A stretch of 64,000 bases of DNA, from contig CALUUI010000001.1 of assembly GCA_944323925.1 (NCBI GenBank), forward strand, positions 1 to 64,000, in the 5' to 3' direction. This document shows positions 1-64,000 of this stretch, piece after piece. A program made the position numbers and the translations under genes. The notes below the pieces were generated by a model. It ran no database searches and had not been told where the DNA came from. It saw only the letters and a list, made by a program, of their open reading frames with translations. Origin of the DNA: Candidatus Gastranaerophilales bacterium (GTDB lineage: Bacteria > Cyanobacteriota > Vampirovibrionia > Gastranaerophilales > Gastranaerophilaceae). Within the stretch, counting starts at the first letter, position 1; each line of letters opens with the position of its first letter.

Positions 1-166
1 ATTCTACATAATTATTATTCCCAGTTTTTTTAATAAAATATCAGATTTTTTTGTTTTTGTTACAAAAATTTACAATTTAATGCTATTTGCTAGGAATAAA
101 GATTTTTATCTTTATATTTTTTTTGTGGTAAACTTTTTGTATAGAATATATGTTTATGAGGTTTTT

Positions 167-1609
167 ATGGAAAGTTTGAGAGATAAATATGAAGTCGTTA
201 TTGGCTTAGAAGTCCACGCACAGCTTAAAACTAAGTCGAAAATTTTTGCCCCCGACGGAACAGAGTTCGGGAGCGAACAAAATACACATATCAGTGCTAT
301 TACACTTGGTATGCCCGGTGTTTTGCCAGTGCTAAACAAGGAAGTAGTTAATATGGGTATTCTTACAGGACTTGCACTTAACTGCGAAATACCTTCACGC
401 TGTAAGTTCGATAGAAAACAATATTTCTACCCAGATTTACCGAAAGGGTATCAAATCTCTCAATATGATGAACCGATTTGTGTCAACGGTTACTTAGATA
501 TCAAAGGAAAAAGAATCGGGATTACAAGAGCTCACTTAGAAGAAGATGCAGGGAAATTAGTTCACGCAGGTGCTGCAGGTCTTGCAGGGTCTTCTTATTC
601 TCTTGTTGACCTCAACCGTGCTGGAACTCCGCTTCTTGAAATAGTTTCTGAACCTGATATGCGTTCTAGTGAAGAAGCTAGACTTTATATGGAAGAACTT
701 AGGAATATTGTCAGATACATCGGCGTTTGCGACGGAAACCTTGAAGAAGGTTCTATGAGATGTGACGCAAATATTTCTATTATGCCAAAAGGTTCTAAAG
801 AGTTTGGGACAAGAGCTGAAATTAAAAACGTAAACAGCTTCTCTGCCTTACAAAGAGCTATTGAGTACGAAATTGACAGACAAATAGAAATAGTAGAAGA
901 AGGCGGACAAGTCGTTCAAGAAACTAGATTGTGGGATGACAATGCTCGTGAAACTCGTTCTATGAGAGGAAAAGAGGATGCTCACGACTACAGATACTTC
1001 CCTGAACCGGATTTGATGCCTCTTGAAATTTCAAGAGAATGGGTCGAAAATATCAGAAAGTCTATGCCTGAACTGCCTAGCCAAAAGCGTCAAAGATATA
1101 TGGATTTAGGTTTAAGCGAATATGATGCATCTGTTATCGTTGAACAAATGCCACTAGCTTTCTTCTTCGATAAGGTGCTAGAACTTGGAGCTAACCCTAA
1201 AATCGCTGTTAACTTTATTATGGGCGAGATTGCCGCTTATCTTAAGGAAGAAAAAATTGAAATTAATGATACTAAGTTGTCACCTGAGAACTTGGTAGAA
1301 CTTATTCAACTTATTGAAAAATCAGTTATATCTAATAATATCGGAAAACAAATAATTATTGAAATGATGAAAGACGGGACTAAAGCTAGTGCTATCGTTG
1401 AGAAAAAAGGTCTTTCACAAATTACTGATGAAAGCGCAATTAAAGCAATCGTTGAAAAAGTTGTTGCTGCTAACCAACCGCAAGTTGAAGCATATAAAAA
1501 CGGGAAAGTTCAACTATTTGGATTCTTTGTTGGTCAGGTTATGAAAGAAACTAAAGGTCGTGCTAATCCGCAAACGGTTAATGCGTTGTTAAAAGAAGTT
1601 CTTGGATAA
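167..1609 (+). CDS. gatB: Aspartyl/glutamyl-tRNA(Asn/Gln) amidotransferase subunit B
   Basis: GatB is the kinase/transamidase subunit of the GatCAB complex, which converts Glu-tRNA(Gln) and/or Asp-tRNA(Asn) to the amidated forms in the cytoplasm. The 480-residue protein has the family opening VIGLEVHAQL (residues 9-18), the LPKGYQISQ motif and the signature KEDAHDYRYFPEPD near residues 268-281, followed by the C-terminal GatB/YqeY helical region. Length is normal. The open frame extends 29 codons upstream, but the ATG chosen here is preceded by GAGG at good spacing and gives the usual family N-terminus. gatA and gatC are not in the window. Its stop overlaps the next start (TAATG), so the two genes are probably cotranscribed. 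Identity is very secure. Confidence 0.97.
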   Translation: MESLRDKYEVVIGLEVHAQLKTKSKIFAPDGTEFGSEQNTHISAITLGMPGVLPVLNKEVVNMGILTGLALNCEIPSRCKFDRKQYFYPDLPKGYQISQYDEPICVNGYLDIKGKRIGITRAHLEEDAGKLVHAGAAGLAGSSYSLVDLNRAGTPLLEIVSEPDMRSSEEARLYMEELRNIVRYIGVCDGNLEEGSMRCDANISIMPKGSKEFGTRAEIKNVNSFSALQRAIEYEIDRQIEIVEEGGQVVQETRLWDDNARETRSMRGKEDAHDYRYFPEPDLMPLEISREWVENIRKSMPELPSQKRQRYMDLGLSEYDASVIVEQMPLAFFFDKVLELGANPKIAVNFIMGEIAAYLKEEKIEINDTKLSPENLVELIQLIEKSVISNNIGKQIIIEMMKDGTKASAIVEKKGLSQITDESAIKAIVEKVVAANQPQVEAYKNGKVQLFGFFVGQVMKETKGRANPQTVNALLKEVLG

Positions 1610-2688
1610 TGTTTGACAAAAATTTGAAAAATTCTAAATTTAAGTATTGGATGGAAAGCGAAATATATCAACAACCATTGGTGCTTGCTGATATTATTAA
1701 TGCTTACAAACAAGGTGCTGAAAAAATTTCCATTCCCGAAAAAGTTAATCGGGTAGTGGTCGTTGCAAGCGGATCTTCTTACCATTGCGCAAGATTTGCA
1801 GTTGATTTACTGGAAAGGATTTCAGGCGTCGAAACAAGAGCCATTTATTCCAGTGAATTTCTTTTAAAAAGTGTTATTCCTCATGACGAAGGGCTGTTGT
1901 ATATCTTTATAACTCAATCAGGGGAAACTAGTGATACTCTTGGAGCTGTCAGAAGAGTCAAGGAGTTTGGGCATATTCCTACTCTTTGTATTACGAACAA
2001 AGAAGGCTCATCTGTTTGGGAATTGTGCGATTACAGAATAGGTTGTTCGGCGGGGAAAGAACTTGGAATTGCTGCGACTAAGTCTTTTACTGCACAAATG
2101 CTCTCACTGCTCATTGTTGCTCTTACGCTCGCTAAAAATCACGATGAAACTAATCAGTATGTTAAAACTTATCAAAAATCACTTAATTTTATACCTGAAA
2201 TTATTACTAAAGCACTAAATGAGCGAAAGAAGATTAAGCATTTGGCATCACTTGTTGCTAAGGCTAAAAATATTGTAATTGCCGCTGATGGTATTGCTTA
2301 TTCACTTGCTAAAGAAGCGGCTCTAAAAATTAAAGAAACTTCTTATATGAATGTTAATGCTGCTATATTGGGCGAGTTTATGCACGGGCATGTTGCTGTT
2401 TTAAATAATAAAAGTGTTTTGCTCTATCTTTCTCTAAAAGATATTTCATATACCTCCGCTAGATACTTGCAAAATATTAAAAAAGATTATAATCCGTCTA
2501 TTTATGTTATTGGTAAAACCAGTGCTGATGTTAAGGCAAATATGAGCATTAATATCGAATGTGAAAATGAACTTCAGTATATGTTCGCTAATGTTGTTAT
2601 ATGCCAACTATTAGCGTTGGAGATTGCTATTAAAAAACACAGAAATCCTGATAAACCACACGGATTGAAAAAAATCGTTCGTTTTTAA
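1609..2688 (+). CDS. Double-SIS-domain sugar-phosphate isomerase/deaminase (GlmS C-terminal-like)
   Basis: The 359-residue protein consists of two SIS domains and matches the isomerase half of glucosamine-6-phosphate synthase GlmS without the glutaminase domain. Visible family motifs are SGSSYHCA (about 54-61), TQSGETSDT (about 102-110), GKELGIAATKSFT (about 150) and, in the second SIS, a KIKETSYMNVNA segment; the tail PDKPHGLKK resembles the GlmS C-terminus. Free-standing proteins of this shape include type II glucosamine-6-phosphate deaminases (NagB-II/GlmD) and AgaS-like aldose/ketose isomerases. The likely substrate is an amino-sugar or fructosyl-amine 6-phosphate, but sequence alone does not decide which. 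The start codon overlaps the gatB stop by one base. Confidence 0.85.
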   Translation: MFDKNLKNSKFKYWMESEIYQQPLVLADIINAYKQGAEKISIPEKVNRVVVVASGSSYHCARFAVDLLERISGVETRAIYSSEFLLKSVIPHDEGLLYIFITQSGETSDTLGAVRRVKEFGHIPTLCITNKEGSSVWELCDYRIGCSAGKELGIAATKSFTAQMLSLLIVALTLAKNHDETNQYVKTYQKSLNFIPEIITKALNERKKIKHLASLVAKAKNIVIAADGIAYSLAKEAALKIKETSYMNVNAAILGEFMHGHVAVLNNKSVLLYLSLKDISYTSARYLQNIKKDYNPSIYVIGKTSADVKANMSINIECENELQYMFANVVICQLLALEIAIKKHRNPDKPHGLKKIVRF

Positions 2689-2694
2689 TACGTT

Positions 2695-2722
2695 TTTACT
2701 TTATTAAAATTAATGCTAAAAT
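2695..2722 (+). promoter_or_regulatory. Promoter of the MFS exporter gene (leaderless candidate)
   Basis: TTTACT is followed after 16 bases by TAAAAT, and the -10 is extended by TGC. The ATG of the next gene starts 7 bases after the last base of the -10, which is where transcription would begin. No Shine-Dalgarno sequence lies between. The motif is seen directly; leaderless translation is inferred. Confidence 0.5.
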
Positions 2723-2728
2723 ACCGTT

Positions 2729-3898
2729 ATGGAATTAAGAAATACTAAAAATAAAGCAGTAGCTTGGCTATCGGTTGCCCATTTGGTTTGTGATTCATAT
2801 ACAGGTTTTATGAATCCGCTTATGCCGTTTATTGCGATTAAACTGGGCATGACTCTCGGTATTGCCACTATTATTATCAGTATTTCACATATATTTTCCT
2901 CAATGCTACAGCCAATTTTTGGTTTTTTAGCGGATAATACTCTTAAACGATTTTTTGTATTCTGGGGATTAATCCTTGTTGCTATTTTTATACCACTTAC
3001 CACACTAGCCCCAAATATCTACTTATTAGTATTATTTATGGTACTTGGAAGTATAGGAAGTAGTTTTTTCCATCCTCAAGGAACAGGGTTTATTCACCGA
3101 TTTGCATTTAATTCCCAAACAAATTCAATGGGTTTGTATATGAGCCTTGGCTCAATCGGATATTCATTTGGACCTTTACTTGCCGCGTGGATTACACAAT
3201 ACTTAGGCATGGAAAAACTCCCATACACCACTGGAATTGGGATTCTTGTTGCTTCTGTTATGTTCCTTTGTGTACCCAAACTATCTAACAGCGGCGAAAA
3301 AGTTAATAAAAAGAAATTATTATCCAGCTTTAAAGATATCTTTTCACATAAAATTATTCGCTACCTGTTAATCATATCAATGATGAAAACACTTGTTACC
3401 AACAGCACTTGTATATTACTTCCGTTTTTATGGCATGACATGGGATATAGTGCTTTTTATATCGGAGCTGCTCTGTTTGGATTTATTTTTGCAGGCGGGA
3501 TAGGCTCTCTTGTTAGTAGAAAAGTAGAAGAAATGGTTGGAGCTAAAAATTTGCTCTATTTCTCTATGTATATAACATTTCCTCTAATACTGGGGTTTGC
3601 TTTTACATACCAAAATCATCCGATTTTATCGCTTCTATTGTTCCTGATTATGGGATTTACTACAATGATGGCACAGCCTGTGACTGTAGTCATGGCTCAA
3701 AAGCTCTTACCAGAATATAAAAGCGTAGTAGCCGGCTTGATGGTTGGGTTTTCTTGGGGAGTTGTCGCTCTTCTTTTGTCCGCACTCGGTACCATCGCAG
3801 AAAAGTTCGGGATTATAAATGTTCTGGTTGTTCTGTTTATATTCCCTGTAATAAGTGCTTATTTTGTTAAGTTTCTTGATGCCGATTATGATAAATAA
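2729..3898 (+). CDS. MFS transporter, fosmidomycin-resistance (Fsr)-like
   Basis: A 389-residue, very hydrophobic protein with about 12 predicted membrane helices. The N-terminal segment (SVAHLVCDSYTGFMNPLMPF) and the FFHPQGTGF motif around residues 114-122 are characteristic of the Fsr branch of the major facilitator superfamily, proton-driven drug exporters of the inner membrane. The natural substrate cannot be told from sequence. There is no ribosome binding site before the ATG, and a promoter -10 lies six bases upstream, so it is probably read from a leaderless transcript rather than from the gatB operon. The stop codon lies directly beside the 3' end of the convergent RNase P RNA gene. 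Confidence 0.85.
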   Translation: MELRNTKNKAVAWLSVAHLVCDSYTGFMNPLMPFIAIKLGMTLGIATIIISISHIFSSMLQPIFGFLADNTLKRFFVFWGLILVAIFIPLTTLAPNIYLLVLFMVLGSIGSSFFHPQGTGFIHRFAFNSQTNSMGLYMSLGSIGYSFGPLLAAWITQYLGMEKLPYTTGIGILVASVMFLCVPKLSNSGEKVNKKKLLSSFKDIFSHKIIRYLLIISMMKTLVTNSTCILLPFLWHDMGYSAFYIGAALFGFIFAGGIGSLVSRKVEEMVGAKNLLYFSMYITFPLILGFAFTYQNHPILSLLLFLIMGFTTMMAQPVTVVMAQKLLPEYKSVVAGLMVGFSWGVVALLLSALGTIAEKFGIINVLVVLFIFPVISAYFVKFLDADYDK

Positions 3899-4254
3899 AG
3901 GATAAAGCAGCTCATAAGCCGTGTTCTGTTTTTAGATAATCATCTGTCTGGTATTACAATTACTTGTAATCTCTAGCGATTTGTCGGAAGTAGGCGGACA
4001 CCTTTATAACCCTCCTGTTAATCTTGCATTCATCCGGGGTTTACCTAGCCGGTATTTCTCAATACCGCTGGTGAAGCTCTTAACTCACCGTTGCACCATC
4101 GCCTGCGAATTTATATCCGCATTGGCAGTCTACATTTCTGTTGCACTTTCCACCGATTCACATCGTCCGGAGTTTCTCCGGCGGACTGTCCTTGAATGCA
4201 CGGACTTTCCTCACTTTAATTATTTAAAGCGCGATTATCCGACTGCTTTATCCT
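3899..4254 (-). ncRNA. rnpB: RNase P RNA (catalytic subunit)
   Basis: On the minus strand the region carries the universal GAGGAAAGTCCG element (around 4201-4212) and the 3' conserved CAGAACACGGCTTAT element (around 3914-3931). The two ends form an 11-bp P1 helix (GGATAAAGCAG, 4243-4253, with its complement at 3900-3910), which fixes the boundaries. The RNA is the ribozyme that trims tRNA 5' leaders. An extended -10 (TGATATAAT) sits immediately upstream. The long frame crossing this locus on the plus strand has no protein-like features and is rejected. The 3' end abuts the MFS stop codon, leaving no room for a separate terminator. Confidence 0.95.
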
Positions 4255-4260
4255 ACCCCT

Positions 4261-4269
4261 ATTATATCA
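4261..4269 (-). promoter_or_regulatory. Extended -10 promoter of rnpB
   Basis: The minus strand reads TGATATAAT; transcription would start about 7 bases downstream, matching the 5' base of the P1 helix of RNase P RNA. No good -35 is present, as is usual for extended -10 promoters. Confidence 0.55.
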
Positions 4270-4500
4270 AAAATTCAGTTTTTATACCCCTTTACTACTT
4301 TCTAACTAATTATTATATCTTAATAGTTATTTACAATTGTTTACAAATTGTAGAAAACTTTTTCTTTTTCTACTCCATAAGTACTAGGTCAGTATAACTT
4401 AAGTATAAATTTTTGTAAAAAAAGCAAATTTTTCCTAAAGTTTTTCAAAATTGTGCCGTAATACTAAATATAAGTAGAGATTATTATGGAAGGACATAAC

Positions 4501-5871
4501 ATGCCGGAAGAGCAAAATGGAGTATCTTTGTTTGGCCGAACTCTTGATTTGGTTGATGGCGACCCCATGGAAGAAATTTTTGCACTCAACCTTGGAGATT
4601 TCATATCTGAATACCTTATTTCTGATGATTTGGCTAACAAGATAGGCAGTGATATTCGATCTAAATCCGAAAAACTGACTTCTCAATTAAAAGAGCTCAT
4701 TTCTATATATTCATTAGACAATACTCTTAAGGTTCTTGGATTTAATTCAAAAGAAGAGTATGTTATATATAACGCTATTGCAAAAACCTTAACTCAAATA
4801 CTTGATATTGATGCTTGTCATATCTACTTAACCAAGGAATTTGCAAGAGAATTTCAAAATTCCGATAAGGATTTGCCTCTTGTTGGAACTTCTTTAGATT
4901 TTGAATACAACATATATGACAAAGACTTAGGATATAAACTTTCAAGGAAAAATCTTGCAGTAAATGCGTTCAAACACATTAAAACAATCGAAATAGAAAA
5001 TGTTTCCGAATCAGAGTTGTTTAAACCAATAAAAGAATTAGACGAAGAAAAGGTTAAATCTGCTCTTGCTGTTCCGATGCATAATAATGCTAATATTGTT
5101 GGTGTTGTTGTAATTGAAAATTATAAATTGAAAAAAATTAAAAAAGTTTATATAAAATTATTAGAATCAATAGCCGGCTTGTTTGGAACATCATTGTCAC
5201 TGCAAAAGTCAATAGATGAAACACAAGAACTTTTAGAGGATGAAGCAGCTTCAGTCCCTGAGTTACAACACCAACGTGCTGAACTAACTGCGCTGATAGG
5301 TGATTTAGGTGATTATCAACAGGCTTTTGTTGAGAAACTTGTTAAGGCCGTTGATGAAAAAGGACAATATAAAGTCGCACACTCTCAAAATGTTGCTAAA
5401 TTAGCTAAAAAGATCTGTAACCAGCTTAAACTTAATGAAAAAACAACAGATTTAATCTACTATGCTGGTTTATTACAAAATATTGGTAGGATTACTTTAC
5501 CAGAAGCGCTCTTTGCAAGTGATAAAAAACTAACTAAAGATGAATGGGAAAAATTACAAAACCATCCGAATGTTGGTGTAAACCTATTAATGAATATTAA
5601 TTTCTTATCAGAAGTAATACCATATATCCATTATCATAAGGAACGCTGGGATGGTAGAGGAGAACCGGAAGGATTAAAAGGTAATTCAATTCCTTTAGGT
5701 TCAAGAATTATTGCTGTCGCTGATGCATATTCCGCTATGATTTCAGATAGAGCATATAGAAAAGCTATGTCAAAAGAACAAGCCATTGATATCATTAAAG
5801 AAGAATCAGGAGCTAAATGGGATCCGCTTGTTGTTGATGCTTTACTTGATGTTCTCCGTAAATCAAAATAA
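4501..5871 (+). CDS. GAF plus degenerate HD-GYP domain protein
   Basis: The 456-residue protein has an N-terminal region, a GAF-like sensor domain (about 75-235), a short linker and an HD-GYP domain (about 280-450). HD-GYP domains normally hydrolyse cyclic di-GMP with metal held by the HD pair and further histidines. The first histidine (HSQNVAKLA) is kept, but the HD pair is Q326-N327 (in LLQNIGR), HHE has become HKE (379-381) and GYP has become GEP (387-389). The fold is clear, the catalytic centre is not, so it is more likely a sensor, scaffold or c-di-GMP reader than an active phosphodiesterase. The start was chosen because GGAAGGA lies 6 bases upstream; an in-frame ATG 15 bases earlier has no such site. 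Confidence 0.85.
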   Translation: MPEEQNGVSLFGRTLDLVDGDPMEEIFALNLGDFISEYLISDDLANKIGSDIRSKSEKLTSQLKELISIYSLDNTLKVLGFNSKEEYVIYNAIAKTLTQILDIDACHIYLTKEFAREFQNSDKDLPLVGTSLDFEYNIYDKDLGYKLSRKNLAVNAFKHIKTIEIENVSESELFKPIKELDEEKVKSALAVPMHNNANIVGVVVIENYKLKKIKKVYIKLLESIAGLFGTSLSLQKSIDETQELLEDEAASVPELQHQRAELTALIGDLGDYQQAFVEKLVKAVDEKGQYKVAHSQNVAKLAKKICNQLKLNEKTTDLIYYAGLLQNIGRITLPEALFASDKKLTKDEWEKLQNHPNVGVNLLMNINFLSEVIPYIHYHKERWDGRGEPEGLKGNSIPLGSRIIAVADAYSAMISDRAYRKAMSKEQAIDIIKEESGAKWDPLVVDALLDVLRKSK

Positions 5872-5945
5872 TTTCTTTCATAAAAAGGCAATTTTTAAAC
5901 CTTAATTTACTTTATATATTAGTAACGGGAATTAAGGAGAAATTG

Positions 5946-6491
5946 ATGCCAAGTGGATCAGAGATAAAAACATTTGCCTCTTTTCAGAACTTTGCGAACT
6001 TAGATGGAAGCGGAACATCTCTTTCTACCTGCGGCTTTAAAGTTGCAAAAGGTGTTACTGTTGAACAATCCATTGCAAAAGATTGGAAACAAGATGGTCA
6101 AATTTCTAATATTAAGGGCGTAACAGATTTTAAAGCCTCTTTAAAGGTTGTGGATCTTGGCAGTGCGTCTATTAATGCTTCATCTCGTTCAAGATTTTCT
6201 TACAACAATAACAATTCCGCTCTTGCTCAACGTTTTGCAATCGGAGTGGATGTTCCTGTTTCAAAAAATATTAGTTTGTACTTTACTCCTAACTCTACTA
6301 CGAACATTAATTTTAAAACCGGAGAAATTGCAGAACCAACGTTAAGTATCTATAGTGGTGCTAATATAAATTTCAAATTGGCAGATAAAAACTGTACGCT
6401 ATCAGCTGAAGTCCAAGGATACGATTTAATCAATAATCCTACAGCTAAAGCTAAAACAGGTGTCAACTTGATTTTTAAAATGAATTTTTAG
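5946..6491 (+). CDS. Unrecognised beta-rich protein
   Basis: I do not recognise this 181-residue protein. It begins after a good AGGAG site. After a polar first third it shows repeated alternating polar/hydrophobic stretches (for example ISLYFTP, LSIYSGANINFKL, TGVNLIFKMNF) and ends in phenylalanine, a pattern typical of outer-membrane beta strands. There is no signal peptide, which argues against an ordinary exported barrel. It stands alone and is followed by a clear terminator. It could be a lineage-specific soluble beta protein or a barrel with an unusual export route; the gene itself is well supported by its start site, frame and terminator. Confidence 0.7.
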   Translation: MPSGSEIKTFASFQNFANLDGSGTSLSTCGFKVAKGVTVEQSIAKDWKQDGQISNIKGVTDFKASLKVVDLGSASINASSRSRFSYNNNNSALAQRFAIGVDVPVSKNISLYFTPNSTTNINFKTGEIAEPTLSIYSGANINFKLADKNCTLSAEVQGYDLINNPTAKAKTGVNLIFKMNF

Positions 6492-6514
6492 GTTAGTTAG
6501 TTGTATGTAGGTTT

Positions 6515-6543
6515 AACCGCTTTTATTAAAAGCGGTTTTTTTT
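6515..6543 (+). terminator. Intrinsic terminator after the beta-rich protein gene
   Basis: A 10-bp perfect stem (AACCGCTTTT / AAAAGCGGTT, loop ATT) is followed by eight T residues. Confidence 0.9.
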
Positions 6544-6596
6544 ATTGTTTTATTATTATTTCTTTATTCATGCGAATTAATACTTAAGAGTTAATT

Positions 6597-6812
6597 TATA
6601 ATATAAAAATAATTCTTTTGGGGATGAAAAACGTCTTAAAAACAAGTTAACATAATAATGTAAGTCGGTCACACCAAATGACAGATTTCGGGGTTACGAA
6701 AGATTTATATATTATATGCATTCTTGATGGGTCGGCTTACGTCTTATAATTTTTATTATAACTTTATTTAAGTTTTGTTTCGACAAAAAACGCCCTTAAG
6801 GGCGTTTTTTGT
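6597..6812 (+). ncRNA. Candidate structured small RNA with its own promoter and terminator
   Basis: This gene-free stretch has a TATAAT box at 6597-6602 and a strong rho-independent hairpin at 6783-6812, giving a transcript of about 200 nt. In its middle an 8-bp helix (6660-6667 with 6733-6740) encloses at least two perfect hairpins: GTCA/TGAC (68-71/79-82 of 6600, loop CACCAAA) and TTTCG/CGAAA (6686-6690/6697-6701, loop GGGTTA), plus an AT palindrome. The CCAAA of the first loop can pair with TTTGG at 6615-6619, a possible pseudoknot. I could not match it to tmRNA, SRP RNA or a riboswitch I know. The size would suit a 6S RNA, but I see no convincing 6S signature. The other strand cannot be excluded because the terminator is symmetric. 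Confidence 0.5.
6783..6812 (+). terminator. Strong, symmetric intrinsic terminator
   Basis: A perfect 13-bp palindromic stem (ACAAAAAACGCCC / GGGCGTTTTTTGT, loop TTAA), GC-rich at the tip with T-runs on both strands, so it can stop transcripts from either side. Between it and the tRNA terminator near 7035 there is about 220 bases with no gene I can support, only a weak AT-rich stem near 6916-6950. Confidence 0.85.
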
Positions 6813-7034
6813 GTATATGATTAAGAAAAATATTTATAAAAATCTAGTCAGTGCTAGCAAGTCAAAATTAAAATAGTTTGGGAAAATAAAAGGATTTCAT
6901 TTGAGCTTAAGACTCTAAAACTGATATTTAACTCTTTGAGTTTTAATTTTTATTGGTCATTGTATGTCTCTTTTTTTTGTTAATTTTCAATGTCAATATT
7001 GTGAGGCAACGGGAATTTTTTTAGTATTATCTAT

Positions 7035-7062
7035 AAAAAAAGAACCTAAACAGGTTCTTTTT
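7035..7062 (-). terminator. Terminator of tRNA-Arg
   Basis: On the minus strand an AAAGAACCT / AGGTTCTTT stem (loop of 4) is followed by a T-run, starting a few bases beyond the tRNA 3' end. Confidence 0.85.
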
Positions 7063-7067
7063 AATCC

Positions 7068-7140
<73 letters not shown>

Positions 7141-7436
7141 TTATTTTATTTTCAGCGCAAGGACTAATCCTTACACTTCTAACATACCAATAACATAATA
7201 CTTTTTCAAGTGCTTTGTTCTTTTTATTTTTGTATTCTCTATATTTTCTTGCTTAATTTTTCTTTACATTCTTTATGCTTTTAGCAATTTTATAATAATA
7301 AAAAACTTTATTAATATGTAAGGGAATTTGATCTTTTACTTAATGGGAATTAATAAATTGAAAGATAAATATATACATTAAAGATAAAAAGTTTATTTTT
7401 ATACTCTCTCTCTTAATATCCTCGTGTTTATTTAAT

Positions 7437-7469
7437 GTTTGCCATCAATCTCTTGGCAAACTTTTTTTT
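7437..7469 (+). terminator. Plus-strand terminator with no obvious gene upstream
   Basis: An 8-bp perfect stem (GTTTGCCA / TGGCAAAC, loop of 9) is followed by eight T residues on the plus strand; the minus strand has no T-run after the stem. The 300 bases upstream (7141-7436) hold no coding frame or RNA that I recognise. A weak TATACT at 7400-7405 could drive a very short RNA. Confidence 0.75.
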
Positions 7470-7477
7470 GTAGATTT

Positions 7478-8407
7478 TTAGATCTTATTATTCATTGTTT
7501 CTTTTATAAAATTTTTAGCTAGCGTGAGGGCTTTATTATAGATTATTTTATTCTCAAAAAAGTCCGGCTGAGAAATATACTCTTTAACAATCTTTCTTGC
7601 GTATGAGCCTACGGCTATACCGTGGTATTTTATTCCGCATAGCTTGGCTAACTTTAGAGTTTTAGAATTAGTTCCTCCTGATAATACAATGTAGACCGGT
7701 AAATCTTCATTTTGGATTATTTCAGCCATTGCTACCGCTTGAAGGGTTGTTTTGTAGTCATCATCACTTCCGCTCATTGGTATTCCGTCTGCTTGAATTA
7801 TTGTAGTATATGGTTTCCTCGTGGCAACTAATCTTTTTATTCTGGAGATAACTTTTTTATTCCCAAGGTTTAATCGGTCTATACAAATAGAAAGCATTCC
7901 ATTATATAATCTGTTAATGGTGTTCCACTTTTCGTCTGTTTCGTCTTCATCTCCTGCTGTTGCATGAAGCTCTATACAATCAATGCCAAGCGGAATAATG
8001 GTCGGAAGAATTTTATTAAGGTCAACATCTTTAGATATAAGGTCTATTCCGTTAAAAGGACAAATCGAAGCACATTTTGTGCACCCCAGACAACGTTCTT
8101 CTTGTATTTGTGCAGGGGCATTTATAATTGCATTATTAAAGCAGACTTCTTTGCATTTTCCGCAGTTCGTACAGTTAGAATTAATTTTCGCTTTTAAAAT
8201 ATGCGGATCACCTTTTATTCCGACACTTACACATTTGTATTTTGCATCAGATGCTGCATTAATAATCTCGGGTTTTGCAGACAAGTCAAAAACTTTACAG
8301 CCTGCATCTGAATATAATTTAACCAAACGGCGCACTTCCTCAACGGATTCATTACCTGCTCCGCAAACAAGTTTAAAGAAGCATCGGTTTTCAAGAAGTT
8401 CTTTCAC
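7478..8407 (-). CDS. ldpA: LdpA-like iron-sulfur protein (cyanobacterial clock-input family)
   Basis: The 309-residue protein opens with RCFFKLVCGAG (8-18), the hallmark start of cyanobacterial LdpA, then has two classical 4Fe-4S ligand sets (C79-C82-C85-C89 and C106-C109-C112-C116, the latter followed by P) and a conserved C-terminal domain with SGGTNSKT and AVGSYAR. In Synechococcus LdpA is a redox-sensing Fe-S protein that adjusts the circadian clock to light-dependent electron flow. Here no clock or photosynthesis genes are nearby; it is the last gene of the efp-accB-accC operon, 3 bases after accC. The start is GTG, with a weak, distant AAGG. Family assignment is fairly sure; its role in this host is unknown. 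Confidence 0.8.
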   Translation of the reverse strand: MKELLENRCFFKLVCGAGNESVEEVRRLVKLYSDAGCKVFDLSAKPEIINAASDAKYKCVSVGIKGDPHILKAKINSNCTNCGKCKEVCFNNAIINAPAQIQEERCLGCTKCASICPFNGIDLISKDVDLNKILPTIIPLGIDCIELHATAGDEDETDEKWNTINRLYNGMLSICIDRLNLGNKKVISRIKRLVATRKPYTTIIQADGIPMSGSDDDYKTTLQAVAMAEIIQNEDLPVYIVLSGGTNSKTLKLAKLCGIKYHGIAVGSYARKIVKEYISQPDFFENKIIYNKALTLAKNFIKETMNNKI

Positions 8408-8410
8408 TTT

Positions 8411-9763
8411 TTATTGTTTGCCTTTACGTTTGTAGTAATCTTCAATAAATCCCGTATTGAAGTTTCCGCTGATGAACACATCATCTTCAATTATGCCTTG
8501 ATGGAAAGGTATGGTTGTTTCTATACCGGTAACAACATATTCTTTTAAAGCTTGATACATTCTTCTTCTAGCTTCATTTCTTGTGTGCCCCCAACATATG
8601 AGTTTTCCTATCATACTGTCATAGTATGGAGGTATGCTATATCCAGGGTATACATGTGAGTCAACTCTTACTCCAAAACCGCCTGGGGCAAAGTATCCGT
8701 CGATTTTTCCTGGACAAGGCATAAAATCTTTTTCTGAATTTTCTGCATTTATACGGCATTCAATAGCATGACCGTGTAATCTTACTTGATCTTGGGTATA
8801 ACTTAATTTTTCGCCGGAAGCAACCAAAATTTGTTCACGAACGATATCTATTTGAGAAATCATTTCTGTTACACAATGCTCAACTTGAACACGGGTATTC
8901 ATTTCCATAAAATACCATTTGCCGTCGTGGTCAAGTAGAAATTCGCAGGTTCCGGCTCCTTCGTAATTAATAGCTTTAGCAGCTCTTACTGCTGCTTCAC
9001 CCATTTGTTGGCGAGTTTTTTCATCGATAGCAGGTGAAGGTGCTTCTTCAAGCAACTTCTGATGGCGTCTTTGTATAGAGCAATCTCTTTCTCCCAAGTG
9101 AATAACATTTCCATAGCTGTCGCCGATAATTTGAACTTCAATATGTCTTGGGTTTTCAAGGAATTTTTCTGCATAAATATCAGGATTGCCAAAGAACTTT
9201 TGTGCTTCTTGTTGACACAAATTCATGTTATCTTCTAGTTCTTCATCGCTGCGAACAATTCTCATTCCTTTTCCGCCGCCGCCCGCTGTTGCTTTTAGGA
9301 TTATCGGATAGCCTGCTTTATGAGCAAATTCTTTTAATTCTTCAACGGAGTGAATAATTCCCGTTCCCGGGGTTACAGGTACATTGTTTTCAACCATTGT
9401 TTTTCTTGCAGTAGCTTTATCCCCCATTTTTCTCATGCTATCTGCACTTGGACCAATAAATTTTATACCGTGTTTATCACAAATATCTACAAAATCTGCA
9501 CGCTCTGACATAAAACCGTATCCGGGGTGTATTGCATCAGCTCCGGTCATCATTGCGGTTGATATTATTGCGGGGATGTTAAGATAACTTTCTGAGCTTG
9601 GTGCCGGTCCAATACAGTATGCATCTGTTGCTAATCTAACGTGTAATGAATTTGCATCAGCTTGAGAATATACCGCAACAGTCGGTATTCCTAATTCTCT
9701 ACAAGCTCTTATTACTCTTACTGCTATTTCTCCGCGGTTTGCGATTAAAACCTTTTTAAACAT
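8411..9763 (-). CDS. accC: Biotin carboxylase subunit of acetyl-CoA carboxylase
   Basis: AccC carboxylates biotin on AccB with ATP and bicarbonate, the first half-reaction of fatty-acid synthesis. The 450-residue protein is full length and has the N-terminal KVLIANRGEIAVR motif, the ATP-grasp glycine loop KATAGGGGKGMR (around 158-169), the IEVQIIGD-type strand and the EMNTRVQVEH active-site segment (around 287-296). It lies downstream of accB, from which it is separated by a GC-rich hairpin that may lower readthrough. The carboxyltransferase genes accA and accD are not in the window. Confidence 0.97.
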   Translation of the reverse strand: MFKKVLIANRGEIAVRVIRACRELGIPTVAVYSQADANSLHVRLATDAYCIGPAPSSESYLNIPAIISTAMMTGADAIHPGYGFMSERADFVDICDKHGIKFIGPSADSMRKMGDKATARKTMVENNVPVTPGTGIIHSVEELKEFAHKAGYPIILKATAGGGGKGMRIVRSDEELEDNMNLCQQEAQKFFGNPDIYAEKFLENPRHIEVQIIGDSYGNVIHLGERDCSIQRRHQKLLEEAPSPAIDEKTRQQMGEAAVRAAKAINYEGAGTCEFLLDHDGKWYFMEMNTRVQVEHCVTEMISQIDIVREQILVASGEKLSYTQDQVRLHGHAIECRINAENSEKDFMPCPGKIDGYFAPGGFGVRVDSHVYPGYSIPPYYDSMIGKLICWGHTRNEARRRMYQALKEYVVTGIETTIPFHQGIIEDDVFISGNFNTGFIEDYYKRKGKQ

Positions 9764-9785
9764 TTATACTCCTTAGTGCAAAAAT

Positions 9786-9804
9786 GGGGGCATTAATTGC
9801 CCCC
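9786..9804 (-). terminator. Hairpin between accB and accC
   Basis: A perfect 7-bp GC-rich stem (GGGGGCA / TGCCCCC, loop of 5) lies in the 57-base accB-accC gap and is followed on the minus strand by only five T residues. It may be a partial terminator, an mRNA stability element or a processing site setting the AccB:AccC ratio. Confidence 0.5.
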
Positions 9805-9820
9805 TGTTATTTTTGTTTTA

Positions 9821-10279
9821 CTATTCTACATACATTAATACTTGTCCGTATTCTACAGGATCTCCATTTTTTACACAAATTTGTGTAACTTTTCCTGAAA
9901 ATTCAGACTCAATTTCATTCATTAATTTCATAGCTTCGATGATGCAAACAGTATCACCTTTTGAAATTGTTTTACCAACTTCAACAAAAGGTGCAGCATC
10001 CGGTGCAGAGGCTGAATAGAAGGTACCAACCATTGGTGAAGTAATTGGTGTTCCTGCTGCTTTACATTCTTGTTTCGCAGGGGCTTCAGATGCTGGAGCT
10101 GTTGGCTGGCATGCTGAAACAACTGGAGCTGCAGGTACTGCGACAGGCTGTGCTACAACTTCTTTCACTTCTTTTCTTAAGCTAATTGCTTGTTCGCCGT
10201 CCTCTAGTACTATTTCTGTTAAGCCTTCTTTTGATAATATTTCGGCTAATTCTTTTATATAAGATGTATCAAATATCAT
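9821..10279 (-). CDS. accB: Biotin carboxyl carrier protein of acetyl-CoA carboxylase
   Basis: AccB carries the covalently bound biotin that shuttles carboxyl groups from AccC to the carboxyltransferase. The 152-residue protein has a short N-terminal dimerisation region, an Ala/Pro/Val-rich flexible linker (about 43-75) and a C-terminal biotinyl domain with the EAMKLMNE motif (biotinylated lysine at K118) and the usual VEYGQVLMYVE end. GAGAGGAAAG precedes the ATG. It follows efp by about 20 bases, an efp-accB pairing that is widespread in cyanobacteria and Firmicutes. Confidence 0.97.
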   Translation of the reverse strand: MIFDTSYIKELAEILSKEGLTEIVLEDGEQAISLRKEVKEVVAQPVAVPAAPVVSACQPTAPASEAPAKQECKAAGTPITSPMVGTFYSASAPDAAPFVEVGKTISKGDTVCIIEAMKLMNEIESEFSGKVTQICVKNGDPVEYGQVLMYVE

Positions 10280-10298
10280 TTTCTTTCCTCTCTACAAT

Positions 10299-10856
10299 CT
10301 AACATCTGTCAAGATATTCATTTGTTCTGGTATCAACTCTTATTATATCTCCGTTAGATACAAAGAATGGTACGTTAATTACTGCACCTGTTTCTGTTTT
10401 AGCAGGTTTTGTTCCACCTTGCGCTGTGTTTCCTTTTTCTGCCGGTGGGGTGTCTACTACTTCTAACTCAACGTGTGGCGGTAAGTCTACTCCTAGTATT
10501 CTTGAATCGTGCATTAATACTTGTACTATCAAGTTCTCTTTCAAGTATTTTACTCCATCACCAATTTGGTCTTCGGTTAGCTGTACTTGTTCATAGGATT
10601 CATTATCCATCATTACATATTCTTTGCCTTCTTTATAAAGGTATTGCATTTCGCGTCTGTCTAACATCGCTTTTGCTACTTTTTCCCCTGCTCTGAAGGT
10701 CTTTTCTATAACGTTGCCGGATTCTACATTCTTTAGTTTTGTTCTTACAAATGCTGCTCCTTTTCCGGGTTTTACATGTAAAAACTCTACTACAGTCCAG
10801 AGTCCGTTATCTAATTCTAAGGTTAAACCATTTTTTAAATCATTTACGGAAATCAT
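10299..10856 (-). CDS. efp: Translation elongation factor P
   Basis: EF-P enters the ribosomal E site and rescues stalling at consecutive prolines. At 185 residues it has all three beta domains, including the N-terminal KPGKGAAFVR loop whose tip residue is K32, the position modified by beta-lysine or similar groups in many bacteria, and the C-terminal GDIIRVDTRTNEYLDR signature. No epmA/epmB modification gene is in the window. AGGAG precedes the ATG. It is the first gene of the efp-accB-accC-ldpA operon. Confidence 0.97.
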   Translation of the reverse strand: MISVNDLKNGLTLELDNGLWTVVEFLHVKPGKGAAFVRTKLKNVESGNVIEKTFRAGEKVAKAMLDRREMQYLYKEGKEYVMMDNESYEQVQLTEDQIGDGVKYLKENLIVQVLMHDSRILGVDLPPHVELEVVDTPPAEKGNTAQGGTKPAKTETGAVINVPFFVSNGDIIRVDTRTNEYLDRC

Positions 10857-10900
10857 ATTAACTCCTATATTTTCATATTACTATTCTCTTTTTATTTTTG

Positions 10901-10909
10901 ATTTTAACA
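10901..10909 (-). promoter_or_regulatory. Promoter of the efp-accB-accC-ldpA operon
   Basis: The minus strand reads TGTTAAAAT, an extended -10 box, with a poor TTTGAA 17 bases further upstream. It leaves a leader of about 40 bases carrying the AGGAG site of efp. Confidence 0.45.
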
Positions 10910-11027
10910 TAAACATATATTTTTTCAAACTCACGCTTGGTTTGATTATATCTTGTTTATATCTTAATTTCTCTTAGCCCTTTGTTTTGTTGATTTTTTT
11001 ATTTTTATTTTCGTTAAATTTTTGTAA

Positions 11028-11033
11028 TATAAT
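11028..11033 (+). promoter_or_regulatory. -10 box directly before the cyclase-like gene (leaderless candidate)
   Basis: A consensus TATAAT ends seven bases before the ATG, so the expected transcription start coincides with the start codon. There is no ribosome binding site and no clear -35. Confidence 0.45.
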
Positions 11034-11039
11034 TTTCTT

Positions 11040-12056
11040 ATGAAGTTTAAAACTCAAAAATTTGCTTTCATATTTTGTCCGGTACTTTATGTACTTATTT
11101 TCCTCTTGCTTTGTTCTAATTTTAAGGAAGATTATTTAGCTGTACAGAATCATATTTATCCCGTGTTAAACCTTATTTATATTTTTGCTGCGGATGTTAT
11201 TTTGACTCTTTTATTGCTTATTTTTAATTCTAATTTAAGAGCAAACTTGGCTGCTGGGGTATGTTTTGTTTTGTTAGTTGCTCTATATAATTCTTTTAAT
11301 TCACTCTTTGGATTATTTTCTAATCATGTGCCTCTTATTACTTCTTTGCTGCTGACTTATGTTGCAGGTTTGCTGGTAAAGTATGTGCTTAGGAAGTCTA
11401 ATAAACGCTTATTAAATGCAATTTTAGGTGTGTATTTTTCTAAGAAAACTCGAAACAAAATGATTTCAAGTGTAATGACTGAATGTGAACCTGTTAAAGT
11501 TCCGGTAACTATTCTTGAATGTTCTATTGCTAATACAAGTGCTTTAATTGAAGATAATTCCCCAAAGGAAGTTTTTAGCAAAATAAACTTTGTCTTAGAT
11601 GCAGTAATTAACAGTATTATAAACAATAATGGACGTGTTGATAAATTTATTGGTACAAAAATTTACGCTTATTGGGATAAGAAAGACTCTGCTCATCTTG
11701 CGGTTAAAGCGGCTCTCGAGGCTTGTAAAAACTTAGAGTTAGCTGGTGATGCAAAAGATGTAAAGATTAATATTGGTATTCATTATGATGAAGTGTTGAT
11801 AGGGCTTTTGGGAACAACCAGTGTTATGAATTACTCCATTGTTTCTCCTGCTATTGATATTGTTGATACTATTGTTTCATCTTGCTCTATTTATAATAAA
11901 AAAATTCTTATCTCTAGAGAGGTTTATAAACAAGGATGGCGTAATTTATTAGCTATAAAGACTGCTACTATTAATGTTCGAGGTGCTATTATGTTTACTG
12001 ATTTATATGAACCCCTTGAAGTAAAAACTAAACGTGTTGGGATTAATAATGATTAA
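11040..12056 (+). CDS. Membrane protein with degenerate class III adenylate cyclase domain
   Basis: The 338-residue protein has four predicted membrane helices in the first 115 residues and a C-terminal region with the layout of class III nucleotidyl cyclases: VTILECSIANTS (about 155-166), a segment ending in DKFIGTKIYAYW (about 200-212), DSAHLAVKAALEA, and INIGIHYDEVLIGLLGTTSVMNYSI. In active enzymes the two metal-binding aspartates lie in LFADI and KFIGD; here these read LECSI and KFIGT, so both appear lost. It is probably a non-catalytic signalling or binding protein. It appears to be leaderless and overlaps the following rqcH by 8 bases. Confidence 0.75.
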   Translation: MKFKTQKFAFIFCPVLYVLIFLLLCSNFKEDYLAVQNHIYPVLNLIYIFAADVILTLLLLIFNSNLRANLAAGVCFVLLVALYNSFNSLFGLFSNHVPLITSLLLTYVAGLLVKYVLRKSNKRLLNAILGVYFSKKTRNKMISSVMTECEPVKVPVTILECSIANTSALIEDNSPKEVFSKINFVLDAVINSIINNNGRVDKFIGTKIYAYWDKKDSAHLAVKAALEACKNLELAGDAKDVKINIGIHYDEVLIGLLGTTSVMNYSIVSPAIDIVDTIVSSCSIYNKKILISREVYKQGWRNLLAIKTATINVRGAIMFTDLYEPLEVKTKRVGINND

Positions 12057-13638
12057 TATTGATTATCTTACTATACGTGCTTTTATTAAGGAGAACAAAA
12101 ATTTTATTATTTCTTCTCGAATTCAGAAAATCAGACAGTCTTCACCTCGTGACCTAATTTTGGTTTTAAGAAATAATGGTGAATCAAGAAAATTATATAT
12201 TAATATTTCTCCAGAGCTTTATCACTTATGTTTTATGAGTTCTCAAAATGAAGAAAAAAGATTCTTAGAGTATCCCAAAAATCCACCCATGTTTTGTATG
12301 CTGCTTAGAAAATATCTTGAAAATGCGAAAATAACTAATGTTACTCAACCGTATTATGAAAGAATTGTTGAGTTTGAGCTCGAAACTAAAACCGATTTTG
12401 AGATTAATAAAAAGTTTATTTTGGCAATTGAGCTTATGGGTAAGTATTCAAATATAGTTTTATATGAAAAAGCTAATTCAATAATAATCGGATGTGCTCA
12501 TAATGTTGGTGAAAATAAGAGTCAGATAAGAGAGCTCTATGGTGGAATTCCTTATGTTTATCCTCCGGTATCCAACAAAAAAGATTTGTTAAGATTCTTT
12601 GGACAAGTTAATTATGAATATTTGTCAAACGACTTTTTAGGAGTCTCAAAATATTTTGAGTCCTTGTGTAAAGGTTTGGATTTAGAAAAAATCAAAGATT
12701 GTATGGAGTTAAAAAATATCAGTCCTGCAATTGCAGATAATGAGTATTCAATTTTCGGTGATTTAATATCCGGAGAAAAAGAATATCTACCTTCTGTTAA
12801 TCAGGTTATTGATGAATATTATTCCAGAGAACAATATATAAAGAAAATTTCAGGAATAAAATCGACGCTTTTATCAGTTGCATTCGCAAAATACAAAAAA
12901 GTTAAAAATTCGCTTGCTAAAATAACTACTATAAGAAACAGACGTGACAACACCGATAAATATAAATTGTATGGTGAGCTTTTAACGGCTTATGCTTATA
13001 TGAGTAAGGACTATATTCCTGAAATTGAACTTACTGATTACAATACCGGAGAGCAAATTCTTATCCCGCTTGATGAAACTCTCTCAATGATTGATAATGC
13101 AAAATGGTACTTTAAACTTTATACAAAATCAAAACGAACTCGAGAAAAGACAATCGGTTTAATTAATTCTTTAAATGAAGAAAAAGAGTATTGTGAACAG
13201 CTTCTCTATAGTATAGAAAAAGCAGATTCGATAGAAATTTTAAATGATATAAAAGAAGAATTGGGAATTGGCGATAGTCCAAGTAAAAAGAATAGTTCTG
13301 TGCAAATATATCAGAGAGATATATCAGACCATATTGTTTATATTGGTAGAAATAATAAACAAAATGACTATATTATTTCAAAGTTGGCAAAGGAAAATGA
13401 TATTTGGTTCCATATAAAGGACCATGCCGGATCTCATGTTTTATTAAAAATTACAGATAATAGTGAACCGGATGAAAAAATTATTTTTGAGTGCTGTAAA
13501 TTAGCAAAAAAATATTCATCTGTTCCGGAAAACGAGAAGGCTGGTGTTATTTATACCAAAAGAAAATATTTGAGAAAGCCTCCTGCCGCTGCTTTAGGGT
13601 ATGTAACTTATAAAAACGAAAAAGAAATTTATTTGTAA
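12049..13638 (+). CDS. rqcH: Ribosome quality control protein RqcH (NEMF/Rqc2, FbpA family)
   Basis: RqcH binds 50S subunits with stalled nascent chains and adds C-terminal alanine tails that mark them for degradation. The 529-residue protein has the NFACT-N domain from residue 1 (INIDYLTIRAFIKEN), a helix-hairpin-helix and coiled-coil middle, and the NFACT-R domain with NDIWFHIKDHAGSHV and a CKLAKKYS helix followed by YTKRKYLRKP. Family proteins used to be called fibronectin-binding proteins. The ATG overlaps the end of the preceding gene (ATGATTAA); an upstream GTG in frame is less likely. Confidence 0.92.
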   Translation: MINIDYLTIRAFIKENKNFIISSRIQKIRQSSPRDLILVLRNNGESRKLYINISPELYHLCFMSSQNEEKRFLEYPKNPPMFCMLLRKYLENAKITNVTQPYYERIVEFELETKTDFEINKKFILAIELMGKYSNIVLYEKANSIIIGCAHNVGENKSQIRELYGGIPYVYPPVSNKKDLLRFFGQVNYEYLSNDFLGVSKYFESLCKGLDLEKIKDCMELKNISPAIADNEYSIFGDLISGEKEYLPSVNQVIDEYYSREQYIKKISGIKSTLLSVAFAKYKKVKNSLAKITTIRNRRDNTDKYKLYGELLTAYAYMSKDYIPEIELTDYNTGEQILIPLDETLSMIDNAKWYFKLYTKSKRTREKTIGLINSLNEEKEYCEQLLYSIEKADSIEILNDIKEELGIGDSPSKKNSSVQIYQRDISDHIVYIGRNNKQNDYIISKLAKENDIWFHIKDHAGSHVLLKITDNSEPDEKIIFECCKLAKKYSSVPENEKAGVIYTKRKYLRKPPAAALGYVTYKNEKEIYL

Positions 13639-13704
13639 TCAGTATTTTGAAAATTTTTGTGAAAACTTTATAAAAAATTAATACACACTACATTTTGTTT
13701 AATT

Positions 13705-13710
13705 TATAAT
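13705..13710 (+). promoter_or_regulatory. -10 box of the nadB-nadC operon
   Basis: A consensus TATAAT gives a start about 20 bases before the nadB ATG. No convincing -35 is seen. Confidence 0.4.
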
Positions 13711-13735
13711 ATTTGTAGAAAGACTTGGTAGTGAG

Positions 13736-15346
13736 ATGAAATACTCAAAGTATTCAGTAATAATAGTGGGCAGTGGAATAGCAGGCATGTATTCAGCCTT
13801 AAAACTGACCGAACATACAAATTTGCCGGATGGTATTCTTTTGGTTTCTAAATACAAACTTGGTGATGGAAATTCAAAATTTGCACAAGGCGGAATTGTT
13901 GGGGTATTGAAAGAAAACCCCTCAGATTCTTGTGTGTCTCATATTAATGATACCCTTAAAGCCGGTGCAGGGTTAAGTGATATTAATGCAGTAAAGTTTA
14001 TTTCTGAAAGTTCAGATGAAGTAATTCATGATTTAATGGGCTACGGTATAGACTTTGATAAAAATGAAAAAGGAGCATTGAGCTTTACGCTTGAGGCTGC
14101 GCATAGTATAAGAAGAATTTTACACTCCGGCGGAGATGCAACCGGCAGAAGAATTGATGAAGGTCTTTGTAAAAGTGTTTTAGAAAATGAAGATATAACA
14201 GTTTATGAAGATTCAATAGTTGTAGAATTGCTTATCAGTAAAGAAGGGGAATGTAGAGGCGTAATTGCTTATAATTCAATTACTGATGAATATGAAGTCA
14301 TATATTCATCTCATACTATATTAGCTACAGGTGGATTGGGACAATTATACAAATATACCACTAATCCTCTGGGAGCAACCGGTGATGGTTTAGCTTTGGC
14401 TTATAATGCCGGAGCAGAGTTAAGAGATTTGGAATTTATCCAGTTCCATCCTACATCACTTGCGGTAGATGGTGGTGAAAACAGATTTTTGATTTCAGAA
14501 GCAGTAAGAGGCGAAGGTGCAAAGCTGATTGATAAATCAGGAAACGAGTTTATGGCTAAATACCATGATAAACGTGAGCTCGCACCACGTGATATTGTTA
14601 CACGTGCGATAAATTCCGAGATGCATTTGAAACATTTAGATAAAGTTTATCTTCAAACCTCTTGTATTGATAGGGCTACAATTTTGCACAGATTTCCGAC
14701 TATTGCAGGGGTTTGTAAGAAAAACGGTATTGATATAACTACAACTCCAATTCCTGTTTCACCAGCGGCCCACTATTCAATGGGTGGAGTTAAGACTGAT
14801 TTGAATGGTTGTACTTCTATCAAAGGGCTTTATGCAATAGGGGAAGTTTCCTCTACAGGGTTACACGGTGCAAACAGACTTGCTAGCAATTCTCTGCTTG
14901 AGTGTGTTGTATGTGCTTGGTCGTTGGCTGATTATCTGTCATTTGCTAACCTTACTCCTCCAAAGATGATTGACGAAACTATTAAAAATATTATAGAAGA
15001 CTATGAACAAAATATTGATGACATAGTTTATGATATTAATAATCTAAAAACAGAATTACAACAGTTAATGTGGGAAAATGTTGGGATTATAAGGTCTAAG
15101 GAAACTCTGGAAGTTGCACTTAAACAAATAAAATGGTTAAAATCAACATTTAGGAAGACAAAACGTTGTCTGAGTATGGATGAATACGAGTATAGAAATA
15201 TGCTTGAGGTTGCAGAACTCATAACAGAAGCTGCCTTGATGCGTAAAGAGTCCAGAGGTGCTCACTATAGAACAGATTATTTGCAAACTGATGAACACGG
15301 TGTTCATAGTTCAATTAAAAAAGGAGAGTTACAAGTTGCTTACTAA
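13736..15346 (+). CDS. nadB: L-aspartate oxidase
   Basis: NadB is the FAD enzyme that oxidises L-aspartate to iminoaspartate, the first step of de novo NAD synthesis. The 536-residue protein has the dinucleotide-binding GSGIAGMYSA motif (12-21), the FAQGGI segment, the HSGGDATGRRI active-site loop (about 131), FIQFHPTSL and GANRLASNSLLE near 382-393, then the helical C-terminal domain. Length matches the family. nadC follows with an 11-base overlap; nadA is not in the window. Confidence 0.96.
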   Translation: MKYSKYSVIIVGSGIAGMYSALKLTEHTNLPDGILLVSKYKLGDGNSKFAQGGIVGVLKENPSDSCVSHINDTLKAGAGLSDINAVKFISESSDEVIHDLMGYGIDFDKNEKGALSFTLEAAHSIRRILHSGGDATGRRIDEGLCKSVLENEDITVYEDSIVVELLISKEGECRGVIAYNSITDEYEVIYSSHTILATGGLGQLYKYTTNPLGATGDGLALAYNAGAELRDLEFIQFHPTSLAVDGGENRFLISEAVRGEGAKLIDKSGNEFMAKYHDKRELAPRDIVTRAINSEMHLKHLDKVYLQTSCIDRATILHRFPTIAGVCKKNGIDITTTPIPVSPAAHYSMGGVKTDLNGCTSIKGLYAIGEVSSTGLHGANRLASNSLLECVVCAWSLADYLSFANLTPPKMIDETIKNIIEDYEQNIDDIVYDINNLKTELQQLMWENVGIIRSKETLEVALKQIKWLKSTFRKTKRCLSMDEYEYRNMLEVAELITEAALMRKESRGAHYRTDYLQTDEHGVHSSIKKGELQVAY

Positions 15347-16172
15347 TTTTTATATAGAAGATCATGTCAAAAATGCTCTTCAAGAGGATATGAGTTTTGG
15401 GGATATAACAACAGATTATTTAACAAATGAAACAGATGTAATGTCCTGCGAATTAAACACAAGAGTTGATGGTATATTCTGTGGAAAAGCGGTTTTTGAA
15501 ACGGTGTTTAAGATACTTTCCGGTGGAAGTGTTAAGGTTAAGTTTTACGTAAAAGACGGTGATGAAATAAAAAAAGGTCAAAAGTTGGCAGATATAGAAG
15601 GTCCAGCAAGATACATTTTAACGGGTGAAAGAACCGCTCTTAACTATATTCAAAGAATGTCAGGTATAGCTACAGAAACAAATAAATATCAAAAAGCAAT
15701 AGGTAATCATAAGGCAAAAATAGTTGATACAAGAAAAAATACTCCTGGTTTTAGAGCTTTTGAAAAGTATTCGGTAAAAGCAGGAGGAGGTAGCTTACAT
15801 AGATTTAATTTGTCAGATTGTGCAATGATAAAAGATAATCATATTAGGTATGCGGGAACCCTGACAGCTGCTGTAAAAAAACTCAAAGAAAATATCTCTC
15901 ACGCTCACAGAATAGAAGTTGAATGTGATACTATTGAGCAAGTAAAAGAATGCTTGGAATGCGGTGTAGATATTATAATGCTTGATAACATGTCATTAGA
16001 TAAAATGAAAGAAGCTGTAAATTTGATTAATGGCAAGGCTGTAGTAGAGGCAAGTGGTAATGTAAATCTTTCAACTGTTGCTGATATTGCTGCAACTGGA
16101 GTTGATATAATATCTTCAAGTTCAATAGTAGCTAAAGCTCCTACGCTTGATTTGGGTCTTGATGCTAAGTAA
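15336..16172 (+). CDS. nadC: Nicotinate-nucleotide pyrophosphorylase (quinolinate phosphoribosyltransferase)
   Basis: NadC converts quinolinate and PRPP to nicotinate mononucleotide. The 278-residue protein has the EDMSFGDITTDYL start, ERTALNYIQRMSGIAT, the DTRKNTPGFR substrate loop, KDNHI and EVEC motifs and a VEASGNVNL strand. The frame is open 26 codons upstream inside nadB, but the TTG chosen has AAGGAGA 8 bases before it and restores the family length. Initiation inside the nadB end suggests translational coupling. Confidence 0.96.
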   Translation: MLTNFYIEDHVKNALQEDMSFGDITTDYLTNETDVMSCELNTRVDGIFCGKAVFETVFKILSGGSVKVKFYVKDGDEIKKGQKLADIEGPARYILTGERTALNYIQRMSGIATETNKYQKAIGNHKAKIVDTRKNTPGFRAFEKYSVKAGGGSLHRFNLSDCAMIKDNHIRYAGTLTAAVKKLKENISHAHRIEVECDTIEQVKECLECGVDIIMLDNMSLDKMKEAVNLINGKAVVEASGNVNLSTVADIAATGVDIISSSSIVAKAPTLDLGLDAK

Positions 16173-16179
16173 TAAGATG

Positions 16180-16208
16180 TGTACACGGACTATAAATTGT
16201 GCTATACT
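16180..16208 (+). promoter_or_regulatory. Promoter of the fliL-fliM-fliN operon
   Basis: TGTACA, 17-base spacer, TATACT, with the -10 extended by TGC. The transcript would have a leader of about 60 bases carrying GGAG before fliL. It resembles the housekeeping promoters elsewhere in the window rather than a sigma-28 or sigma-54 flagellar promoter. Confidence 0.5.
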
Positions 16209-16277
16209 CTAAATAGTGGTAGTGATTTTGTAAAAAATCGTTTAAAATCTGTATAGAATAGCTTATTGGAGAAATGT

Positions 16278-16886
16278 ATGTCTAACGAGGAGAATGCTAA
16301 AGAGTTCGCAAAAAATAATAAACAAGAACAAAGTAGTTCATTGGTTTTAAATATTGTATCAATGTTGATTATTGGTGCATTAATTGTTATAGCTAATTAT
16401 TTTCTATTTAACTCCTTTACAGAAAAAATATTATCAAAGGTTAATACAGAAGCTATAGAAAGCGAAGAAGAAGTAACCGATGAAATAGAGAGGGGAATTA
16501 TTGTAGATTTAGGCGATTTCATTTTGAACTTAGCAGATGATAGTTCCAGAAAATACTTGAAAGTAAATGTTGCAGTGGAAGTATCCAAAAAGGATACGGA
16601 TATGCTTGATGCACAGCCGGAACAAGCTGGAGGTGGTCATGGCGGACACGGTTCTGCTCCTGCACCTGTTGATCCAATGGAAGCAATTCAGAAAGAAATG
16701 AATCAGTTTAAACCAGCAATTAGAGATGCAGTCATCACTAATTTAACAAGCAAGACCTCTACAGAATTATCTACTACTGCTGGAAAAGAACTCGCTAAAG
16801 AACAAATTGCAGATGAAATTAATTCTATTTTTGGAGGCGAAAGAGAAGTCTTAAGAGTTTCTTTTGGACAATTTATAATTCAATAA
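16278..16886 (+). CDS. fliL: Flagellar basal-body-associated protein FliL
   Basis: FliL is a single-pass inner-membrane protein that forms a ring around the stator and supports torque. The 202-residue protein has a polar N-terminus, one membrane helix (about 22-45, VLNIVSMLIIGALIVIANYF) and a periplasmic domain with DLGDFILNLAD and the closing EVLRVSFGQFIIQ, both typical of FliL. A His/Gly/Ala/Pro-rich insertion (GGGHGGHGSAPAPV, about 120-133) lies in the periplasmic domain and is unusual. GGAG sits 6 bases before the ATG; an in-frame TTG 12 bases earlier is less likely. First gene of a fliL-fliM-fliN run. Confidence 0.9.
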   Translation: MSNEENAKEFAKNNKQEQSSSLVLNIVSMLIIGALIVIANYFLFNSFTEKILSKVNTEAIESEEEVTDEIERGIIVDLGDFILNLADDSSRKYLKVNVAVEVSKKDTDMLDAQPEQAGGGHGGHGSAPAPVDPMEAIQKEMNQFKPAIRDAVITNLTSKTSTELSTTAGKELAKEQIADEINSIFGGEREVLRVSFGQFIIQ

Positions 16887-16902
16887 TTTTATAAGGCAGA
16901 TA

Positions 16903-17904
16903 ATGGCAAAGCATATAGACGGTGATTTAGAAAAAAATAACGATTTTGCAGTAGGGAATAACGATCTTGAAACAATGGTTCAGGATTCGTCTTTTCGTAG
17001 TTACAAACTCTATAACTTCAGACGTCCGGATAAATTCTCAAAAGATAACTTAAAGGCTTTGCGTGATATCCACAGAGAGTTTTCTAAACAAATTTCACTT
17101 ATCTTAACCGGTTATCTGCGTATGAAAATAGATATTGAAACGGTTTCTGTTGACCAGCTAACATATGAAGAATTTGTTCGTTCTATGCCGTCTCCTATCA
17201 CTGTAGGTGTTTTTGAATTTGAGCCATTACCCGGACAGATACTTTTGGGTATTAGTTTTGAAGTAATGTTTTCAATAGTAGATAGAATGCTTGGTGGTAA
17301 TGGTACTTTTGAGGGGAAAAATAAAGAGCTTACTGATGTGGAAAAGGCTCTTGCAAAAAAAATTATTAATGTCATAATTAATACCCTAAAAGATGCTTGG
17401 AATACTATTATTCCGGTTAATTGTAAGTTTATTAGTTTAGATGACGGGTATCAATCTATACAAGTAGCTACATCAGGTGAAATCGTTGCTTTATTAACTT
17501 TTGAAGTTCAAATTGGCGGTAAGCACTATGGATTGTTTAGCTTGTGTTTGGCGTATTCTGTTTTGGAATCAGTTTTAGGACATTTATCTGCCCAACATAT
17601 TTTCCAAGTCAAGGGCTTAGTTGCGACTAATGATGAACGCCAAAAAATGATTACTAAATTAAATACTTCACCTGTTGATGTAAGAGTTCAGTTTGGAAGT
17701 TGTGATATTACAATGGAAGATTTTTTACAGCTAAATGTTGGAGATATTATAAAACTGGATAATAAAATTAATGATGATTTGATAGTACAAGTGAATGGAA
17801 AGAAAAAGTTCTTTGCTCGTCCTGGTACTATAAAAAAGAACATTTGTGTTAAAATAACGGATGTTTATGATGAAATGCAAGAATTATTAAGGAAATATGT
17901 ATAA
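16903..17904 (+). CDS. fliM: Flagellar motor switch protein FliM
   Basis: FliM forms the middle of the rotor C-ring and passes chemotaxis signals to the motor. The 333-residue protein shows the FliM core YNFRRPDKFSKDNLKALRDIHREF (about 38-60, the best-conserved family segment), the CheC-like middle domain with MLGGNG and a C-terminal SpoA domain (LNVGDIIKLDNKI). The N-terminal peptide that binds CheY-P in most FliM proteins (LSQ-EIDALL) is not recognisable; the corresponding region reads NNDLETMVQD. Switching may therefore use FliN or another input, or be absent. It lies 16 bases after fliL and 10 before fliN. Confidence 0.93.
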   Translation: MAKHIDGDLEKNNDFAVGNNDLETMVQDSSFRSYKLYNFRRPDKFSKDNLKALRDIHREFSKQISLILTGYLRMKIDIETVSVDQLTYEEFVRSMPSPITVGVFEFEPLPGQILLGISFEVMFSIVDRMLGGNGTFEGKNKELTDVEKALAKKIINVIINTLKDAWNTIIPVNCKFISLDDGYQSIQVATSGEIVALLTFEVQIGGKHYGLFSLCLAYSVLESVLGHLSAQHIFQVKGLVATNDERQKMITKLNTSPVDVRVQFGSCDITMEDFLQLNVGDIIKLDNKINDDLIVQVNGKKKFFARPGTIKKNICVKITDVYDEMQELLRKYV

Positions 17905-17914
17905 AGGAGTTTAG

Positions 17915-18496
17915 ATGCCAAATATAGATGATGAAAATTCTATGAATAATCTGCCATCGGATGATAATGAAAAAGAAATAAATTCAAATTATAATTTTGA
18001 AGAAATGTCAGAAGTTGCTTCAAATAATCCGGAAGAACCTGATATGACAGATTCTGTAGTTGATGATATTTTGTCTGGTGCAAAAGAAATGCATGAGGCC
18101 TCTGAACATTTTAACCAACAGCAAGAAAAGTCGGTTGATGGAACTGTGACGGCTCAACCTGTTAAGTTTGCTTCTTTTGAAGATTTGGATTCTGCTCACG
18201 GTCTTGCTAATCAAAATTTGGGCATACTTCTGGATGTTAAATTACAGCTTACCGTTGAGCTTGGAAAAACAGAATTGCCTATAAAAAAGGTTCTTGAGTT
18301 AACGAAAGGCTCTGTTGTTACTCTTGATAAAGTTGCAGGAGAACCTGTTGAATTGTATGCTAACGGAAAGTTAATTGCGCACGGCGAGGTCGTTGTTATT
18401 GAGGATAATTTTGGCTTAAGAATTACTCATATTACACCACCGGTTAAACGTATTGATACATTTACTCATTTGCCTCACGAATCACTACAGCTATAA
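17915..18496 (+). CDS. fliN: Flagellar motor switch protein FliN with acidic N-terminal extension
   Basis: FliN forms the base of the C-ring and binds the export-apparatus component FliH. The C-terminal 80 or so residues are a clear SpoA/FliN domain (LLDVKLQLTVELGKTELPIKKVLELTKGSVVTLD, then PVELYANGKLIAHGEVV). The first 100 residues are acidic and Asn/Glu-rich, making it 193 residues instead of about 135 as in enteric FliN. The segment DSVVDDILSGAKEM could be a docking helix. There is no CheC-like domain, so it is not FliY. AAGGAG precedes the ATG. Confidence 0.92.
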   Translation: MPNIDDENSMNNLPSDDNEKEINSNYNFEEMSEVASNNPEEPDMTDSVVDDILSGAKEMHEASEHFNQQQEKSVDGTVTAQPVKFASFEDLDSAHGLANQNLGILLDVKLQLTVELGKTELPIKKVLELTKGSVVTLDKVAGEPVELYANGKLIAHGEVVVIEDNFGLRITHITPPVKRIDTFTHLPHESLQL

Positions 18497-18513
18497 AAGA
18501 AAAGAGGTATTGT

Positions 18514-19266
18514 TTGACTACTAAAATTGCTATTACAGGTAAAAGCGGCAGTGGTAAAACTACAATTACTAAAGCCTTTATGAAGATTTTACAGGAATAT
18601 TTCCCTGAAAAATCAGTATTGCTTTTTGATAATGATTTAACAAGTGAATTAGGACATACATTTGGTCTTGATATTCGTAATACAATTTATGGTATAAGAA
18701 GTGGAAAACACGAATATAATACAGGTATTCCTCAACATATGACAAAACAGGAGTATGTAGAGTGGGCAATGGAAGATATTATTGTTAGTCTTTCACCCAA
18801 TGTTGATATTATTGTTTCTTGGTTTGTTGGTTCCAAAGATTGCAGATGCCCTATTACAGGACAAATTAACGATGCTTGTTTAAAAATTTTGGATAGATAT
18901 GATTTTGTTATTTTTGATTGCGAGTTTGATTTAAAGTATCTTAATCAACTTGTGGATACAGATATTGATTTAGCTTTGATAGTTGCGAATCCTCAAGTTG
19001 ATTCTTTAAACTTGGTTAAACGTATAGAAGAATTTAGTGCAAAGTATGCTGCAGGCGGGCAGTTAGGTGTTGTCTTGAATAAGGTCGCAAATGCTAATAT
19101 GCCGTCTGTTTATAATATGGCTAAAGATTTTGATATAGATATTTTAGGCGTAATTCCTTTTGACGAAATGTTGGCTGATAATCCAATGGAAAGAAATTCT
19201 GATAAAGTTGTAGATGCAATTAAACAATTCTATTTCAGGCTTAATTTGCCGCAGGAGGGTGCTTGA
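18514..19266 (+). CDS. CooC-type (MinD/SIMIBI class) ATPase with CxC motif
   Basis: The 250-residue protein has a deviant Walker A, GKSGSGKTT (9-17, with the signature first lysine), a FDND switch strand and a C110-R-C112 pair followed by a FDCEFDLKYL strand. This layout, including LALIVANPQVDSLNLVKRI and VVLNKV, is that of CooC, the nickel-insertion ATPase of carbon monoxide dehydrogenase, whose CxC pair (C112/C114 in Carboxydothermus) binds metal at the dimer interface. No CODH gene is in the window. Its place right after fliN also recalls FlhG, a related ATPase that acts on the C-ring, but FlhG lacks the CxC. The start is TTG after AAGAGGT. Family is secure, client unknown. Confidence 0.75.
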   Translation: MTTKIAITGKSGSGKTTITKAFMKILQEYFPEKSVLLFDNDLTSELGHTFGLDIRNTIYGIRSGKHEYNTGIPQHMTKQEYVEWAMEDIIVSLSPNVDIIVSWFVGSKDCRCPITGQINDACLKILDRYDFVIFDCEFDLKYLNQLVDTDIDLALIVANPQVDSLNLVKRIEEFSAKYAAGGQLGVVLNKVANANMPSVYNMAKDFDIDILGVIPFDEMLADNPMERNSDKVVDAIKQFYFRLNLPQEGA

Positions 19267-20102
19267 TTTTAGATGGTAAAGCAGTTGCGGCACAAATCAT
19301 TGAAAGTTTAAAGCAGGATTTGGCTAAAAAAAATATTTCTCCTGTACTTGCGGTTATTCTTATTGGTGATGATCCGGCAAGTAGGGTTTATGTTAGAAAT
19401 AAGCAAAAAAAGGCTGAATATATTGGTATCAAATCTCAGCTATTTGAATACCCTATTGATGTTGAAGAAGCTGTTATTCTTGATAAAATTCATCAACTGA
19501 ATAATGATGAGAATGTAACAGCGATATTAGTTCAAATGCCAATTCCCAAACATATTTCAAGAGAAAAAGTTATTTGTGCTATTGATCCTAAAAAAGATGT
19601 TGATTGTTTTACCCCTGAGAATGTAGGACGGTTATGCATTGGCATTAAACCTTACTATTACCCAGCGACTCCGCAAGGGGTATTAATGCTTTTAGATTCA
19701 TACAATATACCAATAGATGGTAAAAGTGCTGTAGTTATCGGACGCTCCAATATTGTTGGTAAGCCTATGGCTCAAATGCTTTTAAATCGCAATGCTACTG
19801 TTACACTTTGTCATTCGCATACTGCAAACTTGGATGAAATAATAAAAACCGCAGATATTGTAATTTCTGCGGTTGGTAAAAAAATTGTAAGATGTAAGAT
19901 GGTTTCTAAAAAATCTGTTATCGTTGACGTTGGTATATATAAAGATTCTAACGGCAACTTGACTGGTGATGTTGACTTCAATGAAGTCGCTCCGTTGGTC
20001 GATTTTATTTCGCCTGTACCCGGCGGGGTGGGACCTATGACTATTGCTTCCCTTATGGTTAATGTTGTTAAGTCTTATGATGCTAACAAGCCGGTGTCTT
20101 GA
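19263..20102 (+). CDS. folD: Methylenetetrahydrofolate dehydrogenase / cyclohydrolase
   Basis: FolD interconverts methylene-, methenyl- and formyl-tetrahydrofolate with NADP. The 279-residue protein has GDDPASRVYVRNKQKKAEYIG (catalytic lysine in this segment), ILVQMPIPKH, PKKDVDCF, the Rossmann segment VVIGRSNIVGKPMAQ and the closing PVPGGVGPMT. The start is TTG in a TTGA overlap with the previous gene, after a strong GGAGG. The last 28 bases overlap the 3' end of a convergent minus-strand gene. Confidence 0.96.
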   Translation: MILDGKAVAAQIIESLKQDLAKKNISPVLAVILIGDDPASRVYVRNKQKKAEYIGIKSQLFEYPIDVEEAVILDKIHQLNNDENVTAILVQMPIPKHISREKVICAIDPKKDVDCFTPENVGRLCIGIKPYYYPATPQGVLMLLDSYNIPIDGKSAVVIGRSNIVGKPMAQMLLNRNATVTLCHSHTANLDEIIKTADIVISAVGKKIVRCKMVSKKSVIVDVGIYKDSNGNLTGDVDFNEVAPLVDFISPVPGGVGPMTIASLMVNVVKSYDANKPVS

Positions 20103-20524
20103 GCGCTTGTTGATACTGATTCATTATAGCTTTCTATCATTGCACTTAACTCTGTTACCATTGCATCGTATGTGCTTACGGCTAAGTCATATTCTGTATC
20201 TAGATCAGAGTATTCTTCTAATGCGTCAGGGTCATAACTTCCTACTTTTGCATTTGCGTATGCTGAAAATTGTGCTTCTGATTTACATCCGGTTTTTACT
20301 GTTATATCTCTACAAGTAAGACTTTTTCCGTCTTCACCATAATAGCCTTGATCGTAAGCTGAATCATAAGCTGTTATCCATTTTTCTTCGGCTGATTGTT
20401 GAGCTGCTAATTTTGATGCGTTTGCTTCTTGTTTTGATGCCCACAATGTTTGTTGTAATACTGCAAAGTTATAATCTGCTTTACAATTTAATAAGTTTGA
20501 TAATAACGCTGCTGTGTTTGCCAT
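20075..20524 (-). CDS. Unrecognised helical protein
   Basis: A 149-residue protein I do not recognise. It is soluble, rich in Ala, Ser, Asp and Tyr, and predicted largely helical, with heptad-like stretches at both ends (SKLAAQQSAEEKW; DTEYDLAVSTYDAMVTELSAMIESY). There is no signal peptide or membrane segment and there are three cysteines. AGAGGAT precedes the ATG. Its 3' end runs 28 bases into folD on the opposite strand. The composition resembles small secreted or filament-like helical proteins, but no function should be inferred. Confidence 0.65.
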   Translation of the reverse strand: MANTAALLSNLLNCKADYNFAVLQQTLWASKQEANASKLAAQQSAEEKWITAYDSAYDQGYYGEDGKSLTCRDITVKTGCKSEAQFSAYANAKVGSYDPDALEEYSDLDTEYDLAVSTYDAMVTELSAMIESYNESVSTSAQDTGLLAS

Positions 20525-20602
20525 TTTTTTTATCCTCTTAGTTTCATCTTACATATATATAAAGTATTTACTTTTTATCTAATTTCACAAGTCATTTATT
20601 TC

Positions 20603-20656
20603 GTTACATTTCTTTACAATTTTGTAAAATATTAGAATTATTCGATTAAATGTAAC
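20603..20656. repeat. Nested inverted repeats in a divergent intergenic region
   Basis: GTTACATTT (20603-20611) and AAATGTAAC (20648-20656) form a perfect 9-bp inverted repeat; within it TTTACA-ATTT-TGTAAA (20613-20628) is a second perfect one. The array lies between two diverging genes and could be an operator or a cruciform-forming site. A related arrangement (TACAATT / AATTGTA, 4332-4338 and 4346-4352) lies upstream of the HD-GYP gene. Confidence 0.55.
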
Positions 20657-20729
20657 AATTTATATACAGATTAATGACAAGATGACGTTATTAATGTATT
20701 ATATATGTGGAGAAAAGGGGTATTTTCCT

Positions 20730-21209
20730 ATGTTAGATAATAAAAAACTTGAAACAATTAATCCTGTAAAGAGTACATTTTCAAGTGATCAGGATATGTT
20801 TACAGCTCTTTCTACGTCTGCATTATTAGCTAAAAGTGCTGTTCCATATTCTCATAGAAGAGTTGCTGATAATTATGTAATTATAAAGCGAATTTATAAG
20901 TTTCAGGCTGTTCAAAGCAGAATAACAAATGCTGAAATTGCATTGTTAAAGAAATATGATTTTAATACCCTAGAGTTTTCAACTATAAAACAGATTAATG
21001 ATGAGCTAATGTATTTGAAGAAATGGTCTACATCTAATAATGTAGCTCTTCGAAAGGATGCTGATACAATAATTCAAATCAGAGCAAAAGAATTAAAATA
21101 TATTGTTGCAAGTCGTTATTCTGGAATAACAAACGAGGTTTATAACGGATATAAGGCATTAGAGAGATATTTTGAAGAAATATCAAAATTTTATTCTCGA
21201 GTATGTTAA
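20730..21209 (+). CDS. Unrecognised helical protein
   Basis: A 159-residue, mostly helical, lysine- and isoleucine-rich soluble protein that I do not recognise. The chosen ATG has AAAGGGG 9 bases upstream; the frame is open for another 16 codons, but that first ATG has no ribosome binding site. There is no signal peptide and there are no membrane segments. It is transcribed away from the 149-residue gene, with the nested inverted repeats between them, and lies 80 bases before another unknown gene on the same strand. Confidence 0.6.
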   Translation: MLDNKKLETINPVKSTFSSDQDMFTALSTSALLAKSAVPYSHRRVADNYVIIKRIYKFQAVQSRITNAEIALLKKYDFNTLEFSTIKQINDELMYLKKWSTSNNVALRKDADTIIQIRAKELKYIVASRYSGITNEVYNGYKALERYFEEISKFYSRVC

Positions 21210-21288
21210 CAAAAGTAACATTTTATTTTTATTAAGGCAAATATAAATCTTGATACGTTTTATAGAGACAGGAAGGTGAGAAACAATT

Positions 21289-22194
21289 ATGTCTCTAAGT
21301 GTTAATACTAGTTCAAACAGAGTTACAACAAAACAAAATTTTGGAACATTATACCCTAATACAAAGAAAAAACCTGTAGATTCAAGGTTGTCAAAAAGTG
21401 AGAGAACTGGTGTTGCCGTATCTTCTATGTTAGGAGTTGCAGCTTCACTTGCAATTCTTGCAAAGACCGCTACTTGGAAGAAGTTTTCATTAAATCCCAA
21501 AAGAATAATGAATACAAAAATTAAGGATACATATTTGTATCAAGTAAAATTTGAGGAGAAAGAAATTGTTTCAATGGCTGCAGGTTCTATATTAGGTGGA
21601 CTTGTTGGCGGAATAATAATTGATGACAGATCTAATAACAGTAAAGCAGAAGTAAAATCAAAAGTAGGAGAGGCAATTATTCAGTTTGGAAATGCTTGTG
21701 TTCCTATTCTTACAGTTGGGCAGTGTGCAAGATTGGGAGAAGTAGCCGAGGGTAAGATTTTATCCAAGATTTCAGAAAATTCGAGTAAATGTATAAAGCA
21801 TTTAGCAAAACTACCTAAATTAGCACTTATATTAGCGGGGTTATCTGCAGGGATGCTAATAGGTAATAAGGCTGCAAATTATATGAAAAAAGTTTTACTT
21901 GGCTGTGATGAAGATAGAAAAATTAAGGCAAGTGATATGTTAATGCATTGGGATGACTTATGTGTTGGGGCATCATTCTTGTCTGATGGACCGATTGTCC
22001 AAGGTGTTGCAAGGTTGGTACCATTGGCTATGCTTATGGCTGGGTATCAAGTTGGATGTAAAGGCTTAGATCATAAAGTTTCTAAAATTCCTCAAAAGCC
22101 GGTTGAAAAGAATATGCAAGATAATGTTGCCGAAGTAAAGAGTGTTGATAAATCAACTTCGGAGGATATAAAAGATATTAATATCAAAAGTTAA
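21289..22194 (+). CDS. Unrecognised glycine-rich membrane protein
   Basis: A 301-residue protein with a polar N-terminus containing a KQNFGTLY segment and several short glycine/alanine-rich hydrophobic stretches: VAVSSMLGVAASLAILA (about 42-58), AAGSILGGLVGGIII (about 96-110), LALILAGLSAGMLIG (about 179-193) and LVPLAMLMAGYQVG. The tail is charged and probably disordered. The helices are rather short and glycine-zippered, suggesting a multi-pass or membrane-associated protein. GGAAGGTGAG precedes the ATG. I know no family; it may be specific to this lineage. Confidence 0.65.
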   Translation: MSLSVNTSSNRVTTKQNFGTLYPNTKKKPVDSRLSKSERTGVAVSSMLGVAASLAILAKTATWKKFSLNPKRIMNTKIKDTYLYQVKFEEKEIVSMAAGSILGGLVGGIIIDDRSNNSKAEVKSKVGEAIIQFGNACVPILTVGQCARLGEVAEGKILSKISENSSKCIKHLAKLPKLALILAGLSAGMLIGNKAANYMKKVLLGCDEDRKIKASDMLMHWDDLCVGASFLSDGPIVQGVARLVPLAMLMAGYQVGCKGLDHKVSKIPQKPVEKNMQDNVAEVKSVDKSTSEDIKDINIKS

Positions 22195-22209
22195 TTAAAA
22201 ATAAAAAAT

Positions 22210-22593
22210 TTATTTTAGAATATGCAATTTCTTTAATATATATCTTCCTGATAATAAAAATGCTCCCAATCCAACAATTCCTGCTGTTATTTTATTCCAT
22301 AACAGATTTTTGAGTTTATTTAAAAAATTATTTTCTTTTTTAGTTTGATTATTGGAAAGAGTATCTGTTTTATTTTCGTGATTTAAATCTAATAAATCTC
22401 TATCAATTTGTTGCCTTATATAACTTCCATCTACTCTTGCAAAACGGTTATCAGGTATAAAAATATCTCTATTTGAATTAGGGATAATATCGCTTGAGGA
22501 GCCTGTTAAATAATCTTTGGGATTATAGTCTAGGACTCCGCGCCTATATAAGTTTTCAAGAGTACTCATATCTGTCATTTTTATTACCTGCAC
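22210..22593 (-). CDS. Unrecognised protein with C-terminal membrane anchor
   Basis: A 127-residue protein (122 if the inner ATG, 5 codons later and preceded by AGGT, is used instead of GTG). The first 80 residues are polar and Asn/Asp/Arg-rich, followed by a basic stretch and one hydrophobic helix near the C-terminus (ITAGIVGLGAFLLSGRYIL), a tail-anchor arrangement. It converges on the glycine-rich membrane protein gene. Not recognised. Confidence 0.6.
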   Translation of the reverse strand: MQVIKMTDMSTLENLYRRGVLDYNPKDYLTGSSSDIIPNSNRDIFIPDNRFARVDGSYIRQQIDRDLLDLNHENKTDTLSNNQTKKENNFLNKLKNLLWNKITAGIVGLGAFLLSGRYILKKLHILK

Positions 22594-22631
22594 ACCTATT
22601 CTTCTTTATAAAGTTATTTTTACAGTAAAAA

Positions 22632-22660
22632 TTGCCTATTTAAGTTGGTTTTGTTAAAAT
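22632..22660 (+). promoter_or_regulatory. Promoter of the GT-C glycosyltransferase gene (leaderless candidate)
   Basis: TTGCCT, a 17-base spacer, then TAAAAT extended by TGT. The GTG start codon lies 7 bases beyond the -10, at the expected transcription start, and no ribosome binding site is present. Confidence 0.55.
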
Positions 22661-22667
22661 CTATTAA

Positions 22668-24281
22668 GTGAAGAAGAGTATTTTTAACGATAAATTAATA
22701 ATATTTTTTATTTGGCTTGTTATTTCGGCTTTATTTGTTTTGACTTATGCTAAAATGGGCTCACCATTTGTTGATTGCGGTAGAGAGGTTTATATCCCGG
22801 AGCAGATTTTAAAAGGACAAGTTTTATATAAAGATATTTTTAATCTTTATGCTCCTGCGGCATATTTATTTAATGCACTCTTATATAAAATATTTTCACC
22901 GAGTATTAATGTTTTGTATTTTTCAGCTTTTATTAATTATGGGATATTAAATACTTTTTTATATTTGATTTTAAGATTATTTGTTTCAAAACAAAGATCC
23001 TTGATTTTAAGTATTTTAATTATTGCACTAACCGGAATATCCGGAAATGTTTTTAATTTTTTCTTCCCGTATTCTTTTGGGATGGCTTATGGTATTACTT
23101 CGGTTGTTATTTCGATTTATTTCTTGTTAAGGGGTAAAAAAGAGTCTGATTTTTATTTATCAGCCTTCTTTGCAGGGCTTAGCGCTACATTTAAGTATGA
23201 ATTTGTGTTGTATTTTATTCCCTTGATTATTTATTCTTTCTACAAAATTAAAAATATTAAAGAAATATTTAAACAGGTTCTTGTATATAGTGCTTCTCCT
23301 TTGTTATTTGGGTTTACTTTAATCATTCAAGGACTAAATATTAATGATTTAGTGAAAGAATACTTTATTATAAAGTCTGTTTTGCATTCTAAAACCATGT
23401 GGTATTTTTATAGTATTACAGGTATTTCTTTTTCTATTGATCATATTTTTTTAATTCTTAAGTGTTTTATAATATTTTTTATTGTATTTCTTTTTAGTGT
23501 TGGGCAAAGCAGAATTTTGAATATTATAAGGTATTTTACACTTTTTTTTGCTGCTTGGTTTTTGTTCCCTTATTTTAGCTATAAATTTTTTGTATTTATA
23601 CCGATTTCTTTATTAACATTGCTTATTTTAAGAATAAAAGAGTTAAACCACAAAAAGATTATTCTTACAATTTCTGCATTGCTAATTTCGGCTAAGGTTT
23701 TCTTTTCTTTGATGTTATTTAGTTACGGAGTATTTTTTATCGGATTATTATTAGTTGCGTTTTTAATTGTTTTACCAATAAGATATAGACATAAGTTTTT
23801 AGTTACGTTATCGATATTTACTATTTTGTTATTTCTATTTTCTATAGAAACATTAAAAGTAAAAACTGATTATATAGCTACTGAAAAGGGTAAATTGTAT
23901 ACTGTTAAAGAGCAAAGTATATCTTTTATGCAGACATATAACTATTTAAAGGATAATACATTGAAGCAAGATAAAATTCTTTGTTTACCTGAGGAACCGT
24001 TAATGAATTTTATGCTTGGTAGAGATACAGATAATTATTTATACTCTTTAATTCCTATGTATATTGAAGTTTTTGGAGAGAAAAATATTATTGGTAGAAT
24101 TGAAGAGCTAAAACCAAAATATATAGTTGTTAATGATTGGAATACAAATTCTTATTATTTTTCATATTTTGGAAAAGATTATGCTTTAGGTATAATGCAA
24201 TATATTAATGAAAATTATGCAAAAGTATTTGAAACTGAATATGGGTTAAAACATACAGTATATAGGAGAAAACAAAAATGA
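22668..24281 (+). CDS. GT-C type membrane glycosyltransferase (PMT/ArnT-like)
   Basis: A 537-residue protein with about ten or more membrane helices and, between the first two, the segment GSPFVDCGREVYIPEQILKGQVLYKDIFNLYAP, matching the first periplasmic loop of polyprenyl-phosphate-dependent (GT39/GT83) glycosyltransferases, where an acidic residue is catalytic. The C-terminal 130 residues form a periplasmic domain. Such enzymes add a sugar from a lipid carrier to protein or lipid targets outside the inner membrane. Start GTG; the next methionine would remove the first helix. The ATGA at its end starts the glyoxalase gene. Confidence 0.8.
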   Translation: MKKSIFNDKLIIFFIWLVISALFVLTYAKMGSPFVDCGREVYIPEQILKGQVLYKDIFNLYAPAAYLFNALLYKIFSPSINVLYFSAFINYGILNTFLYLILRLFVSKQRSLILSILIIALTGISGNVFNFFFPYSFGMAYGITSVVISIYFLLRGKKESDFYLSAFFAGLSATFKYEFVLYFIPLIIYSFYKIKNIKEIFKQVLVYSASPLLFGFTLIIQGLNINDLVKEYFIIKSVLHSKTMWYFYSITGISFSIDHIFLILKCFIIFFIVFLFSVGQSRILNIIRYFTLFFAAWFLFPYFSYKFFVFIPISLLTLLILRIKELNHKKIILTISALLISAKVFFSLMLFSYGVFFIGLLLVAFLIVLPIRYRHKFLVTLSIFTILLFLFSIETLKVKTDYIATEKGKLYTVKEQSISFMQTYNYLKDNTLKQDKILCLPEEPLMNFMLGRDTDNYLYSLIPMYIEVFGEKNIIGRIEELKPKYIVVNDWNTNSYYFSYFGKDYALGIMQYINENYAKVFETEYGLKHTVYRRKQK

Positions 24282-24661
24282 AATATTTGCACGCAATGAT
24301 AAGGGTTAAAAATATTGATGAATCTTTGAAGTTCTATGAGGAGCTTTTAGGAATGAAGCAAATTAGAACAAAAAGGTTAGATGATTGTATGTTATATTTC
24401 TTGGAGGATGAGGACGGAAGTCAGTTGGAATTAACATACAATGACGAAACCCCAAAAGAAGGATATAATAATGGGAATGCGTTTGGTCATTTTGCATTTG
24501 GGGTTAAGTCATTAGATGAGTTTACCAAGAAGTTGTATTCATTGGGTTATGAGTATTTATATGAACCGTTTGACTTGGATGGAAAAGGCTCTATGATTGC
24601 ATTTGTTAAGGACCCTGATGGTAATGAAATTGAGTTGGTTCAAAGTGTTGTTTGGGATTAA
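24278..24661 (+). CDS. gloA: Lactoylglutathione lyase (glyoxalase I, VOC fold)
   Basis: The 127-residue protein is a standard single-copy glyoxalase I, which isomerises the methylglyoxal-thiol adduct. The four metal ligands expected from the family are all present: H5 (LHAMIRV), the glutamate in SQLELTYN, the histidine in FGHFAFGV and the glutamate in GNEIELVQ. It is translationally coupled to the upstream glycosyltransferase (ATGA overlap). VOC relatives with other substrates exist, but the full ligand set and length favour GloA. Confidence 0.88.
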   Translation: MKYLHAMIRVKNIDESLKFYEELLGMKQIRTKRLDDCMLYFLEDEDGSQLELTYNDETPKEGYNNGNAFGHFAFGVKSLDEFTKKLYSLGYEYLYEPFDLDGKGSMIAFVKDPDGNEIELVQSVVWD

Positions 24662-24681
24662 TTAAAATAAATTTTTTATGG

Positions 24682-24719
24682 AAAAAGTCAAGGAAGGTTA
24701 TATTCTCCCTTGGCTTTTT
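24682..24719. terminator. Bidirectional terminator between gloA and dtd
   Basis: A 12-bp stem (AAAAAGTCAAGG / CCTTGGCTTTTT with one G-T pair, loop of 14) with T-runs on both strands lies between the two convergent genes. Confidence 0.8.
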
Positions 24720-25155
24720 AGTTGCCGAGAATTAAAGTAACCGGTCCGTCATTTATCAAAGATACATTCATCATTGCGCCGAACTCTCCGGTCTTAACAC
24801 TGAAACCTTCTTTTGATAAATATTGGACAAAATATTCATATAATCTTTTTGCTTCGTCAGGGGGCGCTGATTTATCAAAACTGGGACGTGTTCCTTTTTT
24901 ACAATCTGCTGCCAGTGTGAATTGTGAGACGGCTAAGATTTCACCTGAAACGTCTTTTATTGATAAATTCATTTTACCTGTTTCGTCAGGATATATTCTT
25001 AATTTCGTTATTTTATTAGCCCATTTCTCAACTTCTGCTTCTGTATCATTTTTTTCTATACAAACAAGTAAAAGATAACCTTTTGTGATTTCCGAGTACA
25101 ATTTGTTATTGATTTCTACTGAGGCTTGATTTACTCTCTGTAATACTATTTTCAT
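24718..25155 (-). CDS. dtd: D-aminoacyl-tRNA deacylase
   Basis: Dtd hydrolyses D-amino acids (and glycine wrongly loaded on tRNA-Ala) from tRNA. The 145-residue protein has the family start MKIVLQRV, the catalytic SQFTLAADCKKGTRPSF segment and the cross-subunit Gly-Pro motif in NDGPVTL. Complete and of normal length. It lies 2 bases downstream of the Maf gene on the same strand. Confidence 0.97.
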   Translation of the reverse strand: MKIVLQRVNQASVEINNKLYSEITKGYLLLVCIEKNDTEAEVEKWANKITKLRIYPDETGKMNLSIKDVSGEILAVSQFTLAADCKKGTRPSFDKSAPPDEAKRLYEYFVQYLSKEGFSVKTGEFGAMMNVSLINDGPVTLILGN

Positions 25156-25157
25156 TA

Positions 25158-27053
25158 TTATTCCTCTGTTTTTAATGTTTCAATGTCTGTTTTTATTATA
25201 TCTTTTACTTCATTAACATGTTCTGTTGCGTATTTTAGAAATTCATTTTGTGTATATATTATTTTAAGTATATTATCAATAGTCATATTGGTTGCTTGGT
25301 TTAAGCAAGTTTCAAAGTTCATTTGCTCTTTTTTCGTTATAAAATCAAAAATTGGATTTTTTTGTGCGTAATTTATTGATATTTGTATATAGTTATCAAC
25401 AAGTTTCTTCACACCTGTTAAAATTTCTTTTGATAAACTCTTGTTGCGTTTATATATAAGTTCTAAACGTGAAATAAGTTTTTTATTGTCATTAATTTGA
25501 GTTTCTACAGTTATAAAATCATTTAAGATGGCATCAAGTTTATTAATAACAAAATTTTTATCTATTGAAGTTGAAATATTTAATTCTTTTTTTTCTATTT
25601 TAGAGGAATTTTGTAATGCAGTTTCCAAAGGAATATTCTTAAAACCATCAAGCAAAGCACCTTTCATAGAGGTGTTAATATAATTTCTATCGGGATACAG
25701 TGTAGGGTATTTAGAAATAGTATTTGCAAAAGTTGCATATACTGCTTCAGTTGGAATTAATTCCCCAGTTATACTTTTTATGGTTGTTATTTTCCCTTTA
25801 TATCGGTTAATGGTTTTTTGAATAAAGAATGGCAGCTTTTCTTTGTTGTTAGAAAGGTTAAACCCGAGTCTTTCGTAGTTATCAACTACTACTTCATAGT
25901 TCTTTGTATTTTCATTGTACTTGAGTTTTAAATCACCATATGCAGAGTCTTTACTGTACAACTGATTGTCAATAAATGCAAGGTCTTGTCCCACAAGAAT
26001 AATATTTTTGCAACCGAGAATTCTTGCACAGTTAAGAGCACAATATGAAACAGTACCTCTTGAGTAATATTCCTTTGTGTCAAGTTCTGCTAAGTTTGCC
26101 CAAATCTTATTCGGTGGCAGGTTATCTGAAATATGTAAAAATGTTTTCTTTGTTTTAAGTTTATGAAAAACAGGGTGTGTAGATGGTTCTATTATTAAAT
26201 TAGTTTCAGATAAATCTAAACCATTAATTTGTCCGCTACAGTTCCTGTCTTCAATAATACAAAGAAAGTCAGGCTTTATTCCTGCGTTTACAAGTGCTCT
26301 ATATGCAGGTCCAACACATAATATTATTACGTTATCTTGATATTTTTTTAGTGTTTCAAGGTTCTCTTGTAGCGTTGGACCTGCTGAAACTACAACTGCT
26401 GTTTCATTTTTGTAAATATCTTTTATTTCACTTAATGGCGGCTCATCAATTAGATAAGGTATATTGTTTAAGATTTTGCAGCTTACAGGATAATACCTGT
26501 TTTTAGTATATGCACAGTCCAAAGATATTGCGCCTGTTAAAATAATTAATTTTTTCTGCTCTTCTTTTAATTGCTCTTTAAATATTTCTTTGTAAGAAGG
26601 CAGGCAATATAGTGCCGGGTAACTTCCATATCCCATATGATTTCTTAAGATTGGTTCAAGTGTTGTTTTATCGATTGCAACAAAAACATTATCTGAGGAA
26701 AGTTCTTTAGAAAAATCGACAAGCGTAAATGCTGTTTTTAAAATATCAAGATTGGGTTCATATAGTATAATTTTCCCTACAGAGTGAATAGCACTGTATT
26801 GAAAAAAATAACCTAAACCAATGCCGTAGATAATATTTATTGATTCCGGGGAATTGTCCAGAGTCTCAAAAATCTTTTGAGCTTCGCCAAGCGGCGATGT
26901 TGGGTTATGGAGTAACATTCCATTATATTCCAAGTTATATCCGTTAGTATTTTTTATTTGGATATTTTCTTTAACATTGTGTTTAAGAAGTAATTCACGA
27001 ATGGTATTGCTTTTTAGTGCATCAATATTTTTTTGAAAGATAGTTTTTTGCAT
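25158..27053 (-). CDS. Maf-type motility accessory glycosyltransferase
   Basis: The 631-residue protein matches the Maf family (MAF_flag10 / DUF115), cytoplasmic enzymes that transfer nonulosonic acids such as pseudaminic acid to flagellin. The N-terminal region has an IIYGIGLGYFFQYS dinucleotide-fold motif and ILYEPN; the central DUF115 domain has ETAVVVSAGPTLQEN, GIKPDF and GCKNIILVGQDLAF; the C-terminal 150 residues are helical. I place the start at the second of two nearby ATGs, in a TAATG overlap with rlmN, because AAAGGA lies 5 bases before it. Nonulosonic acid synthesis genes and flagellin are not in the window. With fliLMN it supports glycosylated flagella. Confidence 0.85.
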   Translation of the reverse strand: MQKTIFQKNIDALKSNTIRELLLKHNVKENIQIKNTNGYNLEYNGMLLHNPTSPLGEAQKIFETLDNSPESINIIYGIGLGYFFQYSAIHSVGKIILYEPNLDILKTAFTLVDFSKELSSDNVFVAIDKTTLEPILRNHMGYGSYPALYCLPSYKEIFKEQLKEEQKKLIILTGAISLDCAYTKNRYYPVSCKILNNIPYLIDEPPLSEIKDIYKNETAVVVSAGPTLQENLETLKKYQDNVIILCVGPAYRALVNAGIKPDFLCIIEDRNCSGQINGLDLSETNLIIEPSTHPVFHKLKTKKTFLHISDNLPPNKIWANLAELDTKEYYSRGTVSYCALNCARILGCKNIILVGQDLAFIDNQLYSKDSAYGDLKLKYNENTKNYEVVVDNYERLGFNLSNNKEKLPFFIQKTINRYKGKITTIKSITGELIPTEAVYATFANTISKYPTLYPDRNYINTSMKGALLDGFKNIPLETALQNSSKIEKKELNISTSIDKNFVINKLDAILNDFITVETQINDNKKLISRLELIYKRNKSLSKEILTGVKKLVDNYIQISINYAQKNPIFDFITKKEQMNFETCLNQATNMTIDNILKIIYTQNEFLKYATEHVNEVKDIIKTDIETLKTEE

Positions 27054-28087
27054 TAGCATCCTTTCGTTGTTTTTGCTTTCCCGCTAAGCTGACCGCAGGC
27101 AGCATCAATATCTGCACCACGCTCTAAACGTACTGTAACCTTTTTACCTGAATGCTCTAATATGTATTTAAATTTCATAATATCACTTTTTATTGGTTTC
27201 TTATATCCAGTTTCTGTTACAGGATTATATGGAATTAGATTTACATTACACTTGATATCCTTTAAAAAGAATGCAAGTTCTTTTGCTGTTTCAAATGTAT
27301 CGTTTAGTTTGTGGATTAAAATATACTCAACAGTAATTCTGTTGTTGGTTTTTTCTGTATAATTAATTAGTGCTTTTTTTAATTCATCAAGCGGGTATTT
27401 ATTTTCTATCGGCATAATTTGTTTTCTTAAATTATGGTTAGGAGCATGTAGTGATATAGCAAGCGTTGATTGTAGGTTAAGTTCTGCAAGTTTATATATT
27501 TGCGGGATTATGCCGCTTGTAGAAATAGTAATTCTTCTTGCCCCTATTCTAAAGTCATTGTTAAAGATTTCAAGAGCTTTTAAAACGTTTTCAAGGTTTA
27601 GTAGAGGTTCTCCCTGCCCCATAAAAACTATATTAGTGACTTTCAATCCGGTATCTCTTTGAATAGTGAGTACTTGTTCAATAATTTCTTTATAAGATAA
27701 GTTCCTTTTAAAACCTTGTTTACCAGTTGCACAAAATGAACAATTAACGGCACATCCAATTTGAGAGCTAACGCAAGCGGTAAGATTTGCTCTATTATCA
27801 AAACGCATAAGAACGGTTTCAACTTTTTCGCCGTCGGGATATTCAATAAGGTATTTTATTGTCCCGTCAGAGCTTACTTGTTTAGTTACTACTTTTGTAT
27901 TTGTTATTAAAAAGTTTTCTTTTAGTGTTTGCCTGAAATCTTTGCCTAAATCAGTCATTTGATCAAAATCTGAAACTGATTTTGTATAAATCCAGTTATG
28001 AATTTGCTTAGCTCTGTATTTAGATGCTCCGAATGCGTTTGTAATATTTTCAATTTCTTCCAGTGATAATCCAGATAATACTTCCAT
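27053..28087 (-). CDS. rlmN: 23S rRNA (A2503-C2)/tRNA (A37-C2) methyltransferase
   Basis: A radical-SAM methyltransferase acting on A2503 of 23S rRNA and A37 of some tRNAs. The 344-residue protein has an N-terminal helical domain with KYRAKQIHNWIY, the radical-SAM CAVNCSFCATG cluster motif, GQGEPLLN and the C-terminal RGADIDAACGQL segment that carries the second catalytic cysteine. Complete. It overlaps the Maf start by one base and follows the YkgJ-type gene by 3 bases. Confidence 0.97.
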   Translation of the reverse strand: MEVLSGLSLEEIENITNAFGASKYRAKQIHNWIYTKSVSDFDQMTDLGKDFRQTLKENFLITNTKVVTKQVSSDGTIKYLIEYPDGEKVETVLMRFDNRANLTACVSSQIGCAVNCSFCATGKQGFKRNLSYKEIIEQVLTIQRDTGLKVTNIVFMGQGEPLLNLENVLKALEIFNNDFRIGARRITISTSGIIPQIYKLAELNLQSTLAISLHAPNHNLRKQIMPIENKYPLDELKKALINYTEKTNNRITVEYILIHKLNDTFETAKELAFFLKDIKCNVNLIPYNPVTETGYKKPIKSDIMKFKYILEHSGKKVTVRLERGADIDAACGQLSGKAKTTKGC

Positions 28088-28090
28088 AAT

Positions 28091-28819
28091 TTAGCTCAAT
28101 TTATTTTTGTAAAATTCTATTAAATCAATTTTAGCGTGTATACTCATTGCAACTTTGTTTACTTCTTCTCTCCATTTATAGTATCCACAGGTAGAAGGAA
28201 GAACTTTAAGCGGGTTGTAAGGGAATTGTTTGCAGATGTCAGGTCTGTTCTCATAATCAGAACATAAATTATCATCTGTTAGTTTTGGACAATAATAGAA
28301 ATAGACTTTTTTATTCTCCCCGAGAGAGTCTAAAAGTTCAAAATATTCGGGAAGAGCAGAACGTGCCTGAATTTCTGTAGGATAAGGTACAAATACTTGT
28401 AAAAATTGTACAGCGAATTTATCACCACGATTAGCCATTTTCTTTAAATCCTCGTAAGAATGTTCAGATGCTGCGAGTTTACAGCAAGCACCACATTTTG
28501 AACAGCTGTAGTTGTCTTTCCTCAACATTATAGATTTTTGCAGATTTTTAAGACTTTGTTTGTAGTCTCCATTAAGGAATGCTATAAATTTAAGCTGCCA
28601 ATCTCTATAAGGACATTTAGCAGGATAGGTATCAAAAATGGTAAAATTTTGCGGTCTATTTTTACAATCTATAGTACAAGAATTGCAGGAAAAAGACGGC
28701 TTCATTTTATCAGCTTCCATTCTTATGCTTTCTGCTGCAGCAATAAAAATTTTTCTGTAGTTTTCTTTTAAATCGTTATATTGGGCATTTATCGCTTTGT
28801 TAAAACTAAACTCTTCCAT
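28091..28819 (-). CDS. YkgJ-type zinc/iron-chelating cysteine-cluster protein
   Basis: The 242-residue protein has the CSKCGACCK cluster (CxxCxxCC) in its centre and the downstream C-x(n)-Y-x-x-RPDICKQFPY segment of the YkgJ/UPF0153 family, thought to bind zinc or iron; the function is not settled. It also carries an extra N-terminal cysteine group (CNSC-x4-C ... KCPYRDW), not part of the small core family. The frame is open 12 codons further, but the ATG used here lies 8 bases after an extended -10 (TGGTAGCAT) with no ribosome binding site, so the mRNA is probably nearly leaderless. First gene before rlmN, maf and dtd. Confidence 0.8.
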   Translation of the reverse strand: MEEFSFNKAINAQYNDLKENYRKIFIAAAESIRMEADKMKPSFSCNSCTIDCKNRPQNFTIFDTYPAKCPYRDWQLKFIAFLNGDYKQSLKNLQKSIMLRKDNYSCSKCGACCKLAASEHSYEDLKKMANRGDKFAVQFLQVFVPYPTEIQARSALPEYFELLDSLGENKKVYFYYCPKLTDDNLCSDYENRPDICKQFPYNPLKVLPSTCGYYKWREEVNKVAMSIHAKIDLIEFYKNKLS

Positions 28820-28826
28820 AGCTAAT

Positions 28827-28835
28827 ATGCTACCA
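28827..28835 (-). promoter_or_regulatory. Extended -10 promoter of the ykgJ-like-rlmN-maf-dtd operon
   Basis: The minus strand reads TGGTAGCAT, ending 8 bases before the ATG. No Shine-Dalgarno sequence intervenes. Confidence 0.4.
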
Positions 28836-28905
28836 TAAATAGTCATTATGGGCAATGAAACTCAATCGAATTTATTATATTTTAAGGTCAAACAGGAGGT
28901 GAATT

Positions 28906-29400
28906 TTGATAAGTGAAAGAATTATTAATATCATCAACGAGCAAATTAATCGCGAGTTTTATTCAGGTTATTTATATTTGTCAATCTCTGCTTATTTTCG
29001 GGAAATCGGTTTATTTGGTTTTGCACACAGAACCCGCGAGCAAGCTGCTGAGGAGATGGAACATGGAATGAAATTGTTTAGTTTTATAATTGATAGAGAT
29101 GGAAAAGTTGAGTTAAAACAGATTTCGACCCCAAAGTTTGAAATGGGCTCACCTACAGAAATTTATCAAAAAATTTATGAACACGAAAAATCCATAACTA
29201 ATGCCATTATGGATGTAGCAAAATATGCAGAAGAAGAATGTGATAGAACAACACTTTCTTTCATTGATTGGTATATTAATGAACAAGTTGAAGAAGAACG
29301 AAATGCACTTGAAATTATTAAACGATTAAAAATGTTTGGTGAAGATAAGGCATCTTTGTTCTTGATTGATGAAGAACTTGGCAAATATTCAAGAAGTTAG
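28906..29400 (+). CDS. ftn: Ferritin (non-haem iron storage)
   Basis: Ferritin stores iron oxidised at its di-iron centre inside a 24-subunit shell. The 164-residue protein is a four-helix bundle with ferroxidase residues visible as the Glu in NREFYSGYLYLS (first helix), the AEEMEHGMKLF motif (second helix) and EEECDRTTLSFIDWYINEQVEEE (third and fourth). The start is TTG after an ideal AGGAGGTG. Its stop touches the stop of the convergent 80-residue gene, so transcription must end beyond it, probably at the hairpin near 29.7 kb. Confidence 0.95.
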   Translation: MISERIINIINEQINREFYSGYLYLSISAYFREIGLFGFAHRTREQAAEEMEHGMKLFSFIIDRDGKVELKQISTPKFEMGSPTEIYQKIYEHEKSITNAIMDVAKYAEEECDRTTLSFIDWYINEQVEEERNALEIIKRLKMFGEDKASLFLIDEELGKYSRS

Positions 29401-29643
29401 TTATTGCTCCACAACTTCACGTTCTTTATATCTTGCGCGTTTTGCGTTTACTGCTGAACATACGGTATTTAGTTTTTGTGAAAGCATGAACATATTACGT
29501 TGAATAGTTGCAATATCGTTCATTGTTTCCAGCATTTTGTTAGGATCAATCATTGATGTAATGTTTGTGTGATTATCTACTTGTTCATTTGCATACTTTT
29601 TAACCAGTAATTTGTCGATGTAATCTCTTGCGCCGATAGACAT
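29401..29643 (-). CDS. Unrecognised small helical protein
   Basis: An 80-residue protein: polar N-terminus (IGARDYIDKLLVKKYANE), then a long amphipathic helix (IDPNKMLETMNDIATIQRNMFMLSQKLNTVCSAVNAK) and a basic tail. GAGGAA precedes the ATG. The size and helical plan are like small secretion-system or flagellar helical subunits, but no signature supports that. It ends base-to-base with the ferritin gene on the other strand. Confidence 0.6.
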   Translation of the reverse strand: MSIGARDYIDKLLVKKYANEQVDNHTNITSMIDPNKMLETMNDIATIQRNMFMLSQKLNTVCSAVNAKRARYKEREVVEQ

Positions 29644-29678
29644 ATTTTAATTCCTCTTTTAAATTCCCCTATATATAT

Positions 29679-29715
29679 AAGAAGCAATTTTCTTTATGAA
29701 AATTGCTTCTTTTTT
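29679..29715 (+). terminator. Terminator at the 5' side of the 80-residue gene, best on the plus strand
   Basis: A 14-bp stem (AAGAAGCAATTTTC / GAAAATTGCTTCTT, loop TTTAT) followed by five T residues on the plus strand. On the minus strand, where DAHP synthase transcripts arrive, the stem is followed by an AT repeat, so it may also work there but less well. Confidence 0.75.
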
Positions 29716-29748
29716 GATTGATTATTAAAAAAAGTTTACAATTAAGTT

Positions 29749-30792
29749 CTATATAGAGCAGTGATGATTATTAGCATAATCAATTCTGCCTATAAGTTTG
29801 TTTAAGTTAGTCATAACTTCCCTAAATTGAGGGATAGAAAGGCTTTGTGCGCCATCTGAGTAAGCCTTGTCAGGGTCGTGGTGTACTTCCATCATAATCC
29901 CGTGAGCCCCAGCAACAAGAGCGGCCTTGCTCATAGGCTCAATTAAAAATCTTTTTCCTGTACCGTGAGAAGGATCTATGATAATAGGAAGATGAGAGAG
30001 CTTTCTTATAAGAGGAACCGCTGCTATATCAAGAACATTTCTTGTGTAAGTTGAATCAAAGCCCTTTATACCTCTTTCGCAAAGTATAACTTGTTCATTC
30101 CCGTTTGCGAGGATATGCTCAGCAGCAAGTAGAAATTCTCTAATGCTTGCTGCCCCACCTCTTTTGAGCATAACAGGTTTTCTGCACTTCCCAACTGCCT
30201 TAAGAAGTTTGAAATTTTGCATATTTCTTGCACCGATTTGTATAATGTCAGCATATTCCATAACCAGTGGTAAGTCTAATGTGTCCATAACCTCTGTAAC
30301 CACAAGAAGCCCTGTTTTTTCTCTTGCTTCAGCTAAGTATTGGAGTCCTTTTTCTTCCATCCCTTGAAAATCGTAAGGAGAAGTTCTTGGTTTGAAAGCT
30401 CCGCCTCTTAAAACTTTTGCGCCCATTTCTTTGGCCGCATAAGCAACTTCTAATAATCCGTCTATTTCTCTCTCAACGCTGCAAGGTCCTGCCATTATTA
30501 CCGGACGTTCATTCCCGCCAATTTTTAGCCCGTTTGGAAACTCTATTACTGTATCTTCTTCCTTTGTTTCTCTGCTTGCCAGTTTGAACGGTTCTTGAAT
30601 TATTTTTACTTCTTTTACCCCGTCTAAGGACGATATAGATTGCGGTTGCAAAAGACGTTTGTCGCCAAGAGCTGCAATTACCGTATAGACTTCGCCATGG
30701 TTAAGATTTATTCTAAATCCGTAATTCTCTAATCGGGCGCAGACTGATTTTATTTGTTCTTCAGTTGCGTTTTTCTCCATTATTATTATCAT
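29749..30792 (-). CDS. aroF: 3-deoxy-7-phosphoheptulonate synthase (type I-beta DAHP synthase)
   Basis: Condenses phosphoenolpyruvate and erythrose-4-phosphate at the start of the shikimate pathway. The 347-residue protein has an N-terminal ferredoxin/ACT-like domain (about 1-70), as in the Thermotoga enzyme where it mediates Tyr/Phe inhibition, followed by the barrel with MAGPCSVE, LRGGAFKPRTSPYDFQG, KRG and PIIIDPSHGTGKR. The first ATG is used because GAGGAA lies 7 bases before it. It stands alone between a terminator hairpin and a divergent lipoprotein gene. Confidence 0.95.
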   Translation of the reverse strand: MIIIMEKNATEEQIKSVCARLENYGFRINLNHGEVYTVIAALGDKRLLQPQSISSLDGVKEVKIIQEPFKLASRETKEEDTVIEFPNGLKIGGNERPVIMAGPCSVEREIDGLLEVAYAAKEMGAKVLRGGAFKPRTSPYDFQGMEEKGLQYLAEAREKTGLLVVTEVMDTLDLPLVMEYADIIQIGARNMQNFKLLKAVGKCRKPVMLKRGGAASIREFLLAAEHILANGNEQVILCERGIKGFDSTYTRNVLDIAAVPLIRKLSHLPIIIDPSHGTGKRFLIEPMSKAALVAGAHGIMMEVHHDPDKAYSDGAQSLSIPQFREVMTNLNKLIGRIDYANNHHCSI

Positions 30793-30944
30793 TAAAATTT
30801 CCTCACTTACTTTATGTCTGTATATTGATAATACTACATAAAAATTTTATAAAAATATCTTTTTATTTTTTTGTTTTGAATTTTATTACTTTTTTGATTT
30901 AAAAAAGAGTTTTTTGTTATAATTAAGAAAAATTTGGAGAGCAA

Positions 30945-32249
30945 ATGAGAAAATTATTATTAATATTATTTTTATTGGTCTTTATCTTTTGTGGATGTTC
31001 AACCAAACAGGATGATAATGTCTTAACCTTTTGGACTTTGCAAATGGGTGATTTCTCTGAATATATTAACGGAGTAATTTCTGATTATGAAAAAACTCAT
31101 CCCGATATAAAGATTGAATGGGTAGATGTTCCCTTCTCCGAAGGCGATAAACGAACATTAGCAGCGGTTCTGGGTAATAATCCACCTGATTTGGTAAACT
31201 TAAATCCGGATTTTTCTGCTTTGCTGGCTCAAAGAGGTGCATTAATGAATATACCTGAAACGAAGGTTGAGGGGTATAATAAGAATGTTATTGAGTCTCT
31301 AAAATATAATGGTGAATTGTATTCTATCCCTTGGTATGCAACATCTTCGGTGACATTCGTTAATTTGGAGTTGTTAAATAAGACAGATTTGGGAAAAGAA
31401 GATGTAGATATTAAGACAGTATGGCAAAAAGTCTCTAAGCGTCGGTATAGACCTGTTACACAAAAAATAGTCAGTATAGACAAACCCATTCCAATTTCTT
31501 ATACCCAGATGAATAATAATGCTGAGTATGTAAAGAAAAAAACAGGTGCTTATATTTATACTCCAAATCTTGTTGATAACGATTCTATGTATAGAATTCT
31601 GAATAAGTATGGTTTAAACTCTCCTGATAAAATAAATTCCGAAGATAGCGTAAAGTTGTTTACTCAGTTTAGAAATTTGTACCAAAATAATTTAATTCCG
31701 AAAGAAACGGTTTCTATAACTCATAGAGAAGCCTTTGAACAATATATGTCAAGCAAAAGTGTCTTTTTTCAAGCAGGTGCAAATTTCTTGAATATGCTTA
31801 AAGAAAATGCTCCTAATGTTTATAATTGTACAGAAATAAAGCCTCAATTGATTGGTGCTAAAGGACAATACGATTTTTCACTTATGAATTTTGTAATCCC
31901 CTTAAAGGCAAAACATAGAGATGAAGCATTAGACTTTTGCTTGTTTTTAACGAATTCGGAAAATCAACTTAAACTTGCAAAGAAAACAAACGTTATAGCA
32001 ACAACAAATAGAGCTCTTGGTTCAAGTTTTTATAATGATTATTCTTCGTTAGAATCAAAAGCTCGCTCTATAAGTGCAAAACAGTTAAATAAGGTGGTGC
32101 CTGTAGTAAAACAAATTAGAAACCAAAAAGAACTTAATACATTAATAAATACGGCGGTTCAGCAAATACTTACCGATAAAAATAAATCAGTTAAGTCAAT
32201 TTTGGATAAATTAGCAGCAGATTGGCGAGTTTTAATAAGTGAAGAATAA
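30945..32249 (+). CDS. Sugar-type ABC transporter substrate-binding lipoprotein
   Basis: The 434-residue protein begins with a lipoprotein signal (hydrophobic core then FCGC, acylated Cys at 18) and continues with a family 1 solute-binding fold (LTFWTLQMGDFSEYINGVISDYEK; PDLVNLNPD; PWYATSSVTFVNLELL), as in carbohydrate-binding proteins. No permease or ATPase gene is adjacent, so the rest of the transporter must be elsewhere. GGAGAG precedes the ATG, with TATAAT about 25 bases upstream. The ligand is not predictable. Confidence 0.88.
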   Translation: MRKLLLILFLLVFIFCGCSTKQDDNVLTFWTLQMGDFSEYINGVISDYEKTHPDIKIEWVDVPFSEGDKRTLAAVLGNNPPDLVNLNPDFSALLAQRGALMNIPETKVEGYNKNVIESLKYNGELYSIPWYATSSVTFVNLELLNKTDLGKEDVDIKTVWQKVSKRRYRPVTQKIVSIDKPIPISYTQMNNNAEYVKKKTGAYIYTPNLVDNDSMYRILNKYGLNSPDKINSEDSVKLFTQFRNLYQNNLIPKETVSITHREAFEQYMSSKSVFFQAGANFLNMLKENAPNVYNCTEIKPQLIGAKGQYDFSLMNFVIPLKAKHRDEALDFCLFLTNSENQLKLAKKTNVIATTNRALGSSFYNDYSSLESKARSISAKQLNKVVPVVKQIRNQKELNTLINTAVQQILTDKNKSVKSILDKLAADWRVLISEE

Positions 32250-32288
32250 TCTTTTCTTGAAATCTAAAATTTAGCAGATATCATAATA

Positions 32289-32305
32289 AGTGTAGATTTT
32301 ACACT
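32289..32305 (+). promoter_or_regulatory. Small inverted repeat before typA
   Basis: AGTGTA and TACACT separated by 5 bases lie at the expected transcription start, just downstream of a CATAAT -10-like box. It could be an operator or a 5' hairpin. Confidence 0.3.
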
Positions 32306-32318
32306 AGGGAAAAAGATT

Positions 32319-34112
32319 ATGGATAATAAAAAAATAAGAAATATAGCTATAATAGCTCACGTTGACCATGGTAAAACAACATTAGTAGATTGTATGCTAA
32401 AGCAAGCTGGTGCATTTAGGGCAAACCAGCATATGCAAGAGCGTGTTTTAGATAGTAATGACTTGGAAAGAGAACGTGGAATAACAATTTTATCAAAAAA
32501 TATATCAATAAATTATAAAGATTATAAGATAAATGTAGTTGATACCCCTGGGCACGCAGATTTCGGCGGAGAGGTCGAACGTGTGCTAGGTATGGTTGAT
32601 GGCGCTCTTTTGATTGTAGATGCTGCAGAAGGCCCAATGCCTCAGACCAGATTTGTTTTATCAAAAGCATTAGAGTTAGGTATAAAAATTATTGTCGTAA
32701 TAAATAAAATAGATAAACCGGCAGCCGATCCTGATAGGACTTTGGATAAAGTATTTGATTTGTTTACAGAACTTACGGATAGAGAAGATTTAATAGACTT
32801 CCCATATATTTATGCAAGTAGTCTTAACGGTTTTGCAATAAAGAATATTGATGATGAAAGAAAAGATATTGTACCTTTGCTTGATTGTATTATAGAAAAT
32901 ATAGCCCCACCGACCGGTGATGCATCTTTACCATTGCAGTTTAGGGCTACAACATTAGATTATAACGATTATGTAGGTCGAATTGTAATTGGCAGAATAG
33001 CAAATGGAAAGGTATCATCACAAGAAACGGTTACATTGGTTCATGCAGATGGTTCAACTGAACGTGGAAAAATTACAAAATTATTTGGATTTAAAGATTT
33101 AGGCAGAGTAGAAATAGAAGAAGCAAGTGCCGGTGATATAGTTGGTATTGCAGGTTTTGCTGATATTCAAATAGGTGAAACAATTTGTGATTTAAATCAT
33201 ATTAATCCGCTTCCATTAATAAAAATTGATGAACCAACTTTGCAAATGAATTTCTCTGTAAATGATAGTCCTTTTGCCGGAGAAGAAGGAAAGTTTGTAA
33301 CCAGTCGTCAGATAAGAAAACGTTTGTATGATGAGTTGGAAAAAAATGTTTCAATGCGTGTTGAGGATACAGACAGTACGGATATGTTTAGAGTAAGCGG
33401 TAGAGGCGAACTCCATTTAAGTATCTTAATAGAAACAATGCGCAGAGAAGGTTTTGAATTCCAAGTATCAAAGCCGGAAGTAATTTTCAAAACAATTAAT
33501 GGTGAAACTTACGAACCTTTTGAAAATTTAACAATAGATGTTCCTGAAGTTTATGCAGGATCTTGTATAGAACGTTTGGCAAAAAGGAAGGCCAATATGT
33601 TAGAGATGAACAGTGCAAACGGAAGAACTCATATAAGATTTTCAATACCTGCAAGAGGCTTAATTGGTTTTAGAACAGAATTTATCCGTATGACTCGAGG
33701 TGAAGGTATTATGTACCATACGTTTGATGAATATAAACCGTATTCCGGTGATATTCCCAGACAACGTAACGGTAGTTTAATAGCTCACGAACAAGGTGAA
33801 GCTGTGCCTTATGCATTAGCTCAATTCGAAGATAGAGGTATATTCTTTATTACTCCTAAGACTAAGGTATACCGTGGGATGATTGTTGGAGAAGGAAATA
33901 AGCCTCAAGATATTGTTGTTAACGTATGTAAAACTAAGAAATTAACAAATATGCGAAGTGCTACTGCTGATGTTATGGTAACTTTACAAGGCCATAGGGA
34001 GTTATCTCTTGAGGATGCTCTTGAATATATTGGAGATGATGAGTTAATGGAAGTTACTCCCGAAAACATTAGACTAAGAAAAATGGATTTGGTTAAATTC
34101 AGAAATATATAA
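32319..34112 (+). CDS. typA: Ribosome-associated GTPase TypA/BipA
   Basis: TypA is an EF-G-like GTPase that helps 50S assembly and acts under stress and cold. The 597-residue protein has all G motifs ([12 protein letters not shown] at 13-24, [27 protein letters not shown]), domain II, and the TypA-specific C-terminal domain with [12 protein letters not shown] and KKLTNMRS. Length is normal. A terminator follows 30 bases downstream. Confidence 0.97.
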
Positions 34113-34144
34113 TTTAGATTTTATATTTTTAATATGATAAAAAA

Positions 34145-34166
34145 AGAGGGTTCATTGAACCCTTTT
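34145..34166. terminator. Bidirectional terminator between typA and the paralogue pair
   Basis: GGGTTC-ATT-GAACCC extended by A/T pairs, with a short T-run on the plus strand and a long one on the minus strand. Confidence 0.75.
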
Positions 34167-34207
34167 AAATTACCCCAACATAAATATCATTTACCCCTAA
34201 ACAAAAT

Positions 34208-34843
34208 CTATAATTTAAAATATTGTTTAGCCTTATTAATTAATCCTTTGCCAGATTTATTTAATAAATTGTAGCCTAGTTTTACAATTAATCCTGTTAT
34301 TAAACCTAAAACAACTCCAACAATTGTAGCATCAGGTTTGGAATCGCTTAAAATGCTGTTTGTGTCGTAAAGGTCTTTATATTGTTGCTCAAGATAGTTT
34401 GCTTTAGCTTCTAATTGTGGATAGTTTGTATTTACCTCATTAATAGAATTTTGCATTTTTTGTATATTCTGACTTGTTTCTTCCATTCCTTTGATACGAT
34501 TGTTGATTAACTCACGTAGGTTGTATATATCTTTAAAAGTTTGATAAGATTCATTCCGTAGTGCATGATATTCTTGCAACATAACCCATTTATTATTGTA
34601 ATTATCAGTATAAATTTGTTGAGCTTTGATAACGGGTGATTTTTGAGTGTAAGTTAGTTCTTGTGAGTTTTGTGTTCCGTTAGATTTTTTAAAGGTGTCT
34701 TTCCCCTGGTTATTAGCTAGGTTTGCGAATGAAGATAATAATGTTAAAGTAAAAATTGACGAATAAGCAAGGTTTGTTGCTTTATGGTTAATTTTAAAGC
34801 CTTTATAATTTGTCTCAGTTTTATTAATTGCATTTATTTTCAT
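34208..34843 (-). CDS. Unrecognised membrane/coiled-coil protein, paralogue A
   Basis: The 211-residue protein has a short N-terminal tag (MKINAINKTETNYKGFK), a first hydrophobic helix (about 24-43), the motif KAQQIYTDNYNNKWV, a long helical/coiled-coil middle and a second hydrophobic helix (about 170-195), then a basic tail. The gene 3 bases upstream encodes a paralogue with the same plan, so the two likely arose by tandem duplication and may form a hetero-oligomer. The topology suggests two membrane helices with a coiled coil on one side. No known family is recognised. Confidence 0.7.
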   Translation of the reverse strand: MKINAINKTETNYKGFKINHKATNLAYSSIFTLTLLSSFANLANNQGKDTFKKSNGTQNSQELTYTQKSPVIKAQQIYTDNYNNKWVMLQEYHALRNESYQTFKDIYNLRELINNRIKGMEETSQNIQKMQNSINEVNTNYPQLEAKANYLEQQYKDLYDTNSILSDSKPDATIVGVVLGLITGLIVKLGYNLLNKSGKGLINKAKQYFKL

Positions 34844-34846
34844 TAT

Positions 34847-35515
34847 TTATTCCTTATTATTCGTTAATAGATTTTCTTCAGGAGAGATTTCCTTTTTGTT
34901 TATTCTATTTTGTTTTATTAATCTTCCAATACCAAAAGGTAATATAAACCCACATATAAAACCTCCTATCATATAGGGTAAAAGTTTTTTTTCTAATGAG
35001 TGATACGTACTAATTTCATTCTCAAGATACATATTGTAGCTTTGAATTCTTATTGCTACATCATTTAGTGCTTTAATTGCTTCATTATATTGTTTTTCGA
35101 CAACAAGCGAATAATTATCAAGTTGCTCATCCTGCTCAACTATTTCCTCATATTTAGCTTCTGTATCTTTTAATTCTTGTTTTCTTTCTTCAGCTTCTTT
35201 TTCAACTTCTCTATAGTGTCTATATGGAACCCATCTGTTTCCATACATATCAGTGTAAATAAATTGTGCTTTATTTACTTTATTATCGTTTGGTTTAAAT
35301 ATTGTATTTTCTATCTTTGCTTCTTCTGTATTTTCGTTTGATTTTACAAAAATATCTTTGTTATTAGCAACAGAGGATAACAGTGACAGAGTAAACAGTG
35401 CAGAATAAGCAAATTTCGCAGGCTTATTAAGTAATTTCCCTGCAGAACCGTAATTTATACTATTTTTTATATTGCCTCTGCTAATATCAACCCCGTTAAT
35501 AGCCGATAGCTTCAT
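34847..35515 (-). CDS. Unrecognised membrane/coiled-coil protein, paralogue B
   Basis: The 222-residue partner of paralogue A: N-terminal tag (MKLSAINGVDISRG), first hydrophobic helix (FAYSALFTLSLLSS, matching AYSSIFTLTLLSS in A), the motif KAQFIYTDMYGNRWV, a Glu/Lys-rich coiled coil and a second hydrophobic helix (MIGGFICGFILPFGIGRLI). AAGGAG precedes the ATG, with a TATAAT box about 30 bases upstream. A and B are separated by 3 bases. Function unknown. Confidence 0.7.
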   Translation of the reverse strand: MKLSAINGVDISRGNIKNSINYGSAGKLLNKPAKFAYSALFTLSLLSSVANNKDIFVKSNENTEEAKIENTIFKPNDNKVNKAQFIYTDMYGNRWVPYRHYREVEKEAEERKQELKDTEAKYEEIVEQDEQLDNYSLVVEKQYNEAIKALNDVAIRIQSYNMYLENEISTYHSLEKKLLPYMIGGFICGFILPFGIGRLIKQNRINKKEISPEENLLTNNKE

Positions 35516-35583
35516 TAATATACTCCTTAGAATCCCTTTATATTATATATCGTATATTAAATATGATATATTGCAAGCGGTTG

Positions 35584-36264
35584 TTAAGAAATATCAGTGA
35601 GAATTTGTGGCCAAAGTATCATATCTTTAACTACAACTTGTTCAAAAGCCTTACTTCTAACGGTTAGTGAATGGATATGTTTAACAGGTAGATCTATAAT
35701 TGAGTAATTGTTTTTAGCTTTATTTTTATAAAGTAGATAGTTATCGCCATAAAGAATTTTAAGACTTTCAGGTATATAATAATAATTTTCTTTTTTTCCT
35801 AGAATTATGCATCCCCAATCAAGAAGTGTATCAAAGTCATCTATTTTCATGAATTGTGGCTTTTTATCTTTATCTATCTCTGGTGGCGATATTTCATCTT
35901 CTTCTATACCTAAATCCATTAAATATAAAGTGTTCATTCCTACCAGACCCGTATTTTTTTCTTCTAAAATTTTAGAATTATAAATCTTAGATATAAAGTC
36001 TTTGCAACAGACTATATCATCGTTTAAAAGCCCAAAATATTCATTTTTTATAGATTGTATACCTAAATTCCAACTTTTATTAACATATAGGTTTTCTTTT
36101 TGTTTTAATATTTGTATTTTGGGATTGGAATATTCAAAATCTTTTTTAGGATTATTATTTATAATAAAAATTTCGTCAATAATTTCATCTTCAACTAAGA
36201 TATCCAAATTAGAGCTTAGGATATCAGGACGTCTTAGAATTGTTGGTATAATTATTGAAAACAT
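35584..36264 (-). CDS. Family 2-like glycosyltransferase
   Basis: The 226-residue protein begins with FSIIIPTILRRPD, has NNNP and the LLNDDI motif (the DxD-type nucleotide-sugar site, about 98-103) followed by a variable acceptor half with DWGCIILGK and GDNYLL. This is a short GT-A fold (GT2-like) enzyme. There is no membrane segment. It lies 16 bases after mlaD; GAGGAAGAG gives it its own translation start. Acceptor and donor are unknown. Confidence 0.75.
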   Translation of the reverse strand: MFSIIIPTILRRPDILSSNLDILVEDEIIDEIFIINNNPKKDFEYSNPKIQILKQKENLYVNKSWNLGIQSIKNEYFGLLNDDIVCCKDFISKIYNSKILEEKNTGLVGMNTLYLMDLGIEEDEISPPEIDKDKKPQFMKIDDFDTLLDWGCIILGKKENYYYIPESLKILYGDNYLLYKNKAKNNYSIIDLPVKHIHSLTVRSKAFEQVVVKDMILWPQILTDIS

Positions 36265-36279
36265 AATATTTCTCTTCCT

Positions 36280-37641
36280 CTAGAACATGAGCCTGAAAAG
36301 TAAGAATCGTTTATTTAACTTTTCAGAGAATTTTCTTAGATTAGAAACAGATACAGATGTATCATTTACTATTTGTTGTAAATTAGTTTGATTGCTGCCA
36401 GCCGCACAACTGTTTAGTGAGTCAAGTGCAATATTTAATTTAGTCAGAGATAAGTTGACGTTTTCAATACTGGACATAATTTGTTTTTTAACACTTTCAT
36501 CGCTAGTAAGAGCATTAACAGATTGAGAAATCTCATTTAAGTTATGCATAACTGCATTAAGGTCACTAGCAAATGCTTGTGAATCAACAGAACTAAGTAT
36601 AGGAGTAACACTGTTAGATAATTTAGTCACTGATTCTGTAAAGTTATACATAGCAGGTTTGAATTGCTCATCACCAATTATGTTATTTATATTAGTTGTT
36701 AAAGTATTGAAGTTTGTAGAAACATCCTTCATCATATCCATAAGAATTTGAATATCTCCCTTAGATGCTTCAATAAGTTCTTCAGCTTTAGTAAGTGTTG
36801 AAGTAGCTTGAGCAGTAAGATTTTTGAAATTAGAAACAGATTGTTTAAGGTCTTTAACCATAGCATCATTAAATAATTCGTTAATAATACGATTAGTTTC
36901 AGTCAGCCCTTCAGCTGCTTCGTATTGTAATTCCATAAAATCAGCAATTCTCATTGGCTCAATAATAGTGTAAGGAGAAGTTTGGTTCGGATAAGGAATT
37001 GCAGCATTGTCTTTAGGAGCAATTCTTAATTTTTTCTTTCCGTTAATAGTAACAATTTCTCCAGTCATAAAATCAGGAAGAATCAATCCTGGAAGATCTA
37101 CAACATAGTTAATTTTATAAGCATATGGAGTTTTAATATCTTCTCTGTATTTAAGAGGAACGAGTTGAGAAGTTAGTATTTGAGATTTTTTAACTTCGCC
37201 AACATCATACATTTTCTCATCAAGTTTGATTTCTACAGGAACATTGGTTGGTAAAATATTCTTATTATAAACAGGTAAGAATATCGTCTTGGTATTAGGT
37301 GGAGTAATTTCGAGGAATTGTTCTCCAATCAGACCAGATTGTTGGATAGAAATAGCAGATGCTCTTGGAATAGAAATATTAGGGTTAGTAATAACGAATT
37401 TTAATTTAACGTAACTGTCCGATCCATTTACAACAGGTGTAATTTCTTCTACCTGTCCGACTCTGAACCCCATCATTTGAACCCCAGAACCTGGGCGCAT
37501 ACCGTTAACATCTTTAAAGCGGATTTCAATTCTTTCTGCAGAAGAGAAAGAACGACCTTTAACCCAAAGAATAGTCATAAAAAATATAGTTAAAGCTATA
37601 AGTGCTAATATTCCTACTTTTATTGATGCTGGTACCTTCAT
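36280..37641 (-). CDS. mlaD: MlaD/MCE-family lipid-transport protein
   Basis: MlaD proteins form hexameric rings in the periplasm that carry phospholipids between the inner membrane MlaFE complex and the outer membrane. The 453-residue protein has one N-terminal membrane helix (about 8-27), the MCE domain (FKDVNGMRPGSGVQMMGFRVGQVEEI) and a long helical C-terminal region (about 240-440), as in cyanobacterial and chloroplast TGD2-type proteins. It closes the mlaE-mlaF-mlaD operon. Confidence 0.92.
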   Translation of the reverse strand: MKVPASIKVGILALIALTIFFMTILWVKGRSFSSAERIEIRFKDVNGMRPGSGVQMMGFRVGQVEEITPVVNGSDSYVKLKFVITNPNISIPRASAISIQQSGLIGEQFLEITPPNTKTIFLPVYNKNILPTNVPVEIKLDEKMYDVGEVKKSQILTSQLVPLKYREDIKTPYAYKINYVVDLPGLILPDFMTGEIVTINGKKKLRIAPKDNAAIPYPNQTSPYTIIEPMRIADFMELQYEAAEGLTETNRIINELFNDAMVKDLKQSVSNFKNLTAQATSTLTKAEELIEASKGDIQILMDMMKDVSTNFNTLTTNINNIIGDEQFKPAMYNFTESVTKLSNSVTPILSSVDSQAFASDLNAVMHNLNEISQSVNALTSDESVKKQIMSSIENVNLSLTKLNIALDSLNSCAAGSNQTNLQQIVNDTSVSVSNLRKFSEKLNKRFLLFRLMF

Positions 37642-37678
37642 TATGCCCTCATTTCTTTATTATTTTAGCAAAAACCTT

Positions 37679-38398
37679 TTATTCTGCAAACATTTTCATA
37701 GGCCCATCCAGTGAGGCGTTGACAAATTGTTTTGTATAAGGAGTTTCTTCTTTTTCTAATTCATCAGGAGTTCCTGCAAAAACAATTTGTCCATTGTATA
37801 ACATAATTACTTTATCTGCAGTTCTTTTTATAGTCGACATTTGGTGTGTAACAACTATAGATGCAGCATTTGTTTCATTTTTGAGTCTTACAATATAGTT
37901 TTCAATAAGAGTTGAAGAAATCGGATCAAGTCCGGCTGTTGGTTCATCATAGAGTATGATTTGCGGTTCAGTTACTATTGCCCGAGCAAAACTTACGCGT
38001 TTTTGCATACCACCTGAAAGTTCAGACGGGAATTTCCCTTCAATCCCACTTAAACCTACTAATTCTAGTTTTTCTTTTACAATTTTATGTAGTTCTTGTT
38101 CTGTATATTTTTTTCTTAAGTCTTTTCTTTCAACCAGAGCAAAAGAGATATTGTCAAAAACATTAAGCGAATCAAATAAAGCGGAATATTGGAACACCAT
38201 AGCGATATCACCGGTTGTAATAATATTTCCGCCATCAGGGGTAATAAGTCCGCTGATAAGTTTTAATACGGTACTTTTTCCGGAGCCGCTAAATCCGACA
38301 ATAGCAAGAATTTCTCCATCATTAACGCTGAAGGAAATATTGTCTATAACCTTTTTACTATCAAATGTTTTTGTTAAATTTTCAACTTTTATACCCAT
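37679..38398 (-). CDS. mlaF: Mla-type ABC transporter ATPase
   Basis: A 239-residue ATPase that powers MCE-dependent lipid transport. It has Walker A GFSGSGKST (about 35-43), the Q-loop MVFQYSALFDSL, the signature LSGGMQKR, Walker B IILYDEPTAGLDP and the H-loop VVTHQM. The LFDSLNVFDNISF segment is typical of the MlaF/TGD3 group. It lies between mlaE and mlaD. Confidence 0.95.
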   Translation of the reverse strand: MGIKVENLTKTFDSKKVIDNISFSVNDGEILAIVGFSGSGKSTVLKLISGLITPDGGNIITTGDIAMVFQYSALFDSLNVFDNISFALVERKDLRKKYTEQELHKIVKEKLELVGLSGIEGKFPSELSGGMQKRVSFARAIVTEPQIILYDEPTAGLDPISSTLIENYIVRLKNETNAASIVVTHQMSTIKRTADKVIMLYNGQIVFAGTPDELEKEETPYTKQFVNASLDGPMKMFAE

Positions 38399-38411
38399 TT
38401 GTTCACCTATA

Positions 38412-39215
38412 TTAGAAAAAGAAAGCTATTGCAAAAATCATATCAAGAAAGACGATTGCAATAAATGACCAAACAACAGCTTTAGTAGTTGCATCCCCAA
38501 CACCCTTTGCACCACCGTCAGCATAGTAGCCGCAAGTACAGCTTATTAGAGCAATTACAAAACCAAAAACTGCAGCTTTGAAGATACTTATATACATATC
38601 TCTGACAAACAAACCAAACCAAACCGAGTCAAAAAAGGCTCGATAAGATAATCCGCTTGCAAGGTTAGAAGCAACGGCTCCGCCTAAGATACCGAATAAT
38701 GTTGCTATAATTGTAAGCAGGGGCATCATAATTATTCCGGATAAAATTCTTGGCGCAAAGAGGTATCTTATCGGATCTACTTTTAAAACTTTTATTGCAT
38801 CAATTTGGTCAGTAACCTTCATAGTAGCAATTTCTGAGGCAAGAGAGGAGCCTATCATATAAATTATTGCGAAGCCGGACATAATTACTGCTTCTTCTCT
38901 AACGAGAAGTATAGCAACAAACATTCCGACATAATTTCCTCCGCCTTGCTTTATCATCTCACCGGCAACCTGTGTTGCTACTATTACAGAAGACATACCG
39001 ACTATTGATAAAGTTATCGGTAGTGAACTTACACCAAATCGATAGCATTGATAGATAAGCTCTTTTATATCAATATCAAATTTGATAATCCGCTTTAATA
39101 CCATCCCCATCATAATTACTATGTTGCCAAGGGTCGAAATAAAAACCGTTAAATATTTTTGCAGAGTTAATAATAGTTGATAAGTTAACGTATTTTTGAA
39201 TAAAAAGCGCTCCAT
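38412..39215 (-). CDS. mlaE: Mla-type ABC transporter permease
   Basis: The 267-residue inner-membrane permease of the lipid transporter, with about five or six helices and the family segments AGEMIKQGGGNYVGMFVAILLVREEAVIMSGFA and ATMKVTDQIDAIKVLKVDPIRYL. The open frame extends 13 codons upstream, but the ATG chosen lies 7 bases after an extended -10 box (TGTTATAAT), which puts the longer start upstream of the promoter. It therefore appears leaderless. Confidence 0.93.
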   Translation of the reverse strand: MERFLFKNTLTYQLLLTLQKYLTVFISTLGNIVIMMGMVLKRIIKFDIDIKELIYQCYRFGVSSLPITLSIVGMSSVIVATQVAGEMIKQGGGNYVGMFVAILLVREEAVIMSGFAIIYMIGSSLASEIATMKVTDQIDAIKVLKVDPIRYLFAPRILSGIIMMPLLTIIATLFGILGGAVASNLASGLSYRAFFDSVWFGLFVRDMYISIFKAAVFGFVIALISCTCGYYADGGAKGVGDATTKAVVWSFIAIVFLDMIFAIAFFF

Positions 39216-39221
39216 AGAATT

Positions 39222-39230
39222 ATTATAACA
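39222..39230 (-). promoter_or_regulatory. Promoter of the mlaE-mlaF-mlaD operon (leaderless candidate)
   Basis: The minus strand reads TGTTATAAT (extended consensus -10), followed by exactly 6 bases and the ATG of mlaE. No ribosome binding site and no good -35. Confidence 0.55.
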
Positions 39231-39348
39231 GAAAAAAATTTTAATCCTATACAAAAAAGATTTTGCATGATATTATTAAATTAGTTGTAGTAGAAAATTT
39301 TTTGATAATATATGCGATGAAGTTGTTTAAAAAGAATATTAAATAATA

Positions 39349-39373
39349 ATTCGGTAGGTTATATGTACCGAAT
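39349..39373 (+). promoter_or_regulatory. Perfect inverted repeat upstream of rny
   Basis: ATTCGGTA and TACCGAAT with a 9-base spacer lie 50 bases before the rny start. It could be an operator or a 5' leader hairpin. Confidence 0.4.
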
Positions 39374-39422
39374 AGTCGTGTATAGATAAAAAAAAGAATA
39401 GAAAAGGACAAGGTGAACAAAT

Positions 39423-40940
39423 ATGATATTGACCACCGTGGCTGCTGTTATATGTGTAGTCCTGCTTTTACTGGTTGTAGTCCAGCAGGTTAGGTATAAC
39501 AATCTTTCAGCACAAACAGAACAGAGCAAAGCAGAGCTGGCAAAAAAAGAAGCAATAATACACAAAGAGGCTTTAATTAAAGCAAAAGAGGCGTTACAAG
39601 CAGAGAGCGAACAGATTAAAGAAGACGAAAGAGAAAGAAGAAGAGAACTTTCTGCATTAGAAAACAAACTCATTAAGCGTGAAGATCTTTTGGAAACAAA
39701 GATTCAAGAAGTTACCGATAAGGAAGTAGAATTAGATAAATTAAAAGATCAAATAATAGACAAAGAGGATATTTTAGCAGAGATAATACAAAAGCAAACT
39801 GCAGAGTTAGAAAGAATAAGCGGTTTGTCGACTGAAGAAGCGAAAAAGATGTTTCTAGAACAGTTAAAAACCGAATTGGCGCAAGAGCAAATGCAGTTAA
39901 TTCGTGAGAATGAAGCAAAAATTAGAGAGACAGCTGTTGAAAAATCAAAAGAAATATTATCGACAACAATGCAAAGATGTATGATAGAGCAAGTAGTTGA
40001 GTCTACAGTTTCAGTTGTATCTTTGCCAAATGATGAGATGAAGGGACGTATTATTGGTAGAGAAGGTAGAAATATAAGAACATTAGAAACTCTAACCGGA
40101 GTTGATTTAATAATTGATGATACTCCTGAGGCTGTTGTACTTTCATCTTTTGATCCTGTAAGACGTGAAGTTGCAAAATTAGCATTGGAAAAACTTATCC
40201 AAGACGGGCGTATTCACCCTGTAAGAATAGAGGAAATGGTTGAAAAGGCAAAAGAAGAAATTGATAAGAAGATTATGGAAGAAGGTGAAAATGCAGCATT
40301 AGATGTAGGCATTATCGGATTGAATAAGGAGCTTATCAAGAATCTTGGAAGATTATATTACAGGACCAGTTACGGTCAGAATGTTTTAAAGCATTCCTTG
40401 GAAGTTGGACATATTGCCGGCATGCTTGCAGCAGAGCTTGGAGCAAATGTTTATGTGGCAAAAAGGGCAGGTTTATTGCACGATATAGGAAAAGCTGTGG
40501 ACCAAACACAAGAAGGTACACACATAGAATTGGGTGTTGAATTGGCTCAAAGGTATGGTGAAAAACCTGAAATTATACATGCAATAGAGGCTCATCACGA
40601 TGGTGTTACCGCTAATACTGTTGAAGCAGTTTTAGTTAAGTTAGCTGATGCTATTTCTGCATCAAGACCCGGAGCAAGGCGTGATACTCTAGAAATATAC
40701 ATTAAACGTTTACAAAAGATTGAAGAAATTGTTAATAGTTATGAGGGCATTAAGCAATCCTTTGCCGTTCAAGCTGGACGAGAAGTTCGTGTTATTGTTC
40801 AATCTGAAATGTTTGATGATTTAGCATCTCAAAAATTGGCTAGAGATATTGCTAATAAAATCGAGAATGAACTTGATTACCCCGGACAAATAAAGGTCAC
40901 GGTAGTAAGGGAGTTCAGAACAACTGAAATAGCAAAATAA
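39423..40940 (+). CDS. rny: Ribonuclease Y
   Basis: RNase Y is the membrane-bound endonuclease that starts mRNA decay in many bacteria lacking RNase E. The 505-residue protein has an N-terminal membrane helix (about 2-22), a long coiled coil (about 30-190), the KH domain with [15 protein letters not shown] and the HD domain with [13 protein letters not shown] and [10 protein letters not shown], both metal motifs intact. AAGGTGA precedes the ATG. It is followed within 6 bases by ymdB, a pairing seen in Bacillus (rny-ymdB). Confidence 0.97.
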
Positions 40941-40945
40941 ATTTT

Positions 40946-41794
40946 ATGGAAAACAAGCAGAGTTATAAAATATTATTTTTTGGTGATATAACAGGAAAAC
41001 CCGGTCGCATAGCGGTGCGGGATTTCCTGTCATCATTGCCAGAGGATAATAGACCTGATTTTGTTGTTGCAAATGTGGAGAATGCTTCTCACGGATTTGG
41101 GTTAACAAAAAAAAATTATGATGAGTTAAGGGCTTATGGTATAGATTGTTTTACTTCTGGTAATCATATTTGGGATAAAAAAGATATTTTAGAATATATA
41201 AAAGAAGATGAAACATTAGTACGTCCAATTAATTACCCAAAGGATACTTTAGGTATGGGCTGTCGTGTATTTGAAAAATCAAATAAAAAGATAGCTGTGA
41301 TAAATGCATTAGGGCAGGTCTTTATGCCACCAGTGAATTCGCCGTGGGAAACAATAAAAGCAGAAGTCGATAAATTAAGAAATAATGTTGATATAATAAT
41401 AGTTGATTTTCATGCAGAGGCCTCTGCAGAAAAAATAGCGTTAGGGCGTTATTTGAGTGAACAAGGTGTTGGTTTGTTTGTCGGAACACATACACATGTT
41501 CAAACAGCAGATGAACAAATTTTCAATAATATGGCTTATATAACAGATGTTGGATTTTGTGGTTGTCCGGATGGAGTTATTGGTATGGATTATTCTACAT
41601 CTGTAAATCGTTTTTTAAATGCTGTCCCAGTAAGATATGAGGTAGCAGATTCAGGAAGAACTCAAGTTAATGCTGTAGAAGTCGTTTTTGAAGATAATGT
41701 ACCAGTTGAAATAACTAGGTTAAAGTTTATTAGTGATAAAGCAAAGGTTAGTGAGAATAGTTCTATGCTAGGTGGTGAAGATAATGAAGGCTGA
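40946..41794 (+). CDS. ymdB: YmdB-family metallophosphoesterase (2',3'-cyclic nucleotide phosphodiesterase)
   Basis: The 282-residue di-metal phosphoesterase has GDITGKPGR, NVENASHGFGLT, SGNHIWD, DFHAEASAEK and GTHTHVQTAD, which are the YmdB signature and its metal ligands. In Bacillus it affects biofilm and motility decisions, with activity on cyclic nucleotides. It lies directly after rny and overlaps the next gene by 11 bases. Confidence 0.95.
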   Translation: MENKQSYKILFFGDITGKPGRIAVRDFLSSLPEDNRPDFVVANVENASHGFGLTKKNYDELRAYGIDCFTSGNHIWDKKDILEYIKEDETLVRPINYPKDTLGMGCRVFEKSNKKIAVINALGQVFMPPVNSPWETIKAEVDKLRNNVDIIIVDFHAEASAEKIALGRYLSEQGVGLFVGTHTHVQTADEQIFNNMAYITDVGFCGCPDGVIGMDYSTSVNRFLNAVPVRYEVADSGRTQVNAVEVVFEDNVPVEITRLKFISDKAKVSENSSMLGGEDNEG

Positions 41795-42632
41795 TTTCCA
41801 TATTCATACTAATTATTCAGATGGTGTTTTTTCTCCCGAAAAAATAGTAGATTTGGCTGTAGAAGTTGGCTTGGAAGCTATTTCTCTTACCGATCATGAC
41901 AATGTTTTATCTTATGATGTTGCAAAAACATATATTGAAAAAAATAATATTAATTTAAAAATAATTCCTGGAATAGAAGTAAATACATTATATAAGGACT
42001 ATGAAGTTCATATATTAGGTTATTTCCCAGATGTTAATAATTCTGATTTTATTTCAATGTTAAAAACACAGCAGCATGCAAGATATAAGCAGACAAAAGA
42101 AATAATAAAATTACTAAGTAAACGAGAAGGAATAAAGATATCTTTAGAAGATATAAAAAAGATGGTAGCAGAAGGTGGTAGTATAGGTCGTCCGCATATA
42201 GCAAAGGCGATAACAAATGCCGGAGGAACCAGTGGTGTAATTGAAGCATATAACAAATATATTCACAAAAATTCATCGGTTTATGTTGAGCGTAAAACTG
42301 TTTCACCATTCGATGCTGTAGAAGTAATATATGATAGTGGAGGAGTACCTGTAATAGCACATCCTTATGATATAGATATAGCAGAAAAATTAATAAAAGA
42401 GCTGATGAATTACGGCTTAAGAGGTATAGAAGCATACCATAGAAAACATTCTCCGGCTATCGTAGAATATTTTTCATCAATGGCAGAGGATTTAGGTTTA
42501 ATTGTAACAGGCGGGTCTGATTTTCATGCTCCAAATATAATGAACGGACAAATTATTTTAGGTAAAAATTTTGTACCTGAATGGATTTGGGAAAGCCTTA
42601 TTAATGAAAAAAAACGCTTGGATATGGCATAA
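41784..42632 (+). CDS. PHP-domain phosphoesterase
   Basis: The 282-residue protein has the PHP metal motifs DFHIHTNYSDG (near the start), SLTDHDN, PGIEVN, HILGYF, RPHIAKA, IAHPY and GGSDFHA. Relatives (YciV/RNase AM, TrpH-like) trim 5' RNA ends or hydrolyse 3',5'-bisphosphonucleotides, which fits its place after rny and ymdB in an RNA-turnover cluster. The ATG inside the ymdB end, with an AGGTGGTGA upstream, is preferred to a GTG 12 bases earlier. Confidence 0.9.
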   Translation: MKADFHIHTNYSDGVFSPEKIVDLAVEVGLEAISLTDHDNVLSYDVAKTYIEKNNINLKIIPGIEVNTLYKDYEVHILGYFPDVNNSDFISMLKTQQHARYKQTKEIIKLLSKREGIKISLEDIKKMVAEGGSIGRPHIAKAITNAGGTSGVIEAYNKYIHKNSSVYVERKTVSPFDAVEVIYDSGGVPVIAHPYDIDIAEKLIKELMNYGLRGIEAYHRKHSPAIVEYFSSMAEDLGLIVTGGSDFHAPNIMNGQIILGKNFVPEWIWESLINEKKRLDMA

Positions 42633-42642
42633 GGAGAGGGCT

Positions 42643-43218
42643 ATGAAAAAAGCATTTACTATTATTGAAATAAGTATTCTAACAGTGATTTTAATTATTG
42701 TCGGGTGTTTAATAATACCATTCTCAATAAATGACACAATGCAAGCCTCAAGAGTTCTTGAGTGGAGAGCGCTTCAAGATAGGGTTAATCATGCTTTTTC
42801 AGCGGCAAGTGTTTATGGAATAAAGGATTTTAAAGAGTTTGAAATAATTATGTTAAAATCCATTTCGGATTCTGAGTATAAAAAAATTAAACCATATAAA
42901 ATAAAATACATGAATGGGCATACTGCATCAGGAATTGGTAATTTTACGAATGTTTATGAAGTAGCAGATGATAATATAATAGGGTTTAAATGGAATGATT
43001 CTGATAATTCAGACAGATTAGGCATGATGTTTTATGATATAAATGGAAGTAAAGGACCTAATCGCTGGGGCAAAGATGTTTTTGGTGTAAATATATACAG
43101 AAAAAAAATAGAACCACTTTGTGCAAATAAACCCCACGAAGAAATAAAAGCCGATTGTTCTCCAAGTGGCACCGGATGTTGCTGTTCATATTATTATTTG
43201 GTTGGAGGTAATTTTTAA
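42643..43218 (+). CDS. Pseudopilin-like protein with N-terminal methylation motif
   Basis: The 191-residue protein begins KKA-FTIIEISILTVILIIVGCLIIPF: a type IV pilin-like prepilin cleavage and methylation site (F at +1, E at +5, but alanine in place of glycine at -1) followed by the assembly helix. The rest is a globular domain ending with a cysteine-rich tail (GTGCCCSYYYLVGGNF). AAGGAGAGG precedes the ATG; the frame is open 24 codons further upstream within the preceding gene. No pilus assembly genes are nearby. It could be a minor pilin or a secretion pseudopilin. Confidence 0.75.
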   Translation: MKKAFTIIEISILTVILIIVGCLIIPFSINDTMQASRVLEWRALQDRVNHAFSAASVYGIKDFKEFEIIMLKSISDSEYKKIKPYKIKYMNGHTASGIGNFTNVYEVADDNIIGFKWNDSDNSDRLGMMFYDINGSKGPNRWGKDVFGVNIYRKKIEPLCANKPHEEIKADCSPSGTGCCCSYYYLVGGNF

Positions 43219-43815
43219 ATGATAAAGAAAGTTTGTGTTTTTGCATCGTCATCTTCAATATTAGATGAGGTATATTTTCGTGATGCGGAAAATTTAGGAA
43301 TGTTATTAGGAAAAAATGGATTTGATTTAGTTTATGGTGGAAGTAATTTGGGATTGATGTGGGCCTCTGCTTCAGCTGCAAAACAATATGGTGCAAAAAT
43401 TACAGGCGTAATGCCTGAAAAACTTTATAAATTATGTGTTAGTAAAGAAGAAGCTTGTGATGAATTTTATGTAACATCAGGTATGCGAGAAAGGAAAGCA
43501 AAATTAGATAATTTGTCGGATGCAATTATTGCACTCCCCGGTGGCTTTGGAACATTGGAAGAATTGTCTGAAATGATTGTTCAAAAACAGCTTGGATATA
43601 ATAAAAAGGCTATTGTACTATTAAATACTAATAACTTTTATACAAAATTAAATGAGTTTTTTGAAGTTATTATTGGCGAAAAATTTGCAAAAGAGCGAAG
43701 TCGCGAAATGTACTATATTGCAAAAACTCCTGAAGATGCTGTTGAGTATTTGAAAAATTATGTTGAACCACAAATTGTTGAAAGTAAGTTAGACATTTAC
43801 CAGCTAAAAAATTAA
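43219..43815 (+). CDS. LOG-family nucleoside 5'-monophosphate phosphoribohydrolase
   Basis: The 198-residue protein has the LOG family signature: VCVFASSSS, VYGGSNLGLM, the catalytic arginine in GMRERKAKL and PGGFGTLEEL. Family members cleave the N-glycosidic bond of nucleoside monophosphates (cytokinin activation in plants, nucleotide salvage in bacteria). It starts directly after the pseudopilin stop. Its last 4 bases overlap acpS on the other strand. Confidence 0.92.
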   Translation: MIKKVCVFASSSSILDEVYFRDAENLGMLLGKNGFDLVYGGSNLGLMWASASAAKQYGAKITGVMPEKLYKLCVSKEEACDEFYVTSGMRERKAKLDNLSDAIIALPGGFGTLEELSEMIVQKQLGYNKKAIVLLNTNNFYTKLNEFFEVIIGEKFAKERSREMYYIAKTPEDAVEYLKNYVEPQIVESKLDIYQLKN

Positions 43816-44144
43816 TTCTCAACAAGAGCAAAAGCAATTGCCTTATCTTTTTCGTGAGAAATACTAACGTGTACTTTTTTTAAGATATTATCTGGCAAAC
43901 TTACTTCAAGAGCACCTGATTCCTTTTTTAATATTTCAATTTTTTTATATGAAGAAATATTAATATTTATAGAAGATAACGCTTTGTAAACAGCTTCTTT
44001 AGCGCAAAATCTTGCAGCAAAATGAGGAGCAGGATTTTTATAAGATTTACAATAATTTATTTCATTATCTGTAAATAGTCTGTGATAAAACTCTTGCGGT
44101 TTATCTTCAAATCTTGAAATATCTTCTATATCTACACCTATCAT
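43812..44144 (-). CDS. acpS: Holo-[acyl-carrier-protein] synthase
   Basis: AcpS attaches phosphopantetheine from CoA to acyl carrier protein. The 110-residue protein has the MIGVDIEDISRF start and the FCAKEAVYKAL motif with the magnesium-binding Asp and Glu, and a VSISHEKDKAIAFALVE end. Slightly shorter than the usual 120. It is divergent from bamA and convergent with the LOG gene. Confidence 0.95.
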   Translation of the reverse strand: MIGVDIEDISRFEDKPQEFYHRLFTDNEINYCKSYKNPAPHFAARFCAKEAVYKALSSININISSYKKIEILKKESGALEVSLPDNILKKVHVSISHEKDKAIAFALVEN

Positions 44145-44259
44145 TATTTTATGATTTTACGACAAAAAATTTTTTTTTGATACTTTATTCATAAACGTAT
44201 TTATGCTATGATTTTATAAAATAGCTATGTGAGTAAGATTATTGTATAAATATTATTCA

Positions 44260-46167
44260 ATGAGAGAATTATTTGTAATATCTGGAATTATATTATTGGC
44301 GGCGTTGCCGGTATTTTCTGCTGAAAACATGAGTACAGTGGACACGTCGGATTTGTATAATACAGGAACAATTAATATAGATGCCCCGGTTCAACCTGTT
44401 GAATTTAATACGGTTTACATCAAAGATATAGAAATATTGGGCTCAAACATCATCCGTCCTGAGAATATAAAAAATGTAATGCAGTTAAAAAAGGGTGATG
44501 TATATGACGAGGAATTATTGCAGCAGGATTTGTCTAAAATATTTAATATGGGATATTTTACAGACAATATGAAAGCAATTCCTATTCGTTCTGCGGATGA
44601 TACGGTTACGCTAAAAATTCTATTGGAGGAAAATATTCCTGTTACTGATTTTACAATAGAGGGGAACACAGTTGTTTCTACAGAAGAATTAATGCCGTAT
44701 TTATTGCCATTAAAGGGTAAACCTCAAAATATTACAACAATTAATGAAGCAATTGAAAAAATAAACGATAAATATTATTCAAAAGGTTATATTTTAGCTC
44801 GTATAGATTCTTTCTATGATGATCCTGATGGAGTTTTGAATTTAAGAATAAACGAAGGTCGAATCAACAAAATAATGATTGTTGGTAACGAGAAAACAAA
44901 GGATTATGTTGTAGAAAGAAATATAATGACCGAACCGGGTACTGTTTATAATGAAAATTTGGTAAAACAGGATTTGGTAAAATTGTACTCTACTCAGTCA
45001 TTTAAAGATGTTAATCGTCAAGTAGATGTAAGTGAAGAGAATCCTGATTTATATGATGTAACAATTGTATTGAAGGAACAAAGAACCGCATCAGTATCCG
45101 TTGGTGGCGGTTTGGATTCTGTTACCGGTGTTTTTGGTTCTCTTGGTATTGCGGATAATAACTTTAGGGGATTAAATCAAAGAGTATCTTTGTCAGGTAT
45201 GATCGGTACAGGTGTACTGATGAGTGATGCATCAATAAAGGATCATATGAATTTCCAAGCCGAATTAAGCTTCTTTGAGCCATATTTCTTAAATGCAGAT
45301 ACTTCTTTGTTGAGCCGTTTGTATTTTAGAGATTTAGGTAGTTATCAAGTTCCGTTGGCTATTGAACAGAGAGTTGGTGTTGAGGCAACTGCGTATCACA
45401 GACTGAAGTTTAATGAGCATTTACAAAGTACGTTTTCTTTAGGTATTGAAAATATCAGTTTAAAAGAAGGTGCTGCAGATCAAGTTGCATCTTTGTATGC
45501 CGCAAATCACATACCAATATCACGTCGTGCGGAAGAATTAGCAGATGGTGCATTCTTTAATATTACACCGGGACTTATTTACGATTCTCGTGATACTAAT
45601 ATGAACCCTCGAAATGGTGTTTTAGCATCAATAAGATTTGAAGAAGCTCTTGGTTTAACAGATTTTGCTAAAACAAATGGCCGATTGTCAGGTATGGCGA
45701 AGAAATATATTCCTATACTTAAAAAGTCTGCATTATCATTTACTGCGAGAGGTGGTATAAAAATCCACGGAGACGAAATGCCTGAAGTTATGGCATATAA
45801 ACTTGGCGGACCATACTCAATTAGAGGTTTCAAAATTAACGGAGTTGGTACAGGTGAATCTTACATTATGGGTTCTGTTGAGTTGACAACGCCTATTCCG
45901 TTATTAGACAGGCTTAAATTTAAGTTCTTTGATAATATAAGACTTGCATTCTTTGTTGATGCAGGTAAAATATTCGATCCGACAATTGCTTCTGCGTTGT
46001 ATGATAGACCCTTATATGCAATTACAGCAGGTGTAGGTTTGAAGGTTTATGTTCCGGGTGTTGGTCCAATGTCTATCGATTATGGTATACCGCTTACCAA
46101 TTCCGGAGAGTACGGTTCGCCTAACGGTTACTTCACTTTTGGTGTAGGCGATATGATGTATTACTAA
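44260..46167 (+). CDS. bamA: Outer membrane assembly protein BamA/Omp85 with three POTRA domains
   Basis: Omp85 inserts beta-barrels into the outer membrane. After a signal peptide (to VFSA, about 21-24) the protein has three POTRA domains, starting at about VYIKDIEILGSN, VTDFTIEGNT and INKIMIVGNEKT, then the 16-strand barrel beginning SVSVGGGLDS and containing the lid-lock motif GPYSIRGF and a terminal YFTFGVGDMMYY. Proteobacterial BamA has five POTRAs; cyanobacterial and chloroplast Omp85 have three. A TTG start six codons earlier is possible; neither start has a clear ribosome binding site. ompH follows 15 bases downstream. Confidence 0.95.
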   Translation: MRELFVISGIILLAALPVFSAENMSTVDTSDLYNTGTINIDAPVQPVEFNTVYIKDIEILGSNIIRPENIKNVMQLKKGDVYDEELLQQDLSKIFNMGYFTDNMKAIPIRSADDTVTLKILLEENIPVTDFTIEGNTVVSTEELMPYLLPLKGKPQNITTINEAIEKINDKYYSKGYILARIDSFYDDPDGVLNLRINEGRINKIMIVGNEKTKDYVVERNIMTEPGTVYNENLVKQDLVKLYSTQSFKDVNRQVDVSEENPDLYDVTIVLKEQRTASVSVGGGLDSVTGVFGSLGIADNNFRGLNQRVSLSGMIGTGVLMSDASIKDHMNFQAELSFFEPYFLNADTSLLSRLYFRDLGSYQVPLAIEQRVGVEATAYHRLKFNEHLQSTFSLGIENISLKEGAADQVASLYAANHIPISRRAEELADGAFFNITPGLIYDSRDTNMNPRNGVLASIRFEEALGLTDFAKTNGRLSGMAKKYIPILKKSALSFTARGGIKIHGDEMPEVMAYKLGGPYSIRGFKINGVGTGESYIMGSVELTTPIPLLDRLKFKFFDNIRLAFFVDAGKIFDPTIASALYDRPLYAITAGVGLKVYVPGVGPMSIDYGIPLTNSGEYGSPNGYFTFGVGDMMYY

Positions 46168-46182
46168 TCTATGGAGGTTTTT

Positions 46183-46632
46183 ATGAATAAAACAAAATTG
46201 TTTGCAGTTCTTTCAATGATTGCACTTTTGGCAGCGCCAGCTTTTGCTGATGGGCTTGGGTATATTAATTATGAAAAAGTTCTTTCTAATTATGATGCTG
46301 CAAAATCGGTTGCAAAAGAATTAGATGCTAAAGGTATGGAATTGCAACAATATCTTATGGATAAGGAAAAAGAATTCAAATCTATCGATACTCCTGTAAA
46401 AAAACAAGCATTCAAGGATAAAATTGCTAATGAATATAAAGCAAAAGAAGAAGCCTATATAAAATATCGTTTAAATAAAGAAAAAGAAATTTTTACAAAG
46501 GTTCAAAATACGGCAAAAATCATTATGGCAGAACAAAAATTAGATGCAGTAGTAGATATAAAGGCTGTATTCTGTGGTGGTGTTGATATAACAGATATTG
46601 TTATTGACAGATTAAAAGGAATTAAAAACTAG
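46183..46632 (+). CDS. ompH: OmpH/Skp-family periplasmic chaperone
   Basis: Skp holds unfolded outer-membrane proteins in the periplasm for BamA. The 149-residue protein has a cleavable signal (LFAVLSMIALLAAPAFA), the family motif GLGYINYEKVLSNYDAAK and a long Lys/Glu-rich pair of helices. TGGAGG precedes the ATG. The bamA-ompH order is a common operon. Confidence 0.92.
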   Translation: MNKTKLFAVLSMIALLAAPAFADGLGYINYEKVLSNYDAAKSVAKELDAKGMELQQYLMDKEKEFKSIDTPVKKQAFKDKIANEYKAKEEAYIKYRLNKEKEIFTKVQNTAKIIMAEQKLDAVVDIKAVFCGGVDITDIVIDRLKGIKN

Positions 46633-47939
46633 TGCGAATAGTAGATATTATAGAGAAGAAAAAACAAGGCAAAGAACATACAAAAGAGGAAATAGATTTT
46701 CTTATTAGTTCATTGATGGATGGTACTGCCGCAGATTACCAAATAAGTGCTTGGTTGATGGCTGTTTATTTTAAAGGTATGTCTGATGATGAAACGGCAT
46801 ATTTGACAGATGCGCTTGTTCGCTCTGGAGAAGTAATTGATTTGGAACAGCTTGCATCGTCGGTTGTAGATAAACATTCAACCGGTGGAGTTGGTGACAA
46901 GGTTACGATTACTTTAATTCCGCTATTAGCAGCTTGCGGAATTCCAGTTGCTAAGTTATCAGGAAGAGGGTTAGGACATACTGGTGGAACTATTGATAAG
47001 TTAGAGTCAATCCCCGGGTTCAATACTAATATGTCTATTCCTGATATGATAGCTCAGGTTAAGAAAATCGGAGTTGCTATAGGTGCTCAAACTCAAAAAT
47101 TGACACCTGCTGATGGTAAACTATATGCCTTGAGGGATGTTACAGCGACAGTTGATAGCAGACCGTTGATTGCTTCTTCTGTTGTATCTAAGAAAATCGC
47201 ATCTGGTGCTGATAATATTATTTTAGATGTTAAATATGGTTCAGGGGCTTTTATGAAAACGCCTGAGGATGCTGTTAAATTATCTGAAATAATGGTTAAA
47301 ATAGGTAAGAAACTGAATAAAAATATTACTGCTGTTATTACATCTATGGATGAACCATTGGGAAGGGCTGTCGGTAATTCTCTTGAGATTATTGAAGCAA
47401 TTGAATTCTTGAAAGGGAATATTAAAGAGGGGGATATAGCAGAGCTTACTTATGATTTTGCAGCATTGGCGCTTGTTCAGATGAAAAAATCTGATAATAT
47501 TGATGAGGCAAGAAAAATAATTAATGATGCTATAGAATCAGGACGTGCTCTTGAAAAATTCAGAGAGCTTATTATCACTCAAGGCGGGGATGCTTCAGTT
47601 TTAGATGATTACTCTAAATTCCCGCAAGTTAAATATATTGTAGAGCTCAAGTCTGGCGAATCAGGATTTGTACATAGAATTGATGCTTTAAAAATTGCAT
47701 ATGGTTGTAAACTTTTAGGGGCTGGTAGAGAAAAGAAAACTGATAGTATTGATTATGGTGTAGGTGTATTTCTAAATAAGAAATCCGGTGAATATGTAAA
47801 TAAAGGTGATGTAATTTGTACAATTTATTCTAATGATGAAGATAAAACAAATGCTGCTTTAGAGTATTGTAAAGATGCGTTTGTGTTATCAGAATCAAAA
47901 TATGTGGAATATAATTTAATATATAAGATTATAAGATAA
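46632..47939 (+). CDS. pdp: Pyrimidine-nucleoside / thymidine phosphorylase
   Basis: Splits (deoxy)uridine or thymidine with phosphate to base and sugar 1-phosphate in pyrimidine salvage. The 435-residue protein has the family start RIVDIIEKK-x-G-x-x-HTKEEI, the phosphate-binding DKHSTGGVGDK and SGRGLGHTGGTIDKLESI. GTG start overlaps the ompH stop (TAGTG). Whether it is specific for thymidine (DeoA) or broad (Pdp) cannot be told. Confidence 0.95.
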   Translation: MRIVDIIEKKKQGKEHTKEEIDFLISSLMDGTAADYQISAWLMAVYFKGMSDDETAYLTDALVRSGEVIDLEQLASSVVDKHSTGGVGDKVTITLIPLLAACGIPVAKLSGRGLGHTGGTIDKLESIPGFNTNMSIPDMIAQVKKIGVAIGAQTQKLTPADGKLYALRDVTATVDSRPLIASSVVSKKIASGADNIILDVKYGSGAFMKTPEDAVKLSEIMVKIGKKLNKNITAVITSMDEPLGRAVGNSLEIIEAIEFLKGNIKEGDIAELTYDFAALALVQMKKSDNIDEARKIINDAIESGRALEKFRELIITQGGDASVLDDYSKFPQVKYIVELKSGESGFVHRIDALKIAYGCKLLGAGREKKTDSIDYGVGVFLNKKSGEYVNKGDVICTIYSNDEDKTNAALEYCKDAFVLSESKYVEYNLIYKIIR

Positions 47940-47954
47940 AGGCAAAGACATCTG

Positions 47955-49421
47955 ATGTTTAAACAAAAAATGCAATATGTAATAAAATCAGCTCTAATGG
48001 ATGAAAGACAGGAGCTTGAGGATTTACTCAATGAAATGTCGAATTCCGGTTGGGATTTGTATGGCATGCATGAAGTTGAAAGAAAAGATGGAATATATTT
48101 TGATTGTATATTTGTGCGCCAAAAAGATGAAGAAGAAAAACAAGAATTTGATGATGTCGTTAAGATAAAAAGTTTCAAAAATCAGATGGAAAAAATGTTT
48201 GCATCATCTCTATCTCCTTATGCAACCTGTAAGGAATTGCAAATTAAAATAAGAGATCAAAAGGAGATTATTTCTAAGATTAAATATCAGTTGGAAAATG
48301 ATGCTTTAACAATTAAAGAAAAAGAGTTATTAAATAAGCAGCTTTCTGATGAGATAAACAGATTTGATTCCCTAAAAGCATCGTTGGTAAAAGAGATTTC
48401 TCCTGATAGTATGTATTCATCTTTAGCTAAAGATAAATATGTAATAAATTTATCCGATGAATTGATTGAGACAGTTATAAATGATGTAGATGATAATTTG
48501 TTGGCAGAAACAGTAAAGGTTCGTCAAAGATTAGCTGATACGTTAGGGTATGTTATCCCAAATATTGTTTTTTCAAACGAAGAAGTTCTTGATGATAACG
48601 AGTTTAATATCGTTTTACACGGTATTGAGCTTATAAAATGTTGCGTTTTCCCTGGTAAAGTTTGTATTTTTAAAGATGAACTTGATGGGTATAAAAAGAA
48701 AAAAGATGATATTCATACCAAGGATTTTATCACAGGAAAAGATATATTCTGGATTGATGAAGAAAAAGCTCGTGATTTTTGGGTAAATAAAATTACTCCT
48801 GTTCAATTTATTGCAAGAGCTTTAGAGTTTGTTTCTGTTAAAAATGTTGATGAAATCTTGGATTATAATGCGGTAAATAAATATATGGAAATTGTGCAGG
48901 AGCATAATTCTTTCTTAATAAATAATATTTATCCTGATTATATTTCAGCTGCTGAAATAAAGTATATTTTGGCATCTCTAATCAGAGAAAAAGTTTCTGT
49001 GAAAGATATAGTTTATATTTTTGAAAAGATTAATGATTTTTCGTCAGAAGAATCAAAAGATCATTTGATAGAAAAATTGCGTTTATCTATGAGTAAGCAG
49101 ATTTTAAAAGATATTCAAGTTGGTGAAAGTATTAAAGCTATTGAATTATCATCAAAGACAATAGAAAACTTCTTTGAATCATCATTGTGCGCAGAAGATG
49201 AGGGAGTCGTAAAGATTGATGGCGCAATTGTAGAAAAAATGGTTAAAAAGATTAAAAAACTTGCCGCTGAAGCCAATGTAGATGAGATTATATTATTGGC
49301 TCCTTATGAGATAAGACACATGACTTTTTTAATATTCTCGGAATTTATTAATAATATGAGAGTTATTGCATTTGAAGAGTTGGGACAAAATACCGAGATT
49401 GAGACTATTGGTGAGGTTTAG
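47955..49421 (+). CDS. Soluble FlhA-C-like protein fused to a DUF4177-like domain
   Basis: The 488-residue protein has no membrane segment. Residues 5-55 look like a DUF4177 domain (LEDLLNEMSNSGWDLYGMHE ... CIFVRQK). A coiled coil follows (about 75-155). Residues from about 165 to the end follow the cytoplasmic domain of the flagellar/type III export gate protein FlhA: VRQRLADTLGYVIPNIVF, FNIVLHGIEL, WVNKITPVQFIARALEF, AEIKYILASLIREKVSVKDIVYIFEKI, LRLSMSKQI and the closing FEELGQNTEIETIGEV. In FlhA this part docks chaperone-substrate complexes and is attached to eight membrane helices, absent here. It may be an export regulator or a repurposed docking platform. The assignment is from pattern matching by eye. 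Confidence 0.7.
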   Translation: MFKQKMQYVIKSALMDERQELEDLLNEMSNSGWDLYGMHEVERKDGIYFDCIFVRQKDEEEKQEFDDVVKIKSFKNQMEKMFASSLSPYATCKELQIKIRDQKEIISKIKYQLENDALTIKEKELLNKQLSDEINRFDSLKASLVKEISPDSMYSSLAKDKYVINLSDELIETVINDVDDNLLAETVKVRQRLADTLGYVIPNIVFSNEEVLDDNEFNIVLHGIELIKCCVFPGKVCIFKDELDGYKKKKDDIHTKDFITGKDIFWIDEEKARDFWVNKITPVQFIARALEFVSVKNVDEILDYNAVNKYMEIVQEHNSFLINNIYPDYISAAEIKYILASLIREKVSVKDIVYIFEKINDFSSEESKDHLIEKLRLSMSKQILKDIQVGESIKAIELSSKTIENFFESSLCAEDEGVVKIDGAIVEKMVKKIKKLAAEANVDEIILLAPYEIRHMTFLIFSEFINNMRVIAFEELGQNTEIETIGEV

Positions 49422-49530
49422 TAATTACTTTGTAAACAATTATTAACAGTATATTATTAAAATAGCAACAATTTTTGTTTTTGGCATTTTAATAATATAT
49501 AAGTTCTATAATAAGTTAGAAAGGTTAATA

Positions 49531-50424
49531 ATGAGTATATTACCGGTATCATTAACGGAGGTAAAACAAGTTTCAAAAATCTCTGATAATAAGTCAACAG
49601 AAACAAAAGTCGGAGTTAGTGCAGATAAAAATAATGGAAATAAACTACTATATGCATCGCTTTCTGCTTTGGCTCTCCTTGCTGTTGGGGGTGGTATTGT
49701 ATATAAAATCAAAAAAGGCGGAAAAGCTAATACTAATACAGATAATGCGCTGGCTGACGGAGAAAAAGCTATTGAAGCTATATTCAAAAAAGGCAAAGCG
49801 TACGATAAGGATGGTAATTTATATAGTGGGATTACCGCACAAACCAGTTCTAACGGTCATTGTTTATTAACAAATTATGTTGATGGTGTAGTTTCAAAAA
49901 GAATTTTTATACCAAAGGATGGCTATTTTGAGAAATTAGAAAAAACTTATGATCGGACAATCCCCGGGACGATAGGTATTAGAAGTGCAAAGACCATGAA
50001 TGACGGAAGTGTCCAGTATTCCTTTTTTGCCGATTTTACAGAGAAAAAATTCTCTCCTGAAATTGAAGGAAAAATCAAAATGTCGGAATTTGATGCTCTT
50101 ACTATGACAAAAGAGTTTAAAGGTAAAAAAGCAGATAAAGACGGATTGATAGATCTAGGTGATGGCGTAGTCCTAAAATATACCGAAGGTGAAATTTCCT
50201 TATTAAAAAATGGAGTAGCAATAAGAAAGAATGAGTCTATACTTTTAAATTTGCATACTATAACAAATCAAGTAAATGGTGTAAGTATAACGAGATTGGA
50301 TAAAAAATTTCTGAGCATAGATTACAATGATGTTTATTATAAAAAAGATGGTTGCAAGCTGGTTTTCAAAGATAATATAATTGAAGAATATGACCCTTTG
50401 GGAAACCTGGAACAATTATACTAA
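49531..50424 (+). CDS. Unrecognised membrane-anchored protein with YwqK-like segment
   Basis: The 297-residue protein has a polar, Lys/Ser-rich N-terminus, one hydrophobic helix (LLYASLSALALLAVGGGIVYKI, about 42-64) and a C-terminal domain of short beta segments (GKAYDKDGNLYSGITAQ; KKDGCKLVFKDNIIEEYDPLGNLEQLY) that resembles the G-x-x-Y-x-G repeat style of YwqK/MORN-type proteins. AAAGG precedes the ATG and TATAAT lies about 20 bases upstream. No enzymatic motif is seen. A hairpin follows. Confidence 0.65.
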   Translation: MSILPVSLTEVKQVSKISDNKSTETKVGVSADKNNGNKLLYASLSALALLAVGGGIVYKIKKGGKANTNTDNALADGEKAIEAIFKKGKAYDKDGNLYSGITAQTSSNGHCLLTNYVDGVVSKRIFIPKDGYFEKLEKTYDRTIPGTIGIRSAKTMNDGSVQYSFFADFTEKKFSPEIEGKIKMSEFDALTMTKEFKGKKADKDGLIDLGDGVVLKYTEGEISLLKNGVAIRKNESILLNLHTITNQVNGVSITRLDKKFLSIDYNDVYYKKDGCKLVFKDNIIEEYDPLGNLEQLY

Positions 50425-50433
50425 ATAAAGAAT

Positions 50434-50461
50434 AAAGGTGCCCTTATAAAGAACACCTTTT
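50434..50461 (+). terminator. Probable terminator between the YwqK-like gene and hup
   Basis: AAAGGTG / CACCTTT stem with a 13-base loop and a short T-run; weak but well placed between convergent genes. Confidence 0.5.
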
Positions 50462-50487
50462 AAACTTTTATAGTTTTTTAAGAAAAA

Positions 50488-50760
50488 CTACTTAACAAGT
50501 TCTTTAAAGTTTTTACCTGCAGAAAAAGCTGGAACTGTTTTAGCAGGGATTTTGATAACTTGGCTTGTTCTTGGGTTACGGCCTGTTCTTGCTGCTCTTT
50601 TGCGAGCTTCAAAAGTACCGAATCCTACTAAAGTAACTTTTTTACCTTTTGATACTGTTTTTTGTACAGTGTCAATCCAAGCTGCTAATACATCTGCACT
50701 TGTTTTTTGTGATAATTTTGTTTTCTTAGCAATCTCTTTTACTAACTCTTCTTTGTTCAT
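50488..50760 (-). CDS. hup: HU-family DNA-binding protein
   Basis: HU bends and packages DNA. The 90-residue protein has the complete fold with the GFGTFEARKRAARTGRNPRTSQVIKIPAKTVPAFSAGK arm and core signature. AAGGAGGC precedes the ATG and a strong promoter lies about 60 bases upstream; it is transcribed alone. Confidence 0.97.
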   Translation of the reverse strand: MNKEELVKEIAKKTKLSQKTSADVLAAWIDTVQKTVSKGKKVTLVGFGTFEARKRAARTGRNPRTSQVIKIPAKTVPAFSAGKNFKELVK

Positions 50761-50821
50761 AGTAGCCTCCTTGAATAATGTAATATCCTATAACACCAAC
50801 CATAGTATTATTGATATTCTA

Positions 50822-50849
50822 ATTATACATATATTTCGGGATTTGGCAA
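50822..50849 (-). promoter_or_regulatory. Promoter of hup
   Basis: The minus strand reads TTGCCA, a 16-base spacer, then TATAAT. The leader is about 55 bases. The -35 (TTGCC-) matches those before the GT-C gene and the spoIID-like gene. Confidence 0.65.
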
Positions 50850-50919
50850 GCATTTTTTTCTCTAAGAGAGAGTTATTGCTATTCTATAGAGGTTAAAACA
50901 GCTAAAATCCTGCTATTAC

Positions 50920-51795
50920 TTATTTGTAGACCTCTGGGTTTAATTTGGCAAACTTAGTATTAGCGTAAAAATATTTTAATATTTGGTAGCTGTTAAACCC
51001 TTTTTTCGCCAAATTATTAGCACCATGCTGAGACATGCCAACGCCATGACCTTTTTTCTTTACATTATCATCATAAGACGGAACTGAACGAGTGAAACTC
51101 ACATCCATATTCCAAACTTCTTTTGCAGTAAGAGTTCTTCCGCCTGCTGATGAGGAGTAATAAGCAGGAATAACTTTGTTCCCGCAGACAAGAACTATTC
51201 CTTTTGTTTCCTCAACGGCAGTATTAGTTTGGGCAGTTTCGCAAGATGCACCATTGTATACTTGGTCTGATTCCGTGTCCGTTAAATCGTATCCGTATTT
51301 TGCTCGTTTGCCTAAGTTTGCTATCGCATAGCTTCTTGCTGCTATTGCCTGTGCTTTTTGCGCATCTAGTTCCCAACTTGATGGCATTTCGGCAGGAACT
51401 ACTCCCAGCAGATATTTTTCTAACTCTATATCGTTAATTACTGTTAGACCTGCTCCTGTATTTATAACTCTAAAGAAACCTCGATACCATTTTCTTTTTA
51501 CTGTTAAAAATCCGTCAGGTTCTGTTTTTATTACGATGTTATCTGTTGGAAGTTTTTGCCATTTCCCTGATATTCTTACAGTTATGTTTTTGCCTTCTGT
51601 TCTGAAGTCATACCCCTGCATTTTGGTCATTGTAAATAAGAGTTTATTAGTTCTTACATCAATGACTTCTGCTTGTTGAGATGCCCCAATATAAGCTCTG
51701 TTTGCGTCGGTTAAAAGACCGATTTTTATTGCGTGAGCAGGTATTGCAAAAATCATTAATATTATAAACGTAAAAAGTACTTTCAATCTTCTCAT
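50920..51795 (-). CDS. SpoIID/LytB-domain protein 1 (peptidoglycan lytic enzyme)
   Basis: The 291-residue protein has a signal peptide (to PAHA, about 19-22) and a SpoIID domain with GVVPAEMPSSWELDAQKAQAIAARSYAI (catalytic glutamate in PAEMP, about 140), VYNGASCETAQTNTAVEET, YYSSSAGGRT and GHGVGMSQHGA. SpoIID cleaves glycan strands without stem peptides; in non-sporulating diderms its homologues act in cell wall remodelling. Adjacent to tmk on the same strand, but with its own leaderless-looking promoter. Confidence 0.9.
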   Translation of the reverse strand: MRRLKVLFTFIILMIFAIPAHAIKIGLLTDANRAYIGASQQAEVIDVRTNKLLFTMTKMQGYDFRTEGKNITVRISGKWQKLPTDNIVIKTEPDGFLTVKRKWYRGFFRVINTGAGLTVINDIELEKYLLGVVPAEMPSSWELDAQKAQAIAARSYAIANLGKRAKYGYDLTDTESDQVYNGASCETAQTNTAVEETKGIVLVCGNKVIPAYYSSSAGGRTLTAKEVWNMDVSFTRSVPSYDDNVKKKGHGVGMSQHGANNLAKKGFNSYQILKYFYANTKFAKLNPEVYK

Positions 51796-51802
51796 ATTCT
51801 AA

Positions 51803-51831
51803 ATTATACTCCGCCCATAAGTGAGGGGCAA
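51803..51831 (-). promoter_or_regulatory. Promoter of spoIID-like gene 1 (leaderless candidate)
   Basis: The minus strand reads TTGCCC, a 17-base spacer and TATAAT; the ATG follows after 7 bases. There is no ribosome binding site. This is the clearest of the leaderless arrangements in the window because both hexamers are good. Confidence 0.65.
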
Positions 51832-51855
51832 GTTATTGAGGTTTAGTAAGATATT

Positions 51856-52464
51856 TTATAAAAGAGGGGTTATATATGATAAGACTTCTTTAAACACTTC
51901 GTCAATTGATTTTGTTGAATCAATTAGTTTAACTCTTTTAGAGTCGTGTTTTGCAATCTCTAAATATCCGTTTCTTACCCGTTCAAAAAATTCAACTCCA
52001 CCGGATTCCATTCTGTCCTTATTTTTGCCGACTCTCTCCATTGAGGTTTTTATATCGACATCAAAAACAAGCGTTAAATCAGGTTTCATTCCTTCTGTTG
52101 CAAGGTTATTGAGATAATTGATTTCATCTAAGTTAATATTTCTGCCATAACCTTGATATGCTACCGTTGAATCTGTGTGTCTGTCACATAGTACAATTTT
52201 CCCTGAGTTTACGGCGGGTTTTACTATTTGTGAAATATGTTGCGCTCTGTCTGCAAGAAATAAAAATGACTCACACCTAGGAGCTATTTCTCCGTCGTAG
52301 TTTAATAAAATTTCTCTTAGCTTCTCGCCGAGCCCTTTTGCTCCCGGTTCTTTTGTTTTTATTACTTCATAATTTTTAGAAAGAAATTCTGCAACAAGCT
52401 CTAACTGCGTGCTTTTTCCGCAGCCGTCTACTCCCTCAAATGTTATAAATAATCCGTTTTTCAT
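51856..52464 (-). CDS. tmk: Thymidylate kinase
   Basis: Phosphorylates dTMP to dTDP. The 202-residue protein has the P-loop FEGVDGCGKST (8-18), the DRHTDSTVAYQGYGR substrate motif with the DRx(Y/H) signature and the LID region. It begins one base after the upstream decarboxylase stop, so the two are cotranscribed; the same pair (yaaO-tmk) is adjacent in Bacillus. Confidence 0.96.
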   Translation of the reverse strand: MKNGLFITFEGVDGCGKSTQLELVAEFLSKNYEVIKTKEPGAKGLGEKLREILLNYDGEIAPRCESFLFLADRAQHISQIVKPAVNSGKIVLCDRHTDSTVAYQGYGRNINLDEINYLNNLATEGMKPDLTLVFDVDIKTSMERVGKNKDRMESGGVEFFERVRNGYLEIAKHDSKRVKLIDSTKSIDEVFKEVLSYITPLL

Positions 52465-53931
52465 TTAGTTTTCTTTTACTACTTCTATAAATTCATAGTC
52501 CTTTAGATAAGGCAAATGTTCTTCTCTTATCAGTTCACCCGGAAGAAGTATTGAAATCCCCGGTGGACATTCTGCTATAACTTCTGCTGATATTCTTCCA
52601 ACTGCATCGTGCTTTGATACTGTTTCTTTTTTAGAAAAATATGCATCTCTTGGACTCATTTTTATTTGCGGAATAACAAGTGGCATGTGCTTTCTGTTTT
52701 CCAAATAATACAAGTCGGTGTAATTTGTTTGTGAAATTTTTTCTAATGCATCTGCCAAGTATTTGACATCATTAAAAGTGTTACCTTGATTTACAAGAAG
52801 TAAAACCCCAACATCAGAGGCAGATTCTACTTCGATATTAAAATCTACTTCAAGGATTGTTTCAAGTCTTTTACCTGAAATTCCATCCATTTTTACAAAT
52901 ACTTTTGTAACGTCGGTTAAAAATCCAAAATCAGGTTTTAGCTGATGGATTTTCTCCATTCCATCAATACGTTTTCTCAAGTATTTTGCATTCTTAATCA
53001 TTCTAGATATAAGTTTTTTACCTTTGTAGCTTACAAGGTTTGCCCTTGCAGCATCAAGACTTGCAAGTAAGAGCATTGACGGGCTTGTTGTGTGCATTAG
53101 TTTTAGCGCTTTTTCAACAGCATTTGCATCAATTAATGAATTCTTAGCAATATGTAGCATAGAGCTTTGACTCATGCTTCCGCCAGTTTTATGAAGCGAG
53201 TGTAAAACAGCATCAGCTCCAAGTTTAAGTGCTGTTTCAGGTAAATCGTTGCTGAAATTCCACAAGCATCCGTGGGCTTCATCAACAATTAAAGGTACTC
53301 CTCTGCGTTTACATATTGCAGAGATTGATTTTATATCTGAAACTACACCTTCATAAGTAGGATTTGTAATCCATACAAGAGAGATGTCGTCGTGTAAATT
53401 CAAAGAATCTTCTATATCTTGCGGCGAAATACTGCCCCATATAGACCAGCCTTCAACTTGCTTTGGTATTGCCCAAACCGGTTCAGCTCCTGATAATATT
53501 AAACCTGTTAAAATTGAACGGTGGCAGTTTCTGTTAACAAGGATTTTGTTTCCCTTCTTTGTGCAGCCGAGTGCCATTGCTATATTCCCTACAGTTGAAC
53601 CGTTTAAAAGGAAAAACGTACGTTCTGCTCCAAAAGCCTGTGCAGCAAGTTCTTGAGCTTCTTTTATAGGACCTGTTGCAGGGTGTAAGGTGCCTAAGTT
53701 ATCAAACTCATCGGTTGTATCAAGTGATATCATTCGTGTTCCGGTCAATTGCTTGAAATCGTCATATATTGCACGGCCTTTTGTATGCCCGGGAATATGA
53801 AATTGATAACTCGGATGCTCAAATGAACGCTTTAAAGCCTCTACAATCGGAGCCTTAACTTGAACACTTGTTTTATCTTTACAATATTTTTTCAATAACT
53901 TTGCCACTACTATTTTCTTTCCTATGTTCAA
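52465..53931 (-). CDS. Orn/Lys/Arg decarboxylase-family PLP enzyme
   Basis: The 488-residue protein is a fold-I PLP decarboxylase of the short (YaaO/SpeA) type: PSYQFHIPGHTKGRA, LDTTDEFDNLGTLH, NGSTVGN, VDEAHG and the PLP lysine in LHSLHKT, then the C-terminal domain ending with ECPPGISILLPGE. Substrate may be lysine, arginine or ornithine; products are cadaverine, agmatine or putrescine. The TTG start is uncertain: an internal GTG 8 codons later has AGGAAAG before it. Confidence 0.88.
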   Translation of the reverse strand: MNIGKKIVVAKLLKKYCKDKTSVQVKAPIVEALKRSFEHPSYQFHIPGHTKGRAIYDDFKQLTGTRMISLDTTDEFDNLGTLHPATGPIKEAQELAAQAFGAERTFFLLNGSTVGNIAMALGCTKKGNKILVNRNCHRSILTGLILSGAEPVWAIPKQVEGWSIWGSISPQDIEDSLNLHDDISLVWITNPTYEGVVSDIKSISAICKRRGVPLIVDEAHGCLWNFSNDLPETALKLGADAVLHSLHKTGGSMSQSSMLHIAKNSLIDANAVEKALKLMHTTSPSMLLLASLDAARANLVSYKGKKLISRMIKNAKYLRKRIDGMEKIHQLKPDFGFLTDVTKVFVKMDGISGKRLETILEVDFNIEVESASDVGVLLLVNQGNTFNDVKYLADALEKISQTNYTDLYYLENRKHMPLVIPQIKMSPRDAYFSKKETVSKHDAVGRISAEVIAECPPGISILLPGELIREEHLPYLKDYEFIEVVKEN

Positions 53932-53996
53932 CCATTCAATTTTAACAACATACTACAATAAAAACAAGAAGCTGTGTAAAAAATTGCTGTTAACTT

Positions 53997-54025
53997 TTGT
54001 AAATTTTTAAGAAGGTATCTATAAT
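53997..54025 (+). promoter_or_regulatory. Promoter and long leader of the glycine-zipper/AAA+ operon
   Basis: TTGTAA, a 17-base spacer and TATAAT lie 125 bases before the first gene. The leader (about 54032-54149) contains TAGGTC and its complement GACCTA (around 54045 and 54079) enclosing about 28 bases, and several TTGCA-type repeats, so it may be structured. Confidence 0.5.
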
Positions 54026-54149
54026 TAATTTAACGACTGTTGCTTAGGTCCTGTAACAAATTGTGAAGTAGGTAGGGAGACCTATTGATTGCAAGTATTT
54101 GCTTTGTTAGTATATTTGCAGAGGTTGCAGTATTGTAAGGGGTTAAATT

Positions 54150-54533
54150 ATGAGGATTTGTCCAATTCAGATTCAAAATTATTATCAAAGACAAAATTAT
54201 TACAAATGTGATAACATTATGGCATCAGAGAAGTCTTTATTTGTAAATGAAAGTATAGCGCAGCCATCTTTTAAAAATGATGCAGGAGCATTAAAAGGAA
54301 TGATTAAAGGAGGACTTATAGGTGCTGCGGTTGCTGGTGCTATAGTTTTGACCGGCGGACTTGGAATTGCAGCCTTAGGTGCTACAGGTGCATTTGTAGG
54401 TGGGCTTGCTGGAGTTGGTGCTAATATTGGTGGTATTATTGGATCAAAGAATGATAGTGATGACATTAGTGATGATATAAAACGTTTTTGTAATAAATTT
54501 AAAGATAAAATAAAGGGTAGTGATAATAAATAG
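54150..54533 (+). CDS. Glycine-zipper membrane protein
   Basis: The 127-residue protein has a polar N-terminal half and a 60-residue glycine/alanine-rich hydrophobic stretch with repeated small-xxx-small spacing (GMIKGGLIGAAVAGAIV; GGLAGVGANIGGIIG), able to form two tightly packed membrane helices, followed by an acidic/basic tail. AAGGGG precedes the ATG. Such glycine-zipper domains occur in pore-forming, bacteriocin-like and outer-membrane proteins. It lies 28 bases upstream of the AAA+ gene on the same strand and is probably its functional partner. No family name can be given. Confidence 0.65.
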   Translation: MRICPIQIQNYYQRQNYYKCDNIMASEKSLFVNESIAQPSFKNDAGALKGMIKGGLIGAAVAGAIVLTGGLGIAALGATGAFVGGLAGVGANIGGIIGSKNDSDDISDDIKRFCNKFKDKIKGSDNK

Positions 54534-54561
54534 TAAAAAATATTAATTTAATTAGGGTAAA

Positions 54562-55728
54562 ATGAAAGTAAATATAATCTCCAACACAAACATTCATAGA
54601 AATAATTTAAATTTTAAGAGTACAAACAGAACAGGAGAAGAAGTTCCGTCTTATTTGATTTTTAATGATCGTCTGAAGCAGCTTAAAACAGATGAAGATT
54701 ATAAAAAAATGCAGTTAGATCAGAATGAAAGAATGATTCTGGTCGGGGCGTTGCAGTTTTTGCTATTAGTTGCTTGCGCAGTAAAATATTTGTTTAATAC
54801 AACATCCGGGAAACGGGGCAATGCTCTTGATACGTCAACTTATAAGCCTTTGGTACGCCAGTTTGAATCTTTAAAGGAAAATGAACTTATTCCTACTGTT
54901 GAGACTTGTAAAAGTATAAATAAGGATTTAAAAGACTTGTTGATGTTGAAACTTAGTCTATCAAAACAAAGCGTGAAATCAAATTCCCCGCAAGATGAAG
55001 CAGGCAGGATGCTATTGTATGGACCTGCAGGCGTTGGAAAATCGTTTTTTGCAAAGATTTATGCAAAATCTTTAGATGCGGAATATTTGGAGGTATTGTA
55101 TTCGGATTTTAATTCAAAGTGGGTTGGTGAAGGCGTTGAAAACTTAAAAGAAATTTTTGAACAGATTTTAGCTGTCGGAAAAAATACCCCTGAGAAAAAG
55201 TATGTAGTTGTTTTTAACGAGGTGGATACGCTTGTTTTGCCAATGGAAAAGCTAGCGAAAGATGTTTCCTCAGGTCATTATATCAGCAAAATTGAAGAGC
55301 GCTCTGTCGTTTTGAATTACTTGGAACGGCTAAAAGAACAGGCACCTAATGTTACGGTAATTGGTACGACAAATGTTTCACCTAAAGGTAACTCACTGGA
55401 TAAAGCGGCAATGAGCAGATTCCAGAATATTATTGAAATCCCTTATCCTGACAGAGATTGTCTGTTTGAAGCAATTAAGTCTTATTTAAGGCGAATGAAA
55501 ATAAATGATGATTTTATAAATACAAATGAAGTAGAAATAAAAGAGTTAGCAAGTAAATTAGAGGACAGAAAATTTTCATTCAGAAATCTTGAAAATATGG
55601 TTAAGAAGTCTATGGATTATTATAGACAGGATATTTATCATGGAAAAGGTGCTGAGTTTAAAATGGAGTATCTTAAAAAAGGTGAAAACTCTGTTAAGCT
55701 TTCTGAGGGAGAATTGGATATTCCATAA
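54562..55728 (+). CDS. Membrane-anchored AAA+ ATPase with Asn-Glu Walker B
   Basis: The 388-residue protein has a polar N-terminal tag (MKVNIISNTNIHRNNLNFKS), one membrane helix (about 58-78) and a single classical AAA domain: Walker A GPAGVGKSF (154-162), pore-loop segment SKWVGEG (about 185-191, as in the spastin/Vps4 group), Walker B VVVFNEVD (N219-E220 instead of Asp-Glu), sensor-1 VIGTTN (about 267) and AAMSRF. There is no protease domain, so it is not FtsH. The catalytic glutamate is kept but the magnesium-coordinating aspartate is asparagine, which may slow ATP turnover. It probably remodels or extracts membrane proteins; the upstream glycine-zipper protein is the obvious candidate client. 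Confidence 0.8.
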   Translation: MKVNIISNTNIHRNNLNFKSTNRTGEEVPSYLIFNDRLKQLKTDEDYKKMQLDQNERMILVGALQFLLLVACAVKYLFNTTSGKRGNALDTSTYKPLVRQFESLKENELIPTVETCKSINKDLKDLLMLKLSLSKQSVKSNSPQDEAGRMLLYGPAGVGKSFFAKIYAKSLDAEYLEVLYSDFNSKWVGEGVENLKEIFEQILAVGKNTPEKKYVVVFNEVDTLVLPMEKLAKDVSSGHYISKIEERSVVLNYLERLKEQAPNVTVIGTTNVSPKGNSLDKAAMSRFQNIIEIPYPDRDCLFEAIKSYLRRMKINDDFINTNEVEIKELASKLEDRKFSFRNLENMVKKSMDYYRQDIYHGKGAEFKMEYLKKGENSVKLSEGELDIP

Positions 55729-55766
55729 AGCTATTAATCAATAGAAGGGTTTAAACTCTTTTTTTG

Positions 55767-55775
55767 TGGTATAAT
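55767..55775 (+). promoter_or_regulatory. Extended -10 promoter of the ppiC-to-murJ gene run
   Basis: TGGTATAAT, with a leader of about 25 bases carrying AAAGGAG. It overlaps the T-run of a weak hairpin (about 55745-55766) after the AAA+ gene. Confidence 0.5.
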
Positions 55776-55805
55776 GTTTTGGTATACAAAAAAGGAGTTT
55801 AGATT

Positions 55806-56084
55806 ATGAAAGTAAGAGCAAGTCATATTTTGATAGAAACAGAAGAAGAAGCAAAAAAATTAAAATCAGAAATTGATAACGGAGCAGATTTTGCAGAGCT
55901 TGCCGCAAAGTATTCAAAGTGTCCATCAGGTCAAAATGGCGGTGATCTTAGATATTTTGGCAAAGGAATGATGGTTAAGCCTTTTGAAGATGCAGCTTTT
56001 GCTCTTAAAAAAGGTGAAGTTTCAGATCCTGTTCAAACTCAATTTGGCTGGCATTTAATTTATCTTACTGATATCACTGAGTAA
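55806..56084 (+). CDS. ppiC: Parvulin-type peptidyl-prolyl isomerase
   Basis: The 92-residue protein is a bare parvulin domain ([60 protein letters not shown]) without signal peptide, so it is cytoplasmic like E. coli PpiC. AAAGGAG precedes the ATG. Confidence 0.95.
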
Positions 56085-56089
56085 TAGAT

Positions 56090-57634
56090 ATGATGTTAGA
56101 TTTTGATAGACTTGGAATTGACTTTCTATTAGTAAATTCTACTAATGAGTTTCTTGCCGAGTATTCCGCATTGGATGAAAATGCACGATATGTTTTAACT
56201 GGATTTAGCGGCTCTACGGGTGATGCGCTTGTTTCTAAAAGCGGTGAGGTATATCTTTTTGTAGACGGAAGGTATCATACTCAAGCGGAACTTGAAATAA
56301 AAGAGAACGTTCACCTCATTAAATTACAAACTGGACAAAAACAGGATGATGAAATAAGAAAAATTATTCCTGAAGGGGCTGTTCTTGGTATTGTTGCTGA
56401 TAAAAATTCGCAAACAAGGGTGGAGTCTTTTAAAAACGTTAAACTTTTAAATCTTGATCCGATTAATTTTTATACTCAAATTAATACCAATAAGATTGAA
56501 GTTATACCTGTTTCGTTGTGTGGAAAATCGTTTGAAGAAAAGATTTCGGATATAAAAAGACCGTTTTTTACGTCTAATCTTGAAGAAGTTTCATACCTTT
56601 TAAATTCAAGGGATTTTTCAAAAAATTATTCAAGCAAAATCCAAGGTAAACTTTTGTTGACGGATTATGAAAATGTTCTGTTTACTGATATGGATACTTC
56701 TGACTTAAAAGTTGATAATTTAGAAATTTTGCCGTTGCAATCCTGTGGAGAAATCCTTTCTCAGATTGATTATCCTGTTTATGTCGACAAATCTCAAGTA
56801 AATGCTGCGGATTATTCAAATTTGCGTTATCCGGAAAATATTTCTTCTCCTGTAAAGAGAATGAAATCAATTAAGACAAAAGAGGAAATAGAGAGTTATA
56901 AAAAGGCATTTCAACAAACGGATAAAGCACTGCTTTCTGTCAGAGAGTATATAGAAAAATCTGAATCCGTTTCGGAGTATGAGATTGCGGAATATTTAGA
57001 GCAAAGTTTCCTAAATACGGGCGCAAAGTCCTTGAGTTTCAAGTCAATTGTTGCAAAAGATAAAAATTCAGCGCTTGCTCATTATTCAAAGTGTTCAAAA
57101 GAAGAAATCGTGTGTGACGGCTCACTTGTTTTAATTGATTGTGGTGCATATTATGAAAACGGTTTAGCAACCGATATTACGAGAGTATTTTTTAAAGGGA
57201 CTCCGACTATAGAACATAAAAAAGTCTATACAAACGTTCTAAAAATGTTTTTAGCTGCGTTTAACGCGAAAATAACAGAAAATATTTCAGGTTATGATAT
57301 TGACGCTATTTCCCGTAAATTAGGTAATAACCTTGAAGGATATACATTTGGTCACGGCCTGGGGCACGGTTTAGGAATTAATGTGCACGAAGCTCCGCCA
57401 AACTTAAGTACTGCAGAATTTGCAAAAGTTCCTCTTGTTGACGGAATGTGCTTTACTATAGAGCCGGGGTTATATAATCCGCTCACTTTTGGGGTCAGAT
57501 TAGAAAACTCGTGTTATTTCCTTGATGGGAAAATTCATTCTTTTTCTAGTATGCCGTATGAGTCAAAATTAATTGATTTTGATTTGTTAACAGAAGATGA
57601 AAAAATTATGCTTAAGGAGTTTGAGGTTTTATGA
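56090..57634 (+). CDS. pepP: Xaa-Pro aminopeptidase (M24 family)
   Basis: Removes N-terminal residues before proline. The 514-residue protein has two creatinase-like N-terminal domains and a C-terminal pita-bread metallopeptidase domain with the ligand-bearing segments LIDCGAYYENGLATDITR, FGHGLGHGLGINVHEAPP, FTIEPGLY and RLEN. All five expected metal ligands are visible. It overlaps the next gene by 4 bases. Confidence 0.93.
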   Translation: MMLDFDRLGIDFLLVNSTNEFLAEYSALDENARYVLTGFSGSTGDALVSKSGEVYLFVDGRYHTQAELEIKENVHLIKLQTGQKQDDEIRKIIPEGAVLGIVADKNSQTRVESFKNVKLLNLDPINFYTQINTNKIEVIPVSLCGKSFEEKISDIKRPFFTSNLEEVSYLLNSRDFSKNYSSKIQGKLLLTDYENVLFTDMDTSDLKVDNLEILPLQSCGEILSQIDYPVYVDKSQVNAADYSNLRYPENISSPVKRMKSIKTKEEIESYKKAFQQTDKALLSVREYIEKSESVSEYEIAEYLEQSFLNTGAKSLSFKSIVAKDKNSALAHYSKCSKEEIVCDGSLVLIDCGAYYENGLATDITRVFFKGTPTIEHKKVYTNVLKMFLAAFNAKITENISGYDIDAISRKLGNNLEGYTFGHGLGHGLGINVHEAPPNLSTAEFAKVPLVDGMCFTIEPGLYNPLTFGVRLENSCYFLDGKIHSFSSMPYESKLIDFDLLTEDEKIMLKEFEVL

Positions 57635-58392
57635 TTGAGGTAACTTCTTTAACAAATGAGACAGTAAAAGAAACAGTTAAACTTCAACAAAAAAAATATC
57701 GTGAACAAACAGGACTATTTCTAATTGAAGGCTTTAAACCCGTTGAAGAAGCTGTTTTGTATGGAGTTCAAATACAAAAAGTTTTTTGTGTAAATCCCGA
57801 GAAATTAAATATAAAATTTAACTCAAATGCTGAGATAATAAAAACAAATGAGCCTATTTTGAAGAAAATTTCGACAACTGAAACTCCGCCAGCTGTTGTG
57901 GCAATTGGGGTTCAGAAACAAAACACAAATTCTTGGCTTAAAGCGGCAAAAAAAGTTATTTTGCTTGAAAATATCAAGGATGCAGGAAATTTAGGTACTA
58001 TTTTACGCTCTGCCTCTGCTTTCGGTATTGATGGTGTTATTTTGTTCGGTGATACAGTTGATTTGTATAATCCAAAATGTGTTAGGGCAAGTGTTGGAAA
58101 TTTGTGGAAGAATAATATTCTTTTGGTTAAAAATATAGATGAATTGAAAGATTTGTTGAAGGATTTTACCAAAATCGGTACTCTGCCGAAATCTGATAAC
58201 TCTGTTTATTTGAGTTCGTTTGACTTTCCGGAAAAATCGTGCGTATTTTTTGGTTCGGAAGCGGATGGATTAAGTGATGATTTAAAGAGGATTACGGATA
58301 CAAATGTTACAATTGAGATGAAAAATTCTGTAGAATCTCTTAACCTCGGAATTTCAGCAGGTATAATTATGTATGAAATGAGGGTATTATGA
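57631..58392 (+). CDS. SpoU/TrmH-family RNA 2'-O-methyltransferase
   Basis: The 253-residue protein has an N-terminal RNA-binding segment (YREQTGLFLIEGFKPVEEA) and the SPOUT knot with LLENIKDAGNLGTILRSASAFGIDGVILF, CVFFGSEADGLS and EMKNSVESLNLGISAGIIMYEM, the three SpoU motifs. The target is rRNA or tRNA ribose; which one is not clear. ATGA overlaps on both sides show tight operon packing. Confidence 0.93.
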   Translation: MIEVTSLTNETVKETVKLQQKKYREQTGLFLIEGFKPVEEAVLYGVQIQKVFCVNPEKLNIKFNSNAEIIKTNEPILKKISTTETPPAVVAIGVQKQNTNSWLKAAKKVILLENIKDAGNLGTILRSASAFGIDGVILFGDTVDLYNPKCVRASVGNLWKNNILLVKNIDELKDLLKDFTKIGTLPKSDNSVYLSSFDFPEKSCVFFGSEADGLSDDLKRITDTNVTIEMKNSVESLNLGISAGIIMYEMRVL

Positions 58393-58841
58393 TTAAAGAT
58401 AAATTAATTAACGCAGAAAGGTATTTTAATCTGTCAAGCGGTATAAAAAAAGGATTGGAGTTTTTGAAGGAAAACGATATAAGTCTTTTGGAAGATGGTA
58501 AATATCCGATTGACGGTGATAAATTATTTATCAATGTAAATTCTTACAATTCAAAAGACAGTGCTGATTGGGAGTTACATAAAAAATATATTGATATCCA
58601 ATTTATAAAAGAAGGTGAAGAAAAAATCGGAATTTGTGATATCTCCGATTGCGAAGGAAAAATTTCTTATAACGAAGAAAAGGACATTGAATTTTTATCA
58701 GGCAAAGCGGGTGATTATTATACAATGAATCCATATGATTTTATGATTATTTACCCGTATGAGGTTCATAAGCCTGGGATAAAAGTAAAAGAGAGTATAT
58801 TTGTTAAAAAAGCAATATTAAAAGTGTTAGTTGAGGACTAG
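58389..58841 (+). CDS. YhcH/YjgK/YiaL family protein
   Basis: The 150-residue cupin-like protein belongs to the family of E. coli YhcH and the beta subunit of evolved beta-galactosidase (DUF386), often linked to sialic acid or anomeric sugar metabolism: motifs HKKYIDIQFIKEGEE, the SGKAGDYYTMNPYDFMIIYPYEVHKPG metal region and VKKAILKVLV. No sugar genes are nearby, so its substrate is open. Confidence 0.9.
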   Translation: MIKDKLINAERYFNLSSGIKKGLEFLKENDISLLEDGKYPIDGDKLFINVNSYNSKDSADWELHKKYIDIQFIKEGEEKIGICDISDCEGKISYNEEKDIEFLSGKAGDYYTMNPYDFMIIYPYEVHKPGIKVKESIFVKKAILKVLVED

Positions 58842-58856
58842 AGGTTAGGAGAAAAA

Positions 58857-60230
58857 ATGAAACTTCATAATTCATATACAAATAAAGTAGAAGAGTTTAA
58901 ACCGATTGAAGAAAATAAGGTAAAAATGTACGTTTGTGGCCCTACAGTTTATGATAATGCGCACTTAGGACATGCAAGATGCTATATTACTTGGGATGTA
59001 TTGTATAGGTATTTGAAGTTTAAAGGATATGATGTTACGTATTGTAGAAATGTAACTGATGTAGATGATAAAATTTTAAAAAAGGCGGAAAAGGAAAATA
59101 AGACTCCTGAAGAAGTATCAAAATATTGGTATAACAAGTTTACCGAAAGTATGAACGCTTTAAATAACGAGCGACCTGATATAGAGCCATTTGCAACAAA
59201 AACACTCGGTGAAATGATTGCAATGGTCAAAGACTTGATATCAAAGGGTTATGCTTATGAAACAAACGGTGATGTTTATTTTAGAGTAAAGAAGTTTTCA
59301 GATTACGGATATTTATCAAAGCAACCGATTGATGCCTTAGAGAGTGGGGCAAGAGTAGAGGTTGGTGTGCAAAAAGAAGATCCGCTTGATTTTGCGCTTT
59401 GGAAAAAAGATGAAAAATTCGGGTATAAATCACCTTGGGGTGTTGGTAGACCTGGATGGCACATTGAATGTTCGGCAATGAGTAGAAAATATCTTGGAAA
59501 AACGATTGATATTCATGCCGGCGGTGCAGATTTAATTTTCCCTCACCACGAAAATGAAATTGCACAATCTGAGTGTGCAAATGGTTGTAAGTTCGTTAAT
59601 TATTGGCTTCATAACGGATTTGTTACTATTAACAAAGAAAAAATGTCTAAGTCGTTAGGTAATTTCTTGACGATTGACGATTTATTAAAGAAATATGACA
59701 GCAATACAATAAGATTTTTCATATTAACAAACCACTACAGAATGCCTGTAGAATTTTCGGATGATGCGCTTCAATCTGCGGCAGCAGGTGTGAAAAGATT
59801 GCTTAACGCAAAACGTACTCCGATTGATGAAAGTCTGGATATCACTAAAACTGATGAGTATAAACAGTTTGTAGAAGCAATGGATGATGACTTAAATACT
59901 TCAAAGGCTTTGGCGGTATTGTTTGAACTTGCTAATAAGGCTAATAAAGATGTAGCAGGAGCATTTACTGTATTGTTTAAGTTGGCTTCTGTTCTTGGAT
60001 TTAAGTTTGAAAAGCAATCTTTATCAGATGAAGAATTATCAAATGTAATAGCTGAATTAAACAAAGAATTGGGAACAAATTACAAAGATATGAATGAAGT
60101 AATATCAGTAAGAAAACAAGCCAGAGATGATAAAAATTGGGCAGTTGCTGATTCAATAAGAGTTGGTTTGGATAAATTGGGAATAGTTTTAAAGGATGGA
60201 AAAGAGGGTACGGTTTGGGAACTAAAATAG
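58857..60230 (+). CDS. cysS: Cysteinyl-tRNA synthetase
   Basis: Class I synthetase charging tRNA-Cys. The 457-residue protein has the zinc-cysteine start VYVCGPTVYDNAHLGHAR (HLGH as the HIGH motif, about 35), the WHIECSAM zinc ligands, HHENEIAQSE and KMSKSLGN (about 263), with the usual helical C-terminal domain. Complete. Its end overlaps the next gene by 16 bases. Confidence 0.97.
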   Translation: MKLHNSYTNKVEEFKPIEENKVKMYVCGPTVYDNAHLGHARCYITWDVLYRYLKFKGYDVTYCRNVTDVDDKILKKAEKENKTPEEVSKYWYNKFTESMNALNNERPDIEPFATKTLGEMIAMVKDLISKGYAYETNGDVYFRVKKFSDYGYLSKQPIDALESGARVEVGVQKEDPLDFALWKKDEKFGYKSPWGVGRPGWHIECSAMSRKYLGKTIDIHAGGADLIFPHHENEIAQSECANGCKFVNYWLHNGFVTINKEKMSKSLGNFLTIDDLLKKYDSNTIRFFILTNHYRMPVEFSDDALQSAAAGVKRLLNAKRTPIDESLDITKTDEYKQFVEAMDDDLNTSKALAVLFELANKANKDVAGAFTVLFKLASVLGFKFEKQSLSDEELSNVIAELNKELGTNYKDMNEVISVRKQARDDKNWAVADSIRVGLDKLGIVLKDGKEGTVWELK

Positions 60231-61843
60231 CCAAAGTATTTCTTTGTCTTATATTATTATTGCTGACATCTTCTCTTGCGTTTGCAGAAGAGGTAGTTCG
60301 TGTTGGACTTACAGATTCCAGTTTTAGTAAAGTAAAACATTTTGATGTAGGAGTCTATGTTACAGCGGATTATATGATATGTGATAAAGCAACTAAACAA
60401 GTGATAGCTAAGATTCCTGCAAATAAAACTTTATATATTACGCATGAGGAAGATTCTTTTTTAGTTAATATCGATAATGAAAGAACATTAGGTTTGCAAT
60501 CGTTTGTTGTCTTTTCAGACAAGGGTTTGATTGGTATTGAAGGATTAAAACGTAATGGGAAACCTGCATTATACCATGGAGCAATGGAATTTTGCAGAAC
60601 AAAGAAAAATGATGGTTTCTATATTATTAATATAATAGGTTTACAGGATTATTTAAAAGGTGTTGTGCCGAATGAAATGCCTGTAAGATTTGGGCTGGAA
60701 GCATTAAAAGCTCAAACCGTGGCTGCAAGGAACTACGTTTTAGCTCCAAGGGTAAAGGCGTATGAAGAATTTGATGTTGTAGACAGTGTTGCAAGCCAGG
60801 TCTATTTTGGCGCAAATACAGAGGATCCTTTAACTAATAAGGCTGTAGAAGAAACAGAAGGTCAGGTCGCATCATTTAACGGAGAACCAATTTTAGCATT
60901 GTATAGTTCAACAGCCGGCGGTTATACAGAAAGCTATTCCAATGCTTTTTCTGATAAGCATCAGTTTCCTGCTGCCGCAAAACCATTTTTAATCGCAAAA
61001 CCCGATATGCAAACATTTATTCCATTATCTAAGGAAGAAGATGCAAGATATTTTTATACTTCTATTCCGGATTCATACGATATGGAATCTCCGTATTACC
61101 GATGGAAGCGCTCTTGGACGTTAGAGGAGTTTGAAACTGACATAAATATGAATTTAAAAACACTCTCTGCTACAGGATTTATTATTCCGCCACCTGAGAA
61201 TAATTTTATTTCAGGTGTTAAGGATATTAAAGTCCTAAAACGTGGAGAGTCAGGTAAAATAATGGCTCTTGAAATTGTAACTGATAAAGGAAATTATTTG
61301 GTAAAGAAAGAGCTAATTATTCGAAGATTATTTATCAATCACGGTAAAGCTCTTCCAAGCGCAAATTTTGTTCTTGATATAACAAGAGATGAAAATGGAA
61401 ATATAACAGAGATATTAGCCCAAGGCGGCGGTTACGGGCATGGCGTCGGTATGAGCCAGTACGGTGCAGGTTTTATGGGAAATCGACTTCATAAGTCTTA
61501 TAAAGAGATTCTTAAGCATTACTATTCAGGTATTGTTATCGGTACAAACCCTGTAATTATTAATAATAAACCCATACAGCAGAAATTTTATACAGATAAA
61601 AAAAATGGTGTAATTTTAATAGAAAATATTAATGGAGCTAAAATACTTCCAGTAAGAGTTAATGGATTGCTTCTGGAAATAAGTCTTGAAGGCGGGTTCT
61701 TACAAAAGAACTTTGAGTATGATATATCAAAATATTTACAAAAAGGAGAAAATGAGGTTATCTATTACCCGCATACTATAGGTAAACAAGTAAAAGTTCT
61801 AATTGATTTAGACAGAGAAAAGAGTTCAGATGACAGAGAGTAA
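60215..61843 (+). CDS. SpoIID/LytB-domain protein 2, larger paralogue
   Basis: The 542-residue protein has a signal peptide (to LAFA) and a SpoIID domain with GVVPNEMPVRFGLEALKAQTVAARNYVL (catalytic Glu in PNEMP), VYFGANTEDPLTNKAVEETEG, YSSTAGG and GHGVGMSQYGA. Between the two halves lies an insertion of about 130 residues (around 255-385), and after it a C-terminal beta domain of about 100 residues not present in paralogue 1. It lies directly before murJ, consistent with a role in peptidoglycan remodelling. Start TTG after AAGAGGG. Confidence 0.88.
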   Translation: MGTKIAKVFLCLILLLLTSSLAFAEEVVRVGLTDSSFSKVKHFDVGVYVTADYMICDKATKQVIAKIPANKTLYITHEEDSFLVNIDNERTLGLQSFVVFSDKGLIGIEGLKRNGKPALYHGAMEFCRTKKNDGFYIINIIGLQDYLKGVVPNEMPVRFGLEALKAQTVAARNYVLAPRVKAYEEFDVVDSVASQVYFGANTEDPLTNKAVEETEGQVASFNGEPILALYSSTAGGYTESYSNAFSDKHQFPAAAKPFLIAKPDMQTFIPLSKEEDARYFYTSIPDSYDMESPYYRWKRSWTLEEFETDINMNLKTLSATGFIIPPPENNFISGVKDIKVLKRGESGKIMALEIVTDKGNYLVKKELIIRRLFINHGKALPSANFVLDITRDENGNITEILAQGGGYGHGVGMSQYGAGFMGNRLHKSYKEILKHYYSGIVIGTNPVIINNKPIQQKFYTDKKNGVILIENINGAKILPVRVNGLLLEISLEGGFLQKNFEYDISKYLQKGENEVIYYPHTIGKQVKVLIDLDREKSSDDRE

Positions 61844-63419
61844 ACCCGAAACAAACGGAATATTAAGAGCTGCTTGGCTGATTGCCGTGATAACGATTTT
61901 ATCAAAGTTTATCGGCTTTTTGAGAGATATGGTTCTTGCGGGTCATTATGGTGCATCAACTGTTTCAGATGCATATTTTTATGCTAATCAAATACCATCT
62001 CTTGCTATAATCCTTTTAGGCGGAGTTGGAGGACCTTTCCATAGTGCGACTGTTTCGGTTTTTTCTAAAATGATTCCTAATTTGAATTTGAAACCGCAAA
62101 ACGATGTAAATAAATTGTATTCGACATTTTTTACAGGGACTTTTATTTTGTTTGGATTAGCTTCTGTTTTATGTTATGTTTATGCTCCGCAAATTATGAG
62201 TTTTATTATATCAAACGGCAGCCCAGAGCTAATTTCGCTATCTGTTCAGCATTTTAAAATTATGTCACCTGTCATTCTGTTTGGTGGAATAATCGGTATA
62301 TATTATGGTTTGCTTGTTTGTTATAAGCAATTTACACTTCCGAATATTTCTCCTATAGTTTTAAGTCTTGTAATTATTGTAGCCGTGTTATTATGTGGTA
62401 ATGATCCAAATGGTTTGGTTCTTGCTTGGGCAACAACTATTGGTGGACTCTTGCAGCTTATAGTTCAGTATCCGAAACTTAGACAAATCGGTTTTAGGGT
62501 TAAACCTAACTTCGAATTTTTTAATAATCCTCAATTTAAAACTCTTTGTGAACTGCTTTTCCCTGCGGTTTTAAGTTCAACTATTGGTCAAATTAATATT
62601 TATATCGACATGTTTTTTGCTTCATCATTAAGAGAAGGCGCTTGGACAGCGGTTGTTTATGCAAATAGAATTTTCCAATTTCCTGTAGGTATCTTGGTTA
62701 CGGCTTTCTTGGTTCCGCTATTTCCGCTTTTCTCAAGATATGTCGCCGATAATGACTTTGATGGTATAAGAAGATATTTTAATAAGGGTGTAGGCGTGCT
62801 GTTCTTTATGTCTATTCCTATTATTATTTGTATTTTATTACTAGGAAAGGATGCTATTAGTCTGGTCTTTGAACGTGGAGCTTTTGATGAAAATGCTGTT
62901 TGGATGGTTACTGAGGCTCTTTGGTTCTTATCGGTTTCTATTCTTCCTTACGTATTTAGAGATTCTATTACAAGAATCTATTATTCGTTTAATGATTCTA
63001 AAACCCCTTTTATTGTCGCTTCTTGTGCAATATTGCTTAAGTATATATTAAATGTTATATTAATCTCTAAGCTGCATATGGGGATTGCAGGTATTACTCT
63101 GTCTACTTCTTTTATAACTTTGTTCAATGCAGTTATCTTGGGGTTATTTATATCCAAGAAAATTAAATTGGAATATAGATCCCTGTTTGGAAATCTGTTT
63201 AAAATGCTTATGGCAGGAACATTAACTTTTGTTATTTGTATCCTATTTGCTCATCTTTTAAATAATCTTCCTATTGGGAAATATGCTTTAGAACTCGTTA
63301 AAATACTTTGTGTAACTTCTCTTTGTTTCACTGTTTATTCAATATTTAGCTTAATTTTTAAAATGGATTATGCTATTGATTTGTACGAAAGAATACAGGC
63401 TAAATTTATAAAACATTAA
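61830..63419 (+). CDS. murJ: Lipid II flippase MurJ (MviN)
   Basis: MurJ flips the peptidoglycan precursor lipid II across the inner membrane. The 529-residue protein has about 14 helices with the family segments AVITILSKFIGFLRDMVLAGHYGAS, NRIFQFPVGILVTAFLVPLFPLFSRY, VFERGAFDE and YSFNDSKTP. It overlaps the upstream spoIID-like gene by 14 bases and ends 3 bases before a convergent gene. Confidence 0.96.
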   Translation: MTESKPETNGILRAAWLIAVITILSKFIGFLRDMVLAGHYGASTVSDAYFYANQIPSLAIILLGGVGGPFHSATVSVFSKMIPNLNLKPQNDVNKLYSTFFTGTFILFGLASVLCYVYAPQIMSFIISNGSPELISLSVQHFKIMSPVILFGGIIGIYYGLLVCYKQFTLPNISPIVLSLVIIVAVLLCGNDPNGLVLAWATTIGGLLQLIVQYPKLRQIGFRVKPNFEFFNNPQFKTLCELLFPAVLSSTIGQINIYIDMFFASSLREGAWTAVVYANRIFQFPVGILVTAFLVPLFPLFSRYVADNDFDGIRRYFNKGVGVLFFMSIPIIICILLLGKDAISLVFERGAFDENAVWMVTEALWFLSVSILPYVFRDSITRIYYSFNDSKTPFIVASCAILLKYILNVILISKLHMGIAGITLSTSFITLFNAVILGLFISKKIKLEYRSLFGNLFKMLMAGTLTFVICILFAHLLNNLPIGKYALELVKILCVTSLCFTVYSIFSLIFKMDYAIDLYERIQAKFIKH

Positions 63420-63422
63420 TAT

Positions 63423-63914
63423 TTAGTATTTAAAAGGATTATTTACATGAATTTCGTGGAGTGTAGCTTCTTCATCATCTAAGATGAATTTCCCATCAAT
63501 TCCGCCTTGTGCGTCACACATTTTGGTAAATACAGCATATTCTTCTTTCGAGATTATATTGTCTCCATTTGTATCTAAAGCCTTAAAACTTCTTTCTCCT
63601 AAGTGCGTAAGGCGACGCTTGATTAAATTTCTTTCATCATTAGGAGAATTATATCGTTCTTTGTGTGATTCATAGTATAATTTAAGCAAGCCTTGCTGGT
63701 ATTCGCCTTTGTCAACTTTACCATCTTTGTTGTCGTCAAAATATTCAAGCATTTTATCAGAATAAGCTATATATGCTTCTTGTTGCTCTACCTCGGTAGT
63801 TTTTTTAGGATTAAAAAGTACTATTTCTTTTTTTATATGTTTAGGATATTTCTTTTCTGCAATTTCCATTCGGGTATTGAATGCTTTCTGAATAGTATTA
63901 TTATCCGGTAACAT
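63423..63914 (-). CDS. EF-hand calcium-binding protein
   Basis: The 163-residue soluble protein has two canonical EF-hand loops: D60-x-N-x-D-G-K-V-D-x-x-E71 and D114-x-N-x-D-x-I-I-S-x-x-E125, with flanking helices. A third Asp/Gly-rich segment near residues 134-146 is degenerate. There is no signal peptide, so it is probably a cytoplasmic calcium sensor or buffer. AGGAGAAGAG precedes the ATG. Target unknown. Confidence 0.85.
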   Translation of the reverse strand: MLPDNNTIQKAFNTRMEIAEKKYPKHIKKEIVLFNPKKTTEVEQQEAYIAYSDKMLEYFDDNKDGKVDKGEYQQGLLKLYYESHKERYNSPNDERNLIKRRLTHLGERSFKALDTNGDNIISKEEYAVFTKMCDAQGGIDGKFILDDEEATLHEIHVNNPFKY

Positions 63915-64000
63915 CTCTCTTCTCCTAAGTTATATATATAATATATAAAGTTATTTTGTAGTAAAAATTTGCCAAATTTTATATTGAATGTAAATATTTG

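Follow-up and report, generated by a model that had tools for sequence, protein, structure and literature searches.

Nearly all sampled bacteria of the order Candidatus Gastranaerophilales carry a gene for a soluble, free-standing version of the cytoplasmic ring domain found in the export gate protein FlhA. The gene was found in a window of 64,000 nucleotides of DNA from one such bacterium, and it is kept under strong selection across the order, also in genomes that have no flagellum. The encoded protein (free FlhA-C) has kept the subdomains that form rings in its relatives, and its chaperone-binding dimple is altered. The explanation preferred here, still a tentative one, is that free FlhA-C serves a second, filament-less export apparatus (system 2) as a ring-competent accessory subunit or as a regulator, and does not compete for chaperone docking.

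The protein and its predicted fold

The open reading frame at 47955..49421 on the forward strand is a real gene. It has an ATG start and encodes a soluble FlhA-C protein of 488 aa without a membrane domain. The Pfam profile FHIPEP matched residues 147-480 along profile positions 321-656 of 657 (2e-45) and scored 156, where the cut-off is 29 bits. The profile gave no match before position 321, and the eight-helix membrane domain is therefore absent. The NCBIfam FlhA profile was likewise matched by its C-terminal half only, and a phmmer search with the protein retrieved solved FlhA-C and SctV-C structures (3mix, 6e-19). In an AlphaFold2 model computed from 89 orthologues (pLDDT 85), a beta-alpha-beta-beta domain (residues 6-56) is followed by a disordered stretch, a helix hairpin (88-113/120-148) and the four FlhA-C subdomains. 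The best solved match of the model is FlhA-C 7amy (Z 30.0, 337 residues, rmsd 2.9). Profile and structure matches place subdomains D1-D4 at residues 159-488 (48429..49418, forward strand). The initial annotation had followed the C-terminal part along the FlhA/SctV cytoplasmic domain and had reported the membrane half as missing; the profile and the structural comparison bear out both statements.

Residues 1-146 consist of a soluble domain, a disordered stretch and the hairpin, as judged from profile searches and the model. A DUF4177-like domain had been proposed for residues 1-60 (47955..48134, forward strand; AlphaFold2 pLDDT 83). The window's own copy matches PF13783 only weakly (E 0.044; 14.4 bits against a curated cut-off of 25 bits), and 67 of the 72 orthologous N-terminal domains match it, the best at 4e-5. 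Because of these orthologue matches and the beta-alpha-beta-beta model, "DUF4177-like" appears to be a fair label. A Foldseek comparison of this domain with the PDB returned nothing at E<=0.001, the best hits being acetyltransferases at 0.02, and a PDB profile search with it gave no match. Between the domains a coiled coil had been suggested. Residues 88-148 (48216..48398, forward strand) are instead predicted to fold as an antiparallel hairpin with helices at 88-113 and 120-148. In the alignment, the second helix overlaps the stretch that corresponds to the linker of FlhA2.

Ancestry, the second export apparatus and the ring-forming half

The host genome (1.94 Mb, 42 contigs, 99.9% complete) carries three FHIPEP genes. 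The flagellar FlhA (contig C10) adjoins flhB-fliR-fliQ-fliP. A second full-length FlhA, FlhA2 (contig C13), is a full 699-aa gate encoded in the cluster fliE-fliF-(FliG_N-like, 341 aa)-fliH-flhA2. The third gene is that of free FlhA-C, which in phmmer searches is closer to FlhA2 (e-40) than to the flagellar FlhA1 (e-13). A careful tree places the free proteins in one clade (100/100) on the FlhA2 side, and a second, quick tree with more rows places them inside the FlhA2 group of the class; the exact branching point is left open because the branch is long. The alignment with FlhA2 runs on through the linker (NPN[RK]MYERL in FlhA2, SPDxMY in the free protein), and FlhA2 evolves several times more slowly than its free relative. 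Sequence comparison thus identifies free FlhA-C as a soluble paralogue of the FlhA2 cytoplasmic ring domain.

In other genomes of the order, the flhA2 cluster also includes rod genes of the FlgB, FlgC and FlgG types, a lytic transglycosylase gene and FliI. Elsewhere in genomes of the order, a SctQ-like gene with two SpoA occurs with fliO-fliP-fliQ-fliR, flhB2 lies beside a sigma factor gene, and a weak FliJ-like gene lies beside a FlgE/F/G-like gene. The FliJ-like assignment in the host genome comes from a weak match (0.03) and from position. These loci (L034:4794-10750 on contig C13 of the host genome, G000; L082; L083; L039:15224-18728; L225:11157-12924) make up system 2, which practically all genomes sampled from the order contain. 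System 2 has rod and hook-like proteins and, as far as seen, a FliG-like protein without the motor domain and the SctQ-like protein with its two SpoA. It is a second, filament-less type III-like apparatus across the order, and it stands without a flagellum because nine genomes without flagellin and hook (G007, G012, G015, G019, G052, G077, G079, G080 and G082) have just one FliP, which is the short form typical of system 2. Flagellin and an orthologue of the flagellar hook were absent from all nine, and G007 and G052 gave only weak matches to other rod/hook-type ORFs. In Melainabacteria, 13 shared "flagellum" genes have been reported, two flhA among them, and MEL.A1 was described as having no filament, cap, junction or L/P rings (Di Rienzi et al., 2013; PMC3787301). 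The free FlhA-C gene may be the second of these flhA genes, and what looked like a reduced flagellum may have been system 2. Both the free gene and system 2 are near-universal in the order. Because system 2 was missing from none of the order's genomes that were sampled, their co-occurrence cannot prove a link; in the related families f9 and f14, a system 2-like FlhA occurs without the free gene.

Which parts of the ring domain were kept was read from an alignment of 89 free orthologues and nine FlhA2 proteins, with FlhA residues numbered by the E. coli protein and with the D1-D4 boundaries of the Salmonella structure. The free proteins share with the FlhA2 consensus an identity of 0.36 across D1+D3 versus 0.19 across D2+D4, a ratio of 1.91 (range 1.36-2.72, n=89). 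The same ratio is 1.00-1.29 in flagellar full-length FlhA of the class (n=13) and 1.19-1.58 in other full-length sets. The linker anchor SPDxMY (residues 149-158; 48399..48428, forward strand), the counterpart of the FlhA2 motif, keeps P150 in 88/89 and M153 in 80/89 orthologues, and the corresponding P and M are present in 9/9 FlhA2. R190 (48522..48524, forward strand), the equivalent of FlhA R391, is invariant (89/89 free proteins, 9/9 FlhA2 and R in E. coli). In SctV rings, contacts are made by subdomains 1 and 3 (PMC7584215). The rings of FlhA and SctV are stabilised by docking of each linker onto the adjacent subunit (PMC8213127).

The chaperone-binding dimple of FlhA comprises D456, F459 and T490 (PMC8166844). 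D456 is kept in 86/89 free orthologues. The position of F459 is occupied by T260 in the window protein (48732..48734, forward strand), with T in 64 and S in 18 of the 89, versus Y in eight and F in one FlhA2. At the position of T490 stands R288 (48816..48818, forward strand), with R in 49 and K in 11 of the 89, versus T in all nine FlhA2. Neither the GYXLI motif nor the FlhA linker residues E351/W354/D356 were conserved in the alignment of the 89 free orthologues. Since D1+D3 and the linker anchor are kept, the dimple is altered and the ring contacts of SctV and FlhA are known, free FlhA-C is predicted to be ring-competent and not chaperone-docking. An earlier suggestion, that it competes for export chaperones or delivers them through the usual docking site, is weakened by the same replacements.

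According to the preferred explanation, FlhA2 would have been duplicated, and the membrane half of the copy would then have been exchanged for the DUF4177-like domain and the helix hairpin. In this copy the ring-forming subdomains, D1+D3, would have been retained along with the linker anchor, and the peripheral docking half (D2+D4), including the dimple, remodelled. Most likely, free FlhA-C would join or cap the FlhA2 ring or form its own ring beneath it. In this position it would regulate or adapt export by system 2, and canonical chaperone-substrate complexes would not be recruited. Support for an accessory of the ring comes from the nine flagellin-less genomes, which have both the gene and the system 2-type FliP, and from a 593-aa paralogue in genus g14 (L230:6042-7823, L231:5633-7411, L245, L246). 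This fusion begins with the N-terminus of the FliG-like ring protein of system 2 (about 1e-11 in phmmer), which is followed by two TM helices and an FlhA-C without D2. At L230 and L231 the fusion gene adjoins genes resembling a histidine kinase and a response regulator.

A cytosolic sensor or decoy is a possible explanation, of lower probability than a ring accessory. Free FlhA-C would bind an export component away from the gate (a FliJ-like or FliH/FliI-like protein, or a substrate class) and would report or buffer its level, with the DUF4177 domain as output. We know of no output function for DUF4177. Such a role would suit a soluble protein with a new N-terminal domain and remodelled D2/D4, and sensing by a gate domain would also fit the HTH_17-FlhA-C proteins (HTH_17, 4e-13) of family f17. 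These were found in two genomes of one genus (L243:5315-6556, L241:4765-6018), and at L243 (G148) the gene is divergent from fliP-fliQ-fliR-flhB across a 150-bp gap. However, the HTH protein is no orthologue of free FlhA-C, and the strongest conservation of the latter lies in the ring-forming subdomains, not in the peripheral binding face.

The search of the phylum yielded further FlhA-C proteins without the FlhA membrane half. Genome G050 encodes a 296-aa linker-D1-D3 protein. Proteins of 400-622 aa in families f24 and f25 branch with other full-length FlhA and are therefore of separate origin. In G135, from another family of the class, a 289-aa FlhA-C-like ORF (L221:2998-3867) lies directly downstream of flhA2. 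Partial FHIPEP matches in G113 lie at contig ends; they were rejected as free FlhA-C and are probably one FlhA cut by assembly. No description of free FlhA-C or of these related proteins, including HTH_17-FlhA-C and the g14-type fusions, was found in the open-access papers searched. These searches covered FHIPEP paralogues as well as FlhA and type III secretion in Gastranaerophilales/Melainabacteria, and only the 2013 genome paper was relevant, which is a weak negative.

Gene neighbourhood and distribution

Just upstream of the free gene lie bamA and skp/ompH (44242..46632) and pdp, which encodes pyrimidine nucleoside phosphorylase (46632..47939), all on the forward strand. The adjacency to pdp and bamA had been described correctly. 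The pdp gene ends 15 nt before the open reading frame, and bamA-skp-pdp followed by the free gene is the arrangement of the window's genus. In other genera the gene is usually found near housekeeping genes (rplT, bamA-skp and others), with bamA and skp beside it in several (L040, L043, L107). It lies 7-10 kb from system 2 fliPQR in g10 and G041 (L039, L044, L056, L046), 0.8 kb from the flagellar flhA at L157, and, in one genus (G093/G098), immediately before the flagellar genes fliJ-fliK-flgD-flgE. This last cluster was ruled out as a link to system 2, as its type of FlgE is confined to flagellin-positive genomes. Synteny is sporadic only and was rejected as proof of partnership. Because the neighbours differ between genera, the partner of free FlhA-C is not settled by neighbourhood.

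Recruitment of the FlhA-C fold to a job unrelated to export, such as envelope biogenesis, is an unlikely explanation. The housekeeping character of most neighbours, the recurrence of the bamA-skp-flhAc linkage in several genera and the loss of the dimple and GYXLI would be in keeping with it. However, the neighbours vary between genera while the gene stays, the protein has retained an export gate's linker anchor and ring subdomains, and further FlhA-C paralogues of the phylum show links to export genes.

Unrelated proteins sharing the N-terminal pattern M[KR][IV]xx[IV]...F[KGS] are encoded in the window (54150-54533, 54562-55728) and at L036:17702, L039:3923, L040:11135, L042:7252 and L107:6292, and two pattern proteins adjoin the free FlhA-C gene. 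The pattern, which was picked after examples had been seen, occurs in 7/792 ORFs versus a shuffle mean of 0.44, and in 0/196 ORFs of other lineages. It could be an export or targeting signal. A toxin-antitoxin-like pair (116 aa, 106 aa) was found twice at L034 (596-1248 and 1817-2469), 1.2 kb apart and with the same predicted proteins.

Orthologues of free FlhA-C were found in 105/110 sampled genomes of the order, which comprise 84/88 genomes of the window's family and 21/22 of the order's other families. No orthologue was found among the 36 sampled genomes of the class outside the order, 17 of which were examined further. Within the window's genus, where computable, dN/dS is 0.02-0.06, and the gene is under strong purifying selection.

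From fliL, fliM, fliN and a Maf-like gene, all of which are seen in the window, the initial annotation had concluded that the host probably has flagella. A link of the free gene to the flagellum through fliL, fliM and fliN is not supported when its presence is compared with that of flagellar genes: the gene is kept in 9/9 tested genomes that have no flagellin and only one FliP, and it is independent of flagella. That free FlhA-C is a component of the flagellar export apparatus is highly improbable. The gene does adjoin fliJ-fliK-flgD-flgE in one genus and lies near the flagellar flhA once, but this reading is contradicted by its grouping with FlhA2 and, barring a hidden flagellum there, by the genomes without flagellin and hook and with one FliP. 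A fragment or decaying copy of flhA, which the missing membrane half might suggest, has a negligible probability: the genome has intact full-length FlhA genes at other loci, the 89 aligned orthologues share one architecture at identities as low as 31%, and the dN/dS values are low; the two intact copies also rule out one half of a split flhA. The order-wide distribution, the low dN/dS and the presence in the nine flagellin-less genomes together rule out a fragment and a flagellar part alike.

Significance and relation to known systems

The choice of cargo in type III export, and the timing of its release, are settled at FlhA-C. An order-wide soluble paralogue with the ring half kept and the chaperone site lost would be a case in nature in which assembly of the ring is uncoupled from docking of the cargo, and the early proposal of a new use of the FlhA-C fold is supported. 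The gene also indicates that common gut bacteria share a conserved export machine without a filament, which was read as a reduced flagellum in the 2013 genome paper. That it is kept under selection even without flagella suggests a dedicated helper of this second, little-studied machine. It is conceivable, if doubtful as a whole, that the gate's cytoplasmic ring domain is a free module that was duplicated several times into soluble regulators in the phylum's non-photosynthetic lineages. DUF4177-FlhA-C would then be a mixed-ring subunit or sensor reporting on the state of the filament-less machine, and HTH_17-FlhA-C a transcription factor with a gate-domain sensor.

Free FlhA-C shares with the FlhA/SctV cytoplasmic domain its four subdomains, its fold, the linker anchor region and the invariant R391 equivalent. 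It differs in having no membrane domain, F459/T490 dimple or GYXLI, and in the addition of the DUF4177-like domain and the hairpin. Its nearest relative is FlhA2, with homology extending through the linker; unlike the free protein, FlhA2 is a full gate with the dimple kept and slower evolution. The HTH_17-FlhA-C and helical-FlhA-C proteins of other families of the phylum are also FlhA-C without the FlhA membrane half, but they have other N-terminal domains, and at least the f24/f25 set has a separate origin. FlhX is a free-standing homologue of the FlhB C-terminal domain. The principle is shared with free FlhA-C, in that the cytoplasmic domain of one gate subunit has a soluble paralogue, but FlhX corresponds to FlhB, not FlhA, and has no added domain. 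FlhX is counted among the flagellar export proteins (PMC9321776, PMC10746217).

What the first reader, a model, noticed from the sequence alone, without database searches (positions are those of the whole stretch)
54150..55728. Two-gene unit: glycine-zipper membrane protein plus membrane-anchored AAA+ ATPase with Asn-Glu Walker B
A small protein with a 60-residue glycine-zipper stretch is encoded 28 bases before a single-pass AAA+ ATPase with no protease domain. The ATPase has a spastin/Vps4-like pore segment (SKWVGEG), but its Walker B is FNEVD rather than DE. The pair has its own promoter and a long, possibly structured leader. A membrane-remodelling or extraction machine dedicated to one small membrane client is a reasonable reading. 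I know of no described system with this pairing.
Basis: partly seen in the sequence, partly recalled or inferred. Interest (0 to 1): 0.75.

Follow-up and report, generated by a model that had tools for sequence, protein, structure and literature searches.

The report
Membrane AAA ATPase with glycine-zipper partner
Two genera of uncultured gut bacteria carry a two-gene unit that makes a small glycine-rich membrane protein and a membrane-anchored protein-pulling motor whose active site has an unusual but fixed asparagine; the pairing is real and conserved, and what it does is not yet known.

Summary
The window is from a Gastranaerophilales genome. A 127-residue glycine-zipper protein (54150-54533) lies 28 bp before a 388-residue AAA+ ATPase (54562-55728) with one transmembrane helix and no protease domain. 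The Walker B Asn is present in 47 of 47 subfamily members read. A small tagged glycine-rich gene lies beside 39 of 43 of them, against 2 of 273 ordinary genes (one is this pair) and 0 of 11 paralogous AAA genes. Paralogous pairs moved as units: the observed pairing is the best of 288 within-genome rearrangements.

Corrections: the leader is neither conserved nor structured beyond chance. The glycine-zipper protein is not a private client: its family occurs in 59 of 65 genomes of the sister genus, often without the ATPase. So the ATPase depends on the zipper protein, not the reverse.

Both proteins share an N-terminal tag found on about 3% of this genome's proteins (17 of 514, 1.25 in shuffles).

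Best reading: a Cdc48/Vps4-like translocase that threads its cognate glycine-zipper membrane protein. New variant of a known kind; function inferred, not shown.

The parts
54150..54533 (+). gene of the glycine-zipper (GZ) membrane protein, 127 aa
   Evidence: homologous small gene beside 39 of 43 subfamily ATPases
54150..54278 (+). GZ residues 1-43: N-terminal tag (Met-Arg-Ile...Ser-Phe-Lys-Asn); its Phe41 codon is 54270-54272
   Evidence: Met1 and this Phe invariant in 35 of 35 aligned partners while the linker between them varies
54279..54449 (+). GZ residues 44-100: hydrophobic glycine-zipper stretch, probable helical hairpin
   Evidence: AF2 model weak (mean pLDDT 54)
54450..54530 (+). GZ residues 101-127: charged polar C-tail
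54562..55728 (+). gene of the membrane-anchored AAA+ ATPase, 388 aa
54562..54663 (+). ATPase residues 1-34: disordered N-terminal tag (LNFKS; Phe18)
   Evidence: pLDDT < 50; F-[KRQSTE]-x motif in the first 75 aa of 34 of 43 relatives
54736..54801 (+). ATPase residues 59-80: transmembrane helix
   Evidence: helix 44-80; 41 of 43 relatives
55021..55044 (+). Walker A, residues 154-161 (GPAGVGKS)
   Evidence: Lys160 43 of 43
55117..55131 (+). pore loop 1, residues 186-190 (KWVGE)
   Evidence: residue 187 Trp 36, Tyr 5, other 2 of 43
55207..55227 (+). Walker B, residues 216-222 (VVFNEVD); Asn219 codon 55216-55218
   Evidence: Asn 43 of 43 and in the 4 further members read; Glu220 43 of 43
55372..55374 (+). 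sensor-1 Asn271
   Evidence: 43 of 43
55417..55422 (+). Arg286-Phe287: the single remaining arginine-finger candidate (AMSRF)
   Evidence: Arg286 43 of 43; residues 284-285 are Met/Leu/Val and Ser/Gly, not Arg
55582..55584 (+). Arg341 (SFRNL), sensor-2-like position
   Evidence: Arg in 42 of 43, the other has no residue there
53997..54025 (+). promoter-like consensus match upstream of the unit (weak)
   Evidence: not significant against shuffles

Best explanation
The unit makes a small inner-membrane protein that self-associates through a glycine zipper (GZ) and a single-pass, membrane-anchored AAA+ motor of the classic (Cdc48/Vps4/Msp1-like) type. The motor assembles on the cytosolic face, grips its cognate GZ protein through an aromatic pore loop, probably starting at the polar C-tail, and threads it with ATP so as to take apart, extract or re-set GZ assemblies. 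With no protease domain the product is released or passed on. The invariant Asn in place of the first Walker B acid probably tunes Mg/ATP handling without abolishing hydrolysis, because the catalytic Glu, Walker A Lys and sensor Asn are kept. Shown here: genes, architecture, conservation, pairing, co-inheritance, fold class. Inferred: hexamer, GZ as the substrate rather than an adaptor, topology, direction of threading, effect of the Asn, biological purpose.
For: GZ gene beside 39 of 43 subfamily ATPases against 2 of 273 genes of >=250 aa in this genome's sample (one is this pair), 5 of 537 in 11 other genomes and 0 of 11 paralogous AAA genes (where the finder was used; that finder gives 35 of the 43). 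Distances of partners correlate (r = 0.825, n = 35; best of 288 within-genome swaps). 26 of 27 sister-genus genomes with the ATPase have a GZ hit (counted). Catalytic set intact: K160, E220, N271, R286 each 43 of 43. Trp or Tyr in pore loop 1 in 41 of 43. Model pLDDT 85; nearest solved folds NVL, FIGNL1, p97, spastin, Vps4 (VIA Z about 22-23, rmsd 2.5-3.1, about 250-260 residues aligned, ties), with Msp1 among Foldseek's matches. Transmembrane helix in 41 of 43, more net positive charge on its AAA side (+2.6 against +0.2).
Against: Linkage and co-inheritance are also expected of neighbours that never touch. GZ genes are common without the ATPase, so GZ works without the motor. Some intact members lack an adjacent GZ (L055, and the first of two ATPases in L072). 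No complex was modelled, and the GZ model is poor (pLDDT 54). Only one arginine-finger candidate remains, and the Asn could mean weak or regulatory ATPase activity. Two members lack the pore Trp/Tyr (L042, L052).
Confidence: 0.45

Rival explanations
1. The GZ protein is an adaptor or membrane platform: its zipper oligomer recruits or regulates the ATPase, whose real clients are other membrane proteins.
For: GZ-like proteins also lie beside other proteins (a tagged PRK-type kinase at C19 of this genome; a ~700-aa protein in two genomes of different families), as a shared module would. The ATPase seldom occurs without GZ.
Against: The ATPase has its own anchor, so it needs no recruitment to the membrane. 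GZ stands alone at the flhB-clpP locus in several genomes.
Confidence: 0.2
2. GZ proteins are bacteriocin- or pore-forming-toxin-like, as CdzC/D of Caulobacter or TelE, and the ATPase protects the producer by pulling GZ out of its own membrane or keeping it export-competent.
For: Glycine zippers are a feature of pore-forming toxins (passages of PMC10434224, and PMC5380434). GZ are short, tagged, multi-copy and variable. Weak family hits to the Ssp4 T6SS effector family (2 of 35 members, best E 0.0032) and HblD (1 of 35, 0.0038), too weak to count.
Against: GZ without the ATPase is common, so the ATPase is not a required antidote. No exporter was seen in the neighbouring ORFs that I read, but I did not annotate them all. 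The weak hits can be composition alone.
Confidence: 0.15
3. Both proteins are exported. The shared N-terminal tag would be a secretion signal (for instance for the type III-type gates of these genomes), and the pair would act in another cell as a membrane effector and an AAA motor.
For: The tag is shared by both and by other proteins, 17 of 514 ORFs of this genome's sample in all; strict or looser carriers include effector-like types: pentapeptide repeats, an APH/kinase-like protein, a HAD-like protein, other AAA proteins. Two full FHIPEP gates are present.
Against: The tag does not clearly track either gate: 4 of 384 ORFs in genomes with the flagellar-type gate and 2 of 749 in genomes without it (shuffle means 0.9 and 1.8); 0 of 345 in one gate-bearing genome. 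190 of 191 genomes have a gate, so presence or absence cannot test it.
Confidence: 0.1
4. The two genes travel together without acting together (linked cargo).
For: Linked neighbours also show correlated trees; both families are confined to nearly the same genera.
Against: Pairing kept in many different neighbourhoods, in both gene orders, while 0 of 11 paralogous AAA genes are paired.
Confidence: 0.08

Closest known systems
Msp1/ATAD1 (mitochondrial outer-membrane AAA extractase)
   Same: N-terminal membrane helix, linker, one classic AAA domain, no protease; Msp1 chains among Foldseek's matches; a plausible membrane-protein extraction role
   Different: Msp1 has two aromatics in pore loop 1 (W187, Y188; passages of PMC7018516); here the second is not aromatic in any of the 43. 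Asn in Walker B; a genetically paired small membrane protein; bacterial
Vps4 / spastin / fidgetin / Cdc48 classic AAA clade
   Same: Fold (VIA Z about 22-23), KWVGE pore loop, Pfam AAA
   Different: No Vps4_C or other accessory domain hit; membrane-anchored; Asn-Glu Walker B; one arginine-finger candidate; Arg in the sensor-2-like position
FtsH
   Same: Membrane-anchored classic AAA in bacteria
   Different: No M41 protease domain; one helix, not two (the FtsH count is recalled)
Cdz glycine-zipper bacteriocins (CdzC/CdzD, Caulobacter)
   Same: Small proteins (86 and 84 aa) with an N-terminal leader and extended GxxxGxxxG
   Different: Cdz comes with a type I exporter and an immunity protein with three predicted helices; here a AAA+ ATPase and a different N-terminal tag
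IetA/IteA anti-phage AAA ATPase
   Same: Weak AAA similarity (PADLOC IetA 1.7e-14; NCBIfam 39 bits)
   Different: Far below the NCBIfam cut-off (510 bits); generic AAA similarity; partner unlike the subtilisin-like one that I recall for that system

Membership tests
Classic AAA clade (PF00004) | AAA domain above the family cut-off with Walker A Lys, Walker B Glu, sensor-1 Asn | tested here: met
   72.4 bits against a cut-off of 21.2; K160, E220, N271 43 of 43
Classic AAA clade (PF00004) | Canonical Asp-Glu Walker B (recalled) | tested here: not met
   Asn-Glu in 47 of 47 members read
Classic AAA clade (PF00004) | Two arginine-finger Args (recalled) | tested here: not met
   Only Arg286 kept; residues 284-285 are Met/Leu/Val and Ser/Gly
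Msp1/ATAD1 | N-terminal membrane helix, one AAA domain, no protease | tested here: met
Msp1/ATAD1 | Both X1 and X2 of pore-loop motif K-X1-X2-G aromatic | tested here: not met
   X2 is Ala, Val, Ser, Gly, Thr or Ile in 41 of 43, Pro and Cys in the other two; criterion from PMC7018516
Vps4 | Vps4 C-terminal / MIT domains | tested here: not met
   not among the 16 Pfam families up to E 1
FtsH | M41 zinc protease domain | tested here: not met
   not among the 16 Pfam families up to E 1
Cdz-like glycine-zipper bacteriocin | Small protein with extended GxxxGxxxG and an N-terminal leader | tested here: met
   GxxxGxxxG in 34 of 37 partner proteins; N-terminal tag
Cdz-like glycine-zipper bacteriocin | Type I secretion genes and a multi-pass immunity gene alongside | tested here: inconclusive
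   none recognised in the ORFs around the window pair, but most were only read by eye
Cdz-like glycine-zipper bacteriocin | Kills cells lacking immunity | not testable with these tools
   experiment needed
Known glycine-zipper domains (PF05433 and others) | Pfam match above cut-off | tested here: inconclusive
   PF05433 in 2 of 35 partners, best E 0.0007; DoxX_2 in 3; DUF3482 in 2 (cut-offs not shown there); the window protein had only DUF3482 at 16.6 bits against a cut-off of 29.2

The most novel reading that the evidence does not exclude
A lineage-specific N-terminal tag (Met-Lys/Arg-Ile...Asn/Ser-rich linker...Asn-Phe-Lys-Gly) is a sorting or export signal carried by about 3% of this bacterium's proteins. 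The GZ/ATPase unit would be one of its cargoes: a two-part device in which a self-assembling glycine-zipper protein is placed in a membrane, perhaps another cell's, and a co-sorted or co-delivered AAA+ motor with a fixed Asn-Glu active site drives or controls its assembly.
Probability: 0.12. Interest if true: 0.9.

Novelty: new variant of a known kind. Interest (0 to 1): 0.6.

Why it matters
A whole clade of AAA+ motors in which Asn has replaced the magnesium-site Asp of Walker B while the other catalytic residues stay would be a natural test of what that Asp is for. A single-pass AAA+ motor with a small genetic partner is also a minimal, two-gene version of Msp1-type membrane extraction, which could be rebuilt in E. 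coli. If the glycine-zipper proteins turn out to be self-assembling pores, the pair would show a new way for bacteria to handle them. The shared N-terminal tag gives a first handle on protein sorting in Gastranaerophilales.

Tried and rejected
Strain-specific Walker B change: rejected, Asn in 47 of 47. In nine related tagged AAA outgroup sequences Asn occurs in 2 and Asp in 7 (read), so the exchange also happens elsewhere in the lineage.

Structured or regulatory leader: rejected.

FtsH-like protease: rejected. Anti-phage system: only generic AAA similarity.

Private client: rejected as stated, because GZ is a wider family.

Type III link of the tag: I compared tag counts in five genomes taken to have the flagellar-type FHIPEP gate (4 of 384 ORFs) and six without it (2 of 749) (gate types, counts). 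Neither class clearly stands out; inconclusive. A first, looser tag pattern gave 35 of 504 against 17.8 in shuffles; it caught signal peptides and enzymes, and I replaced it by the stricter one, so the pattern was tuned on this genome. With it 17 of 514 remain against a mean of 1.25 (max 5 of 200 shuffles).

Counting choices: one search gave 40 of 43 ATPases with a partner (its last step stopped with a script error after that count; redone). Reading the hits I removed two (L071 downstream, L055 upstream: not partner-like) and added L070 (tagged 81-aa ORF with fewer glycines), hence 39. The two ATPases of L074 share one GZ. Without partner: L054 and L071 (truncated ATPases), L055, and the first ATPase of L072. 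The stricter finder finds partners for 35. Of 47 subfamily hits (5; 42 at E <= 1e-80) 44 sequences' loci went into; L039 and L066 (in-frame stops) and L056 failed its patterns, L058 (contig edge) was not given, and one further AAA gene caught in L068 (position 600) was dropped as not of the subfamily. The Walker B Asn was read in the four left-out hits later. A looser control found partner-like segments beside 35 of 232 genes, 14 with a tag-like start, so that criterion was too loose; the control quoted uses the finder.

Glycine-zipper structure: AF2 gave a poor model, not searched further. Fold matches are tied within 1 Z and show the clade only; no family is excluded by absence there. A PDB sequence search with the kinase-like tagged protein found nothing.

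Full report
WHAT IS THERE. The window is part of a 1.94 Mb, 99.9% complete genome. A close homologue lies in a record titled Candidatus Gastranaerophilales, the non-photosynthetic gut cyanobacterial order. On the + strand, 54150-54533 encodes a 127-residue protein and 54562-55728 a 388-residue AAA+ ATPase, 28 bp apart. Upstream, divergently, is an Orn/Lys/Arg-type decarboxylase; downstream a PpiC-type isomerase. The ATPase matches PF00004 (72.4 bits, cut-off 21.2); no protease domain is listed.

CONSERVATION OF THE WALKER B ASN. I collected relatives with the genome search: 5 of 7 genomes of the same genus and, in a sister genus (g25), 35 of 65 genomes at E <= 1e-60, of which 27 hold the close subfamily at 1e-80 or better, up to four copies each. 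Of 47 subfamily hits, 43 were aligned: position 219 is Asn in 43 of 43, Glu220 in 43, Walker A Lys160 in 43, sensor-1 Asn271 in 43, Arg286 in 43, Arg341 in 42 (the other has no residue there), pore residue 187 Trp in 36 and Tyr in 5. The other four hits, two of them with in-frame stops, also read Asn. So Asn-Glu is the rule of this subfamily. In nine more distant tagged AAA sequences it is Asn in two and Asp in seven. That Asp is canonical here is recalled knowledge.

PAIRING. 39 of the 43 ATPases have a small tagged gene with a glycine-rich hydrophobic stretch next to them on the same strand, upstream in most and downstream in some (how I reached 39 is told under Tried and rejected). Two of the four exceptions are truncated ATPases. 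With the stricter finder (35 of the 43 ATPases) the control rates are 2 of 273 genes of at least 250 aa in this genome's sample (one is the present pair), 5 of 537 in eleven other genomes, and 0 of 11 paralogous AAA genes. The pair sits in many different neighbourhoods. ATPase and partner distances correlate (r = 0.825, n = 35, Mantel p 2e-4), and when partners are swapped among paralogous pairs of the same genome, the observed arrangement is the best of 288. This shows that the two genes duplicate and move as a unit; it does not by itself show contact.

BUT THE SMALL PROTEIN IS NOT PRIVATE TO THE ATPASE. A profile of 35 partners hits 59 of 65 genomes of g25, up to 13 times in one, and 6 of 7 of the window's genus. 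Of the 27 g25 genomes with the ATPase, 26 have a hit; of the 38 without it, 33 do (counted). At one locus of g25 (flhB-like, a small membrane gene, GZ, clpP-like, metK-like; names from reading the ORFs) GZ stands without the ATPase in L124, L127, L129, L130 and L132, while L065 has ATPase and then GZ there. In this genome the second GZ copy follows a tagged PRK-type P-loop kinase. In two genomes of different families GZ sits by related proteins of about 700 aa (34% identity) with no Pfam domain above cut-off. The dependence is one-sided: the ATPase goes with GZ, GZ does without the ATPase. Both are narrow: the ATPase profile hits 2 of 50 genera of the order (31 of 335 genomes at 1e-50, some of them only by the more distant paralogues), GZ 5 of 50 (47 of 320 genomes at 1e-6, in three of which the hit lies in a large reading frame).

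ARCHITECTURE. In GZ, Met1 and one Phe are invariant (35 of 35), followed by Gly at +5, +9 and +13 (90% or more) and a last Gly-x-x-x-Gly. GxxxG pairs number 192 in 37 proteins against 110.9 (sd 7.5) in shuffles; the hydrophobic part has a median of 49 residues. The AF2 model is weak (pLDDT 54): hydrophobic helices and a C-terminal helix. The ATPase model is good (pLDDT 85): residues 1-34 disordered, helix 44-80, then the AAA part. Its nearest solved folds are NVL, fidgetin-like 1, p97, spastin and Vps4, tied at VIA Z 22-23; Msp1 is among Foldseek's matches. The AAA side of the membrane helix is more positive (+2.6 against +0.2 in 15 residues), which suggests a cytosolic AAA domain (inference).

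THE SHARED N-TERMINAL TAG. Both proteins begin with Met-Lys/Arg-Ile/Val-type residues, a polar Asn/Ser/Lys-rich linker and a short Phe motif (NFKS, SFKN; in relatives often NFKN or FKG). With a strict pattern 17 of 514 ORFs in 0.53 Mb of this genome carry it, against 1.25 (max 5) in 200 shuffles. The pattern was refined on this genome. Carriers include a Cdc48-like AAA protein, a HAD-like protein and two GZ copies; a pentapeptide-repeat protein and an APH/kinase-like protein carry looser versions. Outside g1 and g25 the strict tag is rare: 4 of 384 and 2 of 749 ORFs in two sets of genomes. The idea that it is a type III-type signal could not be tested, since 190 of 191 genomes have an FHIPEP gate.

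HOW IT MOST LIKELY WORKS. See Best explanation. The motor features (aromatic pore residue, intact catalytic Glu, membrane anchor next to a membrane partner) favour threading of the cognate GZ protein. The one-sided dependence fits a motor that handles GZ, or an adaptor role of GZ. A toxin-like role for GZ is possible because glycine zippers recur in pore-formers (TelE, CdzC/D, Tse4; passages read), but the common ATPase-free copies speak against the ATPase being a simple antidote.

KNOWN OR NEW. By architecture it works like Msp1, yet fails its double-aromatic pore loop (criterion from passages of PMC7018516; result). It is not FtsH or Vps4 by domain content. I found no description of the pairing, nor of an Asn-Glu AAA clade (listings and abstracts only; open-access library). 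I rate it a new variant of a known kind.

Noticed in passing
window 54150-54278 and 54562-54663; outside the window e.g. L095:16053-17154, L087:14522-16870, L105:14606-15613: Lineage-specific N-terminal tag (Met-Lys/Arg-Ile...NFKG/NFTG) on otherwise unrelated proteins, 17 of 514 ORFs under a strict pattern.
   Followed up: partly
window 47955-49421: Stand-alone FHIPEP (FlhA/SctV) C-terminal domain protein (PF00771, 2e-45, profile positions 321-656), about 5 kb upstream of the pair.
   Followed up: partly
L107:4794-10612 (G000 C13) and L106:41-3210 (G000 C10): Two full FHIPEP types, told apart by score. Flagellin was found in 6 of 6 checked genomes whose best FHIPEP match is of the C10 type (E about 1e-260) and in 0 of 12 whose best match is of the C13 type (E about 1e-218). 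The C13 type, with FliF and FliE, is thus a flagellin-independent export-gate remnant or system across the family. PMC4040986 reports partial flagellar gene sets in most Gastranaerophilales genomes then known (passage).
   Followed up: partly
L014, L016, L018, L020, L061: Tandem pairs of tagged membrane-type AAA genes related to the finding, with FDEID, FNEID, IDEID or VDEID Walker B where read, and no glycine-zipper gene alongside.
   Followed up: partly
L116:4983-6267 (G000 C19): Second glycine-zipper gene of this genome, beside a tagged PRK/uridine-kinase-type P-loop protein (PF00485, 1.6e-11).
   Followed up: partly
L162:3271-5424 (G263) and L135:2566-4671 (G198): Related ~700-aa proteins of unknown family (34% identity) next to glycine-zipper genes in genomes of different families.
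   Followed up: partly
L012/L066, L039, L054, L071: Broken or truncated copies of the ATPase, a sign of turnover of these units in the sister genus.
   Followed up: no
L163:10008-11945 (G175): Tagged 646-aa protein with a CHAP-domain match just below cut-off and PT repeats.
   Followed up: no
window 34208-34843 and 34847-35515 (- strand): Two adjacent small proteins with the same kind of N-terminal start (MKINAIN, MKLSAIN) and one hydrophobic stretch, of no known family; they do not meet the strict tag pattern.
   Followed up: no
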